Part shown: piece after piece, positions 1-64,000 of the stretch
How the letters are laid out: every line of letters starts with the position of its first letter
How positions within the stretch are numbered: the first letter of the stretch is position 1
NCBI RefSeq assembly: GCF_014243345.1
Contig: NZ_JACLZF010000002.1
Location: forward strand, 434,001-498,000
DNA length: 64,000 nt
Source of the DNA: Robiginitalea sp. SC105
GTDB lineage: Bacteria > Bacteroidota > Bacteroidia > Flavobacteriales > Flavobacteriaceae
Reading direction: 5' to 3'
The notes under the pieces: generated by a model
Told to the model about the DNA's origin: nothing
Databases searched by the model: none
Seen by the model: the letters and a program-made list of their open reading frames with translations, nothing else
Program-made: the position numbers and the translations under genes

Positions 1-978
1 GGCGGCAATCTTATAGGGGTCACCGTTGGATGCCGGGCGACGGTCTTCCAGCCAGCCTTTCCAACCTTTCTCCACGGTCATGATCGGGATGCGGATAGAT
101 GCCCCGCGATCCGATACGCCATAGCTGAAGTCATGGATGGATGCGGTTTCGTGCTTTCCGGTAAGGCGCTCATCGTTGTAGGCTCCGTACACTGCTATGT
201 GTTCCTTGGTAACCGGGCGGAACGCCTCGCACACTTTTTCATAGATCTCCTTGGAGCCTGCCGTACGCAGCAGCGTATTTGAGAAGTTGGCGTGCATGCC
301 GCTTCCGTTCCAGTCCCCTTTGACCGGTTTCGGGTGGTATTCAATGTACCAGCCGTAATCTTCTGTCAGGCGATCCAGCAGGTAGCGCGCTACCCAGATC
401 TGGTCCCCGGCGTTTTTGGCGCCCTTGGCAAAAATCTGGAATTCCCATTGTCCGCAGGCAACTTCCTGGTTGATCCCCTCGAAGTTCAGTCCGGCTTCCA
501 GGCAATAGTCCGCGTGGCGCTCCACCAGTTCGCGGCCGTGGGTGTTTTTCCCGCCCACGGAGCAGTAGTAAAGCCCCTGGGGTCCGGGGTATCCGCCGGG
601 AGGAAACCCGAGCGGCAGGTCGGTATGGGTATCCATGATAAAGTACTCCTGTTCGAAGCCGAACCAGAAATCGTCGTCGGCATCGGAATCGATCGTTGCA
701 CGGAAGTTGGAAGGATGAGGCGTACCGTCCGGATTCATGACTTCAGACATGACAAGATAACCGTTTTTGCGTGCCGGGTCGGGGTAGATGGCGACCGGTT
801 TCAGCAGGCAGTCCGAAGAACCGCCTTCGGCCTGTTGTGTTGAACTTCCATCAAAATTCCAAAGCGGACAGTCCTCCAGCTTTCCGCTGAAGTCAGGCTC
901 AATCTTTGTCTTACTTCTGAGGTTGGCTGTGGGGGTGTATCCGTCAAGCCAGATATACTCTAATTTTGCTTTGCTCAT
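1..978 (-). CDS. glnA: Glutamine synthetase, type II (3' end cut by window)
   Basis: Makes glutamine from glutamate, ammonium and ATP in the cytoplasm. Reading the minus strand from the ATG at 978 gives 326 codons without a stop before the window edge. It starts MSKAKLEYIWLDGY and holds family motifs FGFEQEYF, NGSGMHANFS and a GKHETASIHDFSYG block, which fit the short beta-grasp type II (eukaryote-like) enzyme of about 340 residues. Only the last dozen or so residues are missing. It is transcribed away from a type III glutamine synthetase at 1190, and the shared 211-bp gap carries GC-box palindromes. Family assignment is firm; the 3' end is not visible. Confidence 0.95.
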   Translation of the reverse strand, partial: MSKAKLEYIWLDGYTPTANLRSKTKIEPDFSGKLEDCPLWNFDGSSTQQAEGGSSDCLLKPVAIYPDPARKNGYLVMSEVMNPDGTPHPSNFRATIDSDADDDFWFGFEQEYFIMDTHTDLPLGFPPGGYPGPQGLYYCSVGGKNTHGRELVERHADYCLEAGLNFEGINQEVACGQWEFQIFAKGAKNAGDQIWVARYLLDRLTEDYGWYIEYHPKPVKGDWNGSGMHANFSNTLLRTAGSKEIYEKVCEAFRPVTKEHIAVYGAYNDERLTGKHETASIHDFSYGVSDRGASIRIPIMTVEKGWKGWLEDRRPASNGDPYKIAA

Positions 979-1015
979 GGTTCAAAATGGTTTTAATGAT
1001 AATTTTTTTGACCGT

Positions 1016-1047
1016 CAAAAATATAATAATTCATTGCTCATGTGCAA
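1016..1047 (-). promoter_or_regulatory. Candidate promoter of the type II glutamine synthetase
   Basis: On the minus strand TATTTTTG (1016-1023) matches the Bacteroidota -7 box TAnnTTTG, and a TTG (1045-1047) lies 21 bases upstream. It sits about 40 bases before the ATG at 978 and directly next to the G-run at 1053, so a factor bound there could touch the polymerase. Pattern match only. Confidence 0.5.
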
Positions 1048-1052
1048 TTTGA

Positions 1053-1111
1053 GGGGGGTATTTTATTAATAATAGGGCCATAATTATTAACACCCCCCAT
1101 TTTACGGGGGG
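1053..1111. promoter_or_regulatory. GC-box palindromes between the two glutamine synthetase genes
   Basis: A C6 run (1093-1098) and a G6 run (1106-1111) form a dyad around ATTTTAC. A further GGGGGGT (1053-1059) pairs with ACCCCCC (1092-1098), and inside that TTAATAAT (1066-1073) pairs with ATTATTAA (1083-1090). G/C runs framing AT-rich spacers are unusual here and resemble the two dyads upstream of the PII gene at 21036-21114; all three fit ACMCCC-N11-GGK. I infer a common nitrogen-control operator. Confidence 0.5.
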
Positions 1112-1189
1112 ATATTGAAAAAAAAATAATTTATCCGGAAAATTATACGAAATGTGTAATTTTAACGGCCATTCAGAATTCAAACACCT

Positions 1190-3364
1190 ATGAACCAATC
1201 ACATACGGATTCACAACAAACTGGTTTCCAGCATCCAAACAATACTATCCGACGTTCCGAATCCTTCGCCCGCCACGTCTTTAACGAAGACCGGATGCTG
1301 CAGTACCTGACTCGGGACGCCTTTGCCAGCGTGAAGGGCGCCATCTTCACCGGATCCAAGATCGACCGCAAAATCGCAGACCAGGTGGCGGAGGCCATGA
1401 AGGCCTGGGCGATCTCCGCGGGAGCGACCCACTATACCCATTGGTTCCAGCCCCTGACCGGTGCCACTGCGGAAAAGCACGATGCCTTTTTTGACCTGCT
1501 CCCGGACGGCCGGGCCATCGAAAAATTCGGCGGCGGGCAGCTGGTCCAGCAGGAACCGGATGCGTCCAGTTTCCCCAGCGGCGGGATCCGCAATACGTTC
1601 GAAGCCCGGGGGTATACCGCCTGGGACCCGACCTCCCCGGCTTTTATTTATGGCAACACGCTTTGTATCCCCACGATTTTTGTCTCCTATACCGGGGAGG
1701 CCCTGGACAACAAGGCCCCGCTCCTGCGGGCCCTGCATGCCGTGGACCAGGCAGCCACCGGGGTGGCCCGCTATTTTGACAAAAACGTCACCAAGGTGAA
1801 TGCCACCCTGGGATGGGAACAGGAATATTTCCTGATCGATGCGGAACTCGCCCGGACCCGGCCGGACCTGCTCCTGACGGGCCGCACCCTGGTGGGGCAG
1901 GCCGCCGCCAAGGGCCAGCAACTGGACGACCATTATTTCGGCGTTATCCCGGCACGGGCCTTCCGCTTTATGCGGGACCTGGAATCCGAATGCATGCTGT
2001 TGGGGATCCCGGTAAAAACCCGTCACAACGAGGTGGCACCCAACCAGTACGAACTGGCACCGGTTTTTGAAGAGGCCAACCTGGCCGTGGACCATAACCT
2101 CCTGCTGATGGACATCATGGACAAGGTGGCGGTGCGCCACGGCCTGCGTGTCCTGTTCCACGAGAAGCCGTTCGCCGGGATCAACGGGTCCGGGAAACAC
2201 AACAACTGGTCCCTCAGCACGGATACGGGCACCAACCTGCTGAGCCCCGGGTCCACCCCAATGAAAAACCTGCAGTTCCTGACCTTTTTTGTCAATACTA
2301 TCAAGGCCGTGGACCGGTACGAGGAATTGCTCCGGGCTTCGATTGCCTCGGCCAGCAACGACCACCGCCTGGGCGCCAATGAGGCCCCGCCTGCCATTAT
2401 TTCGATATTCGTCGGCAAACAGCTCACCGATGTGCTGGACGAACTCGAAGGGGTTTCCAAAGGGAAGCTTTCCCCCGAGGAGAAAACCGAATTAAAATTG
2501 AACGTGGTCGGCAAAATCCCTGAAATCCTGTTGGACAACACGGACCGCAACCGGACGTCCCCCTTCGCTTTTACCGGAAACAAGTTCGAGATGCGGGGGG
2601 TAGGGGCAAAGATGAATTGCGCCAAGCCCATGACGGTGCTCAACACCATTGTGGCCCATCAACTCCGTGAATTCAAGACGGAAGTGGACAAGCTGATCGC
2701 CAAAAAGAAACTCAAGAAGGACGAGGCGATTTTCAACGTCCTGAGGGAATATATCAAGAGCAGCCGCCGCATCCGGTTTGACGGGGACGGCTACAGCGAC
2801 CAGTGGCAGCAGGAGGCCGAGCGCCGCAAACTGAGCAACAACCGCACCACGCCCGCGGCCCTGAACATCCTCACTGCCCCCGAGACGCTGGAGCTCTTCA
2901 GCGCTACCGGGGTCATGACCGAAAAGGAAATTCGCGCCCGGAAGGAAGTGGAACTGGAAACCTATATCCTGCAGACCCAGATAGAGGGAAGGGTGCTGAG
3001 CGAACTGGTCTACAACAAGATCATCCCGGCCACCATTTCCTACCAGAACAGCCTGTTGCAGAACATCGCGGGCCTGAAAGATGTCTATGGGGCGGCCCAC
3101 AAAACCATGGGGGAAGCCCAGCTCGGCATCCTGGAGCAACTGGCGGAACACCTGCAGGCGGTCCGCAAAAAGACGGATGCGATGAACGAGGCCCGCAAGC
3201 GCGCAAACGGGCTGCGGGAAATCGATAAAAAGGCCAAAGCCTACTGCGAATCCGTCCTTCCGTTTTTTGACCAGATCCGGGACCATTGCGACCGCTTGGA
3301 ACGCCTGGTTTCTGACAAGGAATGGCCCCTGGCCAAGTACAGGGACCTGCTGTTTATAAAATAG
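1190..3364 (+). CDS. glnN: Glutamine synthetase, type III (GlnN)
   Basis: ATP-dependent glutamine synthetase of the large type III family, 724 residues, the usual size (700-730). Visible motifs are the N-terminal THWFQPLTG and EKHDAFF blocks typical of GSIII, the HNEVAPNQYELAP block, and the nucleotide/glutamate-site segment from H324 (HEKPFAGINGSGKHNN). The C-terminal third is helical, as in the family. The ATG at 1190 follows an AT-rich leader. It is divergent from a type II enzyme, so the cell has two unrelated-sized synthetases side by side. Type III enzymes are common in Bacteroidota and usually rise under nitrogen limitation; regulation here is inferred from the palindromes at 1053-1111. 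Confidence 0.97.
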   Translation: MNQSHTDSQQTGFQHPNNTIRRSESFARHVFNEDRMLQYLTRDAFASVKGAIFTGSKIDRKIADQVAEAMKAWAISAGATHYTHWFQPLTGATAEKHDAFFDLLPDGRAIEKFGGGQLVQQEPDASSFPSGGIRNTFEARGYTAWDPTSPAFIYGNTLCIPTIFVSYTGEALDNKAPLLRALHAVDQAATGVARYFDKNVTKVNATLGWEQEYFLIDAELARTRPDLLLTGRTLVGQAAAKGQQLDDHYFGVIPARAFRFMRDLESECMLLGIPVKTRHNEVAPNQYELAPVFEEANLAVDHNLLLMDIMDKVAVRHGLRVLFHEKPFAGINGSGKHNNWSLSTDTGTNLLSPGSTPMKNLQFLTFFVNTIKAVDRYEELLRASIASASNDHRLGANEAPPAIISIFVGKQLTDVLDELEGVSKGKLSPEEKTELKLNVVGKIPEILLDNTDRNRTSPFAFTGNKFEMRGVGAKMNCAKPMTVLNTIVAHQLREFKTEVDKLIAKKKLKKDEAIFNVLREYIKSSRRIRFDGDGYSDQWQQEAERRKLSNNRTTPAALNILTAPETLELFSATGVMTEKEIRARKEVELETYILQTQIEGRVLSELVYNKIIPATISYQNSLLQNIAGLKDVYGAAHKTMGEAQLGILEQLAEHLQAVRKKTDAMNEARKRANGLREIDKKAKAYCESVLPFFDQIRDHCDRLERLVSDKEWPLAKYRDLLFIK

Positions 3365-3418
3365 CCGGGTTTTCGGCAGGCTACCGCCGCCTGCATGTCC
3401 GGTTCCGCCGGATTCTCG

Positions 3419-3426
3419 TATTTTTG
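3419..3426 (+). promoter_or_regulatory. -7 promoter box of purM
   Basis: TATTTTTG fits TAnnTTTG. It ends on the G of an in-frame GTG (3426), so the GTG would lie in the promoter, which argues for the ATG at 3447 as start. No clear -33 TTG was seen. Confidence 0.45.
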
Positions 3427-3446
3427 TGCCAACCAAAAACCACATC

Positions 3447-4625
3447 ATGGGGTCCAATGCATCGGAGCGCTACAGCCAGCGCGGGGTATCAGCCACCAAG
3501 GACGACGTCCACAAAGCGATAGCCGGGGTAGACAAGGGATTGTTTCCGAAGGCCTTTTGCAAGGTGGTGCCGGATTACCTGGGGGGCGATCCGGCATACT
3601 GCACCGTGATGCACGCCGACGGGGCAGGGACCAAATCCTCCCTGGCCTATATGTACTGGAAACGCACCGGGGACCTCTCTGTCTGGAAGGGGATTGCACA
3701 GGATGCCCTGGTCATGAACCTGGACGACCTGCTCTGTGTCGGGATCACGGACTCCATCCTTTTGAGTTCGACCATTGGCCGGAACAAGAACAAAATCCCC
3801 GGAGAGGTGATTGCCGCCATTATCCAGGGTACGGAAGAGCTGATTGCCGACCTGGCAAAATGGGATGTCCATATCCACAGTACCGGGGGGGAAACAGCCG
3901 ATGTCGGGGACCTGGTGCGCACCATTATCGTAGATTCCACGGTCACTGCCCGCATCCGCCGGGACCGGGTCATCGACAATGCCCACATCCGCCCGGGGGA
4001 CGTTATCGTGGGACTGGCATCCTTTGGGCAGGCCAGTTACGAAACCTCCTATAACGGGGGCATGGGCAGCAACGGCCTCACCTCGGCCCGCCATGACGTG
4101 TTCCACCACCAGCTCGCATCCGACTTCCCCGAAAGCTATGACCCGGAGGTGCCGGAATCCCTGGTTTACAGTGGCAGCGTCGGGTTGCAGGATGCCGTGG
4201 ACGGCGTCCCCCTGGATGCCGGGAAACTGGTTTTGTCCCCGACGCGTACGTATGCGCCCGTAGTGGCCCGAATCCTCAAAAAATACGGCCCGGAGCAAAT
4301 CCACGGCATGGTCCACTGCAGCGGGGGCGCCCAGACGAAAATACTGCACTTTGTGGACGACCTCCATGTGGTCAAGGACAACCTTTTCCCGGTCCCGCCC
4401 CTCTTCGACCTTATCCAGCGGGAATCCGGCACGGACTGGAAGGAAATGTACCAGGTTTTCAACTGCGGCCACCGGCTGGAATTTTACCTGGAGGAGTCAC
4501 ATGCCCAGGACCTGATTGACATCGCCGCCTCCTTTGGCATCGAAGGCAGGATCGTCGGGCGGGTGACCCGCCACAGCGGACGGAAACTGACCATCCGCAG
4601 CGAGAAGGGGCTCTTTGAATATTAG
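3447..4625 (+). CDS. purM: Phosphoribosylformylglycinamidine cyclo-ligase (AIR synthase)
   Basis: Closes the imidazole ring in purine synthesis (FGAM plus ATP to AIR). The 392 residues are longer than the E. coli enzyme (about 345) but fit the Bacteroidota form. Motifs: HADGAGTKSSLAY near residue 58, the DALVMNLDDLLCVG segment, STGGETADVGD, and the glycine-rich NGGMGSNGLTS. The ATG at 3447 is chosen over the in-frame GTG at 3426 because the latter lies in a TATTTTTG promoter box. A perfect 9-bp inverted repeat spans its stop codon. Confidence 0.95.
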   Translation: MGSNASERYSQRGVSATKDDVHKAIAGVDKGLFPKAFCKVVPDYLGGDPAYCTVMHADGAGTKSSLAYMYWKRTGDLSVWKGIAQDALVMNLDDLLCVGITDSILLSSTIGRNKNKIPGEVIAAIIQGTEELIADLAKWDVHIHSTGGETADVGDLVRTIIVDSTVTARIRRDRVIDNAHIRPGDVIVGLASFGQASYETSYNGGMGSNGLTSARHDVFHHQLASDFPESYDPEVPESLVYSGSVGLQDAVDGVPLDAGKLVLSPTRTYAPVVARILKKYGPEQIHGMVHCSGGAQTKILHFVDDLHVVKDNLFPVPPLFDLIQRESGTDWKEMYQVFNCGHRLEFYLEESHAQDLIDIAASFGIEGRIVGRVTRHSGRKLTIRSEKGLFEY

Positions 4626-4679
4626 GCATACGATTTCCCGGATCTCGCCGTTCTGGTTAAAGGGGCATTCGCCTAATAT
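4619..4679. repeat. Inverted repeat spanning the purM stop codon
   Basis: ATATTAGGC (4619-4627) and GCCTAATAT (4671-4679) are perfect reverse complements 43 bases apart. The left arm holds the purM stop; the right arm ends 8 bases before the next start. It has no T-run, so it may be an RNA hairpin or a protein site rather than a classic terminator. Confidence 0.5.
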
Positions 4680-4687
4680 CAAATTGC

Positions 4688-5116
4688 ATGGAAAGAAAAG
4701 AGTTTTTACGCACCCTCGGTGCCGGAGCTGCCTTTGCGGTGGTCTTCCCCTGCGTCCAGGGTTGTACAAAGGGTCCTGATCTGCAAACCGAGCCCATACC
4801 CACCGGGGTGGACTTTACCATTGACCTGAGCGGCCCGGACGGGGATGCCCTGGCCAACAACGGGGATTTTATCGTCCGCGATTTTGTGGTGATCGCCAGG
4901 AACCTGTCGGGGGTATTTGTCGCCGCCAGCCGGGTTTGCAGCCACCAGCAGACGCCGGAAGTGAGTTTTGTAGCGAGCCAGGGGGGTATCTTCCAGTGCA
5001 GTACCCACGGCTCCCAGTTTGCCCAGGACGGTACCCCGATCAACAACATTACCACCAACCCCCTCAAAATCTTCCAGACGGAGCTCAACGGAGACCTGCT
5101 CCGGATTTTTGAATAG
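4688..5116 (+). CDS. Secreted Rieske-type [2Fe-2S] protein
   Basis: A 142-residue protein with an N-terminal hydrophobic signal (residues 8-22) ending at Cys26 in VQGC, a loose lipobox, so it may be a lipoprotein outside the inner membrane. The Rieske cluster ligands are clear: C84-S-H86 and C104-S-T-H107. It is essentially a single Rieske domain with no oxygenase or cytochrome partner nearby. The next gene is apbE, which attaches FMN to exported proteins, so a role in periplasmic electron transfer is likely. The electron partner cannot be named from the sequence. Confidence 0.85.
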   Translation: MERKEFLRTLGAGAAFAVVFPCVQGCTKGPDLQTEPIPTGVDFTIDLSGPDGDALANNGDFIVRDFVVIARNLSGVFVAASRVCSHQQTPEVSFVASQGGIFQCSTHGSQFAQDGTPINNITTNPLKIFQTELNGDLLRIFE

Positions 5117-5198
5117 GGGCTGCCGGCCATTGGAAACCTCCCCGGGGACCCTCCGGGGCAAACACCGGGACCCTTGCGGTCCCCCTTACTGCAATTAT

Positions 5199-6191
5199 GT
5201 GAAAATCCTCGTCCTGTTGCTGTGCTTGCTGGCATCCCCCTGTGTACGGGGACAACAGGAATCTTTGGTCACAGTGCGCCGCGTGGAACGCCTGATGGGC
5301 ACCCAGGTAACCGTTACAGTAACTGCCGAAAATGAGGAGATCGGATTTATCCATATCGAGGAAGCCCTCGCCGAGATACGTGCGGTTGAAAAGCGCATAT
5401 CTTCCTGGGACCCCGATTCCGAAACCTCGGCCATCAATGCCCAGGCCGGTATCCGGCCGGTTCCGATCAGCAGGGAACTGTTTTCCCTGTTGTCGCGGGC
5501 GGTGCAGATTTCAGAATTGACCTCGGGCGCTTTCGATATTACCTACGCTGCCCTGGACACGCTATGGCGGATCGATGGCTCCATGGCGCAGATTCCGGAC
5601 CGGGAAGATGTGGCAGCGGTTTTGCCGCTGGTCGGGTATCGCCAGCTGGTCCTGGACCGGGAGGCGCAGACCGCCTTCCTCCCCAAAAAGGGGATGCGGA
5701 TCAGCCTCGGCGGGATTGGCCGGGGTTATGCCGTGGACCGGGCCAAGGACCGGATGCTCGACAAACAGGTCCCGGGAGGGACTATCAATGCCGGGGGGGA
5801 TATCACGGCCTGGGGGACCCGCGTAACCGGCGACAAATGGCTGCTCGGCATCTCGGACCCCCTCAATATTGGTCAGGTACTCAAATGGATCCCCCTGATC
5901 GAATCCTCGGTTTCCATCGTCCGTGCGAATTCCCAGTTTGTCCGCAGGGGTGAAACGTCCTACGGGCATATCCTGGATCCCGCCACCGGTTTCCCGGTTC
6001 CCGGCATACAGGAGGTCACTGTCCTGGCCCGGACGGCGGAACTCAGCGATGCACTGGCTACCGCCCTCTGTGTGCTCGGCCCCGAAAGGGGGATCCGGCT
6101 CATCGAATACCTGGGCGATACGGAGGCCATCATCGTGGATTCCGACGGCATCATGTATTGGACCAGCGGCCTGGAACTGGACCGGGAATAA
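5199..6191 (+). CDS. apbE: FAD:protein FMN transferase (ApbE family)
   Basis: Transfers FMN from FAD onto a Thr/Ser of exported flavoproteins such as Nqr or Rnf subunits. The 330-residue frame starts at GTG 5199, which gives a clean signal peptide ([11 protein letters not shown], cleavage near GQQ); the ATG at 5197 is out of frame. Family motifs are [12 protein letters not shown], the INAGGD segment and the metal/FAD motif HILDPATG beginning at H257. It follows the Rieske gene by 82 bases containing short GC hairpins. No flavoprotein target is encoded in the window. Confidence 0.92.
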
Positions 6192-6277
6192 GGGCGGGGT
6201 CCGGCGCAGGATCAGGCCTGGCACGGGCTGTGGATCCGCTTAAAAATCGTAACTTCGCAGGGAATTTCATCACTGAT

Positions 6278-7354
6278 ATGCTCGATAAGCTCAACATTGT
6301 CAAACAGCGCTTTGACGAGGTCTCGGACCTGATCATCCAGCCCGATATCATCGCCGACCAGAAGCGGTACGTCCAGCTCAACAAGGAATACAAGGACCTG
6401 CGGGATATGATGGACCTGCGGGAGCGCTACGTCCAGTTGCAGAACCGGATCGCCGAGGCCGAGGAAATCCTGGCCGACGGCAGCGACCCGGAGATGACCG
6501 AAATGGCCAAGCTCCAGCTGGAGGAGGCCCGGCAGGCCGTCCCCCCACTGGAGGAGGAGATCAAGCTGATGCTTATCCCCAGGGACCCGGAAGACGCCAA
6601 GGACGTGGTGATGGAAATCCGGGCTGGTACCGGAGGAGACGAGGCGAGCATTTTTGCCGGGGACCTGTTCCGCATGTATACCAAATATTGCGAATCCCGA
6701 GGTTGGAAGACGAATGTTATCGACCTGAGCGAGGGGACCAGCGGGGGCTTTAAGGAAATCCACTTTGAAGTAAGCGGGGAGGACGTGTACGGCACCCTGA
6801 AATTCGAGGCGGGGGTGCACCGCGTACAGCGCGTGCCCCAAACGGAAACCCAGGGGCGGGTCCACACCAGCGCCGCCACGGTCATGGTCCTGCCGGAAGC
6901 CGAGGATTTTGATGTGCAGATCGACCCCAAGGATGTCCGCATCGATTATTTCTGCTCCTCCGGGCCCGGAGGGCAGTCGGTGAACACCACTTATTCCGCA
7001 GTCCGCCTGACCCACGTGCCCACCGGGATCGTGGCCCAGTGCCAGGACGAGAAATCCCAGCATAAGAACAAGGACAAGGCGTTCAAGGTATTGCGTTCGC
7101 GCCTGTACGACATGGAACTCGCCAAGAGGCAGGAGGAAGACGCGGCCAAGCGGAACTCCCAGGTGAGCAGCGGGGACCGGTCCGCCAAGATCCGCACCTA
7201 CAACTATCCCCAGGGCCGGGTGACGGATCACCGCATCGGCCTGACGCTTTACGACCTGCAGAACATCATCAACGGGGATATCCAGAAAATCATTGACGAA
7301 CTGATGCTGGTGGAAAATACCGAGAAGCTCCGGGAAGCTTCCGAGATCCTATAG
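6278..7354 (+). CDS. prfA: Peptide chain release factor 1
   Basis: Terminates translation at UAA and UAG codons. The 358 residues match the usual RF1 length. The start is the ATG at 6278 ([15 protein letters not shown]), since a longer frame runs back into apbE. The catalytic GGQ lies in [16 protein letters not shown], and the GTGGDEA and GVHRVQRVP blocks upstream are RF1/RF2 signatures. The protein ends 4 bases before pyrF, so the two are probably cotranscribed. Confidence 0.97.
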
Positions 7355-7358
7355 GCCG

Positions 7359-8177
7359 ATGACTAGCGAACAACTCGAACAGCAGATCCGAAAGAAGCGT
7401 TCCTTCCTGTGTGTTGGCCTGGATACCGACCTGGAGAAGGTCCCGGCCCACCTCCTGGAGGAGGAAGACCCCATTTTTGCCTTCAACAAGGCGATTATCG
7501 ATGCCACGCGCCACCTGTGCGTCGCCTATAAGCCCAATACCGCCTTTTATGAGGCCTATGGTGCTGCAGGCTGGAAGTCCCTGGAACGCACCATCGCCTA
7601 CCTCAACGAAACCTGCCCGGACCACTTTACCATTGCCGATGCAAAAAGGGGGGATATCGGAAACACCTCCACCCGTTATGCCAGGGCCTTTTTCGATACC
7701 ATGGATTTTGATGCGCTGACCGTGGCGCCCTATATGGGCCGGGATTCGGTGGAGCCGTTCCTGGCCTTCGATGGCAAATTCGTCATCCTGCTCGCGCTAA
7801 CTTCCAACCCCGGGGCTTTCGACTTTCAGACGGGTGCGTCCGGGTCCGGGCCCCTTTTCGAGACGGTACTGGCCAAAAGCCGGGAATACGCCGGGGCAGA
7901 ACGCTTAATGTATGTCGTGGGGGCCACCAAGGCGGAATACCTGGCGGAGATAAGGAAAATAGTCCCGGAAAGCTTTTTATTGATACCCGGGATCGGGGCG
8001 CAGGGGGGAAGCCTGAGGGAAGTTTGCAGATATGGGATGACCGACGGCGTGGGGTTGCTGGTCAATTCGTCCCGCGGGATTATCTATGCGGGCAGGGGTG
8101 CCGACTTTGCAGACCGCGCTGCCGAGGCGGCAGCAGCCATCCAAAAAGAGATGTCCGACATCCTTTCGGGAACCTGA
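7359..8177 (+). CDS. pyrF: Orotidine 5'-phosphate decarboxylase
   Basis: Last step of UMP synthesis, cytoplasmic. The 272 residues fit the longer type 2 OMP decarboxylase. The catalytic segment [12 protein letters not shown] carries the Lys/Asp charge network; the N-terminal [12 protein letters not shown] is the substrate-binding strand and PGIGAQGG the phosphate-binding loop. It starts 4 bases after prfA. Its TGA abuts the stop codon of a convergent minus-strand gene inside the palindrome TGATCA. Confidence 0.96.
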
Positions 8178-8378
8178 TCAGACCAGGCTCTGGAGAAGGC
8201 GCTGGATTTTCCGTGCTTTCAACTCAAAGAATTCCCGCAGGTTCGCATCGGACTGCGCCACCTCGCCCGCCTTGCGGATGAAATTCCCATACTGGTATTC
8301 CAGCAGGCGAACGGCCTGTTGCCCTTCCGTCAGTGGGGTTATGGCCCCTACTTTACAATGTTGCTTTTCCATAGCCAT
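8178..8378 (-). CDS. Small conserved-looking protein of unknown function
   Basis: A 66-residue frame (MAMEKQHCKVGAITPLTEGQ...) convergent with pyrF, the two stop codons touching. It looks real rather than a shadow because it fills the space after pyrF with no better frame and is charged and helical throughout, with no signal or membrane segment. A second Met at 8372 could be the start. I do not recognise a family; cytoplasmic helical small protein is all that can be said. Confidence 0.55.
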   Translation of the reverse strand: MAMEKQHCKVGAITPLTEGQQAVRLLEYQYGNFIRKAGEVAQSDANLREFFELKARKIQRLLQSLV

Positions 8379-8653
8379 CAGTTTCTTTCAAATATACGTT
8401 GAAAAGCCCGTTTCGGATTTCGGAGATGGCGGGTATTTAACTATTAATCAGGTCATTTGTCTATTTTTTAACACAAGGATGCGGATAATTTCACATTCCG
8501 GGCCTCCGTCCGTGAAAATTGGCAATCCGGCACCCGGCAAGGTGACGGCCGGCGCCCTGAATGGTGCCCGCCGGATACAGGGTGGGGGGATTGCCGGTCG
8601 GGGTTAACCGATTTCAGAAGCAGGATGGTTATCTTGGGTATCAAACACCTGTC

Positions 8654-9202
8654 ATGAATCACACTGCCTTGAATCGCCCCGCCATCCTGTTTTCGACTTT
8701 CCTGCTAACCTTCTTCACGCTCCAGTGGGTTCGCGCCCAGGATACCCAGGCTGCCACCGACAACTGCAATTGCTGTACCGACCTGCATCGCGCCTTTGAT
8801 TTCTGGATCGGGGATTGGGAGGTAACCGGACCAACCGGTTCGCCGGCAGGCACCAACCGCATTGAACGGATCCAAGGGGGTTGTGTGCTGCAGGAACACT
8901 GGGTAGGTGCCGGGGGTGCGAATACGGGGACCAGCCTGAATTTTTACAATGCCAGGATGGGGGTGTGGGAACAATTGTGGGTGGATAATACCGGTTCGGC
9001 ACTGAAACTAAGCGGCGGGCCCGAAGGGGGCCGGATGGTGATGTCCTCTGAACCTTTCCGGGATACCGCTGGCAACGAGCGCGTCCACCGGATCACCTGG
9101 ACGCCCCGGGAGGACGGGACGGTCCGGCAGCATTGGGAGGTGTTGCAGGATGGGAAAACGGTGCAGACGCTGTTTGACGGGGTGTACCGGAGGAAGCAGT
9201 AA
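8654..9202 (+). CDS. Secreted protein with FDFWIGDW motif, probable beta-barrel fold
   Basis: The 182-residue reading from ATG 8654 gives a signal peptide (hydrophobic residues 10-25, cleavage near VRAQ). A cysteine-rich CNCC segment follows, then HRAFDFWIGDWEVTG, the hallmark of small DUF1579-like proteins expected to form lipocalin-like barrels. The rest alternates beta strands with conserved Trp residues (WEQLWVDN, ITWTPRED). It stands alone and is followed by a strong hairpin terminator. The ligand or reaction is unknown. The 275 bases upstream show no other gene. Confidence 0.75.
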   Translation: MNHTALNRPAILFSTFLLTFFTLQWVRAQDTQAATDNCNCCTDLHRAFDFWIGDWEVTGPTGSPAGTNRIERIQGGCVLQEHWVGAGGANTGTSLNFYNARMGVWEQLWVDNTGSALKLSGGPEGGRMVMSSEPFRDTAGNERVHRITWTPREDGTVRQHWEVLQDGKTVQTLFDGVYRRKQ

Positions 9203-9238
9203 CCGGCCGGGGAATAACCGGCCCCAATCAGCATTAAA

Positions 9239-9268
9239 AAACCCCGGAGCTATCTGACTCCGGGGTTT
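9239..9268 (+). terminator. Rho-independent terminator
   Basis: AAACCCCGGAG (9239-9249) pairs perfectly with CTCCGGGGTTT (9258-9268) around an 8-base loop. The A-run before and T-run after make it usable on either strand. It ends transcription of the FDFW gene; the rest of the gap to 9487 is AT-rich with no gene seen. Confidence 0.85.
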
Positions 9269-9487
9269 CCTAAACTAACTAACTCAAAAATACTAACTCA
9301 AATAATGCGGTCGCAATAAGCTTTTTTCAGATGCCCATGCCCGGTTGAGGCCGGTTGAAGGGAATTGATTACTCATGCTTCTTAATATTTTAACGGGGGC
9401 TTCCAAGGATTTAGTATACAGTTCGTTAAAATTTTTTCCTTCAGCATATAAACGGGGGACATGGGCTGAATTTGTCGGGAAACAAAG

Positions 9488-10210
9488 CTATGGTCCGGAA
9501 CTGAAACCGTCCTGCAGGGCAAACACTTTTTTCATCAGCAGGGTGGAGCGGGAGGATATCCGGGTTCGGATCTCGAGTTCTTCCCGGGCAATCACTTCAT
9601 AAACCCCCTGCAGCGCTTCCCGGGTCACATAGTCTGCCAGGTCCGGGTTGACCGGCTGCACCAGGGGGATACGGTTGTACCGGCTAATGAGTTCTCCCCA
9701 GACGCGGTCGGCACCCACGCGCTCAAAAGAACCTTTAATCACCGGCCTGAAGGCATCGTACAACGGGATTTCCGTCCGGCCCTTCAGGTAGCTTGTTGCG
9801 GCATTATCATTTCCCAGCAGGATGTCCCGCGCATGGGCGAAGGTGATCCCGGAGACCGCGTCGACAAATATGGGGGTAGCCCGGCCTACGGCATCCTCGG
9901 CAGCCCGGTTCAGCAGCAGCAGTCCCTCGTCGGCCAGCTGGTCCAACCCGATGTTCCTCAGGGTGCGATCCACTTTCTGCAATTGCTCCGGCAGGAGGAT
10001 GCGGACCTGCTCATCACCATAAAAGCCGTTCTCGGCAGCCAGCTTCGCCACCTGTTTTTCAATCCCCTGGTTAAGCGCCTGCCGGAGTCCCTGTGCGATT
10101 TCGGCCTCGGTTACCCCGCCCCCCTCGGGGAATTGGTCAATGACCTGCTGGAGTTCCCCGCAGGAAACTATCGTCAGGCAGATCAGGATGGAAAAGAGCC
10201 TTCTGTGCAT
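9488..10210 (-). CDS. DUF4197 family lipoprotein
   Basis: Starting at the Met at 10210 gives 240 residues with a lipoprotein signal ending at Cys17 (LTIVSC). The body is a DUF4197 domain: EIAQGLRQALNQGIEKQV near the start, then helices with the AFRPVIKGSFERVGADRVWGE type of segment and the GVYEVIAREELEIR C-terminus. DUF4197 proteins are periplasm-facing and of unknown function. It shares strand with purU but the 93-base gap leaves cotranscription open. Confidence 0.88.
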   Translation of the reverse strand: MHRRLFSILICLTIVSCGELQQVIDQFPEGGGVTEAEIAQGLRQALNQGIEKQVAKLAAENGFYGDEQVRILLPEQLQKVDRTLRNIGLDQLADEGLLLLNRAAEDAVGRATPIFVDAVSGITFAHARDILLGNDNAATSYLKGRTEIPLYDAFRPVIKGSFERVGADRVWGELISRYNRIPLVQPVNPDLADYVTREALQGVYEVIAREELEIRTRISSRSTLLMKKVFALQDGFSSGP

Positions 10211-10303
10211 GGAATCTGGAATTGGTCGTATGGGTATAACGAACATTCTGCCATTGTATTTTGGGGATGCAGCGGTATCGCGGGATTTGTGCCGGCAGGG
10301 CTT

Positions 10304-11152
10304 TCAGGCAAAAATGACCGTCTTGTTGTTGTAAACAAGGGTTTTGCGGTGAAGGTGGAGTTGTACGGCCCGGGCCAGGACGATTTTTTCCAGGTCCCGC
10401 CCCTTGGCGATGAAATCGGAAACGGTATGCATATGGGAGACAGGGGTCACGTCCTGGGCGATGATGGGTCCCTCATCCAGTTCTTCGGTCACGTAATGAC
10501 TGGTTGCCCCGATGATTTTAACCCCCCTCCTGAAGGCGGCGTGATACGGCCGGGCCCCCGCAAAGGCCGGCAGGAAGGAATGGTGGATGTTGATGATCCG
10601 ATTTGGGTAGGCCTCGATAAGGTCTTCCCCGACGATCTGCATATACCGGGCCAGGACAATGCAGTCCACCTGGTGCTCCCTGAGCAATTCCAGCTGTTTT
10701 GCCTCTGCTTCCGCCTTTTTCCCGGCATGGACGGGGATATGGTGGAAAGGGATGCCGAACTGGCGGGCGATTGGTTCGCAGTCCGGGTGGTTGCTCAGGA
10801 TAAAAGGGATGGTGGCATTGAGTTCCCCGGCTTCATAGCGGCTGAGCAGGTCGTAGAGGCAGTGGTTGTATTTGGACACGAAGACCGCCATTTTGCTCCG
10901 GTCTTCCATATAGAGGTTCCACTTCATCCGGTAGGTTGCCGCGGGTCCTGCGCTGAACTCCCTGCGGAAAGCCTCCTCCTGCCAGGTGTTCCCGGTAAAT
11001 TCGGCCTGCAGCCGCATGAAAAAGACCCCGGCCTCCATCTCCACATGCTGGTCCAGGTAGACCACATTGCCCCCGCGTTGCTGGAGAAAGCCGGTCACAC
11101 TGTGGATGATCCCCGGTTGATCCGGGCAATGGATGAGGACGGTTGCCGTCAT
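10304..11152 (-). CDS. purU: Formyltetrahydrofolate deformylase
   Basis: Hydrolyses 10-formyl-THF to formate and THF, balancing one-carbon pools. The 282-residue reading from the Met at 11152 has an N-terminal ACT domain (TATVLIHCPDQPGIIHSVTGFL) and a C-terminal formyl-transferase fold with the catalytic stretch IINIHHSFLPAF and GATSHYVTEELDEGPI. Length matches PurU (about 280). It is divergent from icmF. Confidence 0.95.
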   Translation of the reverse strand: MTATVLIHCPDQPGIIHSVTGFLQQRGGNVVYLDQHVEMEAGVFFMRLQAEFTGNTWQEEAFRREFSAGPAATYRMKWNLYMEDRSKMAVFVSKYNHCLYDLLSRYEAGELNATIPFILSNHPDCEPIARQFGIPFHHIPVHAGKKAEAEAKQLELLREHQVDCIVLARYMQIVGEDLIEAYPNRIINIHHSFLPAFAGARPYHAAFRRGVKIIGATSHYVTEELDEGPIIAQDVTPVSHMHTVSDFIAKGRDLEKIVLARAVQLHLHRKTLVYNNKTVIFA

Positions 11153-11209
11153 GCAGATGGAATTTGGGTAAAAATAAAAGATTGTTAAGAGAGTTGGGAA
11201 TTCCCTTCT

Positions 11210-11217
11210 TATTTTTG
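11210..11217 (+). promoter_or_regulatory. -7 promoter box of icmF
   Basis: TATTTTTG fits TAnnTTTG and lies 71 bases upstream of the icmF ATG, outside purU. A TTG at 11194-11196 is closer than the usual 19-base spacing. Confidence 0.4.
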
Positions 11218-11288
11218 TAAAATCCGAAGTCCAAAGCACCTTTGGCTGGCAATTCGGCAATTTATGTTGGAAAAGCACCAAAAATTAT

Positions 11289-14200
11289 ATGGAAGCCTCA
11301 AAACCCTATAAACCCGCACATAAAATCCGGATCGTTACCGCAGCCTCGTTGTTTGACGGGCATGACGCGGCGATCAATATCATGCGCAGGATTATCCAGG
11401 CCACGGGCGTGGAGGTGATCCACCTGGGGCATGACCGCAGCGTTGCCGAGGTAGTGGACTGCGCGATACAGGAAGATGCCAATGCCATTGCAATGACCTC
11501 CTACCAGGGAGGGCACAACGAGTATTTCCGTTATATGCACGACCTGTTACAGGAAAAGGGTGCGGGCCACATCCGGATATTCGGCGGGGGAGGGGGCGTG
11601 ATCCTGCCGGAGGAAATCCGGGAGTTGATGGACTACGGCATTACGCGGATCTATTCGCCGGACGACGGCCGCGAGATGGGCCTGCAGGGGATGATCAACG
11701 ATTTGGTGGAGGCCGCGGACTATTCGGTGGCGGAGCTGCCGCTCCCCGAAGGACAGCCGCTGGAGAAAGCGCTGGCCTCGCGGGACCCCCAGACCATTGC
11801 ACGGCTCATCAGCCTGGCGGAAAACCGGCCCGAAGCCTTTGAGTCGCTCCAGGAGAAAATGCCAAAGCCGGACAAGCCCGCGCCCGTCCTGGGGATCACC
11901 GGGACCGGCGGTTCGGGCAAGAGCAGCCTGGTGGATGAACTCGTGCGCAGGTTCCTGGCCGAGTACCCGGAACGCACCATCGGGATCCTGTCGGTGGACC
12001 CTTCGAAGCGAAAAACAGGGGGTGCCCTGCTCGGCGACCGGATCCGGATGAATGCCATCCACCACCCGAATGTCTATATGCGGTCCCTCGCCACCCGTCA
12101 GTCGAACCTGGCATTGTCCAGGCATGTGCGGGAAGGGGTGGATGTATTGCGCGCGGCGGGGTTTGACCTGGTGATCCTGGAAACTTCGGGGATTGGCCAG
12201 TCCGACACCGAGATCCTGGAGCATTCCGACGTGTCCCTCTACGTGATGACCCCGGAATTCGGGGCAGCCACCCAGCTGGAGAAAATCGACATGCTCGACT
12301 TTGCGGACCTGGTGGCCATCAACAAATTCGACAAGCGCGGGGCCCAGGATGCGCTCAGGGATGTCAAAAAACAGTACAAGCGCAACCACGGCATCTGGGA
12401 ACCGGGGGAATCGGACCTCCCGGTATACGGCACCATTGCCTCCCAGTTCAATGACCCGGGGATGAACCGCCTGTATGCCGCCGTCATGCAGCGGCTTGGG
12501 AATGCCGGTGCCGCGTGGGCGGCAGGTACCCATGCGCCAGTACAGGAAGAACCCGAAAAGATCTTTATCATCCCGCCGGCCCGGACGCGCTACCTGTCCG
12601 AGATTGCGGAGGCCAACCGGGGGTACGAATCCATGGTTTCCGAGCAGGCTGTCGTGGCCGAAAAACTCTACGGCCTGTATGTGTCTGTATGTACCCTGGC
12701 GGGGGTCCTATTGGAAAACGGGGAGCGGCCGCTGCTGGGACCGGATGGTCTGCAGGTCCCGGACCGCGAGAAAGGGGAATCCGCTTCGAAAAAGGGAACC
12801 GGGGATCAACGGGAGTTGTTGCAGGGGCTGCAGGAGGCCTTTGAAGGGATCCGGAAAGACCTGAACCCCCATTACTGGGACTTATTGCTGCATTGGCCTG
12901 ACCTGAGGGCGCGCTACCGGGAACCGGAATTCCGGTTTAAGGTCCGGGGGAAGGAAGTCCGTATGGAGACTCACACGGAATCCCTTTCCCACCAGCAGAT
13001 ACCAAAAGTTGCCCTGCCTTCCTACCGCAGTTGGGGGGACCTGTTGCGCTGGTTGCTCCGGGAAAATGTTCCGGGGTCATTTCCCTATACGGCCGGGCTG
13101 TACCCCTTTAAGCGGCAAGGGGAGGACCCCACCCGGATGTTTGCCGGGGAAGGCGGCCCGGAACGGACCAACCGCCGCTTCCACTACGTCAGTATGGACA
13201 TGCCTGCCAAACGGTTGTCCACGGCCTTTGATTCGGTGACCCTCTACGGGAACGACCCGGGGCACCGGCCGGATATCTACGGGAAAATAGGCAATGCAGG
13301 TGTCTCGGTCTGCTGCCTGGACGACGCCAAGAAACTCTACAGCGGTTTCGACCTGAGCGACCCGATGACCTCGGTGAGCATGACCATCAATGGCCCGGCC
13401 CCCATGTTGCTTGCGTTCTTCCTGAATGCGGCCATTGACCAGAATTGCGAGAAGTACATTGCCGAAAATGGCCTGGAACAGGAAACCGGGGCAAGGATCG
13501 CGGCCTATTTTAAGGAAAAAGGGGTGGCGCAACCCACCTACCGGGGGGAGTTGCCCGAAGGCAATAATGGCCTGGGGCTCCGCCTGCTGGGCCTGACGGG
13601 AGCCGATGTGCTGCCTGCTGAGGTGTACAACAGGATCCGGTCGGAGACACTTCGTTCCGTCAGGGGTACGGTCCAGGCGGACATCCTCAAGGAAGACCAG
13701 GCCCAGAATACCTGTATTTTTTCAACCGAGTTTGCCTTGCGGCTAATGGGGGATGTGCAGGAATACTTTATAACGAATGGCGTCCGGAACTTCTATTCGG
13801 TATCCATTTCCGGCTACCACATCGCGGAGGCGGGTGCCAATCCGATTACCCAACTGGCCTTTACCCTGGCCAACGGCTTTACCTATGTGGAATATTACCT
13901 GAGCCGGGGGATGGACATCGATGCATTCGGCCCCAACCTGTCCTTCTTTTTCTCCAACGGGATTGACCCGGAATACGCGGTGATCGGACGGGTGGCCCGC
14001 AGGATCTGGGCCAAGGCCATGCGCGAAAAATACGGGGCAGGCCCAAGGGCACAGATGCTCAAATACCATATCCAGACCTCCGGACGGAGCCTGCATGCCC
14101 AGGAAATCGACTTCAACGACATCCGCACCACCCTGCAGGCCCTTTATGCCATTTACGACAATTGCAATTCCCTGCACACCAACGCGTATGACGAGGCCAT

Positions 14201-14762
14201 TACCACCCCAACGGAAGAATCCGTCCGCAGGGCCATGGCCATCCAGCTGATCATCAACAAGGAATTGGGACTGGCAAAGAACGAGAATCCCCTGCAGGGT
14301 AGCTTTATCATCGAGGAACTCACCGACCTGGTGGAGGAAGCTGTGTTGATGGAGTTCGACCGCATTACGGAGCGGGGAGGCGTACTGGGGGCCATGGAAA
14401 CCATGTATCAGCGCTCGCGCATCCAGGAGGAAAGCCTGCACTATGAAACGCTGAAGCACAATGGGGAGTACCCGATAATCGGGGTCAACACCTTCCTGAG
14501 TTCCAAGGGGTCGCCCACCATCCTTCCCAGGGAGGTCATCCGGGCCACCGATGCGGAGAAGAAGGCGCAGATCGAAACCCTGGAACGCGTCCATAAACAG
14601 CACCGGGATATGGCCGCAAAAGGGCTGGCCCGCCTCAAGGAGGCCGCGGTGCGCAACGAAAATCTTTTTTCGGAATTAATGGAGGTTTGCAAATACTGCT
14701 CCCTGGGCGAAATCACCAGGGCCCTATTCGAGGTTGGGGGTCAGTATCGCAGGAATATGTAA
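11289..14762 (+). CDS. icmF: Fused isobutyryl-CoA mutase with G-protein chaperone (IcmF)
   Basis: Coenzyme-B12 enzyme interconverting isobutyryl-CoA and butyryl-CoA (some also isovaleryl/pivalyl-CoA). The 1157 residues hold three parts: a B12-binding domain (about 12-140) with the lower-ligand His in LFDGHDAA; a MeaI-type GTPase (about 200-420) with P-loop GTGGSGKSS from residue 205 and NKFD; and the mutase barrel (about 560-1130) with [14 protein letters not shown]. Two residues separate this from methylmalonyl-CoA mutase: Phe607 in YPFKR and Gln806 in AQNTC, where methylmalonyl enzymes have Tyr and Arg. Both match the isobutyryl type; that alignment was made by eye. Confidence 0.95.
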
Positions 14763-14772
14763 GGAGGCCCGC

Positions 14773-15162
14773 TCAGGAAATCCCCTTGCGCCATTTTTTG
14801 AACGACTGCCGGAAATGCTTTACTTCCCGTCGCATCAGGTCCAGGTATTCCCGTTCCCGTACCCCGTCTTTTTCCAACCCACGGCAATAGCTGTAGAGGT
14901 TGCGGGTCATCACATTGATAAAATGGATGCTTCTCTGGCGGATGGCCAGGGAAGGGGAGTTCTCGGCCCGGGCGATGTGCTGGGGGATGAGGATGGCATC
15001 CGTGAGCAGCGAATCCGCAATGTGGTCCCTCAGGCTGTTGGAATGCCCCAGGGTCAGCAAGTCCTTGTTCTGGGTGACATAGGAGGCAATTTCCCGGCTC
15101 ATGGTCCGGAGGGACAGGGCCTGGCGGTAGACGGGTAAATTTTTTATCCGCTCGTAGGACAT
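14773..15162 (-). CDS. Four-helix-bundle-like protein of unknown function
   Basis: 129 residues, all-helical by composition, highly charged, with no signal or membrane segment. The pattern MSYERIKNLPVYRQALSL ... SLRDHIADSLL ... RQRSIHFINVMTRNLYSYCRG recalls the small four-helix-bundle proteins related to those found in 23S rRNA intervening sequences, but the match is distant. It converges on icmF (10 bases apart) and diverges from the Lrp-type regulator across an AT-rich 113-bp gap, so that regulator might control it. Function unknown. Confidence 0.65.
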   Translation of the reverse strand: MSYERIKNLPVYRQALSLRTMSREIASYVTQNKDLLTLGHSNSLRDHIADSLLTDAILIPQHIARAENSPSLAIRQRSIHFINVMTRNLYSYCRGLEKDGVREREYLDLMRREVKHFRQSFKKWRKGIS

Positions 15163-15204
15163 TTTCTCTTTCAGTTTTTGTTAAAGATACTCCCGATATC
15201 CACT

Positions 15205-15275
15205 CGATTTAATTAAAGAATTAAAGGAAAAGATGTATATTTCCTTAATTAATAAGGTATTTAAATTAATTAGCC
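15205..15275. promoter_or_regulatory. AT-rich palindromic region between helix-bundle gene and Lrp regulator
   Basis: This gap is strikingly AT-rich against its GC-rich surroundings. AATTAAAGGAAA (15219-15230) mirrors TTTCCTTAATT (15240-15250), with further TTAATTAA-type palindromes on both sides. Lrp/AsnC proteins commonly bind AT-rich dyads at their own promoters, so autoregulation is a reasonable inference. No TAnnTTTG box is evident. Confidence 0.4.
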
Positions 15276-15740
15276 TTGAATATTAAGCTAGATAAGTTGC
15301 ATTGGAGTATCCTCTCCGCATTGCAGCAAAACGCGCGTATTTCCCTGTCCGCCCTGGGCCGGTCCATCGGGCTCACCCCGCCCGCCGTCGCGGAGCGGGT
15401 CAAGCGCCTGGAAGACCTTGGCGTGATCGAAGGGTACTGGACCGGGGTCTCCCACACCCGGGTAGGTTACCAGCTGAAGGCCATCATAACACTCCGGGCC
15501 TTTATGGGGAAACTCAAACCCTTTCTGGAACGGGTACGCAGCCTGGACGAAGTGATCAATTGTTACCGGATCACCGGAAATGAAAATATTATCATGGAGG
15601 TGGTCTTCCGCGACCAGTTCCACCTGGAGCGGTTCATTGACCAGTTGATCCAATACGGAGAAACGCGAACGCATATCATCCTTTCGGAGGTGATTTCCAA
15701 TGCCCCGATCCGCCGGATAACGGACTTGCCCCCGCCCTAG
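15276..15740 (+). CDS. Lrp/AsnC family transcriptional regulator
   Basis: 154 residues: an N-terminal winged helix (LHWSILSALQQNARISLSAL, then GLTPPAVAERVKRLEDLGVI) and a C-terminal RAM/ACT-like ligand domain (KAIITLRAFMGK ... VINCYRITGNENIIMEVV). Such proteins bind amino acids and control amino-acid metabolism. No ATG precedes the HTH, so the TTG at 15276 is the best start. It faces away from the helix-bundle gene. Targets and effector are unknown; the window also holds ilvE but no shared site was identified. Confidence 0.9.
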   Translation: MNIKLDKLHWSILSALQQNARISLSALGRSIGLTPPAVAERVKRLEDLGVIEGYWTGVSHTRVGYQLKAIITLRAFMGKLKPFLERVRSLDEVINCYRITGNENIIMEVVFRDQFHLERFIDQLIQYGETRTHIILSEVISNAPIRRITDLPPP

Positions 15741-15844
15741 TTGAGGAATCGGATATTTGTTTATCTTTAAAATACCCAGCGGCATTTGGCTCCTTCCGGC
15801 GGGATCCGCTACCGATTTGGCGGGATTTTTGATGGAGTAGCAGT

Positions 15845-17257
15845 ATGAAAATATTTTTTTTCCCGGTTCTTGCACTTCTGTTTGCCTTCCAGGCGCACGC
15901 ACAGGTCATTCACCTGAAAAAAGGGTTGATCAACGAAAACCTCCCTTTGTCGGATAGTATTGGCAGGGACCTCAGTTTTTACCTGCCCAAGGATTTTGAT
16001 CCCGGCCGGAAATGGCCCGTACTTTTTGTCTGTGATTTTACAGGCGATGCTACCCGGGCCCTCCGCTTTTTCCTGGGTGCAGCTGAAGCCAATGGATATA
16101 TTGTGGCAACCACCACGAGCCTGGTGGACAGCACGCAACTCACCGGCGGGGTCCTGAAATTTGCCAAAAGCCTGGATTTCCTGGGCACCATCCTCCCGCT
16201 GGACATGGACAGGCTCTACGCCGCCGGAATCGGGGACGGGGGGCAGTTTGCGGGATTGATGCCCAATATGGTCAAGGCCATATCGGGTGTGCTTTCAGTG
16301 GCTACCGGCCCCCCGAATATGGACCTGGTCAGTTCCCGCGCACCCTATCACTATGTGGCCCTGTTGAGCAGGTCAAATTTTTATTATCAGAATATGCGGT
16401 GGGCACGGGAGCTGTTCAACAACAAGAAGCTCGTCAATCATATCTTTTATTACAATGGCAATGGCGGGCTGCCTGATGAAACCCTCCTGGATCTAAGTAT
16501 TGCAACCCTCACCATCCAGGCCATGAAATCTGCGAAGATACCCAGGGACACCTTGCTGATCGAGCGCACCCGGAAGGCTTTTCTGGACCATTCCGACCTG
16601 TTGTGGCGTCGGGGCGAGGTGCTGGAGGCCTACAACGAGCTCGAACTGGCCATCGACCTCCTGGGTGGGCTCACGGATATGGAGCAACTTGAGGAGGCCC
16701 GTCGGGACCTGCGCAGGTCCGCAACATACAGGGCCCACAAAAGGGAAGCGGCCAAGTTTGAGTTAAAGGAAGATATCCTGCGCGAGGATTATTCCTATTA
16801 TCTGGAGGACGATGTGCTTACCTTCAATCTCGAAAACCTGGGTTGGTGGAAGTTTCAGATGGAAACCATCGAGGGGTTCAAGAAGAGCCAAAATCCGGAA
16901 GAAAAACTAATGGGCCTCCGTCTTGAGGGGTATCTTGAGGCACTTGCGGATGACTATATCCTTACGGCCCGTTCATCTGACAAACCCGACGAGGATGCCC
17001 TGGTATTCCTGCATATGCTGAAAACGATTATTAAACCGGAAGCCCCGGAAAACTATCTGACAGTGATCTCCCTGGCCTCCAAGTACAGCGACTTTGGGAC
17101 GGCCCTGTTTTACCTGGAGGAATTGCTGAAAACCGGTTATTCCGACAAGGACAGGCTCTATTCGCTGGAGCACACCGCCCTGCTCCGCATTGGCCCGGAA
17201 TTCAATGCGCTGGTGGAGAAATACCTGGACAGCGCCAGGTATGAGATCCCCGAATGA
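15845..17257 (+). CDS. Secreted alpha/beta-hydrolase-like protein lacking the nucleophile Ser
   Basis: 470 residues with a signal peptide (1-20, cleavage near AHAQ). Residues about 45-240 look like an esterase fold: the oxyanion strand YLPKDFDPGRKWPVLFV, then an elbow AAGIGDGGQF in which the expected G-x-S-x-G Ser is Asp131. The remaining half is helical, with repeat-like segments (LEAYNELELAIDLLGGL, ALFYLEELLKTGYSD) suggestive of TPR-like packing. This points to a pseudo-enzyme or binding protein outside the inner membrane. It sits alone between the Lrp regulator and a DUF1684 lipoprotein. Confidence 0.75.
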   Translation: MKIFFFPVLALLFAFQAHAQVIHLKKGLINENLPLSDSIGRDLSFYLPKDFDPGRKWPVLFVCDFTGDATRALRFFLGAAEANGYIVATTTSLVDSTQLTGGVLKFAKSLDFLGTILPLDMDRLYAAGIGDGGQFAGLMPNMVKAISGVLSVATGPPNMDLVSSRAPYHYVALLSRSNFYYQNMRWARELFNNKKLVNHIFYYNGNGGLPDETLLDLSIATLTIQAMKSAKIPRDTLLIERTRKAFLDHSDLLWRRGEVLEAYNELELAIDLLGGLTDMEQLEEARRDLRRSATYRAHKREAAKFELKEDILREDYSYYLEDDVLTFNLENLGWWKFQMETIEGFKKSQNPEEKLMGLRLEGYLEALADDYILTARSSDKPDEDALVFLHMLKTIIKPEAPENYLTVISLASKYSDFGTALFYLEELLKTGYSDKDRLYSLEHTALLRIGPEFNALVEKYLDSARYEIPE

Positions 17258-17370
17258 TCCCGGCAACTGGCTTTTTGATGGTGTTTTTCAGTTTTGTATC
17301 GGCCGGGACAGCCTCCTGCGGGTTGAAAAGGTTAATTTTAAACTAACTACCATACACAACTGATATTTCT

Positions 17371-18051
17371 ATGGTCAATCCCATCAAGGCCCTCCCTGGC
17401 ATCGCGCTTGCCGGTTTCCTGATCACCGGCGGATTGTCTTCCTGCAGGGATGGAAAACGCTACCACGAAGAACCGGAAACCGCGGCCGCGGAGGTTTCTG
17501 AGGTACCCCCCGGCGGACTGGGCGCTATCCTGAAATTCCAGGACGAACTCAACACGGAATTCCGCGACCCGGAGCAGAGCCCGCTGCCCAGGAACCTTAT
17601 TCAGAGTTTCGCCGGCCTCGCTTTTTTTGAACCGGACACCGCTTATCAGGTAATGGCCCGGTTGGTCCGGACCCCGGAGGCCCTGCCGTTTGAAATGCCC
17701 ACCACAACGGAGCGGATGAGCACGGAACGCAAATACGGCAACCTGCAATTCGAACTGATGGGCAACACGTATACCCTTGAAGTTTACCAGAGCCCGGAAC
17801 TACTTATGGAGGAAGGGTTCGAAGATTACCTCTTCCTCCCTTTCACCGACGCCACCAATGGGGAGGAAACCTATGAAGGAGGTCGCTATATGGATCTCAG
17901 GATCCCCCGGGGCGATTCCATTCTCCTCGATTTCAATACTGCCTACAATCCGTATTGCGCGTATAACCCCAAGTATTCATGCCCCCTCGTGCCATCGGTA
18001 AACAACCTTGACATCCCGGTCCGGGCCGGGGTGAAGGCCTATCGCAAATAG
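17371..18051 (+). CDS. DUF1684 family lipoprotein
   Basis: 226 residues with a lipoprotein signal ending at Cys25 (GLSSC). The DUF1684 core is unmistakable: YGNLQFELMGN, the YLFLPFTDATNGEETYEGGRY run and a cysteine-containing DFNTAYNPYCAYNPKYSCPL block, ending in an AG(V)K segment. The family is widespread and uncharacterised. Likely periplasm- or surface-facing. It converges with the porin gene at 18124. Confidence 0.9.
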   Translation: MVNPIKALPGIALAGFLITGGLSSCRDGKRYHEEPETAAAEVSEVPPGGLGAILKFQDELNTEFRDPEQSPLPRNLIQSFAGLAFFEPDTAYQVMARLVRTPEALPFEMPTTTERMSTERKYGNLQFELMGNTYTLEVYQSPELLMEEGFEDYLFLPFTDATNGEETYEGGRYMDLRIPRGDSILLDFNTAYNPYCAYNPKYSCPLVPSVNNLDIPVRAGVKAYRK

Positions 18052-18123
18052 AGAACCCCCGGCGGGTAGGCCAGGGGTCCTCATCATTAACCAAACTAAA
18101 CAAATGGGCGGCGTAAAAAGTCT

Positions 18124-19263
18124 TTAGAAGGAGTAGATGGCTGCCAGGACAAAGGAAGCCAGGCTATCGCCGATCTCCAGGTCGCTATCCACAAAATACA
18201 CACTGTCTTCCGATGCTTTGTCAAAGCGGATCTCCGGCTTGACAATCAGGTGGTCGCCAATCGTGGCGCTTCCGGTCAGGGTCAGGGCCAGTACGTTGGC
18301 GTCCGGGGCAACGGCCCCGATGGCGCCGTAGTTTTCCATTTCTGAAAAATACTCTCCCCTCAGGCCGACGGTAAAATTCTCCGAGGTCTTGTACTGCGGG
18401 TACAGGGCCACGCCGTAGAACCCGGTACCATCCGTATCCTGGTACGTGGCATTGATACCCAGGAAGAATTCTTCAGTCACGTCAAACCCGCCGGTATAGT
18501 CGATCTGGAAAAGCGCTTTGAGGTCCGTGTCGACAAACTCCCCGGTTCCCGTGTTGTAGAATTCGGTGAATCCCTGCTTCCCGTACAACAGGTTCAGGTA
18601 TTGTCCCTTATAGCCGAGCTGTGCGCCGAACGAAGGTGAGCCGAATGGGTCGAACTCCGTCCAGTCGGTCGGGTTCAGGACGGCCAGCATCAGGGACAGG
18701 TCATCGCTCAGTGCAAAGTCCGCTTTCAAACCCGTATGGCTGAACGGCCCGTAGGAAAACATGTAGGAGGTGCTGTAATTGAAATTGGCAACCGGTGAGA
18801 TCACTTCATAGCCCAAAAAGGTGTTGAAGTTACCAAAGGTCAGGGTGACGGTCTCGGAAACATTCCAGTACACGTACAACTGGTTGACGATGGCCGGGGA
18901 CCCGAACGAATTAAATACTGCATCCTCCCCGCGAGGGCCGAAAACCAGGTCGGCTACCGCACCGACATCTCCGTGTTCATAGGAAAGGATGGCATTGGCC
19001 ATACCGATGGCAAAGCCCGTATCGTTCGCAAAGGAACTCCCGGGGGCGGACGGGAAGGCGAACACATCGCCGGACTCATCAAGCATGACTTTGTTCAGGC
19101 CAGTGAGGTTGGCCCGGTAATAGGCATCCACGGAACCGCTGAGGGTGAACCCGTCAGTCCAGCTGGTGGCCTCATCATCCTGGGCGCTCAGTTGGGAAGC
19201 GGTCATCAGGACGGCTGCAAAAAGCAGGAATTTTATGTATCTTGAATTTTTAATCTGTTTCAT
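18124..19263 (-). CDS. Outer-membrane beta-barrel porin (OmpL-like, BBP2 family)
   Basis: 379 residues with a signal peptide (cleavage near QLSAQ), alternating amphipathic strands throughout and a terminal aromatic (LAAIYSF), the usual outer-membrane insertion signal. Segments such as FTLSGSVDAYYRAN and GNFNTFLGYEVISPVANFNYS fit the putative beta-barrel porin-2 family. It lies downstream of amt and the PII gene on the same strand, 117 bases after amt with a hairpin between, so it is probably the tail of the nitrogen operon and may let ammonium or small nitrogen compounds through the outer membrane. That role is inferred from position. Confidence 0.87.
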   Translation of the reverse strand: MKQIKNSRYIKFLLFAAVLMTASQLSAQDDEATSWTDGFTLSGSVDAYYRANLTGLNKVMLDESGDVFAFPSAPGSSFANDTGFAIGMANAILSYEHGDVGAVADLVFGPRGEDAVFNSFGSPAIVNQLYVYWNVSETVTLTFGNFNTFLGYEVISPVANFNYSTSYMFSYGPFSHTGLKADFALSDDLSLMLAVLNPTDWTEFDPFGSPSFGAQLGYKGQYLNLLYGKQGFTEFYNTGTGEFVDTDLKALFQIDYTGGFDVTEEFFLGINATYQDTDGTGFYGVALYPQYKTSENFTVGLRGEYFSEMENYGAIGAVAPDANVLALTLTGSATIGDHLIVKPEIRFDKASEDSVYFVDSDLEIGDSLASFVLAAIYSF

Positions 19264-19337
19264 ATTGTTAGAGATTGGACTCCCCGGTCGGGAGCGATTT
19301 AAATTGTTCGTTTACAATTGCAATGGAAATGGGTTAT

Positions 19338-19367
19338 AAACGGAGCGTTCTGCCAAACGCTCCGTTT
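19338..19367 (-). terminator. Hairpin between amt and the porin gene
   Basis: AAACGGAGCGTT (19338-19349) and AACGCTCCGTTT (19356-19367) form a perfect 12-bp stem with a 6-base loop. In the minus direction it lacks a T-run, so partial termination or an mRNA-stability hairpin that lowers porin relative to amt is plausible. Confidence 0.65.
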
Positions 19368-19380
19368 TCATTTTCAGGTA

Positions 19381-20625
19381 TTAGTGTTGATTGAGTCGGA
19401 AATCGGAATAGGCATCCATTCCGTGTTCGTGGATATCGAGACCTTCCAGTTCTTCCTCTTTCGATACGCGGATCCCCACGGTTTTCTTGAGGGCCAGGAT
19501 GATGATGGCTGCAGAAATGATACAGAAGATCCCTGCGGCACCAACACCAGTCAGCTGGTACAGGAACTGGTCAACCCCTGCTTTGTCGCCGAAGATTCCG
19601 ACGGCGAGGGTCCCCCAGATACCACAAATGAGGTGGACGGTGACGGCACCTACCGGGTCGTCGAGGCGGATCCGGTCGATAAAGGCCACGCCCCCTACGA
19701 TAATGGCTCCCGCAATCAGGCCGATTACCACCGCCTCATTGGGTGACATCAGGTCTGCGCCAGCGGTGATTCCCACAAGCCCCCCGAGGATTCCGTTCAG
19801 GAACATGGTCAGGTCGTAATTCTTATATGCCAGGGTCGATACCACGAAGGCGCTTACCCCGCCGGCGGCGGCTGCCAGGGATGTGGTCACCAGCACCAGG
19901 GAGGTCAGTGCCGGGTCCCCGGAGAGTACGGAACCCCCGTTAAAACCAAACCATCCAAGCCACAGGATCAGCACCCCGGCTGTTGCCAGGGGGATATTGT
20001 GTCCCGGGATTGCCTTGGGTTTCCCGTCCTCACCGAATTTGCCAATCCGGGAGCCCAGCAACCAGATGGCGATCAGCGCTCCCCAGCCGCCAACAGAGTG
20101 GACCAGGGTAGAACCGGCAAAGTCATAAAAGCCCGCATCGTCCCCACCCAGGGTGGACAGGAAGCCGCCTCCCCATTGCCAGGAACCGACAATCGGGTAG
20201 ACCAGGCCTACGTAAATAATGGTAAAGACCATAAAGGGGCCTATCTTGACGCGTTCAGCGACAGCCCCTGATACAATGGTAGCTGCCGTAGCGGCAAACA
20301 TCCCCTGGAAGAGGAAATCCGTCCAGTAGGTATAGCCACCGTCTGCGTATTCCGGCGTCAGGCCGGCCGCGTCAGTCCCCAGGCCAAAGCCCGCGAAGCC
20401 GAGGTACCCGTTAAATTCCCCCGGGTACATCAGGTTGAACCCGCCGATATAATACATCAGCAGCCCAACGGTTATAATAAAAATGTTCTTGAACAGAATG
20501 TTGATGGTATTTTTCTGCCGTGTCAGGCCAATCTCGAGAAAGGCAAATCCGGTATGCATGAAGAACACCAGGGCGGTGCACACCATCATCCAGATGTTGT
20601 TTGCTGTAAATAATCCAGTATCCAT
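19381..20625 (-). CDS. amt: Ammonium transporter (Amt family)
   Basis: Inner-membrane ammonium channel, 414 residues from the ATG at 20625, about eleven membrane helices. Family marks include HTGFAFLEIGLTRQKN near the start, the twin pore histidines in STLVHSVGGWGAL and TVHLICGIWGTL, and LWLGWFGFNGGS. A longer upstream frame overlaps the PII gene and is not used. It lies 25 bases after the PII gene, the classic glnK-amtB pairing in which PII blocks the channel when nitrogen is plentiful. Confidence 0.97.
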   Translation of the reverse strand: MDTGLFTANNIWMMVCTALVFFMHTGFAFLEIGLTRQKNTINILFKNIFIITVGLLMYYIGGFNLMYPGEFNGYLGFAGFGLGTDAAGLTPEYADGGYTYWTDFLFQGMFAATAATIVSGAVAERVKIGPFMVFTIIYVGLVYPIVGSWQWGGGFLSTLGGDDAGFYDFAGSTLVHSVGGWGALIAIWLLGSRIGKFGEDGKPKAIPGHNIPLATAGVLILWLGWFGFNGGSVLSGDPALTSLVLVTTSLAAAAGGVSAFVVSTLAYKNYDLTMFLNGILGGLVGITAGADLMSPNEAVVIGLIAGAIIVGGVAFIDRIRLDDPVGAVTVHLICGIWGTLAVGIFGDKAGVDQFLYQLTGVGAAGIFCIISAAIIILALKKTVGIRVSKEEELEGLDIHEHGMDAYSDFRLNQH

Positions 20626-20650
20626 AATAAATTTCGTTGAGTTAGTTAGA

Positions 20651-20989
20651 TTAGTTGATGCCGGCGTGGCCGCTTTCCTTGGTTCTGATCCGGTAGGCTT
20701 CCACCACGTCCGAGACGAAAATTTTACCGTCTCCGACATTTCCGGTGTACGCCGTATCGAGGAGCGTATTTACTGTACGCTCCAGGAAATCGTCCGACAC
20801 CACGATGACCAGATACCTGCGCTGGATATCTGACGTGCTGTACGAAATGCCCCGGTAAACATGGCCCTGCTTTTCATTGCCAACACCGGTAACATCCCAA
20901 TAACTGAAGAAATTCACCTCAATCTGATGGAGGGCTTTTTTGACCTCATCAAATTTGGATTTTCGAATAATTGCTTCCACTTTTTTCAT
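20651..20989 (-). CDS. glnK: Nitrogen regulatory protein PII
   Basis: 112 residues, the standard PII length, starting at the ATG at 20989 (MKKVEAIIRKSKFDEV). The T-loop reads GHVYRGISYST; Tyr50 sits where E. coli PII has the uridylylated Tyr51, though the loop is a residue or two shorter and the surroundings differ. The ATP-binding GNVGDGKIFV and IRTKE segments are present. It is followed at once by amt, so I call it GlnK-type. Two tandem GC-box dyads lie 47-125 bases upstream. Confidence 0.95.
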   Translation of the reverse strand: MKKVEAIIRKSKFDEVKKALHQIEVNFFSYWDVTGVGNEKQGHVYRGISYSTSDIQRRYLVIVVSDDFLERTVNTLLDTAYTGNVGDGKIFVSDVVEAYRIRTKESGHAGIN

Positions 20990-21035
20990 GGGTATATGTT
21001 TTTGTTGATCGGGCCAAATATATATTAAAATGGAC

Positions 21036-21114
21036 ACACCCTTTGTTTGAAAGGGGTGTTAGCGGGTATTTTTATGTTTATCATAAAATGACCCCCCTAA
21101 AATTTAGGGTGTGT
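21036..21114. promoter_or_regulatory. Two tandem GC-box palindromes upstream of glnK-amt
   Basis: First dyad: ACACCC (21036-21041), eleven bases, GGGGTGT (21053-21059). Second: ACCCCC (21091-21096), eleven bases, GGTGTGT (21108-21114), with a perfect inner palindrome CCCTAAA-A-TTTAGGG (21095-21109). Their starts are 55 bases apart, about five helical turns. Both resemble the dyad between the glutamine synthetase genes. The rest of the 351-bp gap 20990-21340 shows no gene apart from repeats at its crcB end. Confidence 0.55.
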
Positions 21115-21270
21115 CTTTTTAAACAAGATTTTTTTGGTATATCGTCGATAAAAGGGACGGTAAAAACAGGAAATGGCGCTTTTTCGGGTTGATTCTACCT
21201 TATACACCAGGAAATTGTTGGTTTTCAGTCAAAAACCGAAAGAAAAGTTACAATTGTAAATGACGGGGAT

Positions 21271-21372
21271 CAGAACCAGAGTAAAATTTGGAAACAGGGA
21301 GAAATTCAGAACCAGCGGGAAATTCGGAACCAGGGGAAATTCAGAACCAGCGGGAAATCCAGAATCCCAGGG
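21271..21372. repeat. Degenerate 18-bp tandem repeats
   Basis: Five units of 17-18 bases (starts 21271, 21289, 21307, 21325, 21342) plus a partial one, all variants of CAGAACCAGCGGGAAATT. The last units run into the 3' end of crcB and encode part of its C-terminal ISRWF tail, so repeat growth may have altered that end. Confidence 0.75.
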
Positions 21373-21712
21373 CAACGGCCAGCAACCCTGCCAGCAGGCT
21401 GCCCAGGGTATAGAAAATAAAAGGGAGGAAGTTTCCGTCCCGGAGCATGCCGAACTGTTCCAGGCTGAAAGAAGAAAAGGTGGTGAACCCCCCGCAGAAG
21501 CCCGAGGCGAGTAAAGCACTCTGGACCGGGTTGACAAACTGGTTGCGCAGGGAAGCACCCAGGACGATGCCGATTAGGAGGCAGCCGAGAATATTGGCCA
21601 GGAAGGTGCCCAGGTAAAATCCCGAAATCATCGGATTCAGGTACCTGCCCATGAGGAACCTGAGGCCGCTTCCAAGGCCACCACCCAAAAATACCAGGAG
21701 CAAGTGTTTCAT
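21341..21712 (-). CDS. crcB: Fluoride exporter CrcB/Fluc
   Basis: Small inner-membrane fluoride channel that works as a dual-topology dimer. 123 residues, four hydrophobic helices. The signature GFCGGFTTFSSFSLE lies near residue 71, preceded by GTFLANILGCLLIG, whose conserved Asn lines the pore. The stop codon lies inside the tandem repeat block. No fluoride riboswitch was recognised upstream. Confidence 0.94.
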   Translation of the reverse strand: MKHLLLVFLGGGLGSGLRFLMGRYLNPMISGFYLGTFLANILGCLLIGIVLGASLRNQFVNPVQSALLASGFCGGFTTFSSFSLEQFGMLRDGNFLPFIFYTLGSLLAGLLAVALGFWISRWF

Positions 21713-21789
21713 AAAAAAACCCGATCAGTTAAGATACGGGAGAGGGATGTCAGGCCCTGTCCAGGGCCTAAAGCTACTAAATCTTCGGA

Positions 21790-21969
21790 TTAAACGGCCT
21801 TGCGGAGTTCGCCGTCCGCAGATTTGAGCGGATAAATCTTGAAGGGGGCTGCAAGGCGCTGCCCGGATGTTGAACGGTTCCGGTTCCAGACAGCCACAGA
21901 AGAACTGAAGATCAACAGCAAGGCATTGATTACCAGCAAAACTGAGAAAATAACAAGAAAAACGGTCAT
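21790..21969 (-). CDS. 59-residue single-span membrane protein
   Basis: Reading the minus strand from ATG 21969 gives 59 residues: a hydrophobic helix (MTVFLVIFSVLLVINALLLI) followed by a polar tail ending YPLKSADGELRKAV. A TACTTTTG promoter box lies about 30 bases upstream on the same strand, which supports a real gene. No family function is known to me. It is followed by crcB on the same strand. Confidence 0.65.
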   Translation of the reverse strand: MTVFLVIFSVLLVINALLLIFSSSVAVWNRNRSTSGQRLAAPFKIYPLKSADGELRKAV

Positions 21970-21997
21970 TGGTCGGATGCTACTAAAAAGTATAACG

Positions 21998-22005
21998 CAA
22001 AAGTA
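21998..22005 (-). promoter_or_regulatory. -7 box of the 59-residue membrane protein gene
   Basis: TACTTTTG on the minus strand (CAAAAGTA on plus) fits TAnnTTTG and lies 29 bases before ATG 21969. Confidence 0.45.
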
Positions 22006-22087
22006 CGTTTTTTCTTATATGATACGCAGCAATTCCGGTATTTGATCGGTCCGGGCGTTATTTTTATCAATCCTGCAGGGGTCTGCC

Positions 22088-22276
22088 CTAGTTTTTGAGG
22101 AAATATTTGAGAAGCAGCAACAGGATTATAAATCCTGCAAACAGGAGCAGGACAGTAAACGTTCCCTTGTACTGTTTTCGCTGCCATTGCCGGTCCCGCC
22201 TGTACATCACTACCAGGACCGCCACAAAGGCGATGAAAAAAAGCAGTGCGAAAACCATTTGCCCGGTGCTGAACAT
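22088..22276 (-). CDS. 62-residue two-helix membrane protein
   Basis: MFSTGQMVFALLFFIAFVAV starts a first membrane helix, followed by a very basic loop (YRRDRQWQRKQYKG) and a second helix (FTVLLLFAGFIILLLLLKYF). With a positive loop, a hairpin with both ends outside the cytoplasm is likely. It shares a 42-bp gap with the divergent MazG-like gene, and both directions have TAnnTTTG-like boxes. Function unknown. Confidence 0.7.
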   Translation of the reverse strand: MFSTGQMVFALLFFIAFVAVLVVMYRRDRQWQRKQYKGTFTVLLLFAGFIILLLLLKYFLKN

Positions 22277-22292
22277 CTTTCTATTTTTAGTG

Positions 22293-22300
22293 CAAAATTA
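22293..22300 (-). promoter_or_regulatory. -7 box of the two-helix membrane protein gene
   Basis: Minus-strand TAATTTTG fits TAnnTTTG and lies 17 bases before the ATG at 22276. Confidence 0.4.
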
Positions 22301-22318
22301 CTCCAAATACCTCCATCC

Positions 22319-22708
22319 ATGAAACGAAATATCGCTGCGGTTGCCGAATTCCACCAGGCTTTTGGCCTGGGAATTTCCCACGAGCCACAGGCAAATCTGG
22401 GCCCTGAGGTCAACATGCTCCGGTTCCGGTTGATGCAGGAAGAAAACGAGGAGTACCTGGAGGCGGCGTCCAACGGGGACCTGGTCGAGGTGGCCGATGC
22501 GCTGGGGGATATGCTCTACATCCTTTGCGGTACCATCCTTGAACACGGCCTCCAGCACAAGATTGAGGCGGTTTTCGAGGCCATACAAAAAAGCAATATG
22601 AGCAAACTCGGCGCGGACGGCAAACCCATCTACCGGGAGGACGGAAAGGTCCTGAAAGGCCCGGGTTATTTCAAACCGGATATCTCCGGGGTCCTCGATA
22701 AGGGCTGA
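22319..22708 (+). CDS. MazG/HisE-like nucleotide pyrophosphohydrolase
   Basis: 129 residues from ATG 22319. The all-alpha NTP pyrophosphatase metal motifs are visible: EENEEYLEAASNGD and, after it, EVADALGDMLYILCG, i.e. the paired E-x-x-E and E-x-x-D helices that hold Mg. Such enzymes cleave nucleoside triphosphates to monophosphates, often for nucleotide-pool cleaning; the substrate cannot be read off. The C-terminal GKPIYREDGKVLKGPGYFKPD is typical of the phosphoribosyl-ATP-diphosphatase-like subgroup. Its stop abuts that of ilvE. Confidence 0.85.
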   Translation: MKRNIAAVAEFHQAFGLGISHEPQANLGPEVNMLRFRLMQEENEEYLEAASNGDLVEVADALGDMLYILCGTILEHGLQHKIEAVFEAIQKSNMSKLGADGKPIYREDGKVLKGPGYFKPDISGVLDKG

Positions 22709-23776
22709 TCAGTCCAGGGGGAACCGCCATCCGAAGGGATCCTCGGCCCGGTTGTACTGAATATCGGTGATCCGCTTTTTAAAGTGGGACGCATAACTGT
22801 CATCCAGTTCCGGCAGTTCGTATTTCTTACCCCTGTAGCCAAAGCTGCTGATAGGGGAAACGACCGCGGCGGTGCCGGCCCCGAAGAGCTCTTTCAGCGT
22901 GCCGTCCCCGGAGGCCGCAATCACTTCGGACACCTTTATTTTTCGAACCTCCAGCGGAATCCCTTCCGCTTCTGCCAGCCGCAGGATACTCTTGCGTGTA
23001 ATCCCGTCCAGTATCCGGTCGCTGGTGGGCGCCGTCAAAAGCGTATCGCCGATCCGGATAAAAATATTCATGGCGCCGGCCTCCTCGATATAATCGTGAT
23101 GGTGGTCGTCCGTCCAGATTACTTGCTGGAACCCCTCTTTGGCGGCGAGTTGGGTGGGGTAGAACTGCCCGGCATAATTCCCTCCAGCCTTGGCAAAACC
23201 CGTTCCCCCATCGGCTGCCCGGGAATAGGCCTCTTCGATCCGGACACTTACCTTGCCGGAAAAATAAGCGCCTGACGGCGCGCAGGCGATGATAAAGGTG
23301 TACTCGCTGGCAGGGGAAGCGTGGAATCCCGTGCCGGAAGCGAAAATAAACGGACGTATGTAAAGGGAGCTCCCGGCCCGGGCGGGAATCCAGTCCCGAT
23401 CCACCTCCAGGAGCGCCTTGAGGCCTTCCATGAAAAGACCATCGGGGAGTTCCGGGATGGCCATGCGGGCTGCGGAGATGTTCAATCGCTTCTGGTTCTC
23501 CTCCGGCCGGAACAGCCAGGCATTACCCTCTGCATCCTTGTAGGCCTTCATGCCCTCAAAAACGCTCTGGCCGTAGTGGAAGATCTTGGAAGCCGGGTCA
23601 AGGGTCAGCGGGCCATAGGGTACGATGGCGGCGTCCTGCCACCTGCCGTCCCGGTAGGTGCACCGGAACATGTGGTCCGTGAATACGCTGCCGAATGCCA
23701 GGTTGTCGAAGTCTACTTCCGGGAGTCGGGACTTGGCAACCCGCTGTACCGGGATCTCATTGATTGTGATGCTCAT
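22709..23776 (-). CDS. ilvE: Branched-chain amino-acid aminotransferase
   Basis: PLP enzyme swapping amino groups between Leu/Ile/Val and 2-oxoglutarate. 355 residues, the size of the class IV long (BCAT-II-like) form. The PLP Lys is K196 in FAKAGGNYAG; IFHYGQSVFEGMKAY, SLYIRPFIFASG and EEAGAMNIF are family blocks. It stands alone on its strand, convergent with the MazG-like gene and divergent from a DUF4920 gene. Confidence 0.96.
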   Translation of the reverse strand: MSITINEIPVQRVAKSRLPEVDFDNLAFGSVFTDHMFRCTYRDGRWQDAAIVPYGPLTLDPASKIFHYGQSVFEGMKAYKDAEGNAWLFRPEENQKRLNISAARMAIPELPDGLFMEGLKALLEVDRDWIPARAGSSLYIRPFIFASGTGFHASPASEYTFIIACAPSGAYFSGKVSVRIEEAYSRAADGGTGFAKAGGNYAGQFYPTQLAAKEGFQQVIWTDDHHHDYIEEAGAMNIFIRIGDTLLTAPTSDRILDGITRKSILRLAEAEGIPLEVRKIKVSEVIAASGDGTLKELFGAGTAAVVSPISSFGYRGKKYELPELDDSYASHFKKRITDIQYNRAEDPFGWRFPLD

Positions 23777-23880
23777 ATCGTCGGATTCAGGTGCTAAAAT
23801 TACATAATTTAATTCACCGGGGCTTTCTTTTTTAGCCCGAAATTCCGGACTTTTGAAGGGTAAACCAATTCCTTCGGGTC

Positions 23881-24375
23881 ATGAAGAAACCGAGAATATA
23901 CCCCCTTAAAACATTCCTGGGAGCCCTCCTGTTAATCGCAGGTGCCGGAACGCTTTCCGGACAGACGGATTCCAACTATTCAGAGGCAGGTGCCTCCCTG
24001 TCGGTCGCGGCTCCCATGGATGCGGACCGGGCCGCAGATTTTTTCGCGAGCCTGCAACCGGCAGATACCCTGGATGCCGTCTTCCGGGCCCGGGTGGTCG
24101 ATGTGTGCCAGGCAAAGGGATGCTGGATGCGCCTGGAGCTTCCCGAGGGCCGGGAGGTCATGGTCCGGTTCAAAGACTACGGCTTTTTCGTGCCCATGGA
24201 TATTGCGGGGCGTGAAGTGGTCGTCGGGGGCAAGGCGTTTATCTCTGAGGTTTCCGAAGCTGAGCGGCGGCACCTTGCCGAAGATGCAGGCCTCCCGGAG
24301 GCCGAGGTGATGGCTATCACGGGCCCGGCGCGTGAACCCGGATTCGTCGCGGAGGGTGTGCGTATATTCAATTGA
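23881..24375 (+). CDS. DUF4920 family secreted protein
   Basis: 164 residues with an N-terminal signal (hydrophobic 11-24, cleavage near LSGQ). The DUF4920 core is present: ARVVDVCQAKGCWMRL with its C-x4-C pair, then VMVRFKDYGFFVPMDI and a C-terminal ITGPAREPGFVAEGVRIF. The two cysteines suggest metal or heme binding, but the family is uncharacterised. Its stop codon is two bases from the likely start of mnmD, so they probably form an operon. Confidence 0.87.
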   Translation: MKKPRIYPLKTFLGALLLIAGAGTLSGQTDSNYSEAGASLSVAAPMDADRAADFFASLQPADTLDAVFRARVVDVCQAKGCWMRLELPEGREVMVRFKDYGFFVPMDIAGREVVVGGKAFISEVSEAERRHLAEDAGLPEAEVMAITGPAREPGFVAEGVRIFN

Positions 24376-24376
24376 T

Positions 24377-25042
24377 TTGGAACGGCGGATCGTCAGGACC
24401 TCCGATGGTTCGCGGACCATACAGATCCCGCAGTGGCAGGAACAGTACCATTCCATGCACGGGGCCTTGCAGGAGTCCAGGCATGTTTTTATCCGGCATG
24501 GGCTCAGCCTGTATGCGGACCGTAAACTCCGGGTACTCGAGATGGGTTTTGGCACCGGCCTGAATGCGCTCATCAGCCTGCTGGAGGCCCCCAAACTGGG
24601 GCTGGTGCTGGAGTATACTGCCCTGGAGGCCTATCCGGTGACCCAGCAGGAATGGCAGGCCCTGGACTACGGCGGCTTGTTTGAGGACGATGCGGCCCGG
24701 GACCATTTCCAAAAGCTGCATCAGGCCGACTGGGAAAAACCGTCAGCAGTTACTCCCTGGTTCACCCTTTGCAAGGTACAGGCCGACCTGCTCGGATTTT
24801 CCGAAGAGGATGCGTACGACCTGGTTTATTTTGACGCCTTTGGTGCGCGCGTGCAGCCGGAGCTCTGGACAGAGGCGGTTTTCGGCAGCATGTTCCGGGC
24901 TTTGGGCGGGGGCGGCCGCCTGGTCACCTATGCCGCCAAGGGCAGTGTCCGCAGGGCCATGCAGGCATGCGGGTTTACAGTGGAGCGCCTGCCCGGCCCG
25001 CCGGGAAAACGCGAGATGCTCCGGGCGGTCAAACCGGTTTAA
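24377..25042 (+). CDS. mnmD: tRNA (mnm5s2U34) methyltransferase, MnmD type
   Basis: SAM-dependent last step of the wobble-uridine modification in tRNAs. About 221 residues: LERRIVRTSDGSRTI at the N-terminus, SAM motif EMGFGTGLNA, and VYFDAFGARVQPELW with the catalytic Asp. It corresponds to the methylase half of MnmC with no oxidase half attached, as is usual in this phylum. Start choice is uncertain: TTG 24377 matches where homologues begin; in-frame GTGs at 24332 and 24356 would overlap the DUF4920 gene. Confidence 0.88.
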   Translation: MERRIVRTSDGSRTIQIPQWQEQYHSMHGALQESRHVFIRHGLSLYADRKLRVLEMGFGTGLNALISLLEAPKLGLVLEYTALEAYPVTQQEWQALDYGGLFEDDAARDHFQKLHQADWEKPSAVTPWFTLCKVQADLLGFSEEDAYDLVYFDAFGARVQPELWTEAVFGSMFRALGGGGRLVTYAAKGSVRRAMQACGFTVERLPGPPGKREMLRAVKPV

Positions 25043-25185
25043 AAAAGCGGTCGTAAACAGCTTCCGGAAATCTGCAGGAGCCAGCCGGCAACCTGTGCAA
25101 AACTCAGGCGGGAACCTAATGTTAAATCGGCATTAAAGGCCAACCGCCCCGGGTATAAAACCCCTACTTTTACCCCAAAAAGGAT

Positions 25186-26094
25186 TTGAAAGTACTGATA
25201 ACAGGGGCAACAGGTTTGGTAGGCACCGCTATTACGCGCCAATGCCGGGATGCGGGCATCGAGGTGCATTACCTTACCACACGCCCGGAGAAAATCCGTA
25301 ACGAGCCCGGGTATACCGGATTCGTCTGGGACCCCTCCGAGGGAAGTATGGACCCCCAGAGTTTGAGTGGCGTACAGGCCATCATCAACCTGGCGGGTGC
25401 TTCCATAGCCCAGCCCTGGACGCAGGCAAACAGAAAGCGCATCCAGCAGAGCCGGACCGACAGCCTCAGCACGCTTTTCAACCAGCTCTCAAAGCATGGC
25501 AAAGGGGAGGTGGAATACCTGGTGTCGGCCTCGGCAATCGGCATCTATCCCCACTCCTACACAGAATACCACACCGAAGCCGACGGGAACACCGGCCAGG
25601 GGTTCCTGGCCGAAACGGTGCGCCTCTGGGAAGCCGGTGTGCGCGATTTTGATTCCCTCGGCATCCCCTGCGGCATCCTGCGGCTGGGCCTGGTACTCGC
25701 GGCGCACGAAGGGGCCCTGCCGGCGATTGCGCGCCCGGTAAAGGCTTTTGTGGGAGCCCCGTTGGGCAACGGCCGACAATGGCAGTCCTGGATCCACCTC
25801 AACGATGCGGCGGCCCTCTTCCTCTTTGCAGTAGACCAGCGGCTTGAGGGGGTCTTTAACGCTGTGGCCCCCAATCCGGTGACCAATGAAAAACTGACCC
25901 GGCAGGTAGCCGAAGCCCTTGACAAACCCCTTTGGTTGCCGCGAATCCCGGCATGGTTCCTGCGCCTGGTCCTGGGCGATCGGGCCGCCCTTGTCCTCGA
26001 TAGCCAGCGGGTGTGTTCCGACAAGGTCCGTATGGAGGGATTTGGTTTTGGGTTTGCCAACCTGCAACCCGCCCTGGAAGACCTTCTTACCTGA
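25186..26094 (+). CDS. TIGR01777 family NAD(P)-binding epimerase
   Basis: 302 residues, SDR-like Rossmann protein of the YfcH group. N-terminal MKVLITGATGLVGTAI is the dinucleotide loop, INLAGASIAQPWT the second family motif, and NGRQWQSWIHLNDAAALF and FNAVAPNPVTN are diagnostic for TIGR01777. Substrate unknown. The start is TTG 25186, as no ATG lies upstream of the nucleotide-binding strand; TACTTTTA upstream is close to the promoter consensus. Confidence 0.92.
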   Translation: MKVLITGATGLVGTAITRQCRDAGIEVHYLTTRPEKIRNEPGYTGFVWDPSEGSMDPQSLSGVQAIINLAGASIAQPWTQANRKRIQQSRTDSLSTLFNQLSKHGKGEVEYLVSASAIGIYPHSYTEYHTEADGNTGQGFLAETVRLWEAGVRDFDSLGIPCGILRLGLVLAAHEGALPAIARPVKAFVGAPLGNGRQWQSWIHLNDAAALFLFAVDQRLEGVFNAVAPNPVTNEKLTRQVAEALDKPLWLPRIPAWFLRLVLGDRAALVLDSQRVCSDKVRMEGFGFGFANLQPALEDLLT

Positions 26095-26154
26095 TACCGG
26101 ACAGGCGCGCGCCCTTTGGCCAGAAGTTGTCAGGGAATCCCCCGATTTTTCGTG

Positions 26155-26192
26155 ACATTTTGACATTTTGCCAGGAATTGGCAGTACTTTTG
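26155..26192 (+). promoter_or_regulatory. grpE-dnaJ promoter with direct repeat and dyad
   Basis: TACTTTTG (26185-26192) fits the -7 box TAnnTTTG; a TTG (26160-26162) lies 22 bases upstream. Overlapping it are a direct repeat ACATTTTG (26155-26162 and 26163-26170) and the dyad TGCCA-N5-TGGCA (26169-26183). This is not the CIRCE element. It may be the site of an unrecognised heat-shock regulator. Confidence 0.5.
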
Positions 26193-26231
26193 CCGCTCAG
26201 AATTGAAATCAAGGAAAAATAAGTATTTCAA

Positions 26232-26789
26232 ATGAGCACGGAAAAGGATATGGAACCGCAGGAAGACTTGCAGGCCGAAAGGGAAGAGGCTGTTGAGGAA
26301 CCCACTGATTCGCAAGGGGAGGGAGCTTCCGGGGACGGGGATAAGCTCGAGGCCCTGGAGGAAGAGCTGGCTGCGGAAAAGGAAAAATACCTGAGGCTCT
26401 TTGCCGAATTCGAAAATTTCAGGAAGCGGACAGCCCGTGAAAGGAGCGAGATGTACCGCACTGCGGGCCAGGACGTAATCACCGCCCTGCTTCCGGTCCT
26501 GGACGATTTTGACCGGGCGCTGAAAGAACTGAACCGGGCCGGGGACGAGGAGTCCCTGAAAGGCGTGGCCCTGATCCACAATAAATTCAAGGAAACCCTA
26601 AAGAACAAGGGTCTGGAGGAAATCCAGGTAGCCGAAGGGGATGCTTTTGATGCAGACCTGCACGAAGCGGTTACCCAGATTCCGGCACCCGATAAACGCC
26701 TGCGTGGCAAGGTGGTGGATGTGATTGAAAAAGGGTTCAGCCTGGGAGACCGGGTGATCAGGCACCCGAAAGTGGTTGTAGGAAATTAA
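26232..26789 (+). CDS. grpE: Nucleotide exchange factor GrpE
   Basis: Releases ADP from DnaK. 185 residues: an acidic disordered N-terminus (1-40), a long coiled coil (LEALEEELAAEKEKYLRLFA, then ENFRKRTARER), and the C-terminal beta domain with the signature FDADLHEAVTQIP and GFSLGDRVIRHPKVVV. Followed 4 bases later by dnaJ. dnaK is not in the window. Confidence 0.96.
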   Translation: MSTEKDMEPQEDLQAEREEAVEEPTDSQGEGASGDGDKLEALEEELAAEKEKYLRLFAEFENFRKRTARERSEMYRTAGQDVITALLPVLDDFDRALKELNRAGDEESLKGVALIHNKFKETLKNKGLEEIQVAEGDAFDADLHEAVTQIPAPDKRLRGKVVDVIEKGFSLGDRVIRHPKVVVGN

Positions 26790-26793
26790 AGAT

Positions 26794-27906
26794 ATGAAGC
26801 AGGACTTTTACGAAATACTGGAGGTTTCCAAAAGCGCGAGCGCGGCCGAGATCAAAAAGGCCTATCGGAAAAAGGCCATCGAGTTCCACCCCGACCGGAA
26901 CCCGGGCGACTCCTCGGCAGAGGAAAAATTCAAAAAAGCGGCAGAGGCCTATGAGGTCTTAAGCGACCCGGACAAACGGGCCCGGTACGACCAGTTTGGT
27001 CACCAGGCCTTCGAAGGCGGAGGCTTTGGAGGGGGCGGCATGAATATGGAAGATATCTTCAGCCAGTTTGGCGATATCTTTGGAAGCGCCTTTGGGGGCG
27101 GTTTTGGCGGCTTTGGAGGTTTCGGCGGCGGTCAGCGCCGCGTCAAGGGGAGCAACCTCCGTATCCGCGTAACGCTGGACCTGGAGGAAGTAGCCCTGGG
27201 TGTCGAAAAGAAAATCAAGGTAAAGCGCAAGGTACAGGCCCCCGGGGTCACTTATAAAACCTGCAGCACCTGCGGCGGAAACGGACAGGTTACCAAGATC
27301 ACGAATACGATCCTGGGCCGCATGCAGACGGCTGCTACCTGCACCGCCTGCGGGGGCAGCGGCCAGGTAATCGATTCCAGGCCCGACGACGCGGATGCCC
27401 ACGGGCTCGTCATGCGGGAAGAGACCGTATCGATCAAGATACCCGGCGGGGTGGAATCCGGAATGCAACTCAAGGTTTCCGGGAAAGGGAACGATGCCCC
27501 CGGGAACGGGGTACCCGGGGATTTGCTGGTTGCCATCGAAACCAGGGAGCACGCAACCCTGAAGCGGGAAGGTGACAACCTGCATTACGACCTGTATATC
27601 TCCATGCCGGATGCCGTTCTGGGCACCTCCAAGGAGATCGATACCATAGGCGGGAAAGTACGCATCAAACTGGAACCGGGGATACAGTCCGGGAAGATCC
27701 TCCGGTTGCGCAACAAGGGAATTCAGAGCATCAATGGGTATGGAACAGGCGACCTGCTGGTACATGTGAATGTCTGGACGCCCAAGGAGCTGAGCAAGGA
27801 GCAGCGGGAGTTTTTTGAACGGATGCAGGAGGACGAAAAATTTGCCCCAAAACCAGAAAAATCCGACAAATCTTTCTTCGAAAAGGTGAAAGATATGTTC
27901 TCTTAA
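26794..27906 (+). CDS. dnaJ: Chaperone DnaJ with shortened zinc-binding domain
   Basis: Hsp40 cochaperone that stimulates DnaK ATPase. 370 residues: J domain (1-70) with HPD at 32-34, a Gly/Phe-rich linker (about 75-112), a zinc region and two substrate-binding barrels. The zinc region has only two Cys-x2-Cys-x-Gly-x-Gly repeats, C157/C160 and C183/C186, where the textbook protein has four. One zinc centre can form. The spacer between the repeats (TKITNTILGRMQTAAT) is in frame and tidy, so this looks like a lineage form rather than damage. Confidence 0.96.
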   Translation: MKQDFYEILEVSKSASAAEIKKAYRKKAIEFHPDRNPGDSSAEEKFKKAAEAYEVLSDPDKRARYDQFGHQAFEGGGFGGGGMNMEDIFSQFGDIFGSAFGGGFGGFGGFGGGQRRVKGSNLRIRVTLDLEEVALGVEKKIKVKRKVQAPGVTYKTCSTCGGNGQVTKITNTILGRMQTAATCTACGGSGQVIDSRPDDADAHGLVMREETVSIKIPGGVESGMQLKVSGKGNDAPGNGVPGDLLVAIETREHATLKREGDNLHYDLYISMPDAVLGTSKEIDTIGGKVRIKLEPGIQSGKILRLRNKGIQSINGYGTGDLLVHVNVWTPKELSKEQREFFERMQEDEKFAPKPEKSDKSFFEKVKDMFS

Positions 27907-27998
27907 CGATAAATCCGGGGCGTTTTAAAATAAAAATGTATATTTGATTTTGATATTGGGACTCCAATATTAATTTTCTTTTTCATAGCAATTTTTTT

Positions 27999-28033
27999 CC
28001 CATCCTCGAAATGCCTTTCGGGGATGGGTTTTT
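27999..28033 (+). terminator. Rho-independent terminator after dnaJ
   Basis: CCCATCCTCGAAA (27999-28011) pairs with TTTCGGGGATGGG (28016-28028, one T-G pair) around TGCC, followed by TTTTTGTTTT. A smaller perfect hairpin ATATTGG-GACT-CCAATAT lies at 27953-27970. Confidence 0.9.
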
Positions 28034-28112
28034 GTTTTGGACCATCCCCTTCCGGCGGGTTACTTGGTAGCCCGCGAATGCCTATATTTATGACCCATAA
28101 CAAGCCACCTGC

Positions 28113-29048
28113 ATGAGCAGCATTTTATCCATCCGGGAAGTCACGAAATCCTACGGCCCCCACAAGGCCCTGGACGACATTTCCCTGGAAATCCCCTCCA
28201 ACCGGATCTTTGGCCTGCTCGGGCCGAATGGTGCCGGCAAAACCACGCTGATCCGGATCATCAACCAGATCCTGGTGCCCGACTCGGGAAAGATATACCT
28301 GGACGGGGAACCCCTTACCCAGAAACATGTGGCACAAATCGGCTACCTGCCCGAGGAACGCGGTTTGTACAAGAGCATGAAGGTGGGGGAGCAGGTACTC
28401 TACCTGGCACAACTCAAGGGGCTCAGCCGTTCCGAAGCGCGCAGCCGGCTGAAATACTGGTTCGATAAACTGGACATCGGTGACTGGTGGGGCAAGAAGG
28501 TGCAGGAACTTTCAAAGGGGATGGCCCAGAAAGTCCAGTTCATCGTCACGGTGCTCCACCGGCCAAAACTCCTTATTTTTGATGAGCCGTTCAGCGGATT
28601 TGACCCCATCAACGCCGCCCTGATCAAGGACCAGATCCTGGAATTGCGGGACGAAGGCGCCTCCATCATTTTTTCGACCCACCGGATGGAGTCCGTGGAA
28701 GAGCTTTGCGAGTACATCGGACTGATCCATCGATCCAGGCTGCTGCTCGAAGGCAGGCTCACGGATATCAAAAAAGCCTACAAACAAAACCGCTTCCGGA
28801 TTGAGTGGACCCCCGGGAACGGGGAGGTCGCCCTCGAGCAACTCCTCAATGGCACCCCGGTGGAAGTTTCCCATTTTGATGCGGAGGAGCACTTGTGGGA
28901 TTTTACACTCCAGGTGCCCGAAGGCGAAAAACAGCGCCTGCTCCATACGCTTTCCGAAAAGGGGAGCATCAGTTCCTTTCGCGAACTGGTCCCCACCGCC
29001 AACGAGATTTTCATTGAAACGGTCCAGAAAAAAGATTTACATGGGTAA
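28113..29048 (+). CDS. ABC exporter ATP-binding protein (NatA-like)
   Basis: 311 residues. Walker A GPNGAGKTT near residue 40, signature LSKGMAQKVQ, Walker B LLIFDEPFSGFDP and the switch His in STHRME. The DUF4162-like C-terminal extension (about 215-311) is common in NatA and drug-type exporters. The stop codon overlaps the start of the permease gene by 8 bases, so the two are translationally coupled. The substrate (sodium, drug or other) cannot be told. Confidence 0.95.
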   Translation: MSSILSIREVTKSYGPHKALDDISLEIPSNRIFGLLGPNGAGKTTLIRIINQILVPDSGKIYLDGEPLTQKHVAQIGYLPEERGLYKSMKVGEQVLYLAQLKGLSRSEARSRLKYWFDKLDIGDWWGKKVQELSKGMAQKVQFIVTVLHRPKLLIFDEPFSGFDPINAALIKDQILELRDEGASIIFSTHRMESVEELCEYIGLIHRSRLLLEGRLTDIKKAYKQNRFRIEWTPGNGEVALEQLLNGTPVEVSHFDAEEHLWDFTLQVPEGEKQRLLHTLSEKGSISSFRELVPTANEIFIETVQKKDLHG

Positions 29049-30381
29049 AATAGGCCTGATTATCCGTCGCGAGTACCTGGCCAAGGTGCGCAACAAATCC
29101 TTTGTGATCATGACCTTTTTGAGCCCGATCCTGCTGGTCGGGATGGTCGTGCTCATCGCCTACCTGACCCAGGTGAACGACAATGAAAAACGGCAGGTCG
29201 CCGTCCTGAACCAAAGCGCATTTTTCCGGGATCTTTTTATCCCGCAGCGCGGCGTTTCCTTTATCCGGCTGGACGGCCTCTCCCTGGAAGCCGCCAAGGA
29301 CAGCACACTCAGCATGGGCCTGTACGGCCTGCTGCACCTGCCCGAGCGCCGCGACCTGGTGGATGTCACCGAGGATGCCTTCCTCTATACCAAGGATGCC
29401 CCGTCCACCTCGGTACTGGAGGAGATCGAATCCATCTTTGAAGACGGCCTTCGCCAGTACCGCCTGCGGGAACTCGGGGTCAGCCCCGAGCAATATGCCG
29501 CCGTCCGCAGCGGGTACGAAATCCACACGGCGACGTTTTCAGGGGAGCGGAGCACCAAAGGGATCAACGAGTTCAAGGCCCTTGTGGGCGGGGCGTTCGG
29601 CTACCTTATCATGATGTTCATTATCATATACGGGGGGTTTGTCATGCGCTCGGTGATCGAGGAGAAAACCAGCCGGATCATCGAGGTGATCATTTCTTCG
29701 GTAAAGCCCTTCCAGCTGATGCTTGGGAAAATCATCGGTACCTCTCTCGCCGGCGTCACCCAGTTCCTGATCTGGATTGTTTCGGCTTCCCTGCTGATGG
29801 TGGTGGCCCTGCTGTTACTGGACATCGACCCGGCCATCCTTTTGGAACAACGCAATATGCCGGGCGGGCTGGACGCCCAGTTGGGAACCGGCGCCCTTGC
29901 CGGGGATGAGACGAGCCGCATGATCCTGCAGGAGTTCCTGCAATTGCCCATGGGTCTGCTGATTGGTTTCTTCCTGGTCTATTTTGTCCTGGGCTACCTG
30001 ATCTACAGCTCCATCTATGCCGCAATCGGGGCGGCCGTCGACAACGAAACGGACACGCAACAGTTTATTTTCCCGATCATCCTGCCGCTGATGCTGGCGA
30101 TCTACGTGGGATTCTTTTCCGTATTTTCAAATCCGCACGGCCCCATTGCCGTGGCGTTTTCCATTTTTCCGCTGACATCGCCCATCGTGATGCTTATGCG
30201 GCTTCCCGGCGGCATCGGGGAAGGGGGGGTGCCCGTGTGGCAGCTGGTCGCCTCCCTGGCCCTTCTCGCAGGGACCTTCCTCGGGATCGTCTGGCTCGCG
30301 GCCAAGATCTATCGGACCGGCATCCTGATGTATGGGAAGAAACCGACATACCGCGAATTGTTCAAATGGTTAAAATACTGA
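29041..30381 (+). CDS. ABC exporter permease (NatB-like, ABC-2 type)
   Basis: 446 residues starting at ATG 29041. One N-terminal helix (SFVIMTFLSPILLVGMVVLI), a large extracytoplasmic domain (about 45-175), then about five to six helices; MRSVIEEKTSRIIEVIISS is the conserved ABC-2 cytoplasmic motif before the second helix. It partners the ATPase encoded just upstream. Two bases separate its stop from the MscS-type gene. Confidence 0.93.
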   Translation: MGKIGLIIRREYLAKVRNKSFVIMTFLSPILLVGMVVLIAYLTQVNDNEKRQVAVLNQSAFFRDLFIPQRGVSFIRLDGLSLEAAKDSTLSMGLYGLLHLPERRDLVDVTEDAFLYTKDAPSTSVLEEIESIFEDGLRQYRLRELGVSPEQYAAVRSGYEIHTATFSGERSTKGINEFKALVGGAFGYLIMMFIIIYGGFVMRSVIEEKTSRIIEVIISSVKPFQLMLGKIIGTSLAGVTQFLIWIVSASLLMVVALLLLDIDPAILLEQRNMPGGLDAQLGTGALAGDETSRMILQEFLQLPMGLLIGFFLVYFVLGYLIYSSIYAAIGAAVDNETDTQQFIFPIILPLMLAIYVGFFSVFSNPHGPIAVAFSIFPLTSPIVMLMRLPGGIGEGGVPVWQLVASLALLAGTFLGIVWLAAKIYRTGILMYGKKPTYRELFKWLKY

Positions 30382-30382
30382 T

Positions 30383-31345
30383 ATGTTACAGGATAAAACA
30401 GCAGCTCTTGCCCAGGACAAGGCAAAACCCGTAAAGGAATTCATCGAACGGGACCTGTGGGACGTGATCCGGGAAATCCTCAATTACGGCCTGCACATCG
30501 GGGAAGGGGAAAAATCCATCGACCTGACCATCGGCTTGTTGCTCTCACTGAGCCTTGCCATGATCGCCACCACGCTTGTCCTGAAGTGGCTGCGGAACCT
30601 CTACACCCGGAAAATGGAACACGAAGACCGGATGAAGTTCTTCAGCGTATTCAAGTATATCCGGTATGCCATCTATATGGTGGTGGTCCTGCTGACCGTA
30701 AGCTCTGCCGGGATTGACATCACATTGCTCATCACCGCCTCGGCCGCCTTGTTTGTCGGTATCGGCCTGGCCCTGCAGGAGTTCTTCCAGGATATCATTG
30801 CCGGGATCATGATCCTGGTGGACAAATCGCTGCATGTGGGGGATATCGTAGAGGTGGACGGCAAGGTGGGCAAGGTATTCGAGATCAAGCTTCGCTCCAC
30901 CCGGGCGCTGACCCGTGACGACAAGGTCCTGGTCATACCCAACCACAAATTCATGAGCGAGGTGATCTACAACTACACGCAGAACCACCGGATGACCCGG
31001 GAATCCGTTCAGGTTGGGGTGGCATACGGCAGTGATGTGGAGCTGGTCACGCGTTTGCTGCTCGATGCCGTCAATACCCAGAAAGGCATACTCAAGAACC
31101 CGAAGCCCTTTGTCCAATTCGAAGATTTTGGCGATTCGGCCCTTATTTTTTCAGTCAAGTTCTTTATCAACGACTCCTTTTCCGATCCCCGGATCAAAAG
31201 TGACATCCGATACCGGATCGACAGGCTGTTCCGGGAGAACAGCGTGACCATCCCCTTCCCGCAACGCGACGTGCATTTCTATGCGCACACCCCCCTTGCG
31301 GTCCGCCAGCCCGGGAACGAAAAACAGCCCGGGACCCCGGGCTAG
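30383..31345 (+). CDS. Small-conductance mechanosensitive channel (MscS family)
   Basis: 320 residues with three membrane helices: about 48-68, 90-112 and a pore helix near 112-140 (ITASAALFVGIGLALQEFFQ). The conserved beta domain follows (VDKSLHVGDIVEVDGKVGKV, VIPNHKFMSEVIYNYT). It opens under membrane tension to release solutes during osmotic downshock. It is tightly linked to the ABC exporter genes. The C-terminal tail NEKQPGTPG is encoded by the first copy of a 35-bp duplication. Confidence 0.94.
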   Translation: MLQDKTAALAQDKAKPVKEFIERDLWDVIREILNYGLHIGEGEKSIDLTIGLLLSLSLAMIATTLVLKWLRNLYTRKMEHEDRMKFFSVFKYIRYAIYMVVVLLTVSSAGIDITLLITASAALFVGIGLALQEFFQDIIAGIMILVDKSLHVGDIVEVDGKVGKVFEIKLRSTRALTRDDKVLVIPNHKFMSEVIYNYTQNHRMTRESVQVGVAYGSDVELVTRLLLDAVNTQKGILKNPKPFVQFEDFGDSALIFSVKFFINDSFSDPRIKSDIRYRIDRLFRENSVTIPFPQRDVHFYAHTPLAVRQPGNEKQPGTPG

Positions 31346-31382
31346 CAGTAATGCCCCGCCCGAATCGGACCCCGGGCTAGCA
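31332..31382. repeat. Direct repeat at the 3' end of the mscS-type gene
   Basis: GGACCCCGGGCTAGCA occurs at 31332-31347 and 31367-31382, a 35-base period, with weaker similarity in the sequence after each copy. The first copy contains the stop codon, so a partial tandem duplication likely created or shifted the gene end. Confidence 0.7.
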
Positions 31383-31413
31383 ACAATGCAGGGCATGAAT
31401 GAGAACGAAGGAG

Positions 31414-31438
31414 CCGCCCCTGGGGATGGGGCGGTTTT
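31414..31438 (+). terminator. Rho-independent terminator after the ABC-MscS operon
   Basis: CCGCCCC (31414-31420) and GGGGCGG (31428-31434) form a 7-bp GC stem with a 7-base loop, followed by TTTT. Confidence 0.75.
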
Positions 31439-31532
31439 AGCCCTTCCTTAACAAAGTTCCCCGGTTATCGCGCTATATTTACAATGAAACCGGGCGCAGG
31501 AGCGTTCACTAACCGATAGCAAATCCCGATAC

Positions 31533-32696
31533 ATGTCCAGAATACTCGTAATTGAAGACGAAGCCGCCATCCGTCGCGTTTTGGTGAAAATCCTCACAGA
31601 GGAAAACGAGGCCTACCAGGTTGAAGAGGCCGAAAACGGTGCCCAGGGGCTCGAAAAGATCCGGAAAACGGATTACGATCTGGTTTTGTGCGATATCAAA
31701 ATGCCCAGGATGGATGGGGTGGAAGTATTGGAGGCAGGTCGCAAGAGCAAGCCGGAAACCCCGTTTATCATGATCTCCGGCCACGGGGACCTGGATACGG
31801 CCGTACAGACCATGCGCATGGGGGCTTTTGATTACATCTCCAAGCCGCCTGACCTGAACCGGTTGCTGACCACGGTGCGCAATGCCCTGGACCGCAAGGA
31901 ACTGGTCGCGGAAAACCGCATCCTCAAAAAGAAAGTCAGTAAAAACTTCGAAATGATCGGGGAGAGCGGGGAAATCCACGCCATCAAGGAAATGATCGAG
32001 AAGGTGGCACCGACCGACGCACGGGTCCTGATCACCGGTTCCAACGGGACCGGGAAGGAACTCGTAGCCCATTGGATCCACCAGAAAAGCCCCAGGGCCG
32101 GTGCGCCTTTTGTAGAAGTAAACTGTGCCGCCATCCCCTCCGAACTGATCGAAAGCGAACTTTTTGGCCACGTCAAGGGTGCCTTTACCTCGGCGGTCAA
32201 AGACCGGGCCGGTAAGTTTGAAACTGCCAACAAGGGGACCCTCTTCCTGGATGAGATCGGGGATATGAGCTTGTCGGCACAAGCCAAGGTGCTCCGGGCC
32301 TTGCAGGAAAGCAAGGTGTCCAGGGTGGGCTCCGACAAGGATATCAAGGTGGATGTACGGGTGGTGGCCGCCACCAACAAGGACCTGCAGAAGGAAATAG
32401 CAGATGGCAAGTTCCGGGAAGACCTCTATCACCGCCTGGCCGTCATCCTGATCCGGGTCCCTTCCCTGAATGAGCGCCGGGATGATATACCGCTGCTCAT
32501 AGAGCACTTTGCCAGGAAAATAGGGGAGGAGCAGGGCATAGCGCCCAAGCGCTTCTCGGACAAGGCCCTGAAGCTGCTCAGGGAATACGACTGGACCGGA
32601 AACGTCCGGGAACTCCGGAACGTGGTAGAACGCCTTGTCATCCTCGGTGGCAAGGAGGTAAGCGAAGAGGATGTTCGTCTCTTTGCTAGCAAATAG
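31533..32696 (+). CDS. Sigma-54-activating response regulator without visible HTH
   Basis: 387 residues. Receiver domain (1-120) with phosphorylatable D54 (DLVLCDIKMP), then an AAA+ sigma-54 activator (about 140-375) with Walker A GSNGTGKE, the sigma-contact loop GAFTSA at 216-221, Walker B GTLFLDEIGD and the WTGNVRELRN motif. It ends about 12 residues after that block, so the Fis-type DNA-binding domain of NtrC (usual length about 450-470) is absent. It may activate sigma-54 promoters from solution or with a partner. No histidine kinase is nearby. Confidence 0.93.
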   Translation: MSRILVIEDEAAIRRVLVKILTEENEAYQVEEAENGAQGLEKIRKTDYDLVLCDIKMPRMDGVEVLEAGRKSKPETPFIMISGHGDLDTAVQTMRMGAFDYISKPPDLNRLLTTVRNALDRKELVAENRILKKKVSKNFEMIGESGEIHAIKEMIEKVAPTDARVLITGSNGTGKELVAHWIHQKSPRAGAPFVEVNCAAIPSELIESELFGHVKGAFTSAVKDRAGKFETANKGTLFLDEIGDMSLSAQAKVLRALQESKVSRVGSDKDIKVDVRVVAATNKDLQKEIADGKFREDLYHRLAVILIRVPSLNERRDDIPLLIEHFARKIGEEQGIAPKRFSDKALKLLREYDWTGNVRELRNVVERLVILGGKEVSEEDVRLFASK

Positions 32697-32717
32697 GGGT
32701 TTGGCGGGGCGACTGCA

Positions 32718-33410
32718 CTACGGGCAGCCCTGCAATTGGCGCAGTGCTTCTTCCGTAAGTTCCTTGGTCCGGTAGTTGTAGTACCGCTTGGCCTGGGTCA
32801 GGTCCTCCCGCAGCAATTGCCTTTCACAATGGTCATAGATCCTTTGCACGAACACCAGGGCTTCCGAACAGGGCACGCCGTTGACCACATCGGCCAGTGA
32901 GGCCTTATATGCCTGGAGGGAGGCATCGATCTGCTCCTCGATGCGCCGTTGATTGTCAGGGTCTGCCAGCAGTGGGGCAGAAGGCCCTTTCTGCATTGAA
33001 TTCATGGCCAGCACATCGCTGTCATAGGGGCTGTCGTGGAGTTCGTCATGGAGATCCAGGGCTTCTTCTCCGGCCAACGCCCCATCCAGGGCACGGCGGA
33101 GGAGGATGCGGGTACCTTCCAGCGAACTCACCCGGGTGGCGAGCTTCAGGTTTTCCAGGCTTTCCTTCAGGTGCTTTTTGGCGTAGTCGCAGGCACAGTC
33201 TTCAAATTGCGGCCGGGATTTCTCCATGGTATTGATGGCCTTGTAGGTATGATAGCGGGCCAGGGCGATTTCCTCTGCATCCAATGCATTCTTTAGGTGG
33301 GTTTCCACAAAGCCGATCATGGAACCGGCATCGACACATCCGGGAGAAGGTGTGTTAAAGGCGAGCAGCCAGAGGCTGCCCAAGACAAGGTAGGATGTCC
33401 TGAATTTCAT
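32718..33410 (-). CDS. Secreted helical protein of unknown function
   Basis: 230 residues with an N-terminal signal (hydrophobic about 6-20). The rest is helical and charged, with scattered cysteines (FEDCACDYAKKH, GVPCSEALVF, a final QGCP) that could form disulfides outside the inner membrane. Two parts look alike in pattern, each a helix pair ending in a tyrosine/arginine-rich segment. It converges with the response regulator gene. I do not recognise the family. Confidence 0.7.
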   Translation of the reverse strand: MKFRTSYLVLGSLWLLAFNTPSPGCVDAGSMIGFVETHLKNALDAEEIALARYHTYKAINTMEKSRPQFEDCACDYAKKHLKESLENLKLATRVSSLEGTRILLRRALDGALAGEEALDLHDELHDSPYDSDVLAMNSMQKGPSAPLLADPDNQRRIEEQIDASLQAYKASLADVVNGVPCSEALVFVQRIYDHCERQLLREDLTQAKRYYNYRTKELTEEALRQLQGCP

Positions 33411-33596
33411 AGCATAGGTCTAAATGGGCCGCCGGGGCGGCGATTTGGGTAGGGTAAAGATACCGCAGCAGCCGGGGCCATCCCTTTTTTTTCGTCCATT
33501 GGGCCGGAGTTGGCGGTATACGGCTACCTGTTCCGATGAACGGCACAATTTTTTGGAAGAATTGCCACTGACCTGCAATTATTCTATCTTAACCGC

Positions 33597-34490
33597 ATGA
33601 AGGAAATTATTGCCGGGGATTACCTGGCCGGTGAAGACTTCAGCCTGGATTCCTGGAATACGCTTGCGGATCTGGGGGCGGAAAAAAAAGAGCTGAAGAA
33701 ATCGCTCAGCAATGTGCGGAAACAATTAGGGGAATTCCAGGATACCCTGTATGCCCACGGAAAATATTCGGTGCTTTTCTGCCTGCAGGGCATGGACACA
33801 GCCGGCAAGGACAGCCTGATCCGGGAGGTGTTCAAGGATTTCAACGCCCGGGGGGTTGTAGTGCACAGCTTTAAGGTCCCCACGGAACTGGAGCGCAAGC
33901 ACGACTACCTCTGGAGGCACTATATCGCTTTGCCTGCCCGGGGCAAGTTCGGTGTATTTAACCGGACGCACTACGAAAATGTCCTGGTGACCCGGGTACA
34001 CCCGGAGTACATCCTGGGCGAACTGCTGCCCGGCATCAATTCCCTGGAAGATATCGACCAGGCTTTCTGGGACCGGCGGTTCGCTCAAATCAATGCATTT
34101 GAAAAGACACTGGCAGAGAACGGCACACTGATCTACAAATTCTTCCTGAACCTTTCCCGGGAAGAGCAGCGTAAAAGGCTGCTGCGACGCCTTAAGATCC
34201 GCGAGAAAAACTGGAAGTTCTCCCCCGGTGACCTGGAGGAGCGGAAACTTTGGGACCGGTACCAGGAATGCTACCAGGATGCCATCCGCCGGACGCATAC
34301 CCGGGAGGCGCCCTGGTACGTAATCCCCTCTGACGACAAGCGGGAGGCGCGCCTGATCGTCGCTTCCATCCTGCTGCAAACACTGACCGTATACGATGAC
34401 ATCCGGGAACCCGAACTGCCTGAAAAGGTCCAGGCCCAACTGGAGTACTACAAGGAACAACTCCGTGCAGAAGGCACCCCCGAATCCTAA
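33597..34490 (+). CDS. ppk2: Polyphosphate kinase 2 family protein
   Basis: Moves phosphate between polyphosphate and nucleotides. 297 residues with Walker A LQGMDTAGKDS (65-72), Walker B-like region around VHSFKVPTELERKHDYLWR, the lid segment GKFGVFNRTHYENVLVTRVH and a basic C-terminal region. The domain is single, so class I or III; whether it prefers AMP or ADP cannot be read. The peptidase gene follows after 7 bases. Confidence 0.93.
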   Translation: MKEIIAGDYLAGEDFSLDSWNTLADLGAEKKELKKSLSNVRKQLGEFQDTLYAHGKYSVLFCLQGMDTAGKDSLIREVFKDFNARGVVVHSFKVPTELERKHDYLWRHYIALPARGKFGVFNRTHYENVLVTRVHPEYILGELLPGINSLEDIDQAFWDRRFAQINAFEKTLAENGTLIYKFFLNLSREEQRKRLLRRLKIREKNWKFSPGDLEERKLWDRYQECYQDAIRRTHTREAPWYVIPSDDKREARLIVASILLQTLTVYDDIREPELPEKVQAQLEYYKEQLRAEGTPES

Positions 34491-34497
34491 AATAAAC

Positions 34498-35961
34498 ATG
34501 ATCCCACTGATGATTCCGAATTCTAAAACCGTACTGCCTCAAATCCGTTTGCTCAGAACCCGCTTGCCACAGGTCGCCTGTTTGCTTCTTGCCTGTATGG
34601 GCCTCCACGGCCAGGAGCAGGATGCCGAGGTAATCCGCAAAATCTACGAAACCTCCCTGAGCCAGGGGAGGTCGTATGAATGGCTGAACCACCTGTCCAA
34701 CCAGATTGGCGGGAGGCTCTCTGGGTCCGTACAGGCTCAGCAGGCTGTGGAATACACCAAAAAGGAGCTTGAAGGCCTCGGCCTGGACCGGGTATGGCTG
34801 CAACCGGTCATGGTCCCCAAATGGGTGCGGGGCACCGCGGAGTTCGCCTATATCGAAAGCGAACCCGGCAATACCAACAATGTCCCGGTCTGTGCCCTGG
34901 GCGGCTCGGTGGCCACGCCGGTCGGAGGGATCAAGGCCGGGGTGGTCGAAGTGCAGGGTATCGCAGAATTGCAGGAACTCCCCAGGGAGGAGGTAGCCGG
35001 CAAGATCGTATTTTTCAACCGCCCGATGGAGGCCACCCTGATCAATACCTTCGAGGCCTACGGGGGTTGCGTGGACCAGCGCCATGGCGGCGCAGCGGCG
35101 GCCGCCCGATTGGGTGCTGTCGGGGTCATCGTCCGTTCCATGAACCTCCGGCTGGATGATTTTCCCCATACCGGTTCCATGAGCTACGGCGACCTTCCCG
35201 CTTCCCAGCATATCCCGGCTGCGGCCATCAGCACGAATGGGGCTGAATTGCTCAGCACCACGCTGAAACTCAACCCGCAGATCAAATTCTATTTCCGGCA
35301 AAACTGCCGGCAAATGGCGGACGTCCTTTCCTACAATGTAATCGGCGAGATCCGCGGCAGCGAGAATCCCGAACAAATCATGGTAGTCGGGGGGCACCTG
35401 GATTCCTGGGACCTGGGGGATGGCTCCCACGATGACGGCGCTGGATGCGTGCAGAGCATGGAAGTCCTGCGCCTTTTGAAAACCACGGGCTACCGGCCCC
35501 GGCGCACCTTGCGGGTGGTCCTCTTTATGAACGAGGAAAACGGAATGCGCGGCGGCACGAAATACGCTCAGGAAGCCCTTACCAGCGGGGAAGAGCATGT
35601 TTTTGCCCTGGAGAGCGATTCAGGTGGGTTTACCCCCAGGGGTTTCTCCTTTGACTGTACTCCCGAGGCCTTTGAAAAAATCATGGAATGGAAACCGCTG
35701 TTCGAACCCTACCTGGTCCACCACTTTACGCGGGGCGGAAGCGGGGCGGACATCGGGCCTTTAAAACCCCAGGGCCTGGTACTGGCCGGACTCCGGCCGG
35801 ACTCCCAGCGCTATTTCGACTACCACCACGCCGAGAATGACACCTTCGATGCCATCAACCGCCGCGAACTGGAGCTTGGAGCGGCGACCATGGCCTCTTT
35901 GGTCTATCTCTACGACCGGTATGGGCTGCCCGATCAGCCCGCCCGGGAAGGCGGCCGGTAA
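34498..35961 (+). CDS. Secreted M28 family metallopeptidase with PA domain
   Basis: 487 residues with an N-terminal signal (hydrophobic stretch ending ACMGLHGQ). A PA-type insert lies at about 140-270, then the M28 zinc site: GGHLDSWDLGDGSHDDGAG (His and bridging Asp), FMNEENGMRGG (catalytic Glu), ESDSGGF and DYHHAENDTFD. Such enzymes cut N-terminal residues from peptides in the periplasm or outside. Follows ppk2 closely, but the functional link is not obvious. Confidence 0.92.
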   Translation: MIPLMIPNSKTVLPQIRLLRTRLPQVACLLLACMGLHGQEQDAEVIRKIYETSLSQGRSYEWLNHLSNQIGGRLSGSVQAQQAVEYTKKELEGLGLDRVWLQPVMVPKWVRGTAEFAYIESEPGNTNNVPVCALGGSVATPVGGIKAGVVEVQGIAELQELPREEVAGKIVFFNRPMEATLINTFEAYGGCVDQRHGGAAAAARLGAVGVIVRSMNLRLDDFPHTGSMSYGDLPASQHIPAAAISTNGAELLSTTLKLNPQIKFYFRQNCRQMADVLSYNVIGEIRGSENPEQIMVVGGHLDSWDLGDGSHDDGAGCVQSMEVLRLLKTTGYRPRRTLRVVLFMNEENGMRGGTKYAQEALTSGEEHVFALESDSGGFTPRGFSFDCTPEAFEKIMEWKPLFEPYLVHHFTRGGSGADIGPLKPQGLVLAGLRPDSQRYFDYHHAENDTFDAINRRELELGAATMASLVYLYDRYGLPDQPAREGGR

Positions 35962-35988
35962 AACAGGGGCCTGCTGGGGTGAAATCCT

Positions 35989-35996
35989 TATCTTTG
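35989..35996 (+). promoter_or_regulatory. -7 box of the cyclophilin-FKBP gene
   Basis: TATCTTTG fits TAnnTTTG and lies 20 bases before ATG 36017. Confidence 0.45.
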
Positions 35997-36016
35997 CGGC
36001 CTAAAACCACATACCC

Positions 36017-36949
36017 ATGCAGGAAGGCATCTACGCAAAATTTACTACGAGCGCGGGGGAAATCCTCGTCAGGCTCACCTATGAGAAAACCCCTGGTACA
36101 GTCGGCAACTTCGTGGCCCTGGCCGAAGGAAACCAGCCCAACAAAGTAACTCCCGAAGGCAAGCCGTATTACGACGGGCTCAAATTCCACCGGGTGATCC
36201 CGGATTTCATGATTCAGGGCGGATGCCCGACCGGAACGGGTACCGGCGATCCGGGGTATAAATTCGATGACGAATTCCACCCGGATCTCAAGCACAACCA
36301 ACCCGGCGTGTTATCTATGGCCAATGCAGGCCCGGGGACCAACGGCAGCCAGTTTTTTATCACCCATGTCCCGACCCCCTGGCTGGATGGTAAGCATACT
36401 GTTTTTGGCCATGTGGCTTCCGGGCAGGAGGTGGTGGATGCTATCGCCCAGGGGGATCGCATAGAGTCACTGGAGATTGTCCGGGTGGGAGAGAAGGCAA
36501 AGGGCTGGGACGCGCCTGCCGCCTTTGTGGCGTTTCGGGAATCCGCAGCGGATCGGGAGCGCAAGGCCCGGGAAGCCATGGAGGCCCAAATGGAAAAATT
36601 CTCCGAAGGCTTTAAAAGCACCGAAAGCGGGCTGAGGTATAAAATGCTCGAATCCGGCAAGGGCCAGCGGCCGGAAAAGGGCGACCGGGTAGCTGTTCAT
36701 TACGAGGGAAGCCTTTTGGACGGGACGGTTTTCGACAGTTCCGTCCGCCGGGGGGATCCCATCGAATTCCTTCTGGGCGAAGGGCAGGTCATCCCGGGCT
36801 GGGACGAAGGCATCCAGCTCCTGAGGGTGGGCGACAAGGCCCGCCTGCTGATACCGGCCAGCCTCGCTTATGGTTCCCGGGGCGCCGGGGGAGTCATCCC
36901 ACCGGATGCACCCCTGCTCTTTGATGTGGAACTCGTGGCGATTCGCTGA
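36017..36949 (+). CDS. Cyclophilin-FKBP fusion peptidyl-prolyl isomerase
   Basis: 310 residues joining two unrelated proline isomerases. Residues 1-155 are a cyclophilin ([49 protein letters not shown]). A charged helical linker (about 170-200) leads to an FKBP domain (about 205-310) with [35 protein letters not shown] and [20 protein letters not shown]. Active-site residues look intact in both. There is no signal peptide, so it is cytoplasmic. A terminator follows. Confidence 0.95.
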
Positions 36950-36964
36950 AAAGGACAAAAGAAC

Positions 36965-37020
36965 AAAGGATGGCCCCCGGGGAGTATCAGGTACTCTGTT
37001 GAGGGCCATCCTTTTCTTTT
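36965..37020. terminator. Terminator between the isomerase and peroxiredoxin genes
   Basis: AAAGGATGGCCC (36965-36976) pairs with GGGCCATCCTTT (37003-37014), with an inner GAGTA/TACTC stem, then TCTTTT. The A-rich left flank allows use from both convergent genes. Confidence 0.85.
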
Positions 37021-37056
37021 TTAGGGATTGGCATGTTTGTCCCGGACTCCTTGCGG

Positions 37057-37695
37057 TCAGGCCGTGGGATCGGGCGTCAGGCGCAGGTAGGGTTTTACTT
37101 CCTTTACCCCCTTGGTAAAGATCTTTTTGGCTTCCTCCGTGGGGATGGAGGGACTAACGACCACCTCCTGTCCGTGTTCCCAGTTGGCCGGCGTGGCCAC
37201 CTTGTGGTATGCGGTGAGCTGCAGGGAATCGATGACCCGGAGCAATTCGTAAAAATTCCGGCCGGTGGATGCGGGGTAGGTAAGGGTAAGCTTGATTGTT
37301 TTGTCCGGCCCGATGACATAGACCGAACGGACGGTCAGCGTATCGTTGGCCTTGGGGTGTATCATGTCATAGAGGTCTGAAACCTTGCGGTCCTCGTCCG
37401 CCACAATCGGAAAATTCACCGTGGTATGCTGGGTTTCATTAATGTCCTTGATCCACTTTTTATGGGATTCGGCACCGTCCACGCTCAGGGCGATCATTTT
37501 AACGTTCCGCTTGTCGAATTCATCCTTGAATTTGGCAGCGGTACCGAGTTCCGTAGTGCATACCGGCGTGAAATCTGCGGGGTGGGAAAAGAGAATCCCC
37601 CAGCTGTCGCCGAGATAATCGTAAAAATTTAAGGTTCCCATAGAGGTTTCCGCCGTAAAGTCAGGTGCGGTATCTCCTAATCTGAGTGTTGCCAT
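37057..37695 (-). CDS. 1-Cys peroxiredoxin (Prx6 type)
   Basis: Reduces peroxides. 212 residues with the peroxidatic Cys46 in HPADFTPVCTTELG; no other Cys is present, so it must be recycled by a separate thiol. The long C-terminal extension (WEHGQEVVVSPSIP ... VKPYLRLT) is characteristic of the Prx6 branch. A strong AT-rich leader precedes the start. Convergent with the PPIase gene. Confidence 0.95.
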   Translation of the reverse strand: MATLRLGDTAPDFTAETSMGTLNFYDYLGDSWGILFSHPADFTPVCTTELGTAAKFKDEFDKRNVKMIALSVDGAESHKKWIKDINETQHTTVNFPIVADEDRKVSDLYDMIHPKANDTLTVRSVYVIGPDKTIKLTLTYPASTGRNFYELLRVIDSLQLTAYHKVATPANWEHGQEVVVSPSIPTEEAKKIFTKGVKEVKPYLRLTPDPTA

Positions 37696-37866
37696 TTTGG
37701 TGGTGTTTTTATATTACTATTACTCCTATAAAATTAGTAGATTAATAGTGTTTCCACCCTTGCACAGGGGTTAAAGTTCTATTAAATTTAGTATTTCAAA
37801 CGCGTTTTCCGGCTGGCAGACCACCCAAACGGCAAGTCAGGGGATAAATGATCAAACAAAGAAGCT

Positions 37867-38409
37867 ATGACAGAGCAGGAACTGGAATCACTGCGTTACC
37901 CGATCGGCCATTTCACCACCCACGACGCCATCAGTGACCGGCAACTTTCGGATTGGATTGCAGAACTCGAAGCGCTGCCGACCAAACTCCGGGACCTGGT
38001 CTCCCGCCTTACCGAGGCCCAGCTGGAAACCCCGTACCGCACCGGAGGCTGGACCGTCCGTCAGGTCGTCCACCACCTTGCCGACAGCCACCACAACAGT
38101 TATATCCGCTTCAAGTGGGGGCTTACCGAAGATGCCCCGACCATCAAGGCGTATGACGAAAAGGCCTGGGCGGCCCTTTTCGATTCCCGAACCGCACCCA
38201 TCGGTCCCTCCCTGGACCATCTGCAAGCCGTTCATGCCAAACTGGTTTACCTGCTCAGGGGCCTGGATCGCAAGGACCTGCAGCGCACATTTGTGCACCC
38301 GGATACTGGGATACCCACTACCCTGGAAGAAAATGTGGGTCGCTATGCCTGGCACGGCAACCACCATTTTGCCCATATTGAAAGCCTGATCCGGCGAAAT
38401 TCCTGGTGA
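37867..38409 (+). CDS. DinB-like metal-dependent hydrolase (YfiT family)
   Basis: 180 residues, four-helix DinB/YfiT fold. Metal-ligand histidines are in VVHHLADSHHNSY and in the C-terminal YAWHGNHHFAHIESL. N-terminal LRYPIGHF is typical of YfiT (BstA-like) proteins. Members bind Ni/Zn and some transfer low-molecular thiols; the exact reaction here is unknown. Convergent with the GNAT gene, 7 bases apart. Confidence 0.9.
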   Translation: MTEQELESLRYPIGHFTTHDAISDRQLSDWIAELEALPTKLRDLVSRLTEAQLETPYRTGGWTVRQVVHHLADSHHNSYIRFKWGLTEDAPTIKAYDEKAWAALFDSRTAPIGPSLDHLQAVHAKLVYLLRGLDRKDLQRTFVHPDTGIPTTLEENVGRYAWHGNHHFAHIESLIRRNSW

Positions 38410-38416
38410 GAGGCCC

Positions 38417-38980
38417 TCAGAGGTCCTGCCCCATCGTCCACATCGGCTTTTGCGCGGGGAGCACTTCGGGATAGGGGATGGTCGATTCCCCGAGGATGCG
38501 GAAGCCTTCCTTTTGATAAAATCGCAAGGCCGGCCCCTTTTGCATGGCCTTGAGCCAGACCCCCGATTTTGCCGATTGACGCGCAAATTCCCGGACCGCC
38601 CCCAGGACGGCAGACCCGATCCCCTGTCCTGTAAACGCCCTGATCAGATACACCTTGTCGATGAAGAGGGATTTTCCCTCGTGGAAGCCGGGGTATTCTT
38701 TATCCGTGCTGATGACGCAGATGCCTGCCACCCCGGAAGCGGTTTTAACAAGCCAGTGCCGGTAGGCCGGGTTTGCGAGTTCCCCGAGGACCACCCCGGG
38801 GACCAGGTTGCGGCCCAGATAGGGTTCGGGGTCACCCCCGGGCCAAAGGTGGCAGTAGTGGTCTGTGTATGCCCGGCGGCCGGCTTCGAGAAAAACGGGG
38901 AGGGTTTTCCGTTCAAGGGGTTCCAGGAGGAGGCCATCGGGGGTGAGCGGCACGTTCCCGTGCGATTTTAGGGGGGACAT
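38417..38980 (-). CDS. GNAT family N-acetyltransferase
   Basis: 187 residues. The acetyl-CoA loop is LIRAFTGQGIGSAVLGAV (R/Q-x-x-G-x-G/A), preceded by strand SLFIDKVYL and followed by KSGVWLKAMQKGPALRFYQKEGFRILGE, the usual GNAT C-terminus. Substrate unknown. It is read just after the thioredoxin-like gene on the same strand with a 6-base gap, so likely cotranscribed. Confidence 0.88.
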   Translation of the reverse strand: MSPLKSHGNVPLTPDGLLLEPLERKTLPVFLEAGRRAYTDHYCHLWPGGDPEPYLGRNLVPGVVLGELANPAYRHWLVKTASGVAGICVISTDKEYPGFHEGKSLFIDKVYLIRAFTGQGIGSAVLGAVREFARQSAKSGVWLKAMQKGPALRFYQKEGFRILGESTIPYPEVLPAQKPMWTMGQDL

Positions 38981-38986
38981 CGGATG

Positions 38987-39550
38987 TCAGGGATTCACCT
39001 TCCACTTAATATTACAGCCAATGCTGGGCTTCTGCTCAGGGGGGATCGGCTCCCCTTTCAGCAGCAGGCGGATGGCACCCTCCAGGTCCTCCCCGCTTAC
39101 GGGTATGCCATTGCCCGGGCGGGAATCGTCGAGTTGTCCGCGGTAAACGAGTTCAAGTTTGTCGTTGAAAAGGTAGAAATCCGGGGTACAGGCAGCGTCG
39201 TATTGCCGTGCCACCTCCTGGGTTTCATCGTACAGGTAGGGAAACGGATAGCCTTCCCTCCGTGCGGTTTCCTTCATTTTGGCAGGGCTGTCGTCCGGAT
39301 AGTTGGCTACATCATTGCTGGAAACGGCGATAAAGGAAACCCCCCTGGGCATGTAATCCCCGGCGAGGCGGACCAGTTCGCTGTTGACATGTTTGACGAA
39401 CGGGCAATGGTTGCAAATGAACATGATCAGGGTGCCCTTTGATCCGCGTAGTTCCTGCAGGTCCCTGTCGCCGCCGGAAACCGTGTCCGGCAGGATGAAT
39501 CCGGGAGCCCGGGTGCCCAGGGGAAGCATATTACTGGGAGTACGTGCCAT
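38987..39550 (-). CDS. Thioredoxin-like AhpC/TSA family protein
   Basis: 187 residues with the redox motif CNHC at 46-49 in MFICNHCPFVKHVN and a conserved YDAACTPDFYLF cis-Pro segment. No signal peptide is apparent. This group of redoxin-domain proteins is common in bacteria and lacks a defined partner. MARTPSNMLPLG is the probable start. It is followed by the GNAT gene. Confidence 0.9.
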   Translation of the reverse strand: MARTPSNMLPLGTRAPGFILPDTVSGGDRDLQELRGSKGTLIMFICNHCPFVKHVNSELVRLAGDYMPRGVSFIAVSSNDVANYPDDSPAKMKETARREGYPFPYLYDETQEVARQYDAACTPDFYLFNDKLELVYRGQLDDSRPGNGIPVSGEDLEGAIRLLLKGEPIPPEQKPSIGCNIKWKVNP

Positions 39551-39667
39551 TTTTCAACTTTTTTATGGACTTGTAAAGGTATGAAATAACTTGTTTTTTA
39601 GCGGGAGACTGAGTATCTTCTTTGGAAGAGACCCACAGCGGAATCATAACGCCTAATCCAGTACAAA

Positions 39668-39979
39668 GTGAAGCAGAAACAAGCATACGACACCCTTTCA
39701 GAAGCCATCGAGGACCTGCAAAAGCAGGGGTACACCGAGAACCTGAATTACTGTGATTCGGGTCTGGAGAACAAGCGGAAATCCTGCGTTTACCCGGCAT
39801 CCGAGCTGGACGTCAACCATTTTTACCGTTTCGAGGGGGAAACCAACCCGGGGGACAATACCATCCTGTATGCCATCGAGACCTCCGATGGTCATAAAGG
39901 CCTGTTGGTGGATGCGTATGGAGCATACGCCGGGAATATCCCAAGGGACATCGTTCAAAAGCTACGGATCGTCCGCTGA
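39668..39979 (+). CDS. Small conserved protein of unknown function
   Basis: 103 residues from GTG 39668; no ATG is available. N-terminal MKQKQAYDTLSEAIEDLQKQGY is helical; then ELDVNHFYRFEGETNPGDNTILYAIET and a GLLVDAYGAYAGNI strand pair. I recall similar flavobacterial proteins mislabelled phosphoribosylpyrophosphate synthetase; nothing here supports that activity. Divergent from the thioredoxin-like gene, with the SBF transporter starting 9 bases downstream. Confidence 0.75.
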   Translation: MKQKQAYDTLSEAIEDLQKQGYTENLNYCDSGLENKRKSCVYPASELDVNHFYRFEGETNPGDNTILYAIETSDGHKGLLVDAYGAYAGNIPRDIVQKLRIVR

Positions 39980-39988
39980 TACCGATTG

Positions 39989-40906
39989 ATGGAATCCCGC
40001 ATCGATCAGCTTCAAATCGCCTTTGACAGCGAAAGCCTCTGGGTTCTGAACACTGCCCTGGCCCTGGTGATGTTCGGAATCGCCCTGGATATCCGGCTAT
40101 CCGGGTTCCGATCGCTCCTGAAATCCCCCAGGTCCCTGCTGGCTGGAATCGGTTGCCAATTTTTCCTCCTACCCTTCCTGACGTTCCTATTGGTCATGTG
40201 GCTGCAGCCACAGCCCAGTTTTGCCTTGGGGATGATCCTTGTGGCAGCCTGTCCCGGCGGAAACGTCTCCAATTTTATGACCCACCTGTCCCGGGGGAAT
40301 ACGGAGCTTTCCGTATGCCTGACCGCCATCGCCACCTTGTTGGCAGTGGTAATGACCCCCATGAATTTTGCCTTCTGGGGCGGGAATTACGCCCCGGCAA
40401 GTCGCTTACTGCAGCAGGTACACATCGATCCCTTCGAAATGGTCCGCCTGGTGGCCTTTATCCTGGCCATTCCCCTGTTGGCAGGTATGGGTCTTAGGAG
40501 GATAAGACCCCGCCTGGCAGCGTCCCTTTCTCCTTTCTTCAAAGTGGCGTCCCTTATGTTTTTTGTCGTGCTGGTACTCCTGGCCATCTGGAAAGACCGG
40601 GAGGTATTTGCCGAAGCAATCGGGTGGGTTTTCGGCATTGTCCTGCTGCACAACCTGCTGGCGTTGTGTACCGGTTACCTGACGGGGAGGGCATTCGGCG
40701 TCCCTGAGGCCGACACCCGGACACTTACTCTGGAAACGGGTATTCAGAATTCGGGTTTGGGCCTCCTGCTGATTTTTACTTTTTTTGGGGGGATGGGAGG
40801 CATGGCCCTGGTGGCCGCCTGCTGGGGAATCTGGCACTTGATTTCCGGCCTTTTGCTGGCGGGGTATTGGGGCGCCCTCCGGACAAAGAAACACCATACG
40901 GTTTGA
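39989..40906 (+). CDS. Bile acid:sodium symporter (SBF) family transporter
   Basis: 305 residues, about nine to ten membrane helices. Family motifs are ACPGGNVSNFMTHLSRGN (a sodium-site segment) and LETGIQNSGLGL. Members carry organic anions or precursors with sodium; the substrate here is unknown. ATG 39989 is used rather than the TTG directly before it. Its stop overlaps the start of the acyltransferase gene (TTGA). Confidence 0.92.
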   Translation: MESRIDQLQIAFDSESLWVLNTALALVMFGIALDIRLSGFRSLLKSPRSLLAGIGCQFFLLPFLTFLLVMWLQPQPSFALGMILVAACPGGNVSNFMTHLSRGNTELSVCLTAIATLLAVVMTPMNFAFWGGNYAPASRLLQQVHIDPFEMVRLVAFILAIPLLAGMGLRRIRPRLAASLSPFFKVASLMFFVVLVLLAIWKDREVFAEAIGWVFGIVLLHNLLALCTGYLTGRAFGVPEADTRTLTLETGIQNSGLGLLLIFTFFGGMGGMALVAACWGIWHLISGLLLAGYWGALRTKKHHTV

Positions 40907-41946
40907 AAAAACTTTTCTATTCCCTGCTGAAACCCCTGATCCGGTTCGGATTTTTCTGTTATTACCAGGAAGTCCGAATGCACGGTATGGAGCAAATACC
41001 CGATGACCGCCCGGTCGTTTTCCTTCCAAACCACCAGAATGCATTGCTGGACCCATTGTTGATCGCAGCTTATATACGTGGTAGCCGTCCTTATTTCCTG
41101 ACCCGTTCCGATGTGTTCCGCGGCGGGGTCCTGGGCTGGATTTTTGATGCCTTGCGGATGATTCCCATTTACCGGCTACGGGACGGACGGGAGACCCTGA
41201 GCCGGAACCAGGAAATTTTTGACCGCTGCGCCTCCCTACTGGGCCGGGGGGAGCAATTGTTGCTGTTCCCGGAGGCCAACCATAACCTGCGCAGGCAGGT
41301 CCGTCCCCTGAGCAAGGGGTTCACCCGGATTGTGATCCATACGCTCCGACAAAATCCCGAAACCGATTTGGTGCTGTTACCTGTTGGGATCAATTACCAC
41401 CGGGCAGCCGGGTTCCCGGATCGGGTGGCCTTTTATTTTGACGCCCCAATACAGGCCCGTCCCTTCCTGTCGGCAGGGGATGCCAACGAAGTTCCCAGGG
41501 AAATGAAAAAAGCAGTGAGCCGGCGCCTCAGGAAGCTGACCACCCATATTCCACCGGAGCGCAATTATGAAGAAACCCTTGCAACCCTAGAATCGGGGTC
41601 GCCGGATTGGCTGCAGCCCGGCCCGGTCAATAAGGGCCTGCAGGGTGGGGACCTTTCCGGAATGCCCCGGATTCCGGGCAGGAGCGGAATCGGCTATCGC
41701 ATCTGGGAGTCAGCGGTCCGCCTGCTTAATTTCCCGGCCTGGATATTATGGCGTTGGATTGCGAGGAACAAGGTCTGGGAACCGGAATTCATGAGTACCT
41801 TCCGTTTCCTCTACGCCTTGCTGGCGTTTCCGGTCTACCTGGCACTGATCGCGCTGGCTATCCGGATTTCCGGTGCGGACCCCCTGTACTACTGGTCTCT
41901 TGCAGGCCTGTTCCTGTTCAACCTGGCCTATGTAAAATACCGCTGA
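40903..41946 (+). CDS. PlsC-type glycerophospholipid acyltransferase
   Basis: 347 residues. Acyltransferase motif I is NHQNALLDP near residue 45, motif III-like LLLFPEANHNL replaces the usual FPEGTRS, and the C-terminus carries one or two membrane helices (LLAFPVYLALIALAIRI, LAGLFLFNLAYV). It probably acylates lysophosphatidate or a related lipid at the inner membrane. The TTG at 40903 overlaps the stop of the SBF gene, and is better than extending into that gene. Confidence 0.87.
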   Translation: MKKLFYSLLKPLIRFGFFCYYQEVRMHGMEQIPDDRPVVFLPNHQNALLDPLLIAAYIRGSRPYFLTRSDVFRGGVLGWIFDALRMIPIYRLRDGRETLSRNQEIFDRCASLLGRGEQLLLFPEANHNLRRQVRPLSKGFTRIVIHTLRQNPETDLVLLPVGINYHRAAGFPDRVAFYFDAPIQARPFLSAGDANEVPREMKKAVSRRLRKLTTHIPPERNYEETLATLESGSPDWLQPGPVNKGLQGGDLSGMPRIPGRSGIGYRIWESAVRLLNFPAWILWRWIARNKVWEPEFMSTFRFLYALLAFPVYLALIALAIRISGADPLYYWSLAGLFLFNLAYVKYR

Positions 41947-41990
41947 CCACGGATGAACCTGCCTGTCCTCCAAGGGTACCCTTCTCCTGC

Positions 41991-44519
41991 TTACATGACA
42001 TGCCCGAAAAAGATGGCATTCATGAGCAACTTGTTCGTCCCATACCAGAACGCCCGGAAATTCGTGTTGTCCGTAAAGAGGATTACACGGCCCTGGCCCA
42101 TGCGGTTGACCTTAAAGGGGACGCTTCCGGAAATCAACGCGGCATTTTCTTCCGAGATATACCCACTCAGCAAGGGCGATTCCGTATAGCGGATCGGGTT
42201 GTCAAAACTGTTTTTTTCAGGGTCCAGGTAAATGTTGGTATTCCGGAACAGCGGGAGGCGGTCGTTCTTGTAGCCCCAGTTCACCGGATGGGACCGGTCC
42301 AGCCGGGCTTCGAATATGGCACCCCCGGTAACCTGGGCGCCTGAAAACTCGTCCCGCTGGTCAAACCGGAGGTTTTTGGCTACCAGGGTACTGTCCTTCC
42401 GGAAATTCAGCTTCATGAATTCGTTGGAGTTAAACCAATTGGCCACATTCCGGTACCCGATCAGCGTGCCCCCATCCCGGACCCATTCCTTGAGCTTTTT
42501 GGCAGCGCTTTCATCGACAGCCCCGGATCCCCAGGAACTCGGGATGATGATGTCGGTATAGCTGCTCAGATCGGCCCGGTTCAGGTAGTCCGTGTCGATT
42601 TTGGTCAGCTTCATCTGGTAGCGCGTATCAAACAGGTGCCAGATTTCCCCGGCATCGTAGGAGCGGATCCCGTCACCGACCAGGATGGCGACCTTTTGGG
42701 GCTTCAGGGCTTCGAATTCCCGGCTCCCCAGGTCGATGCCTGCCGTATGTCCCGTATGGGTCCCGTACACGGCAATACCGCTTCCGGCCGTCTCCTCCCG
42801 CAGGAGCTCGTAGATCTCCCCGGGATCCAAATCCTGATTCTGAACAGGCACCATGATGGTCCCGTAGTCGTAATCCCGCCCGTCCTGGCTGAACGGTTCC
42901 CGGGCTACCTTGGCCCGGAGCCCTTTGTTCAGGAGGGCGTTGAGCAGTTTTGGAGTGTAGTATTCGTGCCACTCGAAGAGGTAGGCATACTCACTGCGCT
43001 TGTCGACGCTGCCTCCCAGGGCCGGCAGCTGGTCCACCGGATCCCCGGACGAAGGCAGGCTGCTGACCTCTGAATAGTCCAGGTTGAAAGCCATGGGGAA
43101 GGTCCAGGCGGAAATATCGTAAAACAGGCTGTCCGTAAAGGAGGTGCGGGTTTCGAACATCGCCCGGATAAGCCGGGGGTTTTGTTGCTGAAGGGGGACG
43201 ACGTAGCCGTGGCCTTCCGTGTAGGTTTTGCCCCCGATCGTCTGCTGGCCGGAGATCGGGCGTACCTCGATCCGGTGCCGCCGCAGGATCTCTGCCAGGT
43301 GCCGGGCTTTGGCACCGTCCTTGGAATCGCCGAATACAAAGCCCCTGTTCCGGGAGGGCTCATTGCGCATGGCGGTATAGAATTCCCGCTGGTAGTCGAG
43401 CAGTTTGGTGCGCATGTTCCGCGCCGCCTCGATGGTGGAGAGGGCGGTGACAAACTGATTGCGAATGGTAAAGGGGAAGGTGAGCAGGCCGTTGTCGCTC
43501 TCCTGTATGTGGCCCCTGGAGCTGGCCTGCTCAAACAGAATGCCGATGCTGCCATTGACATCCGGGAAGGTAGACCCCTTGCCGTAATAATAGTCGTCGT
43601 AATCCTCTTCCGAGTAATACAGGGAACCTATTTCATTGAGCGCCTTGATATGGTAGGTGCCGATTTCCGCAGTCAGTTCCTGGTTGCGGTCCGGGGTCAG
43701 GGGGTGTACCCGGGTGGGTTCGCCCGGCTGGAAGAAGAAGGTGGAATTGGTGCCCATTTCGTGGTGGTCCGTCAGGATGTTGGGCTTCCAGTTATGGAAG
43801 GTCTCAATCCGGGCACGGCTTTCGGGGAGTTGTACCGGCAGCCAGTCCCTGTTGACGTCGAACCAGTAGTGGTTGGTGCGGCCCCCGGGCCACACTTCGT
43901 GGTATTCCCGCTCATTTTCGTCAGGGTTCAGGTTCATGCTCCGGTTCGTATTGGCCCAATAGGCAAACCGCTGCAGGCCATCCGGGTTAAAGCTGGGATC
44001 CATCAGGATGACCGTATGGCGGAGCATGTCCTCGATTTCCGGTCCCTGCGCTGCCGCAAGGTAATACGCATAGGCCAGGCCCGCATTGGCCCCACTGGGT
44101 TCGTTCCCGTGTACCGAAAACCCCTGGTATACCACTACGGGCATGGCGTCGAGGTCCAGGGATCCGGCCCCGGCTTCGGTCAGGGCCAGGTGCTGCCGGC
44201 GGATTTCCTCCAGGCGGTTGTGGTTTTCCGGGGCGGTTATGGTGAGCAGTAACAACGGGCGGTCTTCATAAGTTTTGCCGCGGTCTTCAATGGTGATGCG
44301 ATCGCTCACGCTGGCCAGCGTCTGCATGTACTGTACCAGCTTGTCATGGGTGATATGCCATTCGCCCACCTGGTGGCCCACCACGGATTCCGGTGTGGGG
44401 ATGTCCGGGTTGTAGCTGATATTCGAAGGCAGGTAATAATCCAGGCCCGGGACTTCCTGGGCCAGGGTAGTGGAGAGGGTCAGCAAGGTGGCGGTAATCA
44501 GGGTTGCCAGTTGTTTCAT
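41991..44519 (-). CDS. Secreted M14 family zinc carboxypeptidase
   Basis: 842 residues with a signal peptide (cleavage near STTLAQ). The M14 zinc site is SVHGNEPSG (His and Glu) with the later DHHEMGTNSTFFF; MNLNPDENEREYHE and WFDVNRDW are typical of the large bacterial M14 subgroup. The C-terminal third (from about 560) looks like a glutamine-amidotransferase-like fold (VAILVGDGIRSYD, DIIIPSSWGSGAVD). Likely peptide use in the periplasm or outer membrane. Convergent with the acyltransferase. Confidence 0.93.
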   Translation of the reverse strand: MKQLATLITATLLTLSTTLAQEVPGLDYYLPSNISYNPDIPTPESVVGHQVGEWHITHDKLVQYMQTLASVSDRITIEDRGKTYEDRPLLLLTITAPENHNRLEEIRRQHLALTEAGAGSLDLDAMPVVVYQGFSVHGNEPSGANAGLAYAYYLAAAQGPEIEDMLRHTVILMDPSFNPDGLQRFAYWANTNRSMNLNPDENEREYHEVWPGGRTNHYWFDVNRDWLPVQLPESRARIETFHNWKPNILTDHHEMGTNSTFFFQPGEPTRVHPLTPDRNQELTAEIGTYHIKALNEIGSLYYSEEDYDDYYYGKGSTFPDVNGSIGILFEQASSRGHIQESDNGLLTFPFTIRNQFVTALSTIEAARNMRTKLLDYQREFYTAMRNEPSRNRGFVFGDSKDGAKARHLAEILRRHRIEVRPISGQQTIGGKTYTEGHGYVVPLQQQNPRLIRAMFETRTSFTDSLFYDISAWTFPMAFNLDYSEVSSLPSSGDPVDQLPALGGSVDKRSEYAYLFEWHEYYTPKLLNALLNKGLRAKVAREPFSQDGRDYDYGTIMVPVQNQDLDPGEIYELLREETAGSGIAVYGTHTGHTAGIDLGSREFEALKPQKVAILVGDGIRSYDAGEIWHLFDTRYQMKLTKIDTDYLNRADLSSYTDIIIPSSWGSGAVDESAAKKLKEWVRDGGTLIGYRNVANWFNSNEFMKLNFRKDSTLVAKNLRFDQRDEFSGAQVTGGAIFEARLDRSHPVNWGYKNDRLPLFRNTNIYLDPEKNSFDNPIRYTESPLLSGYISEENAALISGSVPFKVNRMGQGRVILFTDNTNFRAFWYGTNKLLMNAIFFGHVM

Positions 44520-44638
44520 TGTGCAGTTGTGGTTTAAGCGGGGCCGCGGTGGCCCCCATTTGAATTAGCCGGCCCTAAAGATACGCAGCTGCCTGCGCAG
44601 CTGCAAACCGCCAGGTGGATTGCCTGATAAACGGCCAC

Positions 44639-44660
44639 AAAAAAGGCCCGGAACGGGCCT
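44639..44660 (-). terminator. Rho-independent terminator after DUF3276 gene
   Basis: In the minus direction AGGCCC-GTTCC-GGGCCT (44655-44660 with 44644-44649) is followed by TTTTTT. Ends transcription of the gene at 44683. Confidence 0.85.
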
Positions 44661-44682
44661 GAAAATAATTGTGTTAAGAGGG

Positions 44683-45054
44683 TCAGATATCGTCGAAATC
44701 CACATCGACGAATTTCCCGGTACCCTCCGTTGAGCCGTTTTGGGAGGCGTCCGCCGGATTGAAGTTTTTCTGGTGGCGTTCGGATATCACTTCCTCCCCC
44801 TTTTCATCGATAATGAAATCCGTCATTTCCCCCAGAATGTCGCGGAAGGCTTCAAAGTCTTCCTTGTAGAGGTAAATTTTGTGCTTTTTGTAATGAAACG
44901 AACCGTCATCGTGGGTGAATTTCTTACTCTCGGTAATCGTCAGGTAATAATCCCCGGCCCGTGTGCTGCGTACATCAAAGAAATAAGTGCGTCTGCCCGC
45001 CCGGAGAACTTTGGAATTAATCTCTTCCTGATCCATTAATTCGTTCTCGCTCAT
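44683..45054 (-). CDS. DUF3276 Pur-alpha-like nucleic-acid-binding protein
   Basis: 123 residues. The PUR domain appears as AGRRTYFFDVRSTRAGDYYL and GSFHYKKHKIYLYKEDFEAFRD, with an acidic C-terminal tail (VDVDFDDI). DUF3276 proteins are almost confined to Bacteroidota and bind single-stranded DNA or RNA; regulatory role is inferred from relatives. Lone gene with its own terminator; 75 bases from the ABC exporter gene. Confidence 0.92.
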   Translation of the reverse strand: MSENELMDQEEINSKVLRAGRRTYFFDVRSTRAGDYYLTITESKKFTHDDGSFHYKKHKIYLYKEDFEAFRDILGEMTDFIIDEKGEEVISERHQKNFNPADASQNGSTEGTGKFVDVDFDDI

Positions 45055-45129
45055 TTTTCGGTAATCTTTGGTAATGGTTAGTTAAAGTCACCAAAAATGT
45101 GAAAAAAATGCTAATAGCGCAACATTTTT

Positions 45130-46884
45130 CTAGTTTTCTTTGCCGGATAGCTGGTTGATATATAGCTCTTTGTAATAGCCTTCTGCCGCCATCAATTCCT
45201 CGTGTTTCCCCTGCTGGAGGATGCGGCCGTCCTCAAGGACGAGGATTTTGTCCGCATTGATGGCCGAAGAGATCCGATGGCTTACGATTATGGTCGTTTT
45301 ATCCTGCGAAGCTTTTTTAAGGTTGGCCAGGATGGCCTCCTCGGTTTCCGTATCTACGGCAGAGAGGCAATCGTCGAACAGGTAGATAACCGGGTCCTTC
45401 AAAAGTGCCCGGGCGATGGACACCCGTTGTTTCTGGCCCCCGCTCAGGGTAATCCCCCTTTCGCCCAGTACGGTCTGATATCCCTTTGCGAAGCCCTCGA
45501 TATTTTTGTCAACCACGGCCTGCCGGGCTGCTTCCCGGATCGCTTCTTCCCCGGCGCCTTCATCGCCAAACCGAATGTTGTTCTCGATGGTGTCCGAAAA
45601 GAGGAAGGCATCCTGGGGCACGGCCCCGATAGACGAACGCAGGGAATCCAGGTTGATTTCCTCAATCGGGGTATCGTCTATGCGGATGACCCCGTCACTC
45701 ACGTCATACAGGCGGGCAATCAGGTCGAGAATCGTGGATTTTCCGGAGCCGGTTTTACCCAGGATGGTCAGGGTTTCCCCGGGGTTGATGGAAAATGACA
45801 GGTGGCTCAGCGCCCTGATCCCGGTATCCGGATAGGTAAAGCTCACATCGTCAAATTCTATTTTGCCCCGGATCTTGACGGGAGGCGTGCCCGGGTCCCG
45901 GATTTCCGGTTCCTGGTCCAGGAATTCGTTGATCCTTTTCTGGGAGGCCTCGGCCCGCTGTACGATGGAGGTGAGCCAGCCGACGATGGCAACCGGCCAG
46001 GTAAGCATGTTCACATAGATGATGAATTCCAGGATGGTCCCGAGGCTACTGATTTCACCCCGGAAATACTGCATCCCCCCCACATAGATCACAAAGATGT
46101 TGCTCACCCCGATCAGGAGGATCATCAGGGGGAAAAACCAGGCGTTGACCTTGGCCAGGTCCATGCTTTTCTCCTTTCCCTCCAGTGCCAGTGCCCCGGC
46201 TTCCTGGTTGATACGGGGCTCCATGGCATAGGCCTTGATGACCGAAATACCGGAAAAAGACTCCTGGGCAAACGTCGACAGGGTAGACAGGAAAGCCTGA
46301 ACCTGGGTGGAGCGCTGGTGGATTATCCGGCTGATCCAGTAAATCAATACAGACAGCACCGGCAGCGGGACCAGGGCGTAAAAGGCAATGGTCGGGGCTT
46401 TGATAAACATAAGCGGGATCAGGCACGCAAACAGGGTGAGCGTTTGTATGCCGTACATGATTGCCGGACCCGCATACATGCGCACCTGGCTCACATCCTC
46501 GCTGATCCGGTTCATCAGGTCACCGGTCCGGTTGCTTTTGTAGAAACTGAGGTTCAGGCGCTGGTAGTGGTCGAACACCTCATTTTTCAGGTCGTATTCA
46601 ATGTAGCGGGAGACGTTGATGATCGTCTGCCGCATCAGGAAGGTGAAAAACCCGGAAAGCAGGGCTGCCCCAAAGATAATCGCGATGTATTCGAGGAGGT
46701 TGGACCGCGCTGCCTCCAGGGCCATCTCCCCGGCATTGTATTGCTCCACCACCTCCACGATATTCTTGACATAGGAGGGCATGACCAGTTGAAAAACCCT
46801 CGCAATAATGGTGATGATCACGCCCAGGAATAATTTGAGCCAGTACTTCCTGAAATACTTGTTGAGGTGCCTGAGTTCTTTCAT
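45130..46884 (-). CDS. ABC exporter, fused permease/ATPase (MsbA-like)
   Basis: 584 residues from the Met at 46884 (MKELRHLNKYFRKYWLK). Six-helix exporter domain (about 15-310) with NRTGDLMNRISEDVSQVRMY coupling segment, then the ATPase with Walker A GKTGSGKST, signature LSGGQKQRVSIAR and Walker B YLFDDCLSAVD. The Walker B Glu is replaced by Asp in FDDCLSA, a common variant in this group. Lipid or drug export is likely. Divergent from nusB. Confidence 0.94.
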   Translation of the reverse strand: MKELRHLNKYFRKYWLKLFLGVIITIIARVFQLVMPSYVKNIVEVVEQYNAGEMALEAARSNLLEYIAIIFGAALLSGFFTFLMRQTIINVSRYIEYDLKNEVFDHYQRLNLSFYKSNRTGDLMNRISEDVSQVRMYAGPAIMYGIQTLTLFACLIPLMFIKAPTIAFYALVPLPVLSVLIYWISRIIHQRSTQVQAFLSTLSTFAQESFSGISVIKAYAMEPRINQEAGALALEGKEKSMDLAKVNAWFFPLMILLIGVSNIFVIYVGGMQYFRGEISSLGTILEFIIYVNMLTWPVAIVGWLTSIVQRAEASQKRINEFLDQEPEIRDPGTPPVKIRGKIEFDDVSFTYPDTGIRALSHLSFSINPGETLTILGKTGSGKSTILDLIARLYDVSDGVIRIDDTPIEEINLDSLRSSIGAVPQDAFLFSDTIENNIRFGDEGAGEEAIREAARQAVVDKNIEGFAKGYQTVLGERGITLSGGQKQRVSIARALLKDPVIYLFDDCLSAVDTETEEAILANLKKASQDKTTIIVSHRISSAINADKILVLEDGRILQQGKHEELMAAEGYYKELYINQLSGKEN

Positions 46885-47013
46885 TAGCGCTTGGTCCCGG
46901 CAGGGCGGGGATTTGCCGCAGCCTGCGGACAAAGATAGCGGTTTGCTCCGGATGCGGATGTTATAAATATGATAAGATAGGGGCCGGGTGTGTGGCAACT
47001 CGGATGCAATTCC

Positions 47014-47021
47014 TATTTTTG
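47014..47021 (+). promoter_or_regulatory. -7 box of nusB
   Basis: TATTTTTG fits TAnnTTTG, 27 bases before ATG 47049. No -33 TTG at the usual spacing. Confidence 0.45.
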
Positions 47022-47048
47022 CCCCAGTATTTCAGCAAAGTTCTTTAC

Positions 47049-47993
47049 ATGCTAACGAGAAGGCAAATCCGGGTGAAAGTCATGCAGTGCATCTACGCTA
47101 TCACCCTGTCGCGCGACGGTTCCCTGGAGAAGCAGGAAAAATTCCTGAAACTAAGTATCGGGCAAACCTTTACATTATATATCCTGATGCTGGGTCTGTT
47201 GCGGGAGATCTACCTGATGGCCGCTTCCCACCATGAAAAAGGCCAGACCAAATACCTGAAGCACGACCCCTCCGGCCTCCCCGGCCCCGAAGCCCTGGCA
47301 GCGAACAGCGTCCTCCGGTACCTCGGGGAGCACAGCGGCCTGAAAGCGGCCATCGAAAAGCGAAAACTCCGGCAGTGGTACCTCAATGAGGAATACGTAA
47401 AGATCGTTTTCCGCCAGATCGCCGAAAGCCCGGAATACGCGGACTATGCCAGTGGAAGCACGGACTGGGAAACCGACCGGGACTTTGTGCTTGCCGTATT
47501 CCGGGAAATAATCGCACCCAATGAAAAAATCTACGAATTCCTGGAGGATGAGGGGATCACCTGGGTGGACGACATTCCCCTGGTGAATACCTTTATTGTC
47601 AAGCGCCTGGCCAAATTGAAGGAAGGCACCCCGGACGCCTACCTGCTGCCTCCCCTGCTCAAGAATTCGGAGGATATGGAATTCGCCATGGAACTCCTGC
47701 GGAAAACCCTGCTCAGGAACGAAGACCTGGAACAGGAAATTGAGGGGAAGACGCCAAACTGGGACAAGGAGCGCATTGCCGATATCGACGGGATCCTGCT
47801 GAAGATGGGGATTGCCGAGTTGCTTTATTTTCCCTCCATCCCGGAACGGGTCACCATCAACGAGTACCTGGAAATTGCCAAGGAATACTCCACCCCAAAG
47901 AGCAGTATCTTTATCAACGGCATCCTGGACAAGCTCATCCGGGATTACCGGGAGGCCGGGAAACTTAAAAAAACCGGTCGCGGACTGTTGTAA
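47049..47993 (+). CDS. nusB: Transcription antitermination factor NusB (long form)
   Basis: 314 residues, twice the E. coli protein; Bacteroidota NusB carries a long N-terminal extension. The NusB fold is in the second half (IADIDGILLKMGIAELLYFP, VTINEYLEIAKEYSTPKSSIFINGILDKL). It supports rRNA operon antitermination with NusE. ATG 47049 chosen because the promoter box excludes the longer frame. Followed by DUF1573 and yajC, an order often seen in flavobacteria. Confidence 0.93.
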   Translation: MLTRRQIRVKVMQCIYAITLSRDGSLEKQEKFLKLSIGQTFTLYILMLGLLREIYLMAASHHEKGQTKYLKHDPSGLPGPEALAANSVLRYLGEHSGLKAAIEKRKLRQWYLNEEYVKIVFRQIAESPEYADYASGSTDWETDRDFVLAVFREIIAPNEKIYEFLEDEGITWVDDIPLVNTFIVKRLAKLKEGTPDAYLLPPLLKNSEDMEFAMELLRKTLLRNEDLEQEIEGKTPNWDKERIADIDGILLKMGIAELLYFPSIPERVTINEYLEIAKEYSTPKSSIFINGILDKLIRDYREAGKLKKTGRGLL

Positions 47994-48005
47994 TCAAATA
48001 ATACT

Positions 48006-48013
48006 TATTTTTG
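48006..48013 (+). promoter_or_regulatory. -7 box of the DUF1573 gene
   Basis: TATTTTTG, 29 bases before ATG 48043, with a TTG at 47988-47990. It suggests a promoter internal to the nusB-yajC group. Confidence 0.45.
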
Positions 48014-48042
48014 CATCTAATTAATTAAAAAATAGCATAATC

Positions 48043-48525
48043 ATGAGAAAAGCGACAGTATTCCTAAGTGTGCTTGCAATAGCCGCCTTGTCTTCATGCA
48101 AGGATAAAGCTTCGGAGAAGATCAATGCGGAGAACGTGGAAGTTGCCGCCCAGCGGGACGAGGCTTCCAAAAGCATGGCCGCCATCACCTTCGACAACAA
48201 AGAATTCGACTTCGGAACCATTGAACAGGGTACCCCCCAGGAGACTTCCTTTGTATTCACCAACACCGGGAATGCCCCTCTGATTATTACCAATACGACC
48301 GCCAGCTGCGGATGCACCACGCCGGACGCCCCCATCAACCAGCCGATCGCTCCGGGGGAGAAAGGCGAGATCAAGGTTCGCTTCAACGGGAGCGGCAGCG
48401 GGCAGGTAACCAAAACGGTCACCGTGATGGCGAATACCGCCACCGGCCAGGAGATGCTCCGCATCAAAGCCTTCGTAAACCCCAAGGCGGGTGGAACGGC
48501 TGCGGTCGGTCCGGTCAAGAACTAA
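48043..48525 (+). CDS. DUF1573 lipoprotein
   Basis: 160 residues with a lipoprotein signal ending at Cys19 (ALSSC). The DUF1573 core is an immunoglobulin-like strand set: FDFGTIEQGTPQETSFVFTN, then NTTASCGCTTPDAP with the conserved CGC, and IKVRFNGSGSGQVTKTVTV. Periplasm-facing, function unknown, found next to yajC in many Bacteroidota. Confidence 0.93.
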   Translation: MRKATVFLSVLAIAALSSCKDKASEKINAENVEVAAQRDEASKSMAAITFDNKEFDFGTIEQGTPQETSFVFTNTGNAPLIITNTTASCGCTTPDAPINQPIAPGEKGEIKVRFNGSGSGQVTKTVTVMANTATGQEMLRIKAFVNPKAGGTAAVGPVKN

Positions 48526-48548
48526 CAAGCAGTTAAAACAACAACGGA

Positions 48549-48836
48549 ATGAGTGACCAAATCGGGCAGTTTTTGCCCATGATCCTGATTTTTGCAGTGG
48601 CGTATTTTTTTATGATCCGCCCGCAGATGAAACGCCAGAAGGACGAAAAGAAATTTGCCAAGGCCCTTAAAAAGGGCGACAAGATCGTTACCAAAAGCGG
48701 ATTGTACGGCAAGGTCGTGGACCTGAACGACAAGGATTTTTCCTGCATAATCGAAACCATGGCGGGCCGCATGAAATTTGACCGTTCGGCCATTTCCATG
48801 GAGATGAGCAAAAAGGCCAACGAGGCCAAGGAGTAG
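48549..48836 (+). CDS. yajC: Preprotein translocase subunit YajC
   Basis: 95 residues: a single N-terminal membrane helix (LPMILIFAVAYFFMIRPQMK) with the YajC motif RPQMKRQKDE, then GDKIVTKSGLYGKVVDLNDK. Assists SecDF in protein export. Followed by a strong terminator. Confidence 0.96.
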   Translation: MSDQIGQFLPMILIFAVAYFFMIRPQMKRQKDEKKFAKALKKGDKIVTKSGLYGKVVDLNDKDFSCIIETMAGRMKFDRSAISMEMSKKANEAKE

Positions 48837-48862
48837 GGAACACCTTCCGAATTCCAACTTTC

Positions 48863-48889
48863 AAACGCCGGTTTATCCGGCGTTTTTTT
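48863..48889 (+). terminator. Rho-independent terminator after yajC
   Basis: AAACGCCGG (48863-48871) pairs with CCGGCGTTT (48877-48885) around TTTAT, running into seven T residues. Confidence 0.92.
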
Positions 48890-48938
48890 ATGCCCGGCCA
48901 AATCTGTACCTTGTTTCCATATTCGAAACCTTTACACC

Positions 48939-50282
48939 ATGGTAACGCGCAGAAAATTTATCCGCAATGGGGCCCTGGGGGCTACTGCCACCGCCGCAGC
49001 TCTGTCTATCCCGGCACCACTCTGGAGCCGGGGCTCCCGTATCCTCGGGGCTAATGACCGTATCCGGGTCGGTTTGATCGGGTGCAACGGCATGGGTTTT
49101 TCGGACCTCAGTTCCATCCTGAAGTTGCCCGATGTGGAAGTGGCGGCCCTTTGCGACGTAGACCAGGGGGTCCTGGACCGCCGCATCGCCCAGCTCACCG
49201 AAGCCGGGCACCCGAAACCGAAGCGATACGGGGATTACCGGAAGCTACTGGGGGAAAAGGACATCGATGTGGTGCTCATCGGGACGCCGGACCACTGGCA
49301 TTGCCGGCAGTTGCTGGATGCCCTGGAAGCCGGAAAGGACGTATACTGCGAAAAACCCATCGCGAACTCTATTGAGGAATGCGACCGGATGCTGCAGGCG
49401 GTCAATTCCAGTGGCCGGATGGTGCAAATCGGACAGTGGCAGCGCAGCCAACCCCATTTTGTGGATGCCATTTCCTTTTTGCGGACCGGGGCCCTGGGCC
49501 CGGTGCGACTCGTTAAGGCCTGGGCCTACCAGGGCTGGATGCAGCCGGTGCCGAACCTCCCGGACGGCCCGGCACCTGAGGGCGTGGATTACGATATGTG
49601 GCTGGGGCCTGCCCCCATGCGCCCGTTTAATCCGAACCGGTTCCATTTTAATTTCCGCTGGTTCTGGGATTATGCGGGCGGGCTGATGACCGACTGGGGG
49701 GTCCACCTGATCGATTACGCGCTTTACGGCATGGAAGCCACCGACCCGAAATCGGTGCTGGCCTCCGGGGGTAAATTCGCCTATGCCGATGACGCATCGG
49801 AAACCCCGGACACGCTGCAGACGGTCTACGAATTTGAAGGTTTCAACCTGCTCTGGGAACACGCCACGGGAATTGACGGCGGGAACTACGGACGCAACCA
49901 CGGTATCGCCTTCATCGGGAACAATGGCACCCTGGTGCTCGACCGGGGCGGTTGGGAAGTAATCCCCGAAGTGGGACACGAAAGCTGGAGGCAGCTTCCG
50001 GACCAGCCCAAAATGGAAGCAATCCCCTTGCGCACCGCAGCCGGCAGTGGCCTGGACCTGCACACCCAGAATTTTGTGGAAGCGGTCCGCAACCGGGATT
50101 CAGGCATCCTGAAGGCCCCCATCGAGGTGGGTTATCATGCGGCCCGGGTCTCGCATATGGGGAACATCGCCTATAAGACGGGGAAAAAGCTGCACTGGGA
50201 TGCCCTGCAGGCAGCCTTTACAGATGCGGAGGCCAATGCCCTGATGCAGGCCACCTACCACAATGGATGGGAATTGAAATGA
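48939..50282 (+). CDS. Gfo/Idh/MocA family oxidoreductase, Tat-exported
   Basis: 447 residues. A twin-arginine signal (TRRKFIRNGALGATATAAAL) is followed by the NAD(P) fold VGLIGCNGMGFSD and the catalytic EKP (DVYCEKPIANS). The C-terminal half has DWGVHLIDYALYG with the family His. Exported MocA-type enzymes act on sugars or glycosides in Bacteroidota; the substrate is not evident and no glycan cluster is nearby. Its stop lies 3 bases from the cyclase gene stop. Confidence 0.92.
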   Translation: MVTRRKFIRNGALGATATAAALSIPAPLWSRGSRILGANDRIRVGLIGCNGMGFSDLSSILKLPDVEVAALCDVDQGVLDRRIAQLTEAGHPKPKRYGDYRKLLGEKDIDVVLIGTPDHWHCRQLLDALEAGKDVYCEKPIANSIEECDRMLQAVNSSGRMVQIGQWQRSQPHFVDAISFLRTGALGPVRLVKAWAYQGWMQPVPNLPDGPAPEGVDYDMWLGPAPMRPFNPNRFHFNFRWFWDYAGGLMTDWGVHLIDYALYGMEATDPKSVLASGGKFAYADDASETPDTLQTVYEFEGFNLLWEHATGIDGGNYGRNHGIAFIGNNGTLVLDRGGWEVIPEVGHESWRQLPDQPKMEAIPLRTAAGSGLDLHTQNFVEAVRNRDSGILKAPIEVGYHAARVSHMGNIAYKTGKKLHWDALQAAFTDAEANALMQATYHNGWELK

Positions 50283-50285
50283 TCT

Positions 50286-52202
50286 TTAAAGGGTCTGGGC
50301 ACTTTCGGCCACACTGGCCGGTTGGTCCGCCGCGGAGTCCCCGGAGATGAAATACATCTTCATCATCCCTTTATTCTTGACGTGGATCATCCCCCTGAAT
50401 TCGCAATCAAAATGATCACGGACCAACTGGTAGGTTTCTTCTGAAAGGTTGATGCGGCCCGGAAGCGAGCAGGATTCCATGCGGGAGGCGATGTTCACCG
50501 TATCCCCCCAGATGTCGTAGGCGAACTTTTTGGTACCCACCACCCCGGCTACCACAGGGCCCGAATTGATGCCCACCCGAACGTCGAACCCCTCCATTTT
50601 CAGGGAAGGGCCCTGTTTCACCGTTGCCACAAATTCCTTGAATGCCAGGGCGGCCCGTACGATGTTTACGGCATGGTCCTCCGAAGGAAAAGGCAGGCCC
50701 CCGGCGCACATGTAGCAATCCCCCATGGTCTTGATCTTCTCAAGGCCGAATTGTTCGGTGATCTTGTCGAATTCCGAGAAATAGTAATCCACCGTCATCA
50801 CCAGATCCTCGGGGCTCATGTTTTCGGAGTGCCGGGTAAAACCCTCGAAATCCGCAAAAAGGACGCTGACCGATTCAAAGCGCTGTGCCCTCACTTTTCC
50901 GTATTCCTTGAGCTCTTCAGCGGTTCCCTCGGGGAGGATATTCCGGAGCAGCGCATCGGAACGCGATTTCTCGCGGGCGATGATGGCGCTGGTGGTTTTG
51001 ATATAATTATAGCGGCGGTATAGGCCATAGGCTACCAGAAAAGCGACGACCAGGACACCAATCCCGATAATGATGACCGCCTTCTGGCGTTTTTCCTTGA
51101 GTTGCTGGATGAGGGCTTCCTTTTCCAGCAGGTCCACCTCGCTCTGTTTGCGTGCAATTTCAAAGTCATTCCGGATTCGCGCCATTTGCTGCACATGCCC
51201 CAGGTTGTTGATGCTGTCTTTATAGATCGTGTAATTCTTAAAATGGTAGAGCGCCTCTGATGGGTTACCCCGGGCTTCATGGATTTCGGCGAGCTGGAAG
51301 CTCGCTTCACTGATCTGTTCCTTCAGGTTGTACTGCTGGCCTATCTCAAGGCTGGATTTTGCATACTGAAGGGCGGCATCCAGGTTTCCTGTATTAAGGT
51401 AGGTCCGGGAGACGAAGGGCAGGAAGGCAGCTATGCCATAGGTGTCGTTTTCGGCCTCCAGGATTTCCAGGGATTCCATCAATTTGGAAAGGGCCTGCTC
51501 GTTTTTGCCCTGGGCGCTGTAAACCATCCCGACCGAACCCAGGTAGTAAGCGATGCCGAGGTCATATCCCAGGGCTTTGAAAACCTGTCCGGATTCTTCA
51601 AACAGGATCAGGGCGGAATCCAGCTTCCCCTGCTTGTAGTATTCATCCCCCGTATTGGACAGGGCAGAGGCGAGGTATACCGAGTCCTGCTGGTCGGATG
51701 GGTTTCGGAGGATTTCAATGGCCCGCGTATAGTACCGCCGGGCATTCCGCGTATTCTTCATGAGGGAATAGATGTCCGCTACGGTGAGATAGGCCGTTCC
51801 CAGGTCAGCATCCGAATCCAGTACGATGGCTAGTTCGGCGGATCGGAAATATTCCTCCAGCGCCTCGGAATAATCCCCCAAAATCCGAAGTGCATTGCCG
51901 CGCAAGCGATGGCCCTTCATCTCCCAAAGCGCAGAGTCCTGCCTTTTGGCTACCTCGATCAGCCAATCGGCATACAGGATTTTCTTTTCGGGATCTTCAA
52001 TATCGTATGAGAGTTCCTCCAGGATTACCAGGCTGTCGGCCGGTTGGAAATCCCCATAGATAAAAGCCGATTCCAGGCTGTCCGTGGCCCGGATTTCCTG
52101 TCCATAACAGGGCGCAGCCATGAATGCAATGAATGCCAGGAAAACCCACAGGAATCCCGCCTGCGGCAAAAGAGAGGTATATGTGTGCAATCGGCCTTTC
52201 AT
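50286..52202 (-). CDS. Membrane TPR protein with class III adenylate/guanylate cyclase
   Basis: 638 residues from Met 52202 (an alternative Met at 52223 adds seven). Signal sequence, then six or more TPR repeats (about 60-330) expected outside the membrane, a helix near 370-390 (AVIIIGIGVLVVAFLVAYGLY), and a class III cyclase (about 430-620). Metal Asp residues are in VLFADFEGFTRHSEN and TMGDCYMCAGG; DIWGDTVNIASRMES holds the transition-state Asn and Arg. The product, cAMP or cGMP, cannot be decided. It would link an external peptide/protein ligand to a second messenger. Confidence 0.92.
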   Translation of the reverse strand: MKGRLHTYTSLLPQAGFLWVFLAFIAFMAAPCYGQEIRATDSLESAFIYGDFQPADSLVILEELSYDIEDPEKKILYADWLIEVAKRQDSALWEMKGHRLRGNALRILGDYSEALEEYFRSAELAIVLDSDADLGTAYLTVADIYSLMKNTRNARRYYTRAIEILRNPSDQQDSVYLASALSNTGDEYYKQGKLDSALILFEESGQVFKALGYDLGIAYYLGSVGMVYSAQGKNEQALSKLMESLEILEAENDTYGIAAFLPFVSRTYLNTGNLDAALQYAKSSLEIGQQYNLKEQISEASFQLAEIHEARGNPSEALYHFKNYTIYKDSINNLGHVQQMARIRNDFEIARKQSEVDLLEKEALIQQLKEKRQKAVIIIGIGVLVVAFLVAYGLYRRYNYIKTTSAIIAREKSRSDALLRNILPEGTAEELKEYGKVRAQRFESVSVLFADFEGFTRHSENMSPEDLVMTVDYYFSEFDKITEQFGLEKIKTMGDCYMCAGGLPFPSEDHAVNIVRAALAFKEFVATVKQGPSLKMEGFDVRVGINSGPVVAGVVGTKKFAYDIWGDTVNIASRMESCSLPGRINLSEETYQLVRDHFDCEFRGMIHVKNKGMMKMYFISGDSAADQPASVAESAQTL

Positions 52203-52231
52203 ATCAGGCAACCGGTCAGCCACCGGTTTGG

Positions 52232-52705
52232 CTATCGGACAATAATTTTCGGATCGATGTTAAAGACCCCGCCGCGCTCTTCTCCGTTGCTTAAGATGCG
52301 GAACGTCAACTTGTATTTATAGGGGACTCCGTTCTCGGTACCATTCAGGACACGTCCTGTTACTACGCCGTTCTCACCGGGCAGCCTGTTTTGCCCGAAA
52401 ATATCCCTTCCTCCCTTGTCCCCTTCGTGGTTGATGGATTCGATTACCACCATGTCGTTGGGGTTCGAGGTAGACTGACCCCTCCAGACTACAAAATCCC
52501 CTACGCTCGTCGTAATGGTATACTCCTCGTTGGGAATCTCCGGATCCTGCCCAAAGTTGCAATAGTCGTTGACGTTAGGATTCTGTATTTCGCCTGTGTT
52601 TACATAGAGGACGACCTCATGAGTAGTTCCCTGTGAATAAGCGGGTTGGGCCAGCATCAAGAGGAAAATCGGTATCAGGAAGCGGGCGAATTGTAATGAT
52701 TTCAT
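52232..52705 (-). CDS. Secreted beta-rich protein of unknown function
   Basis: 157 residues with a signal peptide (cleavage near AYSQ). The mature part is beta-rich (HEVVLYVNTGEIQNP, YTITTSVGDFVVWRGQ, YKYKLTFRIL) with a single Cys in NDYCNFGQDP. It resembles small cupredoxin- or Ig-like secreted proteins in pattern only. It lies just upstream of the cyclase gene on the same strand (gap 29 bases to the start at 52202), so it could be cotranscribed with it. No family recognised. Confidence 0.7.
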   Translation of the reverse strand: MKSLQFARFLIPIFLLMLAQPAYSQGTTHEVVLYVNTGEIQNPNVNDYCNFGQDPEIPNEEYTITTSVGDFVVWRGQSTSNPNDMVVIESINHEGDKGGRDIFGQNRLPGENGVVTGRVLNGTENGVPYKYKLTFRILSNGEERGGVFNIDPKIIVR

Positions 52706-52791
52706 AGGTGTTCAAAGTTTATTTGGTTAAAGACCAATAAGATACGGCAAAAAACCTTCGGAATTGCAAGCAGCTTTGGCATTTGACGGAT

Positions 52792-53388
52792 TCAGCAATT
52801 CCGGTATTTATCGTTGAGTCCGATACCCCTTTCAATCATTGGCAGAATTTTCTGTAACCTGCGTTTTCGTGTAGCGTCCTTTTTGGCAGTTTCGATATAT
52901 TCTGCGTAATCCCGCTGCTTGTAAGGAGGAAGGGCTTCAAATGCCTTTTTAGTGGCGGCATTGGCGGCCAGGGACACTTTGAGTTCTGTAGGAAGGGTCG
53001 TTTTCGTATACTTTGCAGGTGAGAGTTTCAGCCCTTTCCGCGCATTGGCAATGGCTTCCTGTACATAGGCCGTTATGCCCTGGCGATCCATATTGTCCAA
53101 AGACGTGAATTTCCAGTGCCGCATGGCCCTGGTCTTGCCTTCCTGGGCATTTTCCAGCACTCCCAGGGGATCCGACAGGAACACCCCATTGAAGAACCAG
53201 ATGCCGAAGTGATTCGTATGGGCCACTACCCCTACCACGTTCTCCCCGCCCAGTGTATATACCGGAAAGCACCATTTGTAGGTTTCCTTTAGTCCGGTAG
53301 CCCGAACCAGGTCCCGGAGGATCGCAATCCCCTCTTTGAAAGGGCCTTCTTTTTCGAAATAGGCGGCTACGCGGTCGGATTTTTCCAT
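52792..53388 (-). CDS. DUF1801/YdeI-like protein
   Basis: 198 residues from Met 53388. N-terminal DUF1801-like fold (EGIAILRDLVRATGLKETYKWCFPVYTL, FGIWFFNGVFLSDP) and a C-terminal helical YdeI-type tail (AFEALPPYKQRDYAEYIETAKKDATRKRRLQKI). Such proteins are cytoplasmic and poorly characterised. The start overlaps the end of pepT by 22 bases, so the two are coupled. Confidence 0.88.
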   Translation of the reverse strand: MEKSDRVAAYFEKEGPFKEGIAILRDLVRATGLKETYKWCFPVYTLGGENVVGVVAHTNHFGIWFFNGVFLSDPLGVLENAQEGKTRAMRHWKFTSLDNMDRQGITAYVQEAIANARKGLKLSPAKYTKTTLPTELKVSLAANAATKKAFEALPPYKQRDYAEYIETAKKDATRKRRLQKILPMIERGIGLNDKYRNC

Positions 53389-54620
53389 TGGTCCGGCGGT
53401 TTTGCAGCAGTAAGTTCGCAAATTTTTACGATAACTTCAACCGCCTTTACCATACTCTCCACCGGGATGTATTCGTATTTCCCGTGGAAATTGTGGCCCC
53501 CTGCAAAAATATTCGGGCAGGGGAGTCCCATATAACTCAATTGGGAACCATCCGTGCCGCCCCGGATCGGCTTGATGATGGGCGCCACACCCACCAAGCG
53601 CATGGCCTCTTCGGCAACTTCCACGATCGGGAACACCGGCATGATCCGCTCCTTCATATTGTAGTACTGGTCCTCGATCTGTACATCGATCCGCGTTTTC
53701 CTTTCCTGACCGGTCTCATGGGCCAACTTCCTGAGCAGTTCCTTCCGGGCCTCAAACTTGCTGCGGTCGTGGTCGCGGATAATCAGTTCGGCCCGGGCTT
53801 CCTCGATCTGCCCCTCAAAATGGTGCAGGTGAAAAAATCCTTCCCGCCCGCTGGTCTTTTCCGGCACTTCCTTCCCGGGTAATTTCATAAGCGTTGCCTG
53901 GAGTGCGGTAATCGCATTGACCAGTTTGTCCTTTGCATATCCCGGGTGTACGCTGGTTCCGTGTGCCGTCAGGATGGCCTTTGCCGCATTGAAATTTTCG
54001 TATTCCAGTTCCCCTACCTGGCTGCCGTCCACGGTGTACGCCCACTCGGCCCCGAATGCCTCCACATCAAAATGGTGGGCCCCCCGGCCGATTTCCTCGT
54101 CCGGCGTGAAGCCGATCCGAATGGTCCCGTGCGGAATTTCCGGATGTTTCAACAGGTATTCCATGGCCGTTAGGATTTCGGCAATCCCGGCCTTGTCATC
54201 GGCCCCGAGCAGCGTGGTGCCATCCGTGACGATCAGGGTCTGGCCCCGGTAATTCCCCAGTTCGGGGAAATAGTCCGGCGACAGTACAATCTCCTGTTCC
54301 CGGTTCAGTACGATTTCCCCCCCGTCGTAGTTTTCCACCAGTCTGGGGTTGACGCCTGTTCCGCTGAAATCCGGGCTGGTATCAAAGTGGGAGATGAATC
54401 CTATTACGGGGAGATCCCCGGAAGCAGTCGGCGGCAGGGTGGCCGTAATGTAGGCCTTTTCGTCAATCCGGACATCTTTCAGGCCCATTTCCTCCATTTC
54501 ACGGACCAGCCGCCGCGCCAGCTCCCACTGCTTTTCAGTGCTCGGGGTCGATTTGGAATCCGGGTTGCTCTGGGTGTCGATACGGACGTAGCGCAGGAAG
54601 CGTTCAGTTGGCGATAACAT
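53367..54620 (-). CDS. pepT: Peptidase T
   Basis: Cytoplasmic aminotripeptidase, 417 residues. M20 zinc motifs: ISHFDTSPDFSG, LLGADDKAGIAEIL, TPDEEIGRGA and GGHNFHGKYEYIP. Length matches family (about 410). It is the first gene of a minus-strand pair with the DUF1801-like gene. Confidence 0.96.
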   Translation of the reverse strand: MLSPTERFLRYVRIDTQSNPDSKSTPSTEKQWELARRLVREMEEMGLKDVRIDEKAYITATLPPTASGDLPVIGFISHFDTSPDFSGTGVNPRLVENYDGGEIVLNREQEIVLSPDYFPELGNYRGQTLIVTDGTTLLGADDKAGIAEILTAMEYLLKHPEIPHGTIRIGFTPDEEIGRGAHHFDVEAFGAEWAYTVDGSQVGELEYENFNAAKAILTAHGTSVHPGYAKDKLVNAITALQATLMKLPGKEVPEKTSGREGFFHLHHFEGQIEEARAELIIRDHDRSKFEARKELLRKLAHETGQERKTRIDVQIEDQYYNMKERIMPVFPIVEVAEEAMRLVGVAPIIKPIRGGTDGSQLSYMGLPCPNIFAGGHNFHGKYEYIPVESMVKAVEVIVKICELTAAKPPDQWKNPTA

Positions 54621-54697
54621 ATACTATTTGTCTGAAATGGGAGTTAGTATTAGGAACAAGCCCGGGACAAAGGCGATCCGCCGGGTTCCCGGGATGA

Positions 54698-55147
54698 ATG
54701 CAAAGAAAGATGATCTACAGAATTCTGACAACCTTGTGCCTCATTTTCTGGATGTTTCCGGCATCGGCCCAGGAATGCGCCCTGGGGGTGGGTGGAAAGG
54801 ATACCGACCTGATCGTCCTGGTATTCCAGCTCAGTGAGACCCAGCAGGAGAAACTGCGTCTATGGACGGAGGAACTGGAGGCCAAGAATGCCGAGCTGCA
54901 GGCAAAGGCCAAACAGCTGCTGCAGACACAACCCCAGAGTACCACCGAAGAAGTGGAAGTGCTCGGCGCCAAATACCGGGAGATCAAAGAGGTGATGCTC
55001 GCCAATTCCCTCCACTATGACCGGTTGTTGCTGGGTACATTCAACGAATTGCAGTACCAGACCTACGTGGAACTCTGCCAGGAGGTTTTCCGTTCCCCCA
55101 TGGCCCCGGAAGAAGCTACGAGCAATAGGCCCGGGGGGCAGGAATAG
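54698..55147 (+). CDS. Small secreted coiled-coil protein
   Basis: 149 residues (a second Met four codons in is possible). Signal peptide with cleavage near ASAQEC. The body is a long helix pair ([33 protein letters not shown]), which resembles periplasmic Spy/LTXXQ-type proteins loosely. It faces away from pepT and is followed by pyrD. Function unknown. Confidence 0.7.
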
Positions 55148-55198
55148 CCAGAGGAAGACTTTCCCGGAATTCCCTTGGTAATGCGGTATGGAAGTTCG

Positions 55199-55206
55199 TA
55201 ATTTTG
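55199..55206 (+). promoter_or_regulatory. -7 box of pyrD
   Basis: TAATTTTG fits TAnnTTTG and overlaps the possible TTG start at 55204, which supports ATG 55225 as the pyrD start. Confidence 0.5.
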
Positions 55207-55224
55207 GCGAAATTCCCGCCCCGC

Positions 55225-56262
55225 ATGTACAAATACCTGCTTCGGCCCGTATTGTTCCTCTTCGACCCCGAGCGGGTACACCACCTGTCCTTTTCTGCCA
55301 TCCGGCTGATGCACAGGTTGGGATTCGGAATGATTTTCCGCTGGCTCTATTGTGTGCGCGACCCCCGGTTGGAGCGGGAGGTTTTTGGCCTGAAGTTTCC
55401 CAATCCGGTGGGCCTGGCCGCGGGCTTTGACAAGGATGCGCTCCTCTTCAACGAACTCTCGAACTTTGGTTTCGGCTTTGTCGAAATCGGGACACTGACC
55501 CCCAAGGCGCAGGCCGGCAATCCCCCCAAACGCCTTTTCCGGCTGCGTGCCGATCAGGCAATCATCAACCGTATGGGCTTTAACAACCGCGGCGTATTTC
55601 AGGCCGCTGAGCGCCTGGCCGGCCCGAAACGCGTACTGATTGGCGGGAACATCGGCAAAAACAAGGCAACCCCTAACCAGGAGGCGGTCAAGGATTACAT
55701 GATCTGTTTTGAAGCCCTGTTTCCGCACGTGGACTATTTTGTCGTCAATGTGAGTTCCCCGAATACCCCGGGTTTGCGGGAATTACAGGAAAAAAAGCCG
55801 CTCACCGAACTCCTGCGCGTCATGCGGAGGGAAAATTCCAAGTGCGCCCAAATAAACGGGTGTGCGGAAAAGCCCCTGTTGCTTAAAATCGCCCCGGACC
55901 TCACCGATGCCCAGTTAAGGGATATCATCGATATTGTACGGGAAACCGGCATCGACGGAGTGATTGCCACCAACACCACCATCTCCCGGGAAGGCCTGAA
56001 GTCCGATATGTACATGCAGGAGGAAACGGGGGGGCTCAGCGGTCGCCCGCTCCGTAAGCGGGCCACCGAAGTGATCCGGTTCCTGGTACGGGAAGGAAGG
56101 GGGGAGTTTCCGGTAATCGGGGTGGGCGGCATACACTCCGCGGAGGATGCCCTGGAAAAACTGGAAGCCGGCGCCAGCCTCGTCCAGATCTGGACCGGGT
56201 TCGTATACGAAGGCCCTGCGCTCGTCCGGCGGATCAATAAGCGGCTGCTGGAAAAAGCCTAG
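55225..56262 (+). CDS. pyrD: Dihydroorotate dehydrogenase (quinone), class 2
   Basis: Fourth step of pyrimidine synthesis, inner-membrane associated. 345 residues with the N-terminal membrane-binding helices ([20 protein letters not shown]) of class 2, FMN site [10 protein letters not shown], catalytic Ser in [15 protein letters not shown] and the [17 protein letters not shown] phosphate loop. Its stop overlaps that of the convergent GNAT-like gene (CTAG). Confidence 0.96.
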
Positions 56263-56918
56263 TATTTCCGGAGCAGGTAGGTCCGCTTGAATTTCTTAAA
56301 CAAATCGACATGCAGGTAAAGTGCCTGGTGCTTCACGTTGAGTTTGGTCTTGAACCGGCGGGATGCATTATTGAGGTATTCCGTTACACTGTAGCAGACA
56401 GCTACTCCCTGCTCCTCCAGATACTCATAACATTTATAGCGCAGGTAAGGAGCCAGTTTTTTACCTCGGAAGTTTTCAAACGTATACATGTTTTCTAGGT
56501 AGGCCTCCCCAGGCTTTAATTTAAATACCTTCCCATTCAGTGTGAATTGGTTGAATCGGATCATCATGAAGGCGGCTAATTGATCGTTTTGGAATAATCC
56601 AAGCGCATCATAGGGTGAGTTGGGATTCTCTTTTAGATCCTTTGTACTGTATTTAAGGCTTCCGAAGATTTCGTGAAGGTGGCCCTTTTCCAGTTTTTTT
56701 ACACTGTAGGGTGTCTGGGCTTGCCCCAGGGTGGGTTCCGAACAGAAATTTAGTCCTTCCCTTTCAATCCAATACGGGTTGAGGTTAATTTTTAGCCGAA
56801 GCAACAGGTTGCGGATACTGAACAGGATCATCCCATGGCGCATCCTGTACCAGATCAGCTTCACCTTATAGTAACGGCTTGCTTCCTTGCGTTTGGAGGT
56901 ATTTGAAGAGAGGGTCAT
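56259..56918 (-). CDS. GNAT-like acetyltransferase, lower-GC pair with BKACE
   Basis: 219 residues. The acetyl-CoA region is probably [20 protein letters not shown] (R/G-x-x-x-A), preceded by a strand ENM and followed by a [14 protein letters not shown] strand. The N-terminus has a basic helical segment. The sequence is visibly richer in A/T than its neighbours. Its start overlaps the BKACE stop by 4 bases (ATGA), so they are an operon. Substrate unknown. Confidence 0.72.
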
Positions 56919-57778
56919 TGCCGGCCGTATTTTCCATTGCCTGCCTGAAGGTTCAGAATTTTACGGAATTCGGAAGCAGACATCAAGTTCCTTTCATTGG
57001 CTGCAGCCAGCGTATGGATACGCTCAAGCAACTCTGAATTGGTTGCTAGTTTCCTCCGACCAGCATCGTACCAGATATTGTCTTCCAGACCAATTCGGAC
57101 TCCTCCGTCCATGGCGATGGAAATGGAATTCATTTTCAACTGGGCTTCCCCGATGCCGGCAAGGCTCCAGTAGGAACCTTCAGGTAATTCACTGATCATC
57201 AGGCCGGCCTGCATTAAGTTCGCCTGGGCGCACGCAATGTTGCCTAGCAAGAGGTTGAAATAATACGGAGGTTCGATGAGTTGCTTTTTCTCCAGGTATT
57301 TGGCATAATTTATCATCCCGATGTCGAAGGCTTCCAACTCCGGGACAATCCCCCGCTCCTTCATGGTTCGGGCCAGATCCTGTATCATCTGCGGAGAGTT
57401 TACGCTGGCCGTGCGATTAAAGTTCAGTGAACTCAGTGTCAGGCTTCCCATATCGGGTTTCAGGTCACCATCGAGAAAAAGCGGATCAGCCCTTTGGGCG
57501 AGTTCCTTGAAATTCCTGCCGCTCAGGGAGACACATATTACCAGTTCTGGCGCATACTTGCGAATCCCCTCAATAATTTTTCCGTAAAGCTCCTTCTTAT
57601 AGGTTGGTTCCCCTGTTTTTGCATCCCGTGCATGCAGGTGGACCATGGTAATGCCGATTTCCCATGCCTTGAGTACATCTTCGACAATTTCCGAAATACC
57701 CACAGGAACATGAGGCGTCATTTCCTTGGTGGGGATCATCCCCGTGGGCGTAAAATTGATGATGAGCGGGAATTGCAT
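56915..57778 (-). CDS. Beta-keto acid cleavage enzyme (BKACE, DUF849)
   Basis: 287 residues of the zinc family typified by Kce, which splits a beta-keto acid with acetyl-CoA into acetoacetate and a new acyl-CoA. Metal ligands fit TMVHLHARDAKTG, and PELEAFDIGMINYA and HTLAAAN are family segments. The acyl substrate is undefined; no carnitine or lysine-fermentation genes are nearby. GC is lower than surrounding genes. Partnered with a GNAT-like gene in a short operon. Confidence 0.88.
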   Translation of the reverse strand: MQFPLIINFTPTGMIPTKEMTPHVPVGISEIVEDVLKAWEIGITMVHLHARDAKTGEPTYKKELYGKIIEGIRKYAPELVICVSLSGRNFKELAQRADPLFLDGDLKPDMGSLTLSSLNFNRTASVNSPQMIQDLARTMKERGIVPELEAFDIGMINYAKYLEKKQLIEPPYYFNLLLGNIACAQANLMQAGLMISELPEGSYWSLAGIGEAQLKMNSISIAMDGGVRIGLEDNIWYDAGRRKLATNSELLERIHTLAAANERNLMSASEFRKILNLQAGNGKYGRQ

Positions 57779-57907
57779 ATGGCTTTTTACCTGTAAGTTC
57801 CTGTAAGTTTAAGGTAAGATTCTGAAATAGTAGAATTCCCGGGATGTACTGATATTAAAATCAGATGAATACCGGCCTCTGCAAATATCCTTTTCTCTCT
57901 TGAAGAT

Positions 57908-58315
57908 TTATTTTTTCGGGGAATCCGCCCAATAATCCACCACCAGCACGTCTTCAATATGGGGACCCGCAAGGTCGCCGAATGCCTTGTGTGCAGGGTG
58001 GGGGAGGTAAGTGTCCCGGTCCTCCTCGCTGTAAAAAGTGAGTAAAAAGCAGTGTGTAAATCCTTTGTTATGGCCTTCCGGGCTGTTGTTCAGCCCCCAT
58101 TCAAATCCCTTGATTTCGGGGATAGGTCCCTGGAGGGCTTCCAGGGCATTGCAGATCTCTGCAACTTTTGTTTCCGGGGTGCCTTCCTTAAAGCTGAACA
58201 GTACTACATGCCGCAGGATGCGATCAGGCGGGTCGGATGCTTCCTGTCCCCGGGAACCCTGGATCCCTGAGCTGATAACCACGCAAAACAGGAGGCTTTT
58301 TAAAATTGGTTTCAT
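57908..58315 (-). CDS. Secreted Dabb (stress-responsive A/B barrel) protein
   Basis: 135 residues with a signal peptide (hydrophobic 5-17). The Dabb ferredoxin-like domain is ILRHVVLFSFKEGTPETKV, FTHCFLLTFYSEEDRDTYL and HPAHKAFGDLAGPHIEDVLVVDYW. Dabb proteins are often dimeric; a role is not assignable. The 129 bases between it and BKACE show no gene, only a short CTGTAAGTT repeat. Confidence 0.87.
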   Translation of the reverse strand: MKPILKSLLFCVVISSGIQGSRGQEASDPPDRILRHVVLFSFKEGTPETKVAEICNALEALQGPIPEIKGFEWGLNNSPEGHNKGFTHCFLLTFYSEEDRDTYLPHPAHKAFGDLAGPHIEDVLVVDYWADSPKK

Positions 58316-58421
58316 GGGTGAAAATTTTCAGTAAGGTACTAAAAAGCGCCCCACTTTAGATCGGCCCGAACCCATTTCGTTCCGGGAATTAATGGTAATT
58401 TTAGACCACTGGAATACCATT

Positions 58422-59288
58422 ATGGCCGAACAGGTTAAAATCGTGGAGTGTCCACGGGATGCGATGCAGGGAATCAGGGATTTCATTCCCACCGAGGCCA
58501 AAATCCGCTATTTACAGGCCCTGTTGGGATGCGGGTTCGACACGCTGGACTTCGGAAGTTTTGTCTCTCCCAAGGCGATCCCCCAGATGGCCGATACAGC
58601 CGAGGTGCTGGCGGGGCTTGACCTGAGCCGCAGCCGGACCAGGCTCCTGGCCATCGTGGCCAACCTGCGCGGGGCACAGGATGCGGTGAAGCACCCTGAG
58701 ATCCGTTATCTGGGCTACCCGTTCTCCATTTCGGAGAATTTCCAGATGCGCAACACGCATAAAACCATTTCCGAATCGATCACTGTACTCTCCGACATCC
58801 TCGAACTGGCCCACCGGAACAACAAAGAGGTAGTCACCTACATTTCCATGGGGTTTGGCAATCCCTACGGGGATCCCTGGGATGCCGGTATTGTGTCGGA
58901 CTGGACCCGGCGGTTGGTGGACATGGGGGTAGGGATCCTTTCCCTTTCGGACACCATCGGGAGTTCCGATCCACAGACCATTTCCCACCTGTTTACCGAA
59001 CTCATCCCAAAGCACCCGGAGGTCGAATTCGGGGCGCACCTGCATACCCATCCCAGGAGCTGGCACGAAAAGGTACATGCTGCCTGGGAAGCCGGATGCC
59101 GGCGCTTTGATGGCGCCGTTCAGGGCTTTGGGGGCTGCCCCATGGCCAAGGACGAGCTGACCGGCAACATGCCCACGGAAAAATTGCTTTCCTATTTCAC
59201 CTCCCGCCAGGCGGAGACGGGCGTGCGCTGGATGGCCTTTGAAGCGGCTTACAACAAGGCTACAGAACTCTTTTCGGCCTATCACTGA
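58422..59288 (+). CDS. Hydroxymethylglutaryl-CoA lyase-like protein
   Basis: 288 residues from ATG 58422. HMGL-like TIM barrel: VECPRDAMQGIRDFIP (catalytic Asp), FGSFVSPKAIPQMADTAE, SLSDTIGSSDPQTIS, GAHLHTHP (metal His) and GFGGCPMAKDELTGNMPTE with the family Cys. It would cleave HMG-CoA to acetyl-CoA and acetoacetate, the end of leucine breakdown; related aldolases cannot be ruled out. Transcribed toward the iron operon, with a 187-base gap. Confidence 0.92.
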   Translation: MAEQVKIVECPRDAMQGIRDFIPTEAKIRYLQALLGCGFDTLDFGSFVSPKAIPQMADTAEVLAGLDLSRSRTRLLAIVANLRGAQDAVKHPEIRYLGYPFSISENFQMRNTHKTISESITVLSDILELAHRNNKEVVTYISMGFGNPYGDPWDAGIVSDWTRRLVDMGVGILSLSDTIGSSDPQTISHLFTELIPKHPEVEFGAHLHTHPRSWHEKVHAAWEAGCRRFDGAVQGFGGCPMAKDELTGNMPTEKLLSYFTSRQAETGVRWMAFEAAYNKATELFSAYH

Positions 59289-59382
59289 CCTGGGGATGAG
59301 GCAGGGCATAAGCGCCCCGGATTTTTTCAGGAACCCATACAGGCGGGGATGCCCGCCCGCCTAAATGTTAAAATTCAAACTC

Positions 59383-59472
59383 TTATTTAGAATAAGATTA
59401 AATAATCTTTGGAGGCTGCTTTGTGGTGATTATATTTGTCCTGCAATTTTTATTCATACTAATTCTAAATAA
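59383..59472. promoter_or_regulatory. AT-rich palindromes, Fur-like, flanking the iron operon promoter
   Basis: TTATTTA (59383-59389) and TAAATAA (59399-59405) form a perfect dyad with nine bases between, directly upstream of the -33 box. ATTCTAAATAA (59462-59472), just before the ATG, matches the right half of the site TTATTTAGAAT-ATTCTAAATAA expected of a Fur-type repressor. The encoded operon looks like iron uptake, so metal repression is inferred. Confidence 0.5.
59408..59438 (+). promoter_or_regulatory. Promoter of the DUF4856-imelysin-HTTM-TonB operon
   Basis: TTTG (59408-59411), then 19 bases, then TATATTTG (59431-59438): a full match to the Bacteroidota consensus TTTG-N19-TAnnTTTG. 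It is the best promoter in the window. Confidence 0.72.
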
Positions 59473-59475
59473 CGA

Positions 59476-60690
59476 ATGAGTCGTTTTATATACCTCCTGT
59501 TTGCAGCCGCTTTCCTTTTCTGTTCCTGCACTTCCGACGATAACAACCCGGGGGTTGGTGAAAATATCATTGTTCCCGTTACCTATTCCTTTGAGAGAAA
59601 TGGCGTTTCCACCGTCGATTTCAGCGGGCAGACCACCCGCCTGCTCATGGGGGAGGAACTTGGGGATGCTCTAAAGGATCCTGCCCGGACCCTGGGGGAG
59701 CTTCGCGCCATGTACGGGCACCAGGCAGGTAACGCGGATTTCGGTAACGCGGACCTGAATGCTTCCGACAAAAACCTCAAATCAAAAACTGCTGCATCCG
59801 CCGACTACTACACTGCCAACGCTGCCGAACAGGCCGAAGTCCGAGCGGATTTTGAGAATTGGATCGAAGCCCAGGTCACTGAGGTATATCCCAACTGGAA
59901 CAACCTGGCAACCCCCGGGCAGGCCGGGCAGCTGGCCGACGGTACATCGACGCGGTACGTGGATGCCAGGGGGCTGGAAATGGACCAATTGGTGCTCAAG
60001 GGCATGCTCGGGGCCGTGATGACGGACCAGGCCCTGAACAACTACCTGAGCGAACAGGTCCTGGATGCGGGGAGCAACAGGGCCGACCAGGAAGCTGGTG
60101 TACCCGAAGCGGGCAAGTCCTATGCGACGATGGAACATAAATGGGATGAGGCCTACGGGTATGTTTATGGATTGAATGCGGACCCGGCTAATCCCAACCA
60201 GGACCTGGGAGCAGATGAGTTCCTCAACAAATATGTGGGGCGCGTCGAAAGCGACCCGGACTTTTCCGGGATCGCCGAAGACCTGTTCCAGGCTTTCAAA
60301 CTGGGCCGTGCTGCCCTGGTTGGCGGCGATTATGAACTCCGCGACGAGCAGGCAGAATTAATCCGCGAAAAAATTTCAGAAATCATCGGTATACGGGCAG
60401 TATATTACCTGATCGCGGCAAAAACGGAACTGGAGAAACCCGAGCCCTCCTTCGGCACCGTTTTCCATGACCTTTCGGAAGCTTACGGGTTTATCTACAG
60501 CCTGCAGTTTACCCGGAAACCGGATGCGGCAGCACCCTATTTCAGCCGGGCCGAGGTAGGGATGTTCCTCGATGACCTAATGGACGATGGCCCCAACGGA
60601 TTATGGGATGTCGAACCCCTGACCCTGGAGGAGCTGGCCGGCAGCATTGCCTCCCGTTTTGAATTCACCGTTTCCCAGGCAGGCAGTTAA
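59476..60690 (+). CDS. DUF4856 family lipoprotein
   Basis: 404 residues with a short lipoprotein signal (FLFCSC, Cys16/18). The domain covers the mature part: FERNGVSTVDFSGQTTRLLMG near the start and HKWDEAYGYVYGL and LGRAALVGGDY later, helical overall. DUF4856 genes often sit beside imelysin genes, as here. Probably periplasm or outer-membrane facing; function undefined, iron-related by context. Confidence 0.92.
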   Translation: MSRFIYLLFAAAFLFCSCTSDDNNPGVGENIIVPVTYSFERNGVSTVDFSGQTTRLLMGEELGDALKDPARTLGELRAMYGHQAGNADFGNADLNASDKNLKSKTAASADYYTANAAEQAEVRADFENWIEAQVTEVYPNWNNLATPGQAGQLADGTSTRYVDARGLEMDQLVLKGMLGAVMTDQALNNYLSEQVLDAGSNRADQEAGVPEAGKSYATMEHKWDEAYGYVYGLNADPANPNQDLGADEFLNKYVGRVESDPDFSGIAEDLFQAFKLGRAALVGGDYELRDEQAELIREKISEIIGIRAVYYLIAAKTELEKPEPSFGTVFHDLSEAYGFIYSLQFTRKPDAAAPYFSRAEVGMFLDDLMDDGPNGLWDVEPLTLEELAGSIASRFEFTVSQAGS

Positions 60691-60764
60691 TTGTATTCCT
60701 GCCCAGGATTAATGACCCGACCGCCAGATTGTAAGTTATGTATCGCGTTAAAACACCCTTTGCA

Positions 60765-61895
60765 ATGAAAAAATCCATCCTTCTGCTCCTTGTACTGGCA
60801 GCAACCCTCTACGCCTGTTCGTCGGGTTCCACCGACCCGGATGGCGCGGGCAACGGCCCGGGCGGGAATGAAGTCCGTTTCGACCGGAGTGCCATGCTCG
60901 CGAACTGGGCAGACAATATCATCCTGCCTTCCTACAATGCCTTCCTGTCCAGCCATGCCAACCTGTCGGCGGCGATGCAAACGTTCCGGGCCAACCCGAC
61001 CCTTGAAAACCTCGTTGGGCTGCGCGAAAGCTGGCGGGCCTCCTACAAAAGCTGGCAACGGGTCGACTTGTTCGAAATCGGGCCCGCAGAAGAGGTGGGC
61101 CTGAGGCTGCAGGTGAATACCTACCCGGCCGATGTAGCGCTGATCGAATCACATGTGGCGGGCGGTTCCTACGACCTGGACCTGCCTTCAAACAGGGATT
61201 CCAAAGGGTTCCCGGCCCTGGATTACCTGCTGAATGGCCTGGGGGCTGACGATGCGGAAATCCTCCAGAAATTTATGGATGAACCTGCCTATGCCGCCTA
61301 CGCGGCAGACCTGATCGACGATATCGGTGCCCGCGTGAGCGGGGTCGTTTCTGTCTGGAACAATGGGTACCGGGACAGTTTTGTTGCGGCGGACGGGGCT
61401 ACGGCCACGGCCAGCGTGGACCGCTATGTCAATGACTTTATCTTTTATTACGAGCGGTTCCTGCGCGCCGGCAAACTGGGGATCCCCCTCGGTGTTTTTA
61501 CGGGCACCCCGGCACCCGAGACCCTGGAATCCTATTATCTCGAGGGCCTGGCCAACGAGTTGTTCCTGGAAGGCCTTGACGCCGTCCGGGATTTCTTTAA
61601 CGGCCGGCACTTCGGGAGTACAACCCAGGGGGAAAGCCTGGCTTCCTACCTGCGGGCGCTGAATACCGTAAAAGGGGGGGAGGCCCTGGATGCGCGAATC
61701 AATGCCCAGTTCAACGCGGCCCGTACCCTGGTCAGCGGTTTGGGCAGTTTCCAATCGGAAATCCTGATGAACAACCCCCCGATAGACATGCTCCAGGCGT
61801 ACGATGAGGTACAGGCAGCCGTGCCGCTCCTGAAGGTAGACATGGTTTCGGCCATGAGCATTTCCATCGACTTTGTAGATGCCGACGGGGACTGA
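60765..61895 (+). CDS. Imelysin-like lipoprotein (IrpA-like)
   Basis: 376 residues from ATG 60765 with a lipobox at Cys18 (LYAC). Two helical-bundle repeats are recognisable (LVGLRESWRASYKSWQRVDL and FEIGPAEEVGLRLQV). The GFPALD block (148-153) fits the IrpA subgroup, but the Gly-x-His-x-x-Glu motif used by classical imelysin for metal binding was not found. Likely an extracellular metal or heme-binding part. Stop overlaps the next start by one base. Confidence 0.88.
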   Translation: MKKSILLLLVLAATLYACSSGSTDPDGAGNGPGGNEVRFDRSAMLANWADNIILPSYNAFLSSHANLSAAMQTFRANPTLENLVGLRESWRASYKSWQRVDLFEIGPAEEVGLRLQVNTYPADVALIESHVAGGSYDLDLPSNRDSKGFPALDYLLNGLGADDAEILQKFMDEPAYAAYAADLIDDIGARVSGVVSVWNNGYRDSFVAADGATATASVDRYVNDFIFYYERFLRAGKLGIPLGVFTGTPAPETLESYYLEGLANELFLEGLDAVRDFFNGRHFGSTTQGESLASYLRALNTVKGGEALDARINAQFNAARTLVSGLGSFQSEILMNNPPIDMLQAYDEVQAAVPLLKVDMVSAMSISIDFVDADGD

Positions 61896-63259
61896 TGCGC
61901 GGGTTTCTGGAGGCATATTGCGAAAAATCGATCCAGGCCGCCCCATTGGCGGTCTTTCGCATTCTTTTTGGCCTGATGATGTTTGCGGGTATCGTACGCT
62001 TCTGGGCCTATGGCTGGATTGAGGCACGCTACCTGGATCCCGCCCTTCATTTTACCTATTATGGTTTTGAATGGGTGCAGCCCCTGGGGAACTGGACCTA
62101 TTTGCTTTTCGTCCTCTGCGGAGCTTCCGCCCTGATGATTGCCCTGGGCTGGAAGTACCGCCTGGCCTCCGTCCTTTTTTTCCTGTCCTTTACCTACATT
62201 GAATTGATGGACAAGACCACCTACCTGAACCATTACTATTTTATAAGCCTGGTGGCATTTCTGATGATTTTCCTCCCCGCAAACGCCTATTTCAGCCTGG
62301 ATGCCCGCTCGGAAAAATACCGCTTCCAGCGGGTCCCTGCCTGGACCGTGGACAGTATCAAACTGCTGCTCGCCCTGGTCTATATCCACGCGGGCCTGGC
62401 CAAGATCAATTCGGATTGGCTCCTGGAGGCCATGCCCCTGAAGATCTGGCTGCCGGCCCGGACCGGTATGCCGTTGATCGGTGGCCTGATGGGAAAGGAG
62501 TGGGTGCACTATGCCTTCAGTTGGGCAGGGATGCTCTATGACCTGAGTATCCCGTTCCTGTTGCTCTGGCGTCCCTCCCGGTGGCTGGCACTGGCACTTG
62601 TAGTCGTTTTCCACACCCTTACGGCTGTGCTTTTCCCCATCGGGCTGTTTCCCTATGTGATGATCGTCTCAGTCCTTGTTTTTTTCGAGCCCCGGCTGCA
62701 CCACCGGCTGTTGCAGGGGCTCTCCAATGTACTGGGCATCCGCAAGAGCCGCTTTGACAACGGCCGGGAATGGCGGCCCGGCAGTGTCATGGCGAACCGC
62801 TTCCGCATGGGGGTCCTGGGGCTCTTCTTTATCTGGCAATTGCTTCTTCCCTGGCGTTACCTTTGCTATCCCGGTGAACTTTTCTGGACGGAGGAGGGTT
62901 TCCGGTTTTCCTGGCGGGTCATGCTTATGGAAAAAACCGGTTACGCCCAGTTCAAGGTGGTGGAAAATGCTACCGGCAAGTGGTACTATGTAAACAATGC
63001 CGACTTCCTGACACCTTTCCAGGAAAAGCAAATGGGTTTCCAACCGGATTTTATCCTGGAATACGCCCGTTACCTGAAAGGGCATTTTGAAGCCCGGGGG
63101 GGTCAGGAAGTCGCCGTGTACGTGGATTGCTTCGTTTCCCTGAACGGGCGCCCCAGCCAGCGGTATATCGACCCGGGGGTGGACCTGGGACGGGAAAAAG
63201 AATCGTTTAGTCACAAAACCTGGATACTCCCATTCAATGATGAAATCAAAGGCCTTTAA
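61895..63259 (+). CDS. HTTM domain (VKGC-like) membrane protein
   Basis: 454 residues with about six to eight membrane helices. The HTTM pattern appears in AVFRILFGLMMFAGIVRFW, MDKTTYLNHYYFISLVAFLM, VYIHAGLAKINSDWL and a soluble C-terminal part (VAVYVDCFVSLNGRPSQ). Related to vitamin-K gamma-carboxylase, but carboxylation should not be assumed. It is coupled on both sides by overlap (one base upstream, about 20 downstream), so it belongs to the imelysin/TonB system. Confidence 0.9.
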   Translation: MRGFLEAYCEKSIQAAPLAVFRILFGLMMFAGIVRFWAYGWIEARYLDPALHFTYYGFEWVQPLGNWTYLLFVLCGASALMIALGWKYRLASVLFFLSFTYIELMDKTTYLNHYYFISLVAFLMIFLPANAYFSLDARSEKYRFQRVPAWTVDSIKLLLALVYIHAGLAKINSDWLLEAMPLKIWLPARTGMPLIGGLMGKEWVHYAFSWAGMLYDLSIPFLLLWRPSRWLALALVVVFHTLTAVLFPIGLFPYVMIVSVLVFFEPRLHHRLLQGLSNVLGIRKSRFDNGREWRPGSVMANRFRMGVLGLFFIWQLLLPWRYLCYPGELFWTEEGFRFSWRVMLMEKTGYAQFKVVENATGKWYYVNNADFLTPFQEKQMGFQPDFILEYARYLKGHFEARGGQEVAVYVDCFVSLNGRPSQRYIDPGVDLGREKESFSHKTWILPFNDEIKGL

Positions 63260-64000
63260 ATTAGTCCTGGTACTCCTCCTGAGCCAGGCAACATTTGCCC
63301 AATATACCCTGGAAGGCACGGTTTCTACCGGGTCGGGCGAACCCCTTGCTGGGGCGGAAGTTTATCTCCGTGGCCCCGGGATGTTGCAACCTACGGGCGC
63401 TGATGGCAGTTTCCGGTTTGAGGACCTGCCAGCGGGCAATTATTCCCTGGTGGCCTTCGCCTATGGCTACCGTGTCCTGGAACAACAGGTCGCGCTGGCC
63501 ACCAACCAGCGCCTCAGCCTGGAACTGGAGCTGCTGGGGGAAGAACTGCCGGAAGTGGTAGTTACCCGCGAAAGGGAACAGGTGCAGGCGCTCCAGCGGT
63601 TGAAAACCGTTGAGGGTACCGCCATTTATTCGGGTAAAAAATCGGAAGTGGTATTGGTGGAAAACCTCACGGCCAACCTGGCGGCCAACAACCCCCGCCA
63701 GATCTACAGCCAGGTAGTGGGATTGAACATCTTCGACTATGGGGACGGGGGCCTGCAACTGAATATCGGTGGCCGGGGCCTGGACCCGAACCGGACCGCG
63801 AACTTCAACGTTCGCCAGAACGGCTATGATATCAGTGCGGATGCCCTGGGATACCCGGAAAGCTATTATTCACCGCCAGCTGAGGCCCTGCGGCAAATAC
63901 AGGTAGTAAGGGGGGCAGCCTCCCTCCAGTACGGCCCCCAGTTCGGGGGTCTCCTGAATTTTAAATTCAAGGCTCCGAACCCGGAGAAAAAAGTGGAGTG
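63237..64000 (+). CDS. TonB-dependent receptor (3' end cut by window)
   Basis: At least 254 residues, open at the window edge. ATG 63237 or 63240; signal peptide (cleavage near TFAQ). Then a carboxypeptidase-regulatory-like domain (LEGTVSTGSGEPLAGAEVYL, about 22-100) and the plug domain (VVVTREREQVQALQRLKTVE, LNIGGRGLDPNRTANFNVRQ, IQVVRGAASLQYGPQFGG). This architecture imports iron complexes or similar through the outer membrane using TonB. Overlaps the HTTM gene. The substrate is inferred as iron-related from context. Confidence 0.93.
   Translation, partial: MMKSKAFKLVLVLLLSQATFAQYTLEGTVSTGSGEPLAGAEVYLRGPGMLQPTGADGSFRFEDLPAGNYSLVAFAYGYRVLEQQVALATNQRLSLELELLGEELPEVVVTREREQVQALQRLKTVEGTAIYSGKKSEVVLVENLTANLAANNPRQIYSQVVGLNIFDYGDGGLQLNIGGRGLDPNRTANFNVRQNGYDISADALGYPESYYSPPAEALRQIQVVRGAASLQYGPQFGGLLNFKFKAPNPEKKVE

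Follow-up and report, generated by a model that had tools for sequence, protein, structure and literature searches.

In many flavobacteria, the principal genes for taking up and fixing ammonium are preceded by paired DNA boxes built on CCC-N11-GGG, and we consider it likely that these serve as operators of a flavobacterial regulon dedicated to nitrogen assimilation, in which one conserved DNA-binding protein, putatively bound as dimers, would contact RNA polymerase and switch the genes on at nitrogen limitation. The nitrogen signal in this proposal is one that we infer from the target genes. Such a fixed-distance CCC/GGG switch points to a nitrogen-control system in bacteria that carry out much of the polymer degradation in marine and soil habitats, which are often short of nitrogen. 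Searching open-licence PubMed Central by titles and abstract starts, we found no prior description of this operator and no described regulator of ammonium assimilation in Bacteroidota.

Nitrogen-assimilation loci and their boxes in the window

The window, that is, the whole stretch of 64,000 nucleotides that was analysed (G000:C2:434001-498000), is part of a 3.58-Mb genome. It carries divergent genes for type II (GSII) and type III (GSIII) glutamine synthetases separated by a 211-bp gap, and a glnK-amt pair about 20 kb from that gap (Table 1). An initial annotation of this DNA had described C6/G6 palindromes in the GSII/GSIII gap. The runs themselves are present, and one of them lies within a full dyad (box B), while the GSII-side element (box A) proved to be only a half-site. 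The two dyads of similar build that the annotation had reported before glnK-amt were both found. Box A is the proximal site of the GSII promoter, 26-27 bp from the GSII -7 element and 53 bp from box B, which is probably both the distal site for GSII and the site for GSIII; a single box pair appears to serve both genes of the gap.

Table 1. Coordinates of genes, boxes and predicted promoter elements in the window.
Feature	Position	Strand	Remarks
glnA, glutamine synthetase type II (GSII)	1-978	-	PF00120, PF03951; truncated at window edge
Predicted GSII -7 promoter element, TATTTTTG	1016-1023	-	TAnnTTTG; consensus and position from the available text of PMC9723704
Box A, half-site GGGGGGT	1053-1059	.	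degenerate dyad, centre ~1049; G6 run at 1053-1058
Box B, full dyad ACACCCCCCATTTTACGGGGGGAT	1090-1113	.	centre 1102; C6-N7-G6 at 1093-1111
glnN, glutamine synthetase type III (GSIII)	1190-3364	+	PF12437, 7.7e-76
Lrp/AsnC gene	15276-15740	+	between GSIII and glnK
amt, ammonium transporter, after glnK	19381-20739 (listed ORF)	-	PF00909, 3e-110; true start probably ~20628
glnK (PII)	20651-20989	-	PF00543; start codon at 20989
Predicted glnK -7 element, TATATTTG	21015-21022	-	TAnnTTTG
glnK proximal dyad	21034-21061	.	centre 21047; 25 bp to -7 element; training-set member
glnK distal dyad	21087-21114	.	centre 21101; 23.7 bits; training-set member
Orphan NtrC-like response regulator	31533-32696	+	receiver + sigma-54-type ATPase (PF00158)

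The pattern by which the annotation had joined these boxes, ACMCCC-N11-GGK, is matched by all three full dyads (one in the gap between the glutamine synthetase genes, two before glnK), but it is too loose to be distinctive, with 7 matches in the window against a mean of 6.3 in shuffles. A genome-wide scan for the related pattern ACMCCC-N{8,11}-GGGKGT likewise gave 8 sites, as against 6 for its reversed control. Requiring CCC-N11-GGG with an A/T-rich core yielded 12 window matches versus 6 for the reversed control, at a cut-off that missed the dyad between the glutamine synthetase genes. The further claim that G/C runs are rare in AT-rich surroundings was borne out: 8 of 202 runs of at least 5 C or G had flanks (30+30 bp) with less than 40% G+C, and 4 of these 8 runs lie at the nitrogen boxes. 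Random placement had been named as grounds for giving up the idea of a shared operator; it describes the loose regular expression, whereas the idea itself survives. With the literal pattern at chance level, the pattern alone is no proof, and the weight of the argument rests on conservation.

The CCC-N11-GGG boxes are conserved in relatives

GSIII and PII genes were collected from 60 relatives and their upstream regions read, with boxes chosen by a rule of our own based on run length and A/T content. Under this rule, boxes of a form close to ACCCCTATTTTTTAGGGGT stood before the gene in 37 of 47 GSIII rows (one row having no upstream sequence) and before 17 of 32 distinct PII regions. Many of the box-less PII genes come immediately after another gene, such as a porin gene, and in two genomes (G031 and G032) GSIII is present and the boxes are absent.

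The core CCC-N11-GGG occurs in 67 of the 70 boxes, which were collected with run spacings from 6 to 13 allowed; because the runs are long, N10 also fits 53 of the 70 and N12 fits 55. In these 67 boxes the inner bases are A/T-rich, and C or T is favoured at -5, A at -10 and T or G at +9. CCC-N11-GGG was found in 203 of 477 upstream regions and the control GGG-N11-CCC in 9 of 477 (gaps shared by two genes being counted for both). At glnK promoters the two boxes of a pair lie about 53 bp apart, and upstream of GSIII the same spacing of about 53 bp is frequent between a half-site and a full dyad (51-54 bp in 33 measured GSII-GSIII gaps).

Models of the boxes recover further nitrogen genes

Two covariance models, one for paired boxes (R1, 41 sequences) and one for a single box (R2, 70 sequences), were trained on GSIII and glnK boxes only; their E-values are rough. 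The best R2 places in the genome of the window were ald, encoding alanine dehydrogenase (28.6 bits), the gap between the glutamine synthetase genes (25.4 bits) and the distal glnK dyad, followed by C2:215661 (19.9 bits), where an ORF that looks unrelated begins (L089), and the proximal glnK dyad (19.5 bits). The ald place was not in the training set, of which the gap and glnK boxes of this genome are members. A weak box (16.3 bits, E of 4) lies 313 bp before gltB, and gains weight because the nearest gltB dyad of relatives is likewise far upstream: a dyad was present in 19 of 31 gltB upstream regions (that of the window's genome included) at 287-360 bp, in 14 of them at 323-338 bp. These gltB dyad distances were measured to the likely start; in the survey of further sites described below, distances run to query residue 1, which for gltB lies 42 bp and for ald 24 bp before the likely start.

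Scanning 100 genomes of the family, we found paired sites (E<=0.1) in 71, for which the nominal E predicts about 10 chance matches, and none in the other 29; leaving aside the 17 training genomes, all of which matched, paired sites were present in 54 of 83. Among the matches listed, the best 30 loci all lie at nitrogen-assimilation genes (8 of them training sites), and so do all of 40 further sites, none used in training, that were picked by hand among rows not yet placed in a listing doubled by strand. Half of these 40 belong to familiar arrangements (14 GSII/GSIII, 1 GSIII, 5 PII-Amt) and the other 20 to promoter kinds absent from training (10 porin/gltB, 7 ald, 2 Amt, 1 gltB). The models have recovered nitrogen genes that they had not seen, namely ald, gltB, a porin-PII-Amt operon and a lone Amt gene. 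A lone box predicts poorly, since of 31 extra places among the matches listed in a single-box search of 39 relatives, only 4 were at ald (L186, L187, L188 and L200); the remaining places, judged by eye from printed stretches that did not always cover the box, were terminator-like, in gene interiors or due to chance.

One operator is common to glutamine synthetase, PII-Amt and glutamate synthase genes, which is the mark of a nitrogen-control regulon. The common operator that the initial annotation had proposed for both glutamine synthetases and PII-Amt is supported in this respect: it is kept in relatives and extends to ald and to gltB, the latter a gene that the annotation had also named.

In the genera with the porin/gltB arrangement (loci L136, L138, L141, L146, L153, L157, L164, L165, L169 and L171), boxes separate a divergent gltB from a BBP2 porin gene that has an Amt or PII gene beyond it. 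A separate palindrome, CGAAAACGTTTTCG, which we take to resemble LacI-family operators, occurs between the nitrogen box and gltB in L128 and L138 and, less perfectly, in L126 and L311; in the gltB loci that bear it, some 330 bp separate gltB from the nitrogen box upstream.

Box position relative to the -7 element is fixed in three promoter kinds

The available text of PMC9723704 gives the flavobacterial -7 element as TAnnTTTG at -12 to -5, which provides a reference point for the boxes. Dyad centres lay 24-28 bp (21 counts) and 78-80 bp (29 counts) before this element in glnK promoters, 25-27 bp (13 counts) and 78-80 bp (11 counts) before it in porin promoters, and 77-83 bp (30 counts) before it in GSII promoters. 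The GSII half-site was 23-29 bp before the -7 element in 28 of 33 measurable divergent GSII-GSIII gaps; 44 gaps were examined and 11 left out, 10 having no dyad by our rule and one no measurable half-site. These distances place the sites of glnK, porin and GSII promoters near -38 and -91.

GSIII promoters are mixed, with a peak at 37-38 bp (12 counts), one turn further up, 25-26 bp in 5 cases and the rest scattered. The upstream regions of ald and gltB keep no such register: TAnnTTTG occurs in 1 of 13 ald and 3 of 19 gltB regions, which does not exceed the shuffles. Among the 75 promoters that keep the register, only 13 have TTG, the core of the -33 element, in place. Sigma-54-like elements (9 of 11 bases matching, GG and GC kept) were absent from all 201 dyad-bearing upstream regions; shuffles gave 0 to 0.3 per set and 0.8 in all, so this absence excludes only a conserved element. 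At gathering scores Rfam matched nothing in the window, and at E<=0.1 nothing in six related loci.

Mode of action

An activator that contacts RNA polymerase is the reading favoured by the near-invariant phase to the -7 element, the box over the -33 region and the second site, five turns upstream. Judged from the DNA, the boxes are probably DNA operators on housekeeping promoters, with a putative dimeric factor at about -38 and about -91. A single conserved protein, as a dimer, would occupy each CCC-N11-GGG dyad with its A/T core; the proximal site would lie over the -33 region in glnK-amt, porin-PII-amt and GSII promoters, and the second some 53 bp, or five helical turns, upstream. The bound factor would touch RNA polymerase, and the genes would come on under nitrogen limitation. 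The main rival keeps the same operator and regulon and makes the reader a repressor that blocks the promoter at ample nitrogen. Coverage of the -33 region by the proximal box would suit it, and repression is the mode of several known nitrogen operators (GlnR of Bacillus, AmtR, NrpR), but we think it rather unlikely, since simple blocking would tolerate more drift than the nearly constant distance to -7 in three promoter kinds, with a second box 53 bp up, and the scarcity of TTG at the -33 place looks as if help were needed, not blocking. As to direction, matching genes of Prevotella ruminicola are described in the available text of PMC5552732 as higher with ample ammonium, opposite in sign to what is assumed here, so the direction of nitrogen control in the phylum is not to be taken for granted.

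Two other modes of control fit the promoters less well than a DNA-bound activator. Regulation through RNA hairpins or terminators is extremely improbable: the dyads are foldable and isolated single-box places elsewhere are often terminator-like, but the boxes of glnK, porin and GSII promoters lie upstream of -7 and so are not transcribed from those promoters, they are paired at 53 bp, and they match nothing in Rfam. NtrC-like control with sigma-54, which we regard as highly unlikely, can draw on PF00158 proteins in 32 of the 32 genomes tested, one of them in the window (Table 1). That control would sit poorly with dyad-bearing upstream regions devoid of a -24/-12 element. The window protein lacks a helix-turn-helix at its C-terminus and reads GAFTSA where GAFTGA is expected; the other conserved form (ATPase with helix-turn-helix) was also seen in genomes that have no GSIII, a group outside the box scan.

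Candidate readers

Proteins of four families (CRP, GerE, AsnC and PF00158) were sought in 32 genomes, 19 of them box-bearing and 13 for comparison; of the latter, G031 and G032 had no paired match, G037 and G052 had GSIII and no rule-based box, and nine had no GSIII and were unscanned for boxes. A reader of the CRP/FNR family, as the initial annotation had suggested, has the cyanobacterial NtcA as precedent, and its proteins occur in 17 of the 19 box-bearing genomes. This reading is disfavoured and in our judgement improbable, as HTH_Crp_2 (PF13545, E<=1e-4) is missing from G045 and G084, both with strong boxes (an absence that is not watertight, the genomes being only 92% and 90% complete), and the 14 bp between the centres of CCC and GGG are wide for a family whose members CRP and NtcA have half-site centres about 11 bp apart. 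An Lrp/AsnC protein, such as the one encoded in the window between GSIII and glnK or a second whose gene is some 2 kb away from the ald boxes (G000:C1:261105), is attractive for its position and because Lrp proteins can form octamers on phased sites, but the AsnC ligand domain (PF01037, E<=1e-6) is missing from 6 of the 19 box-bearing genomes (G042, G045, G048, G352, G235 and G321), five of which are 99% complete or better, which makes such a reader very improbable.

A LuxR/GerE protein was rejected as universal reader, PF00196 being missing from box-bearing G045 and G084 (92% and 90% complete), as was the NtrC-like protein of the window, which has no DNA-binding domain. The latter has 53-78% identity to 11 relatives that were fetched, six of which share GAFTSA; the L237 protein of the window's own genome was not among the sequences recovered. 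PF00158 matches of 385-405 aa also lie about 7-20 kb from glnK or GSIII in G005, G030, G064, G075, G078 and G084 (the sequence was read for G075), and an Lrp/AsnC gene lies 4-8 kb from glnK in G005, G030 and G064. No recurrent regulator gene was seen beside the targets among clustered neighbours in flanks of 1.5-2.5 kb (representatives, by eye) or in the portion read of 20 wider contexts, and no autoregulated reader gene among the 31 extra single-box places of the matches listed.

Taxonomic range of the boxes

Among 80 named glnK loci, boxes (E<=0.1, anywhere in the locus) were found in 26 of 36 from Flavobacteriaceae or near (L277-L311 and L347, one of them titled only Bacteroidetes) versus 2 of 44 others; the Prevotella-titled loci among these 44 had none. 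Christiangramia and Robiginitalea are represented among the loci with boxes (L292 and L279). Across the class, paired boxes were detected in at least 11 of 247 genomes, four of them in the same family, a lower bound given strict filters and at most 18 candidates scored per genome. Six of the seven matches outside the family, spread over a few other families, come from loci that include GSIII (L175, L176, L178, L179, L181 and L183, the site of L181 not being visible in the stretch printed). The seventh, L180, is a ribosomal-protein locus and was taken as chance. Few members of the class sample have PII at all (20 of 197, E<=1e-12), so the regulator could do without it as an intermediary.

A wider reading, which we hold only tentatively, is that much of Bacteroidota has a nitrogen master regulator from a protein family with no previous link to nitrogen control, which would read paired CCC-N11-GGG dyads five helical turns apart, act directly with the housekeeping sigma factor and use the same boxes at GSIII promoters of some other orders in the class. 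An operator as sharp and conserved as this one makes the question of the regulator testable, as it provides both a bait for pull-down and a defined list of targets.

Comparison with known nitrogen-control systems

Like the boxes, the site of GlnR and TnrA in Bacilli is a dedicated dyad that precedes nitrogen genes (glnA, glnK-amt, glt) with housekeeping promoters. These regulators belong to the MerR family, are encoded beside glnA and bind TGTNA-N7-TNACA; here, in contrast, CCC-N11-GGG pairs lie 53 bp apart and no regulator gene was seen beside the targets. A GlnR/TnrA-type site was rejected, the consensus being ACCCC..GGGGT. NtcA of cyanobacteria shares with our proposal an activator site near -40 before glnA, amt and glnB, again at housekeeping promoters, but it is a CRP-family protein that binds GTA-N8-TAC, and the CRP domain is missing from two box-bearing genomes. 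NtrC also uses tandem dyads before glnA and glnK-amtB; unlike the promoters described here, which have no -24/-12 elements, its targets require sigma-54. Within Bacteroidota, the ammonium-responsive set of Prevotella ruminicola is the closest parallel in gene content, with amtB, glnK, GSIII-2 and glutamate synthase genes changing together (PMC5552732), but the available text of that article names no motif, binding site or NtrC, and Prevotella-titled glnK loci are box-less. Operators shared among nitrogen genes are of a known kind, and the CCC-N11-GGG operator matches none of those compared.
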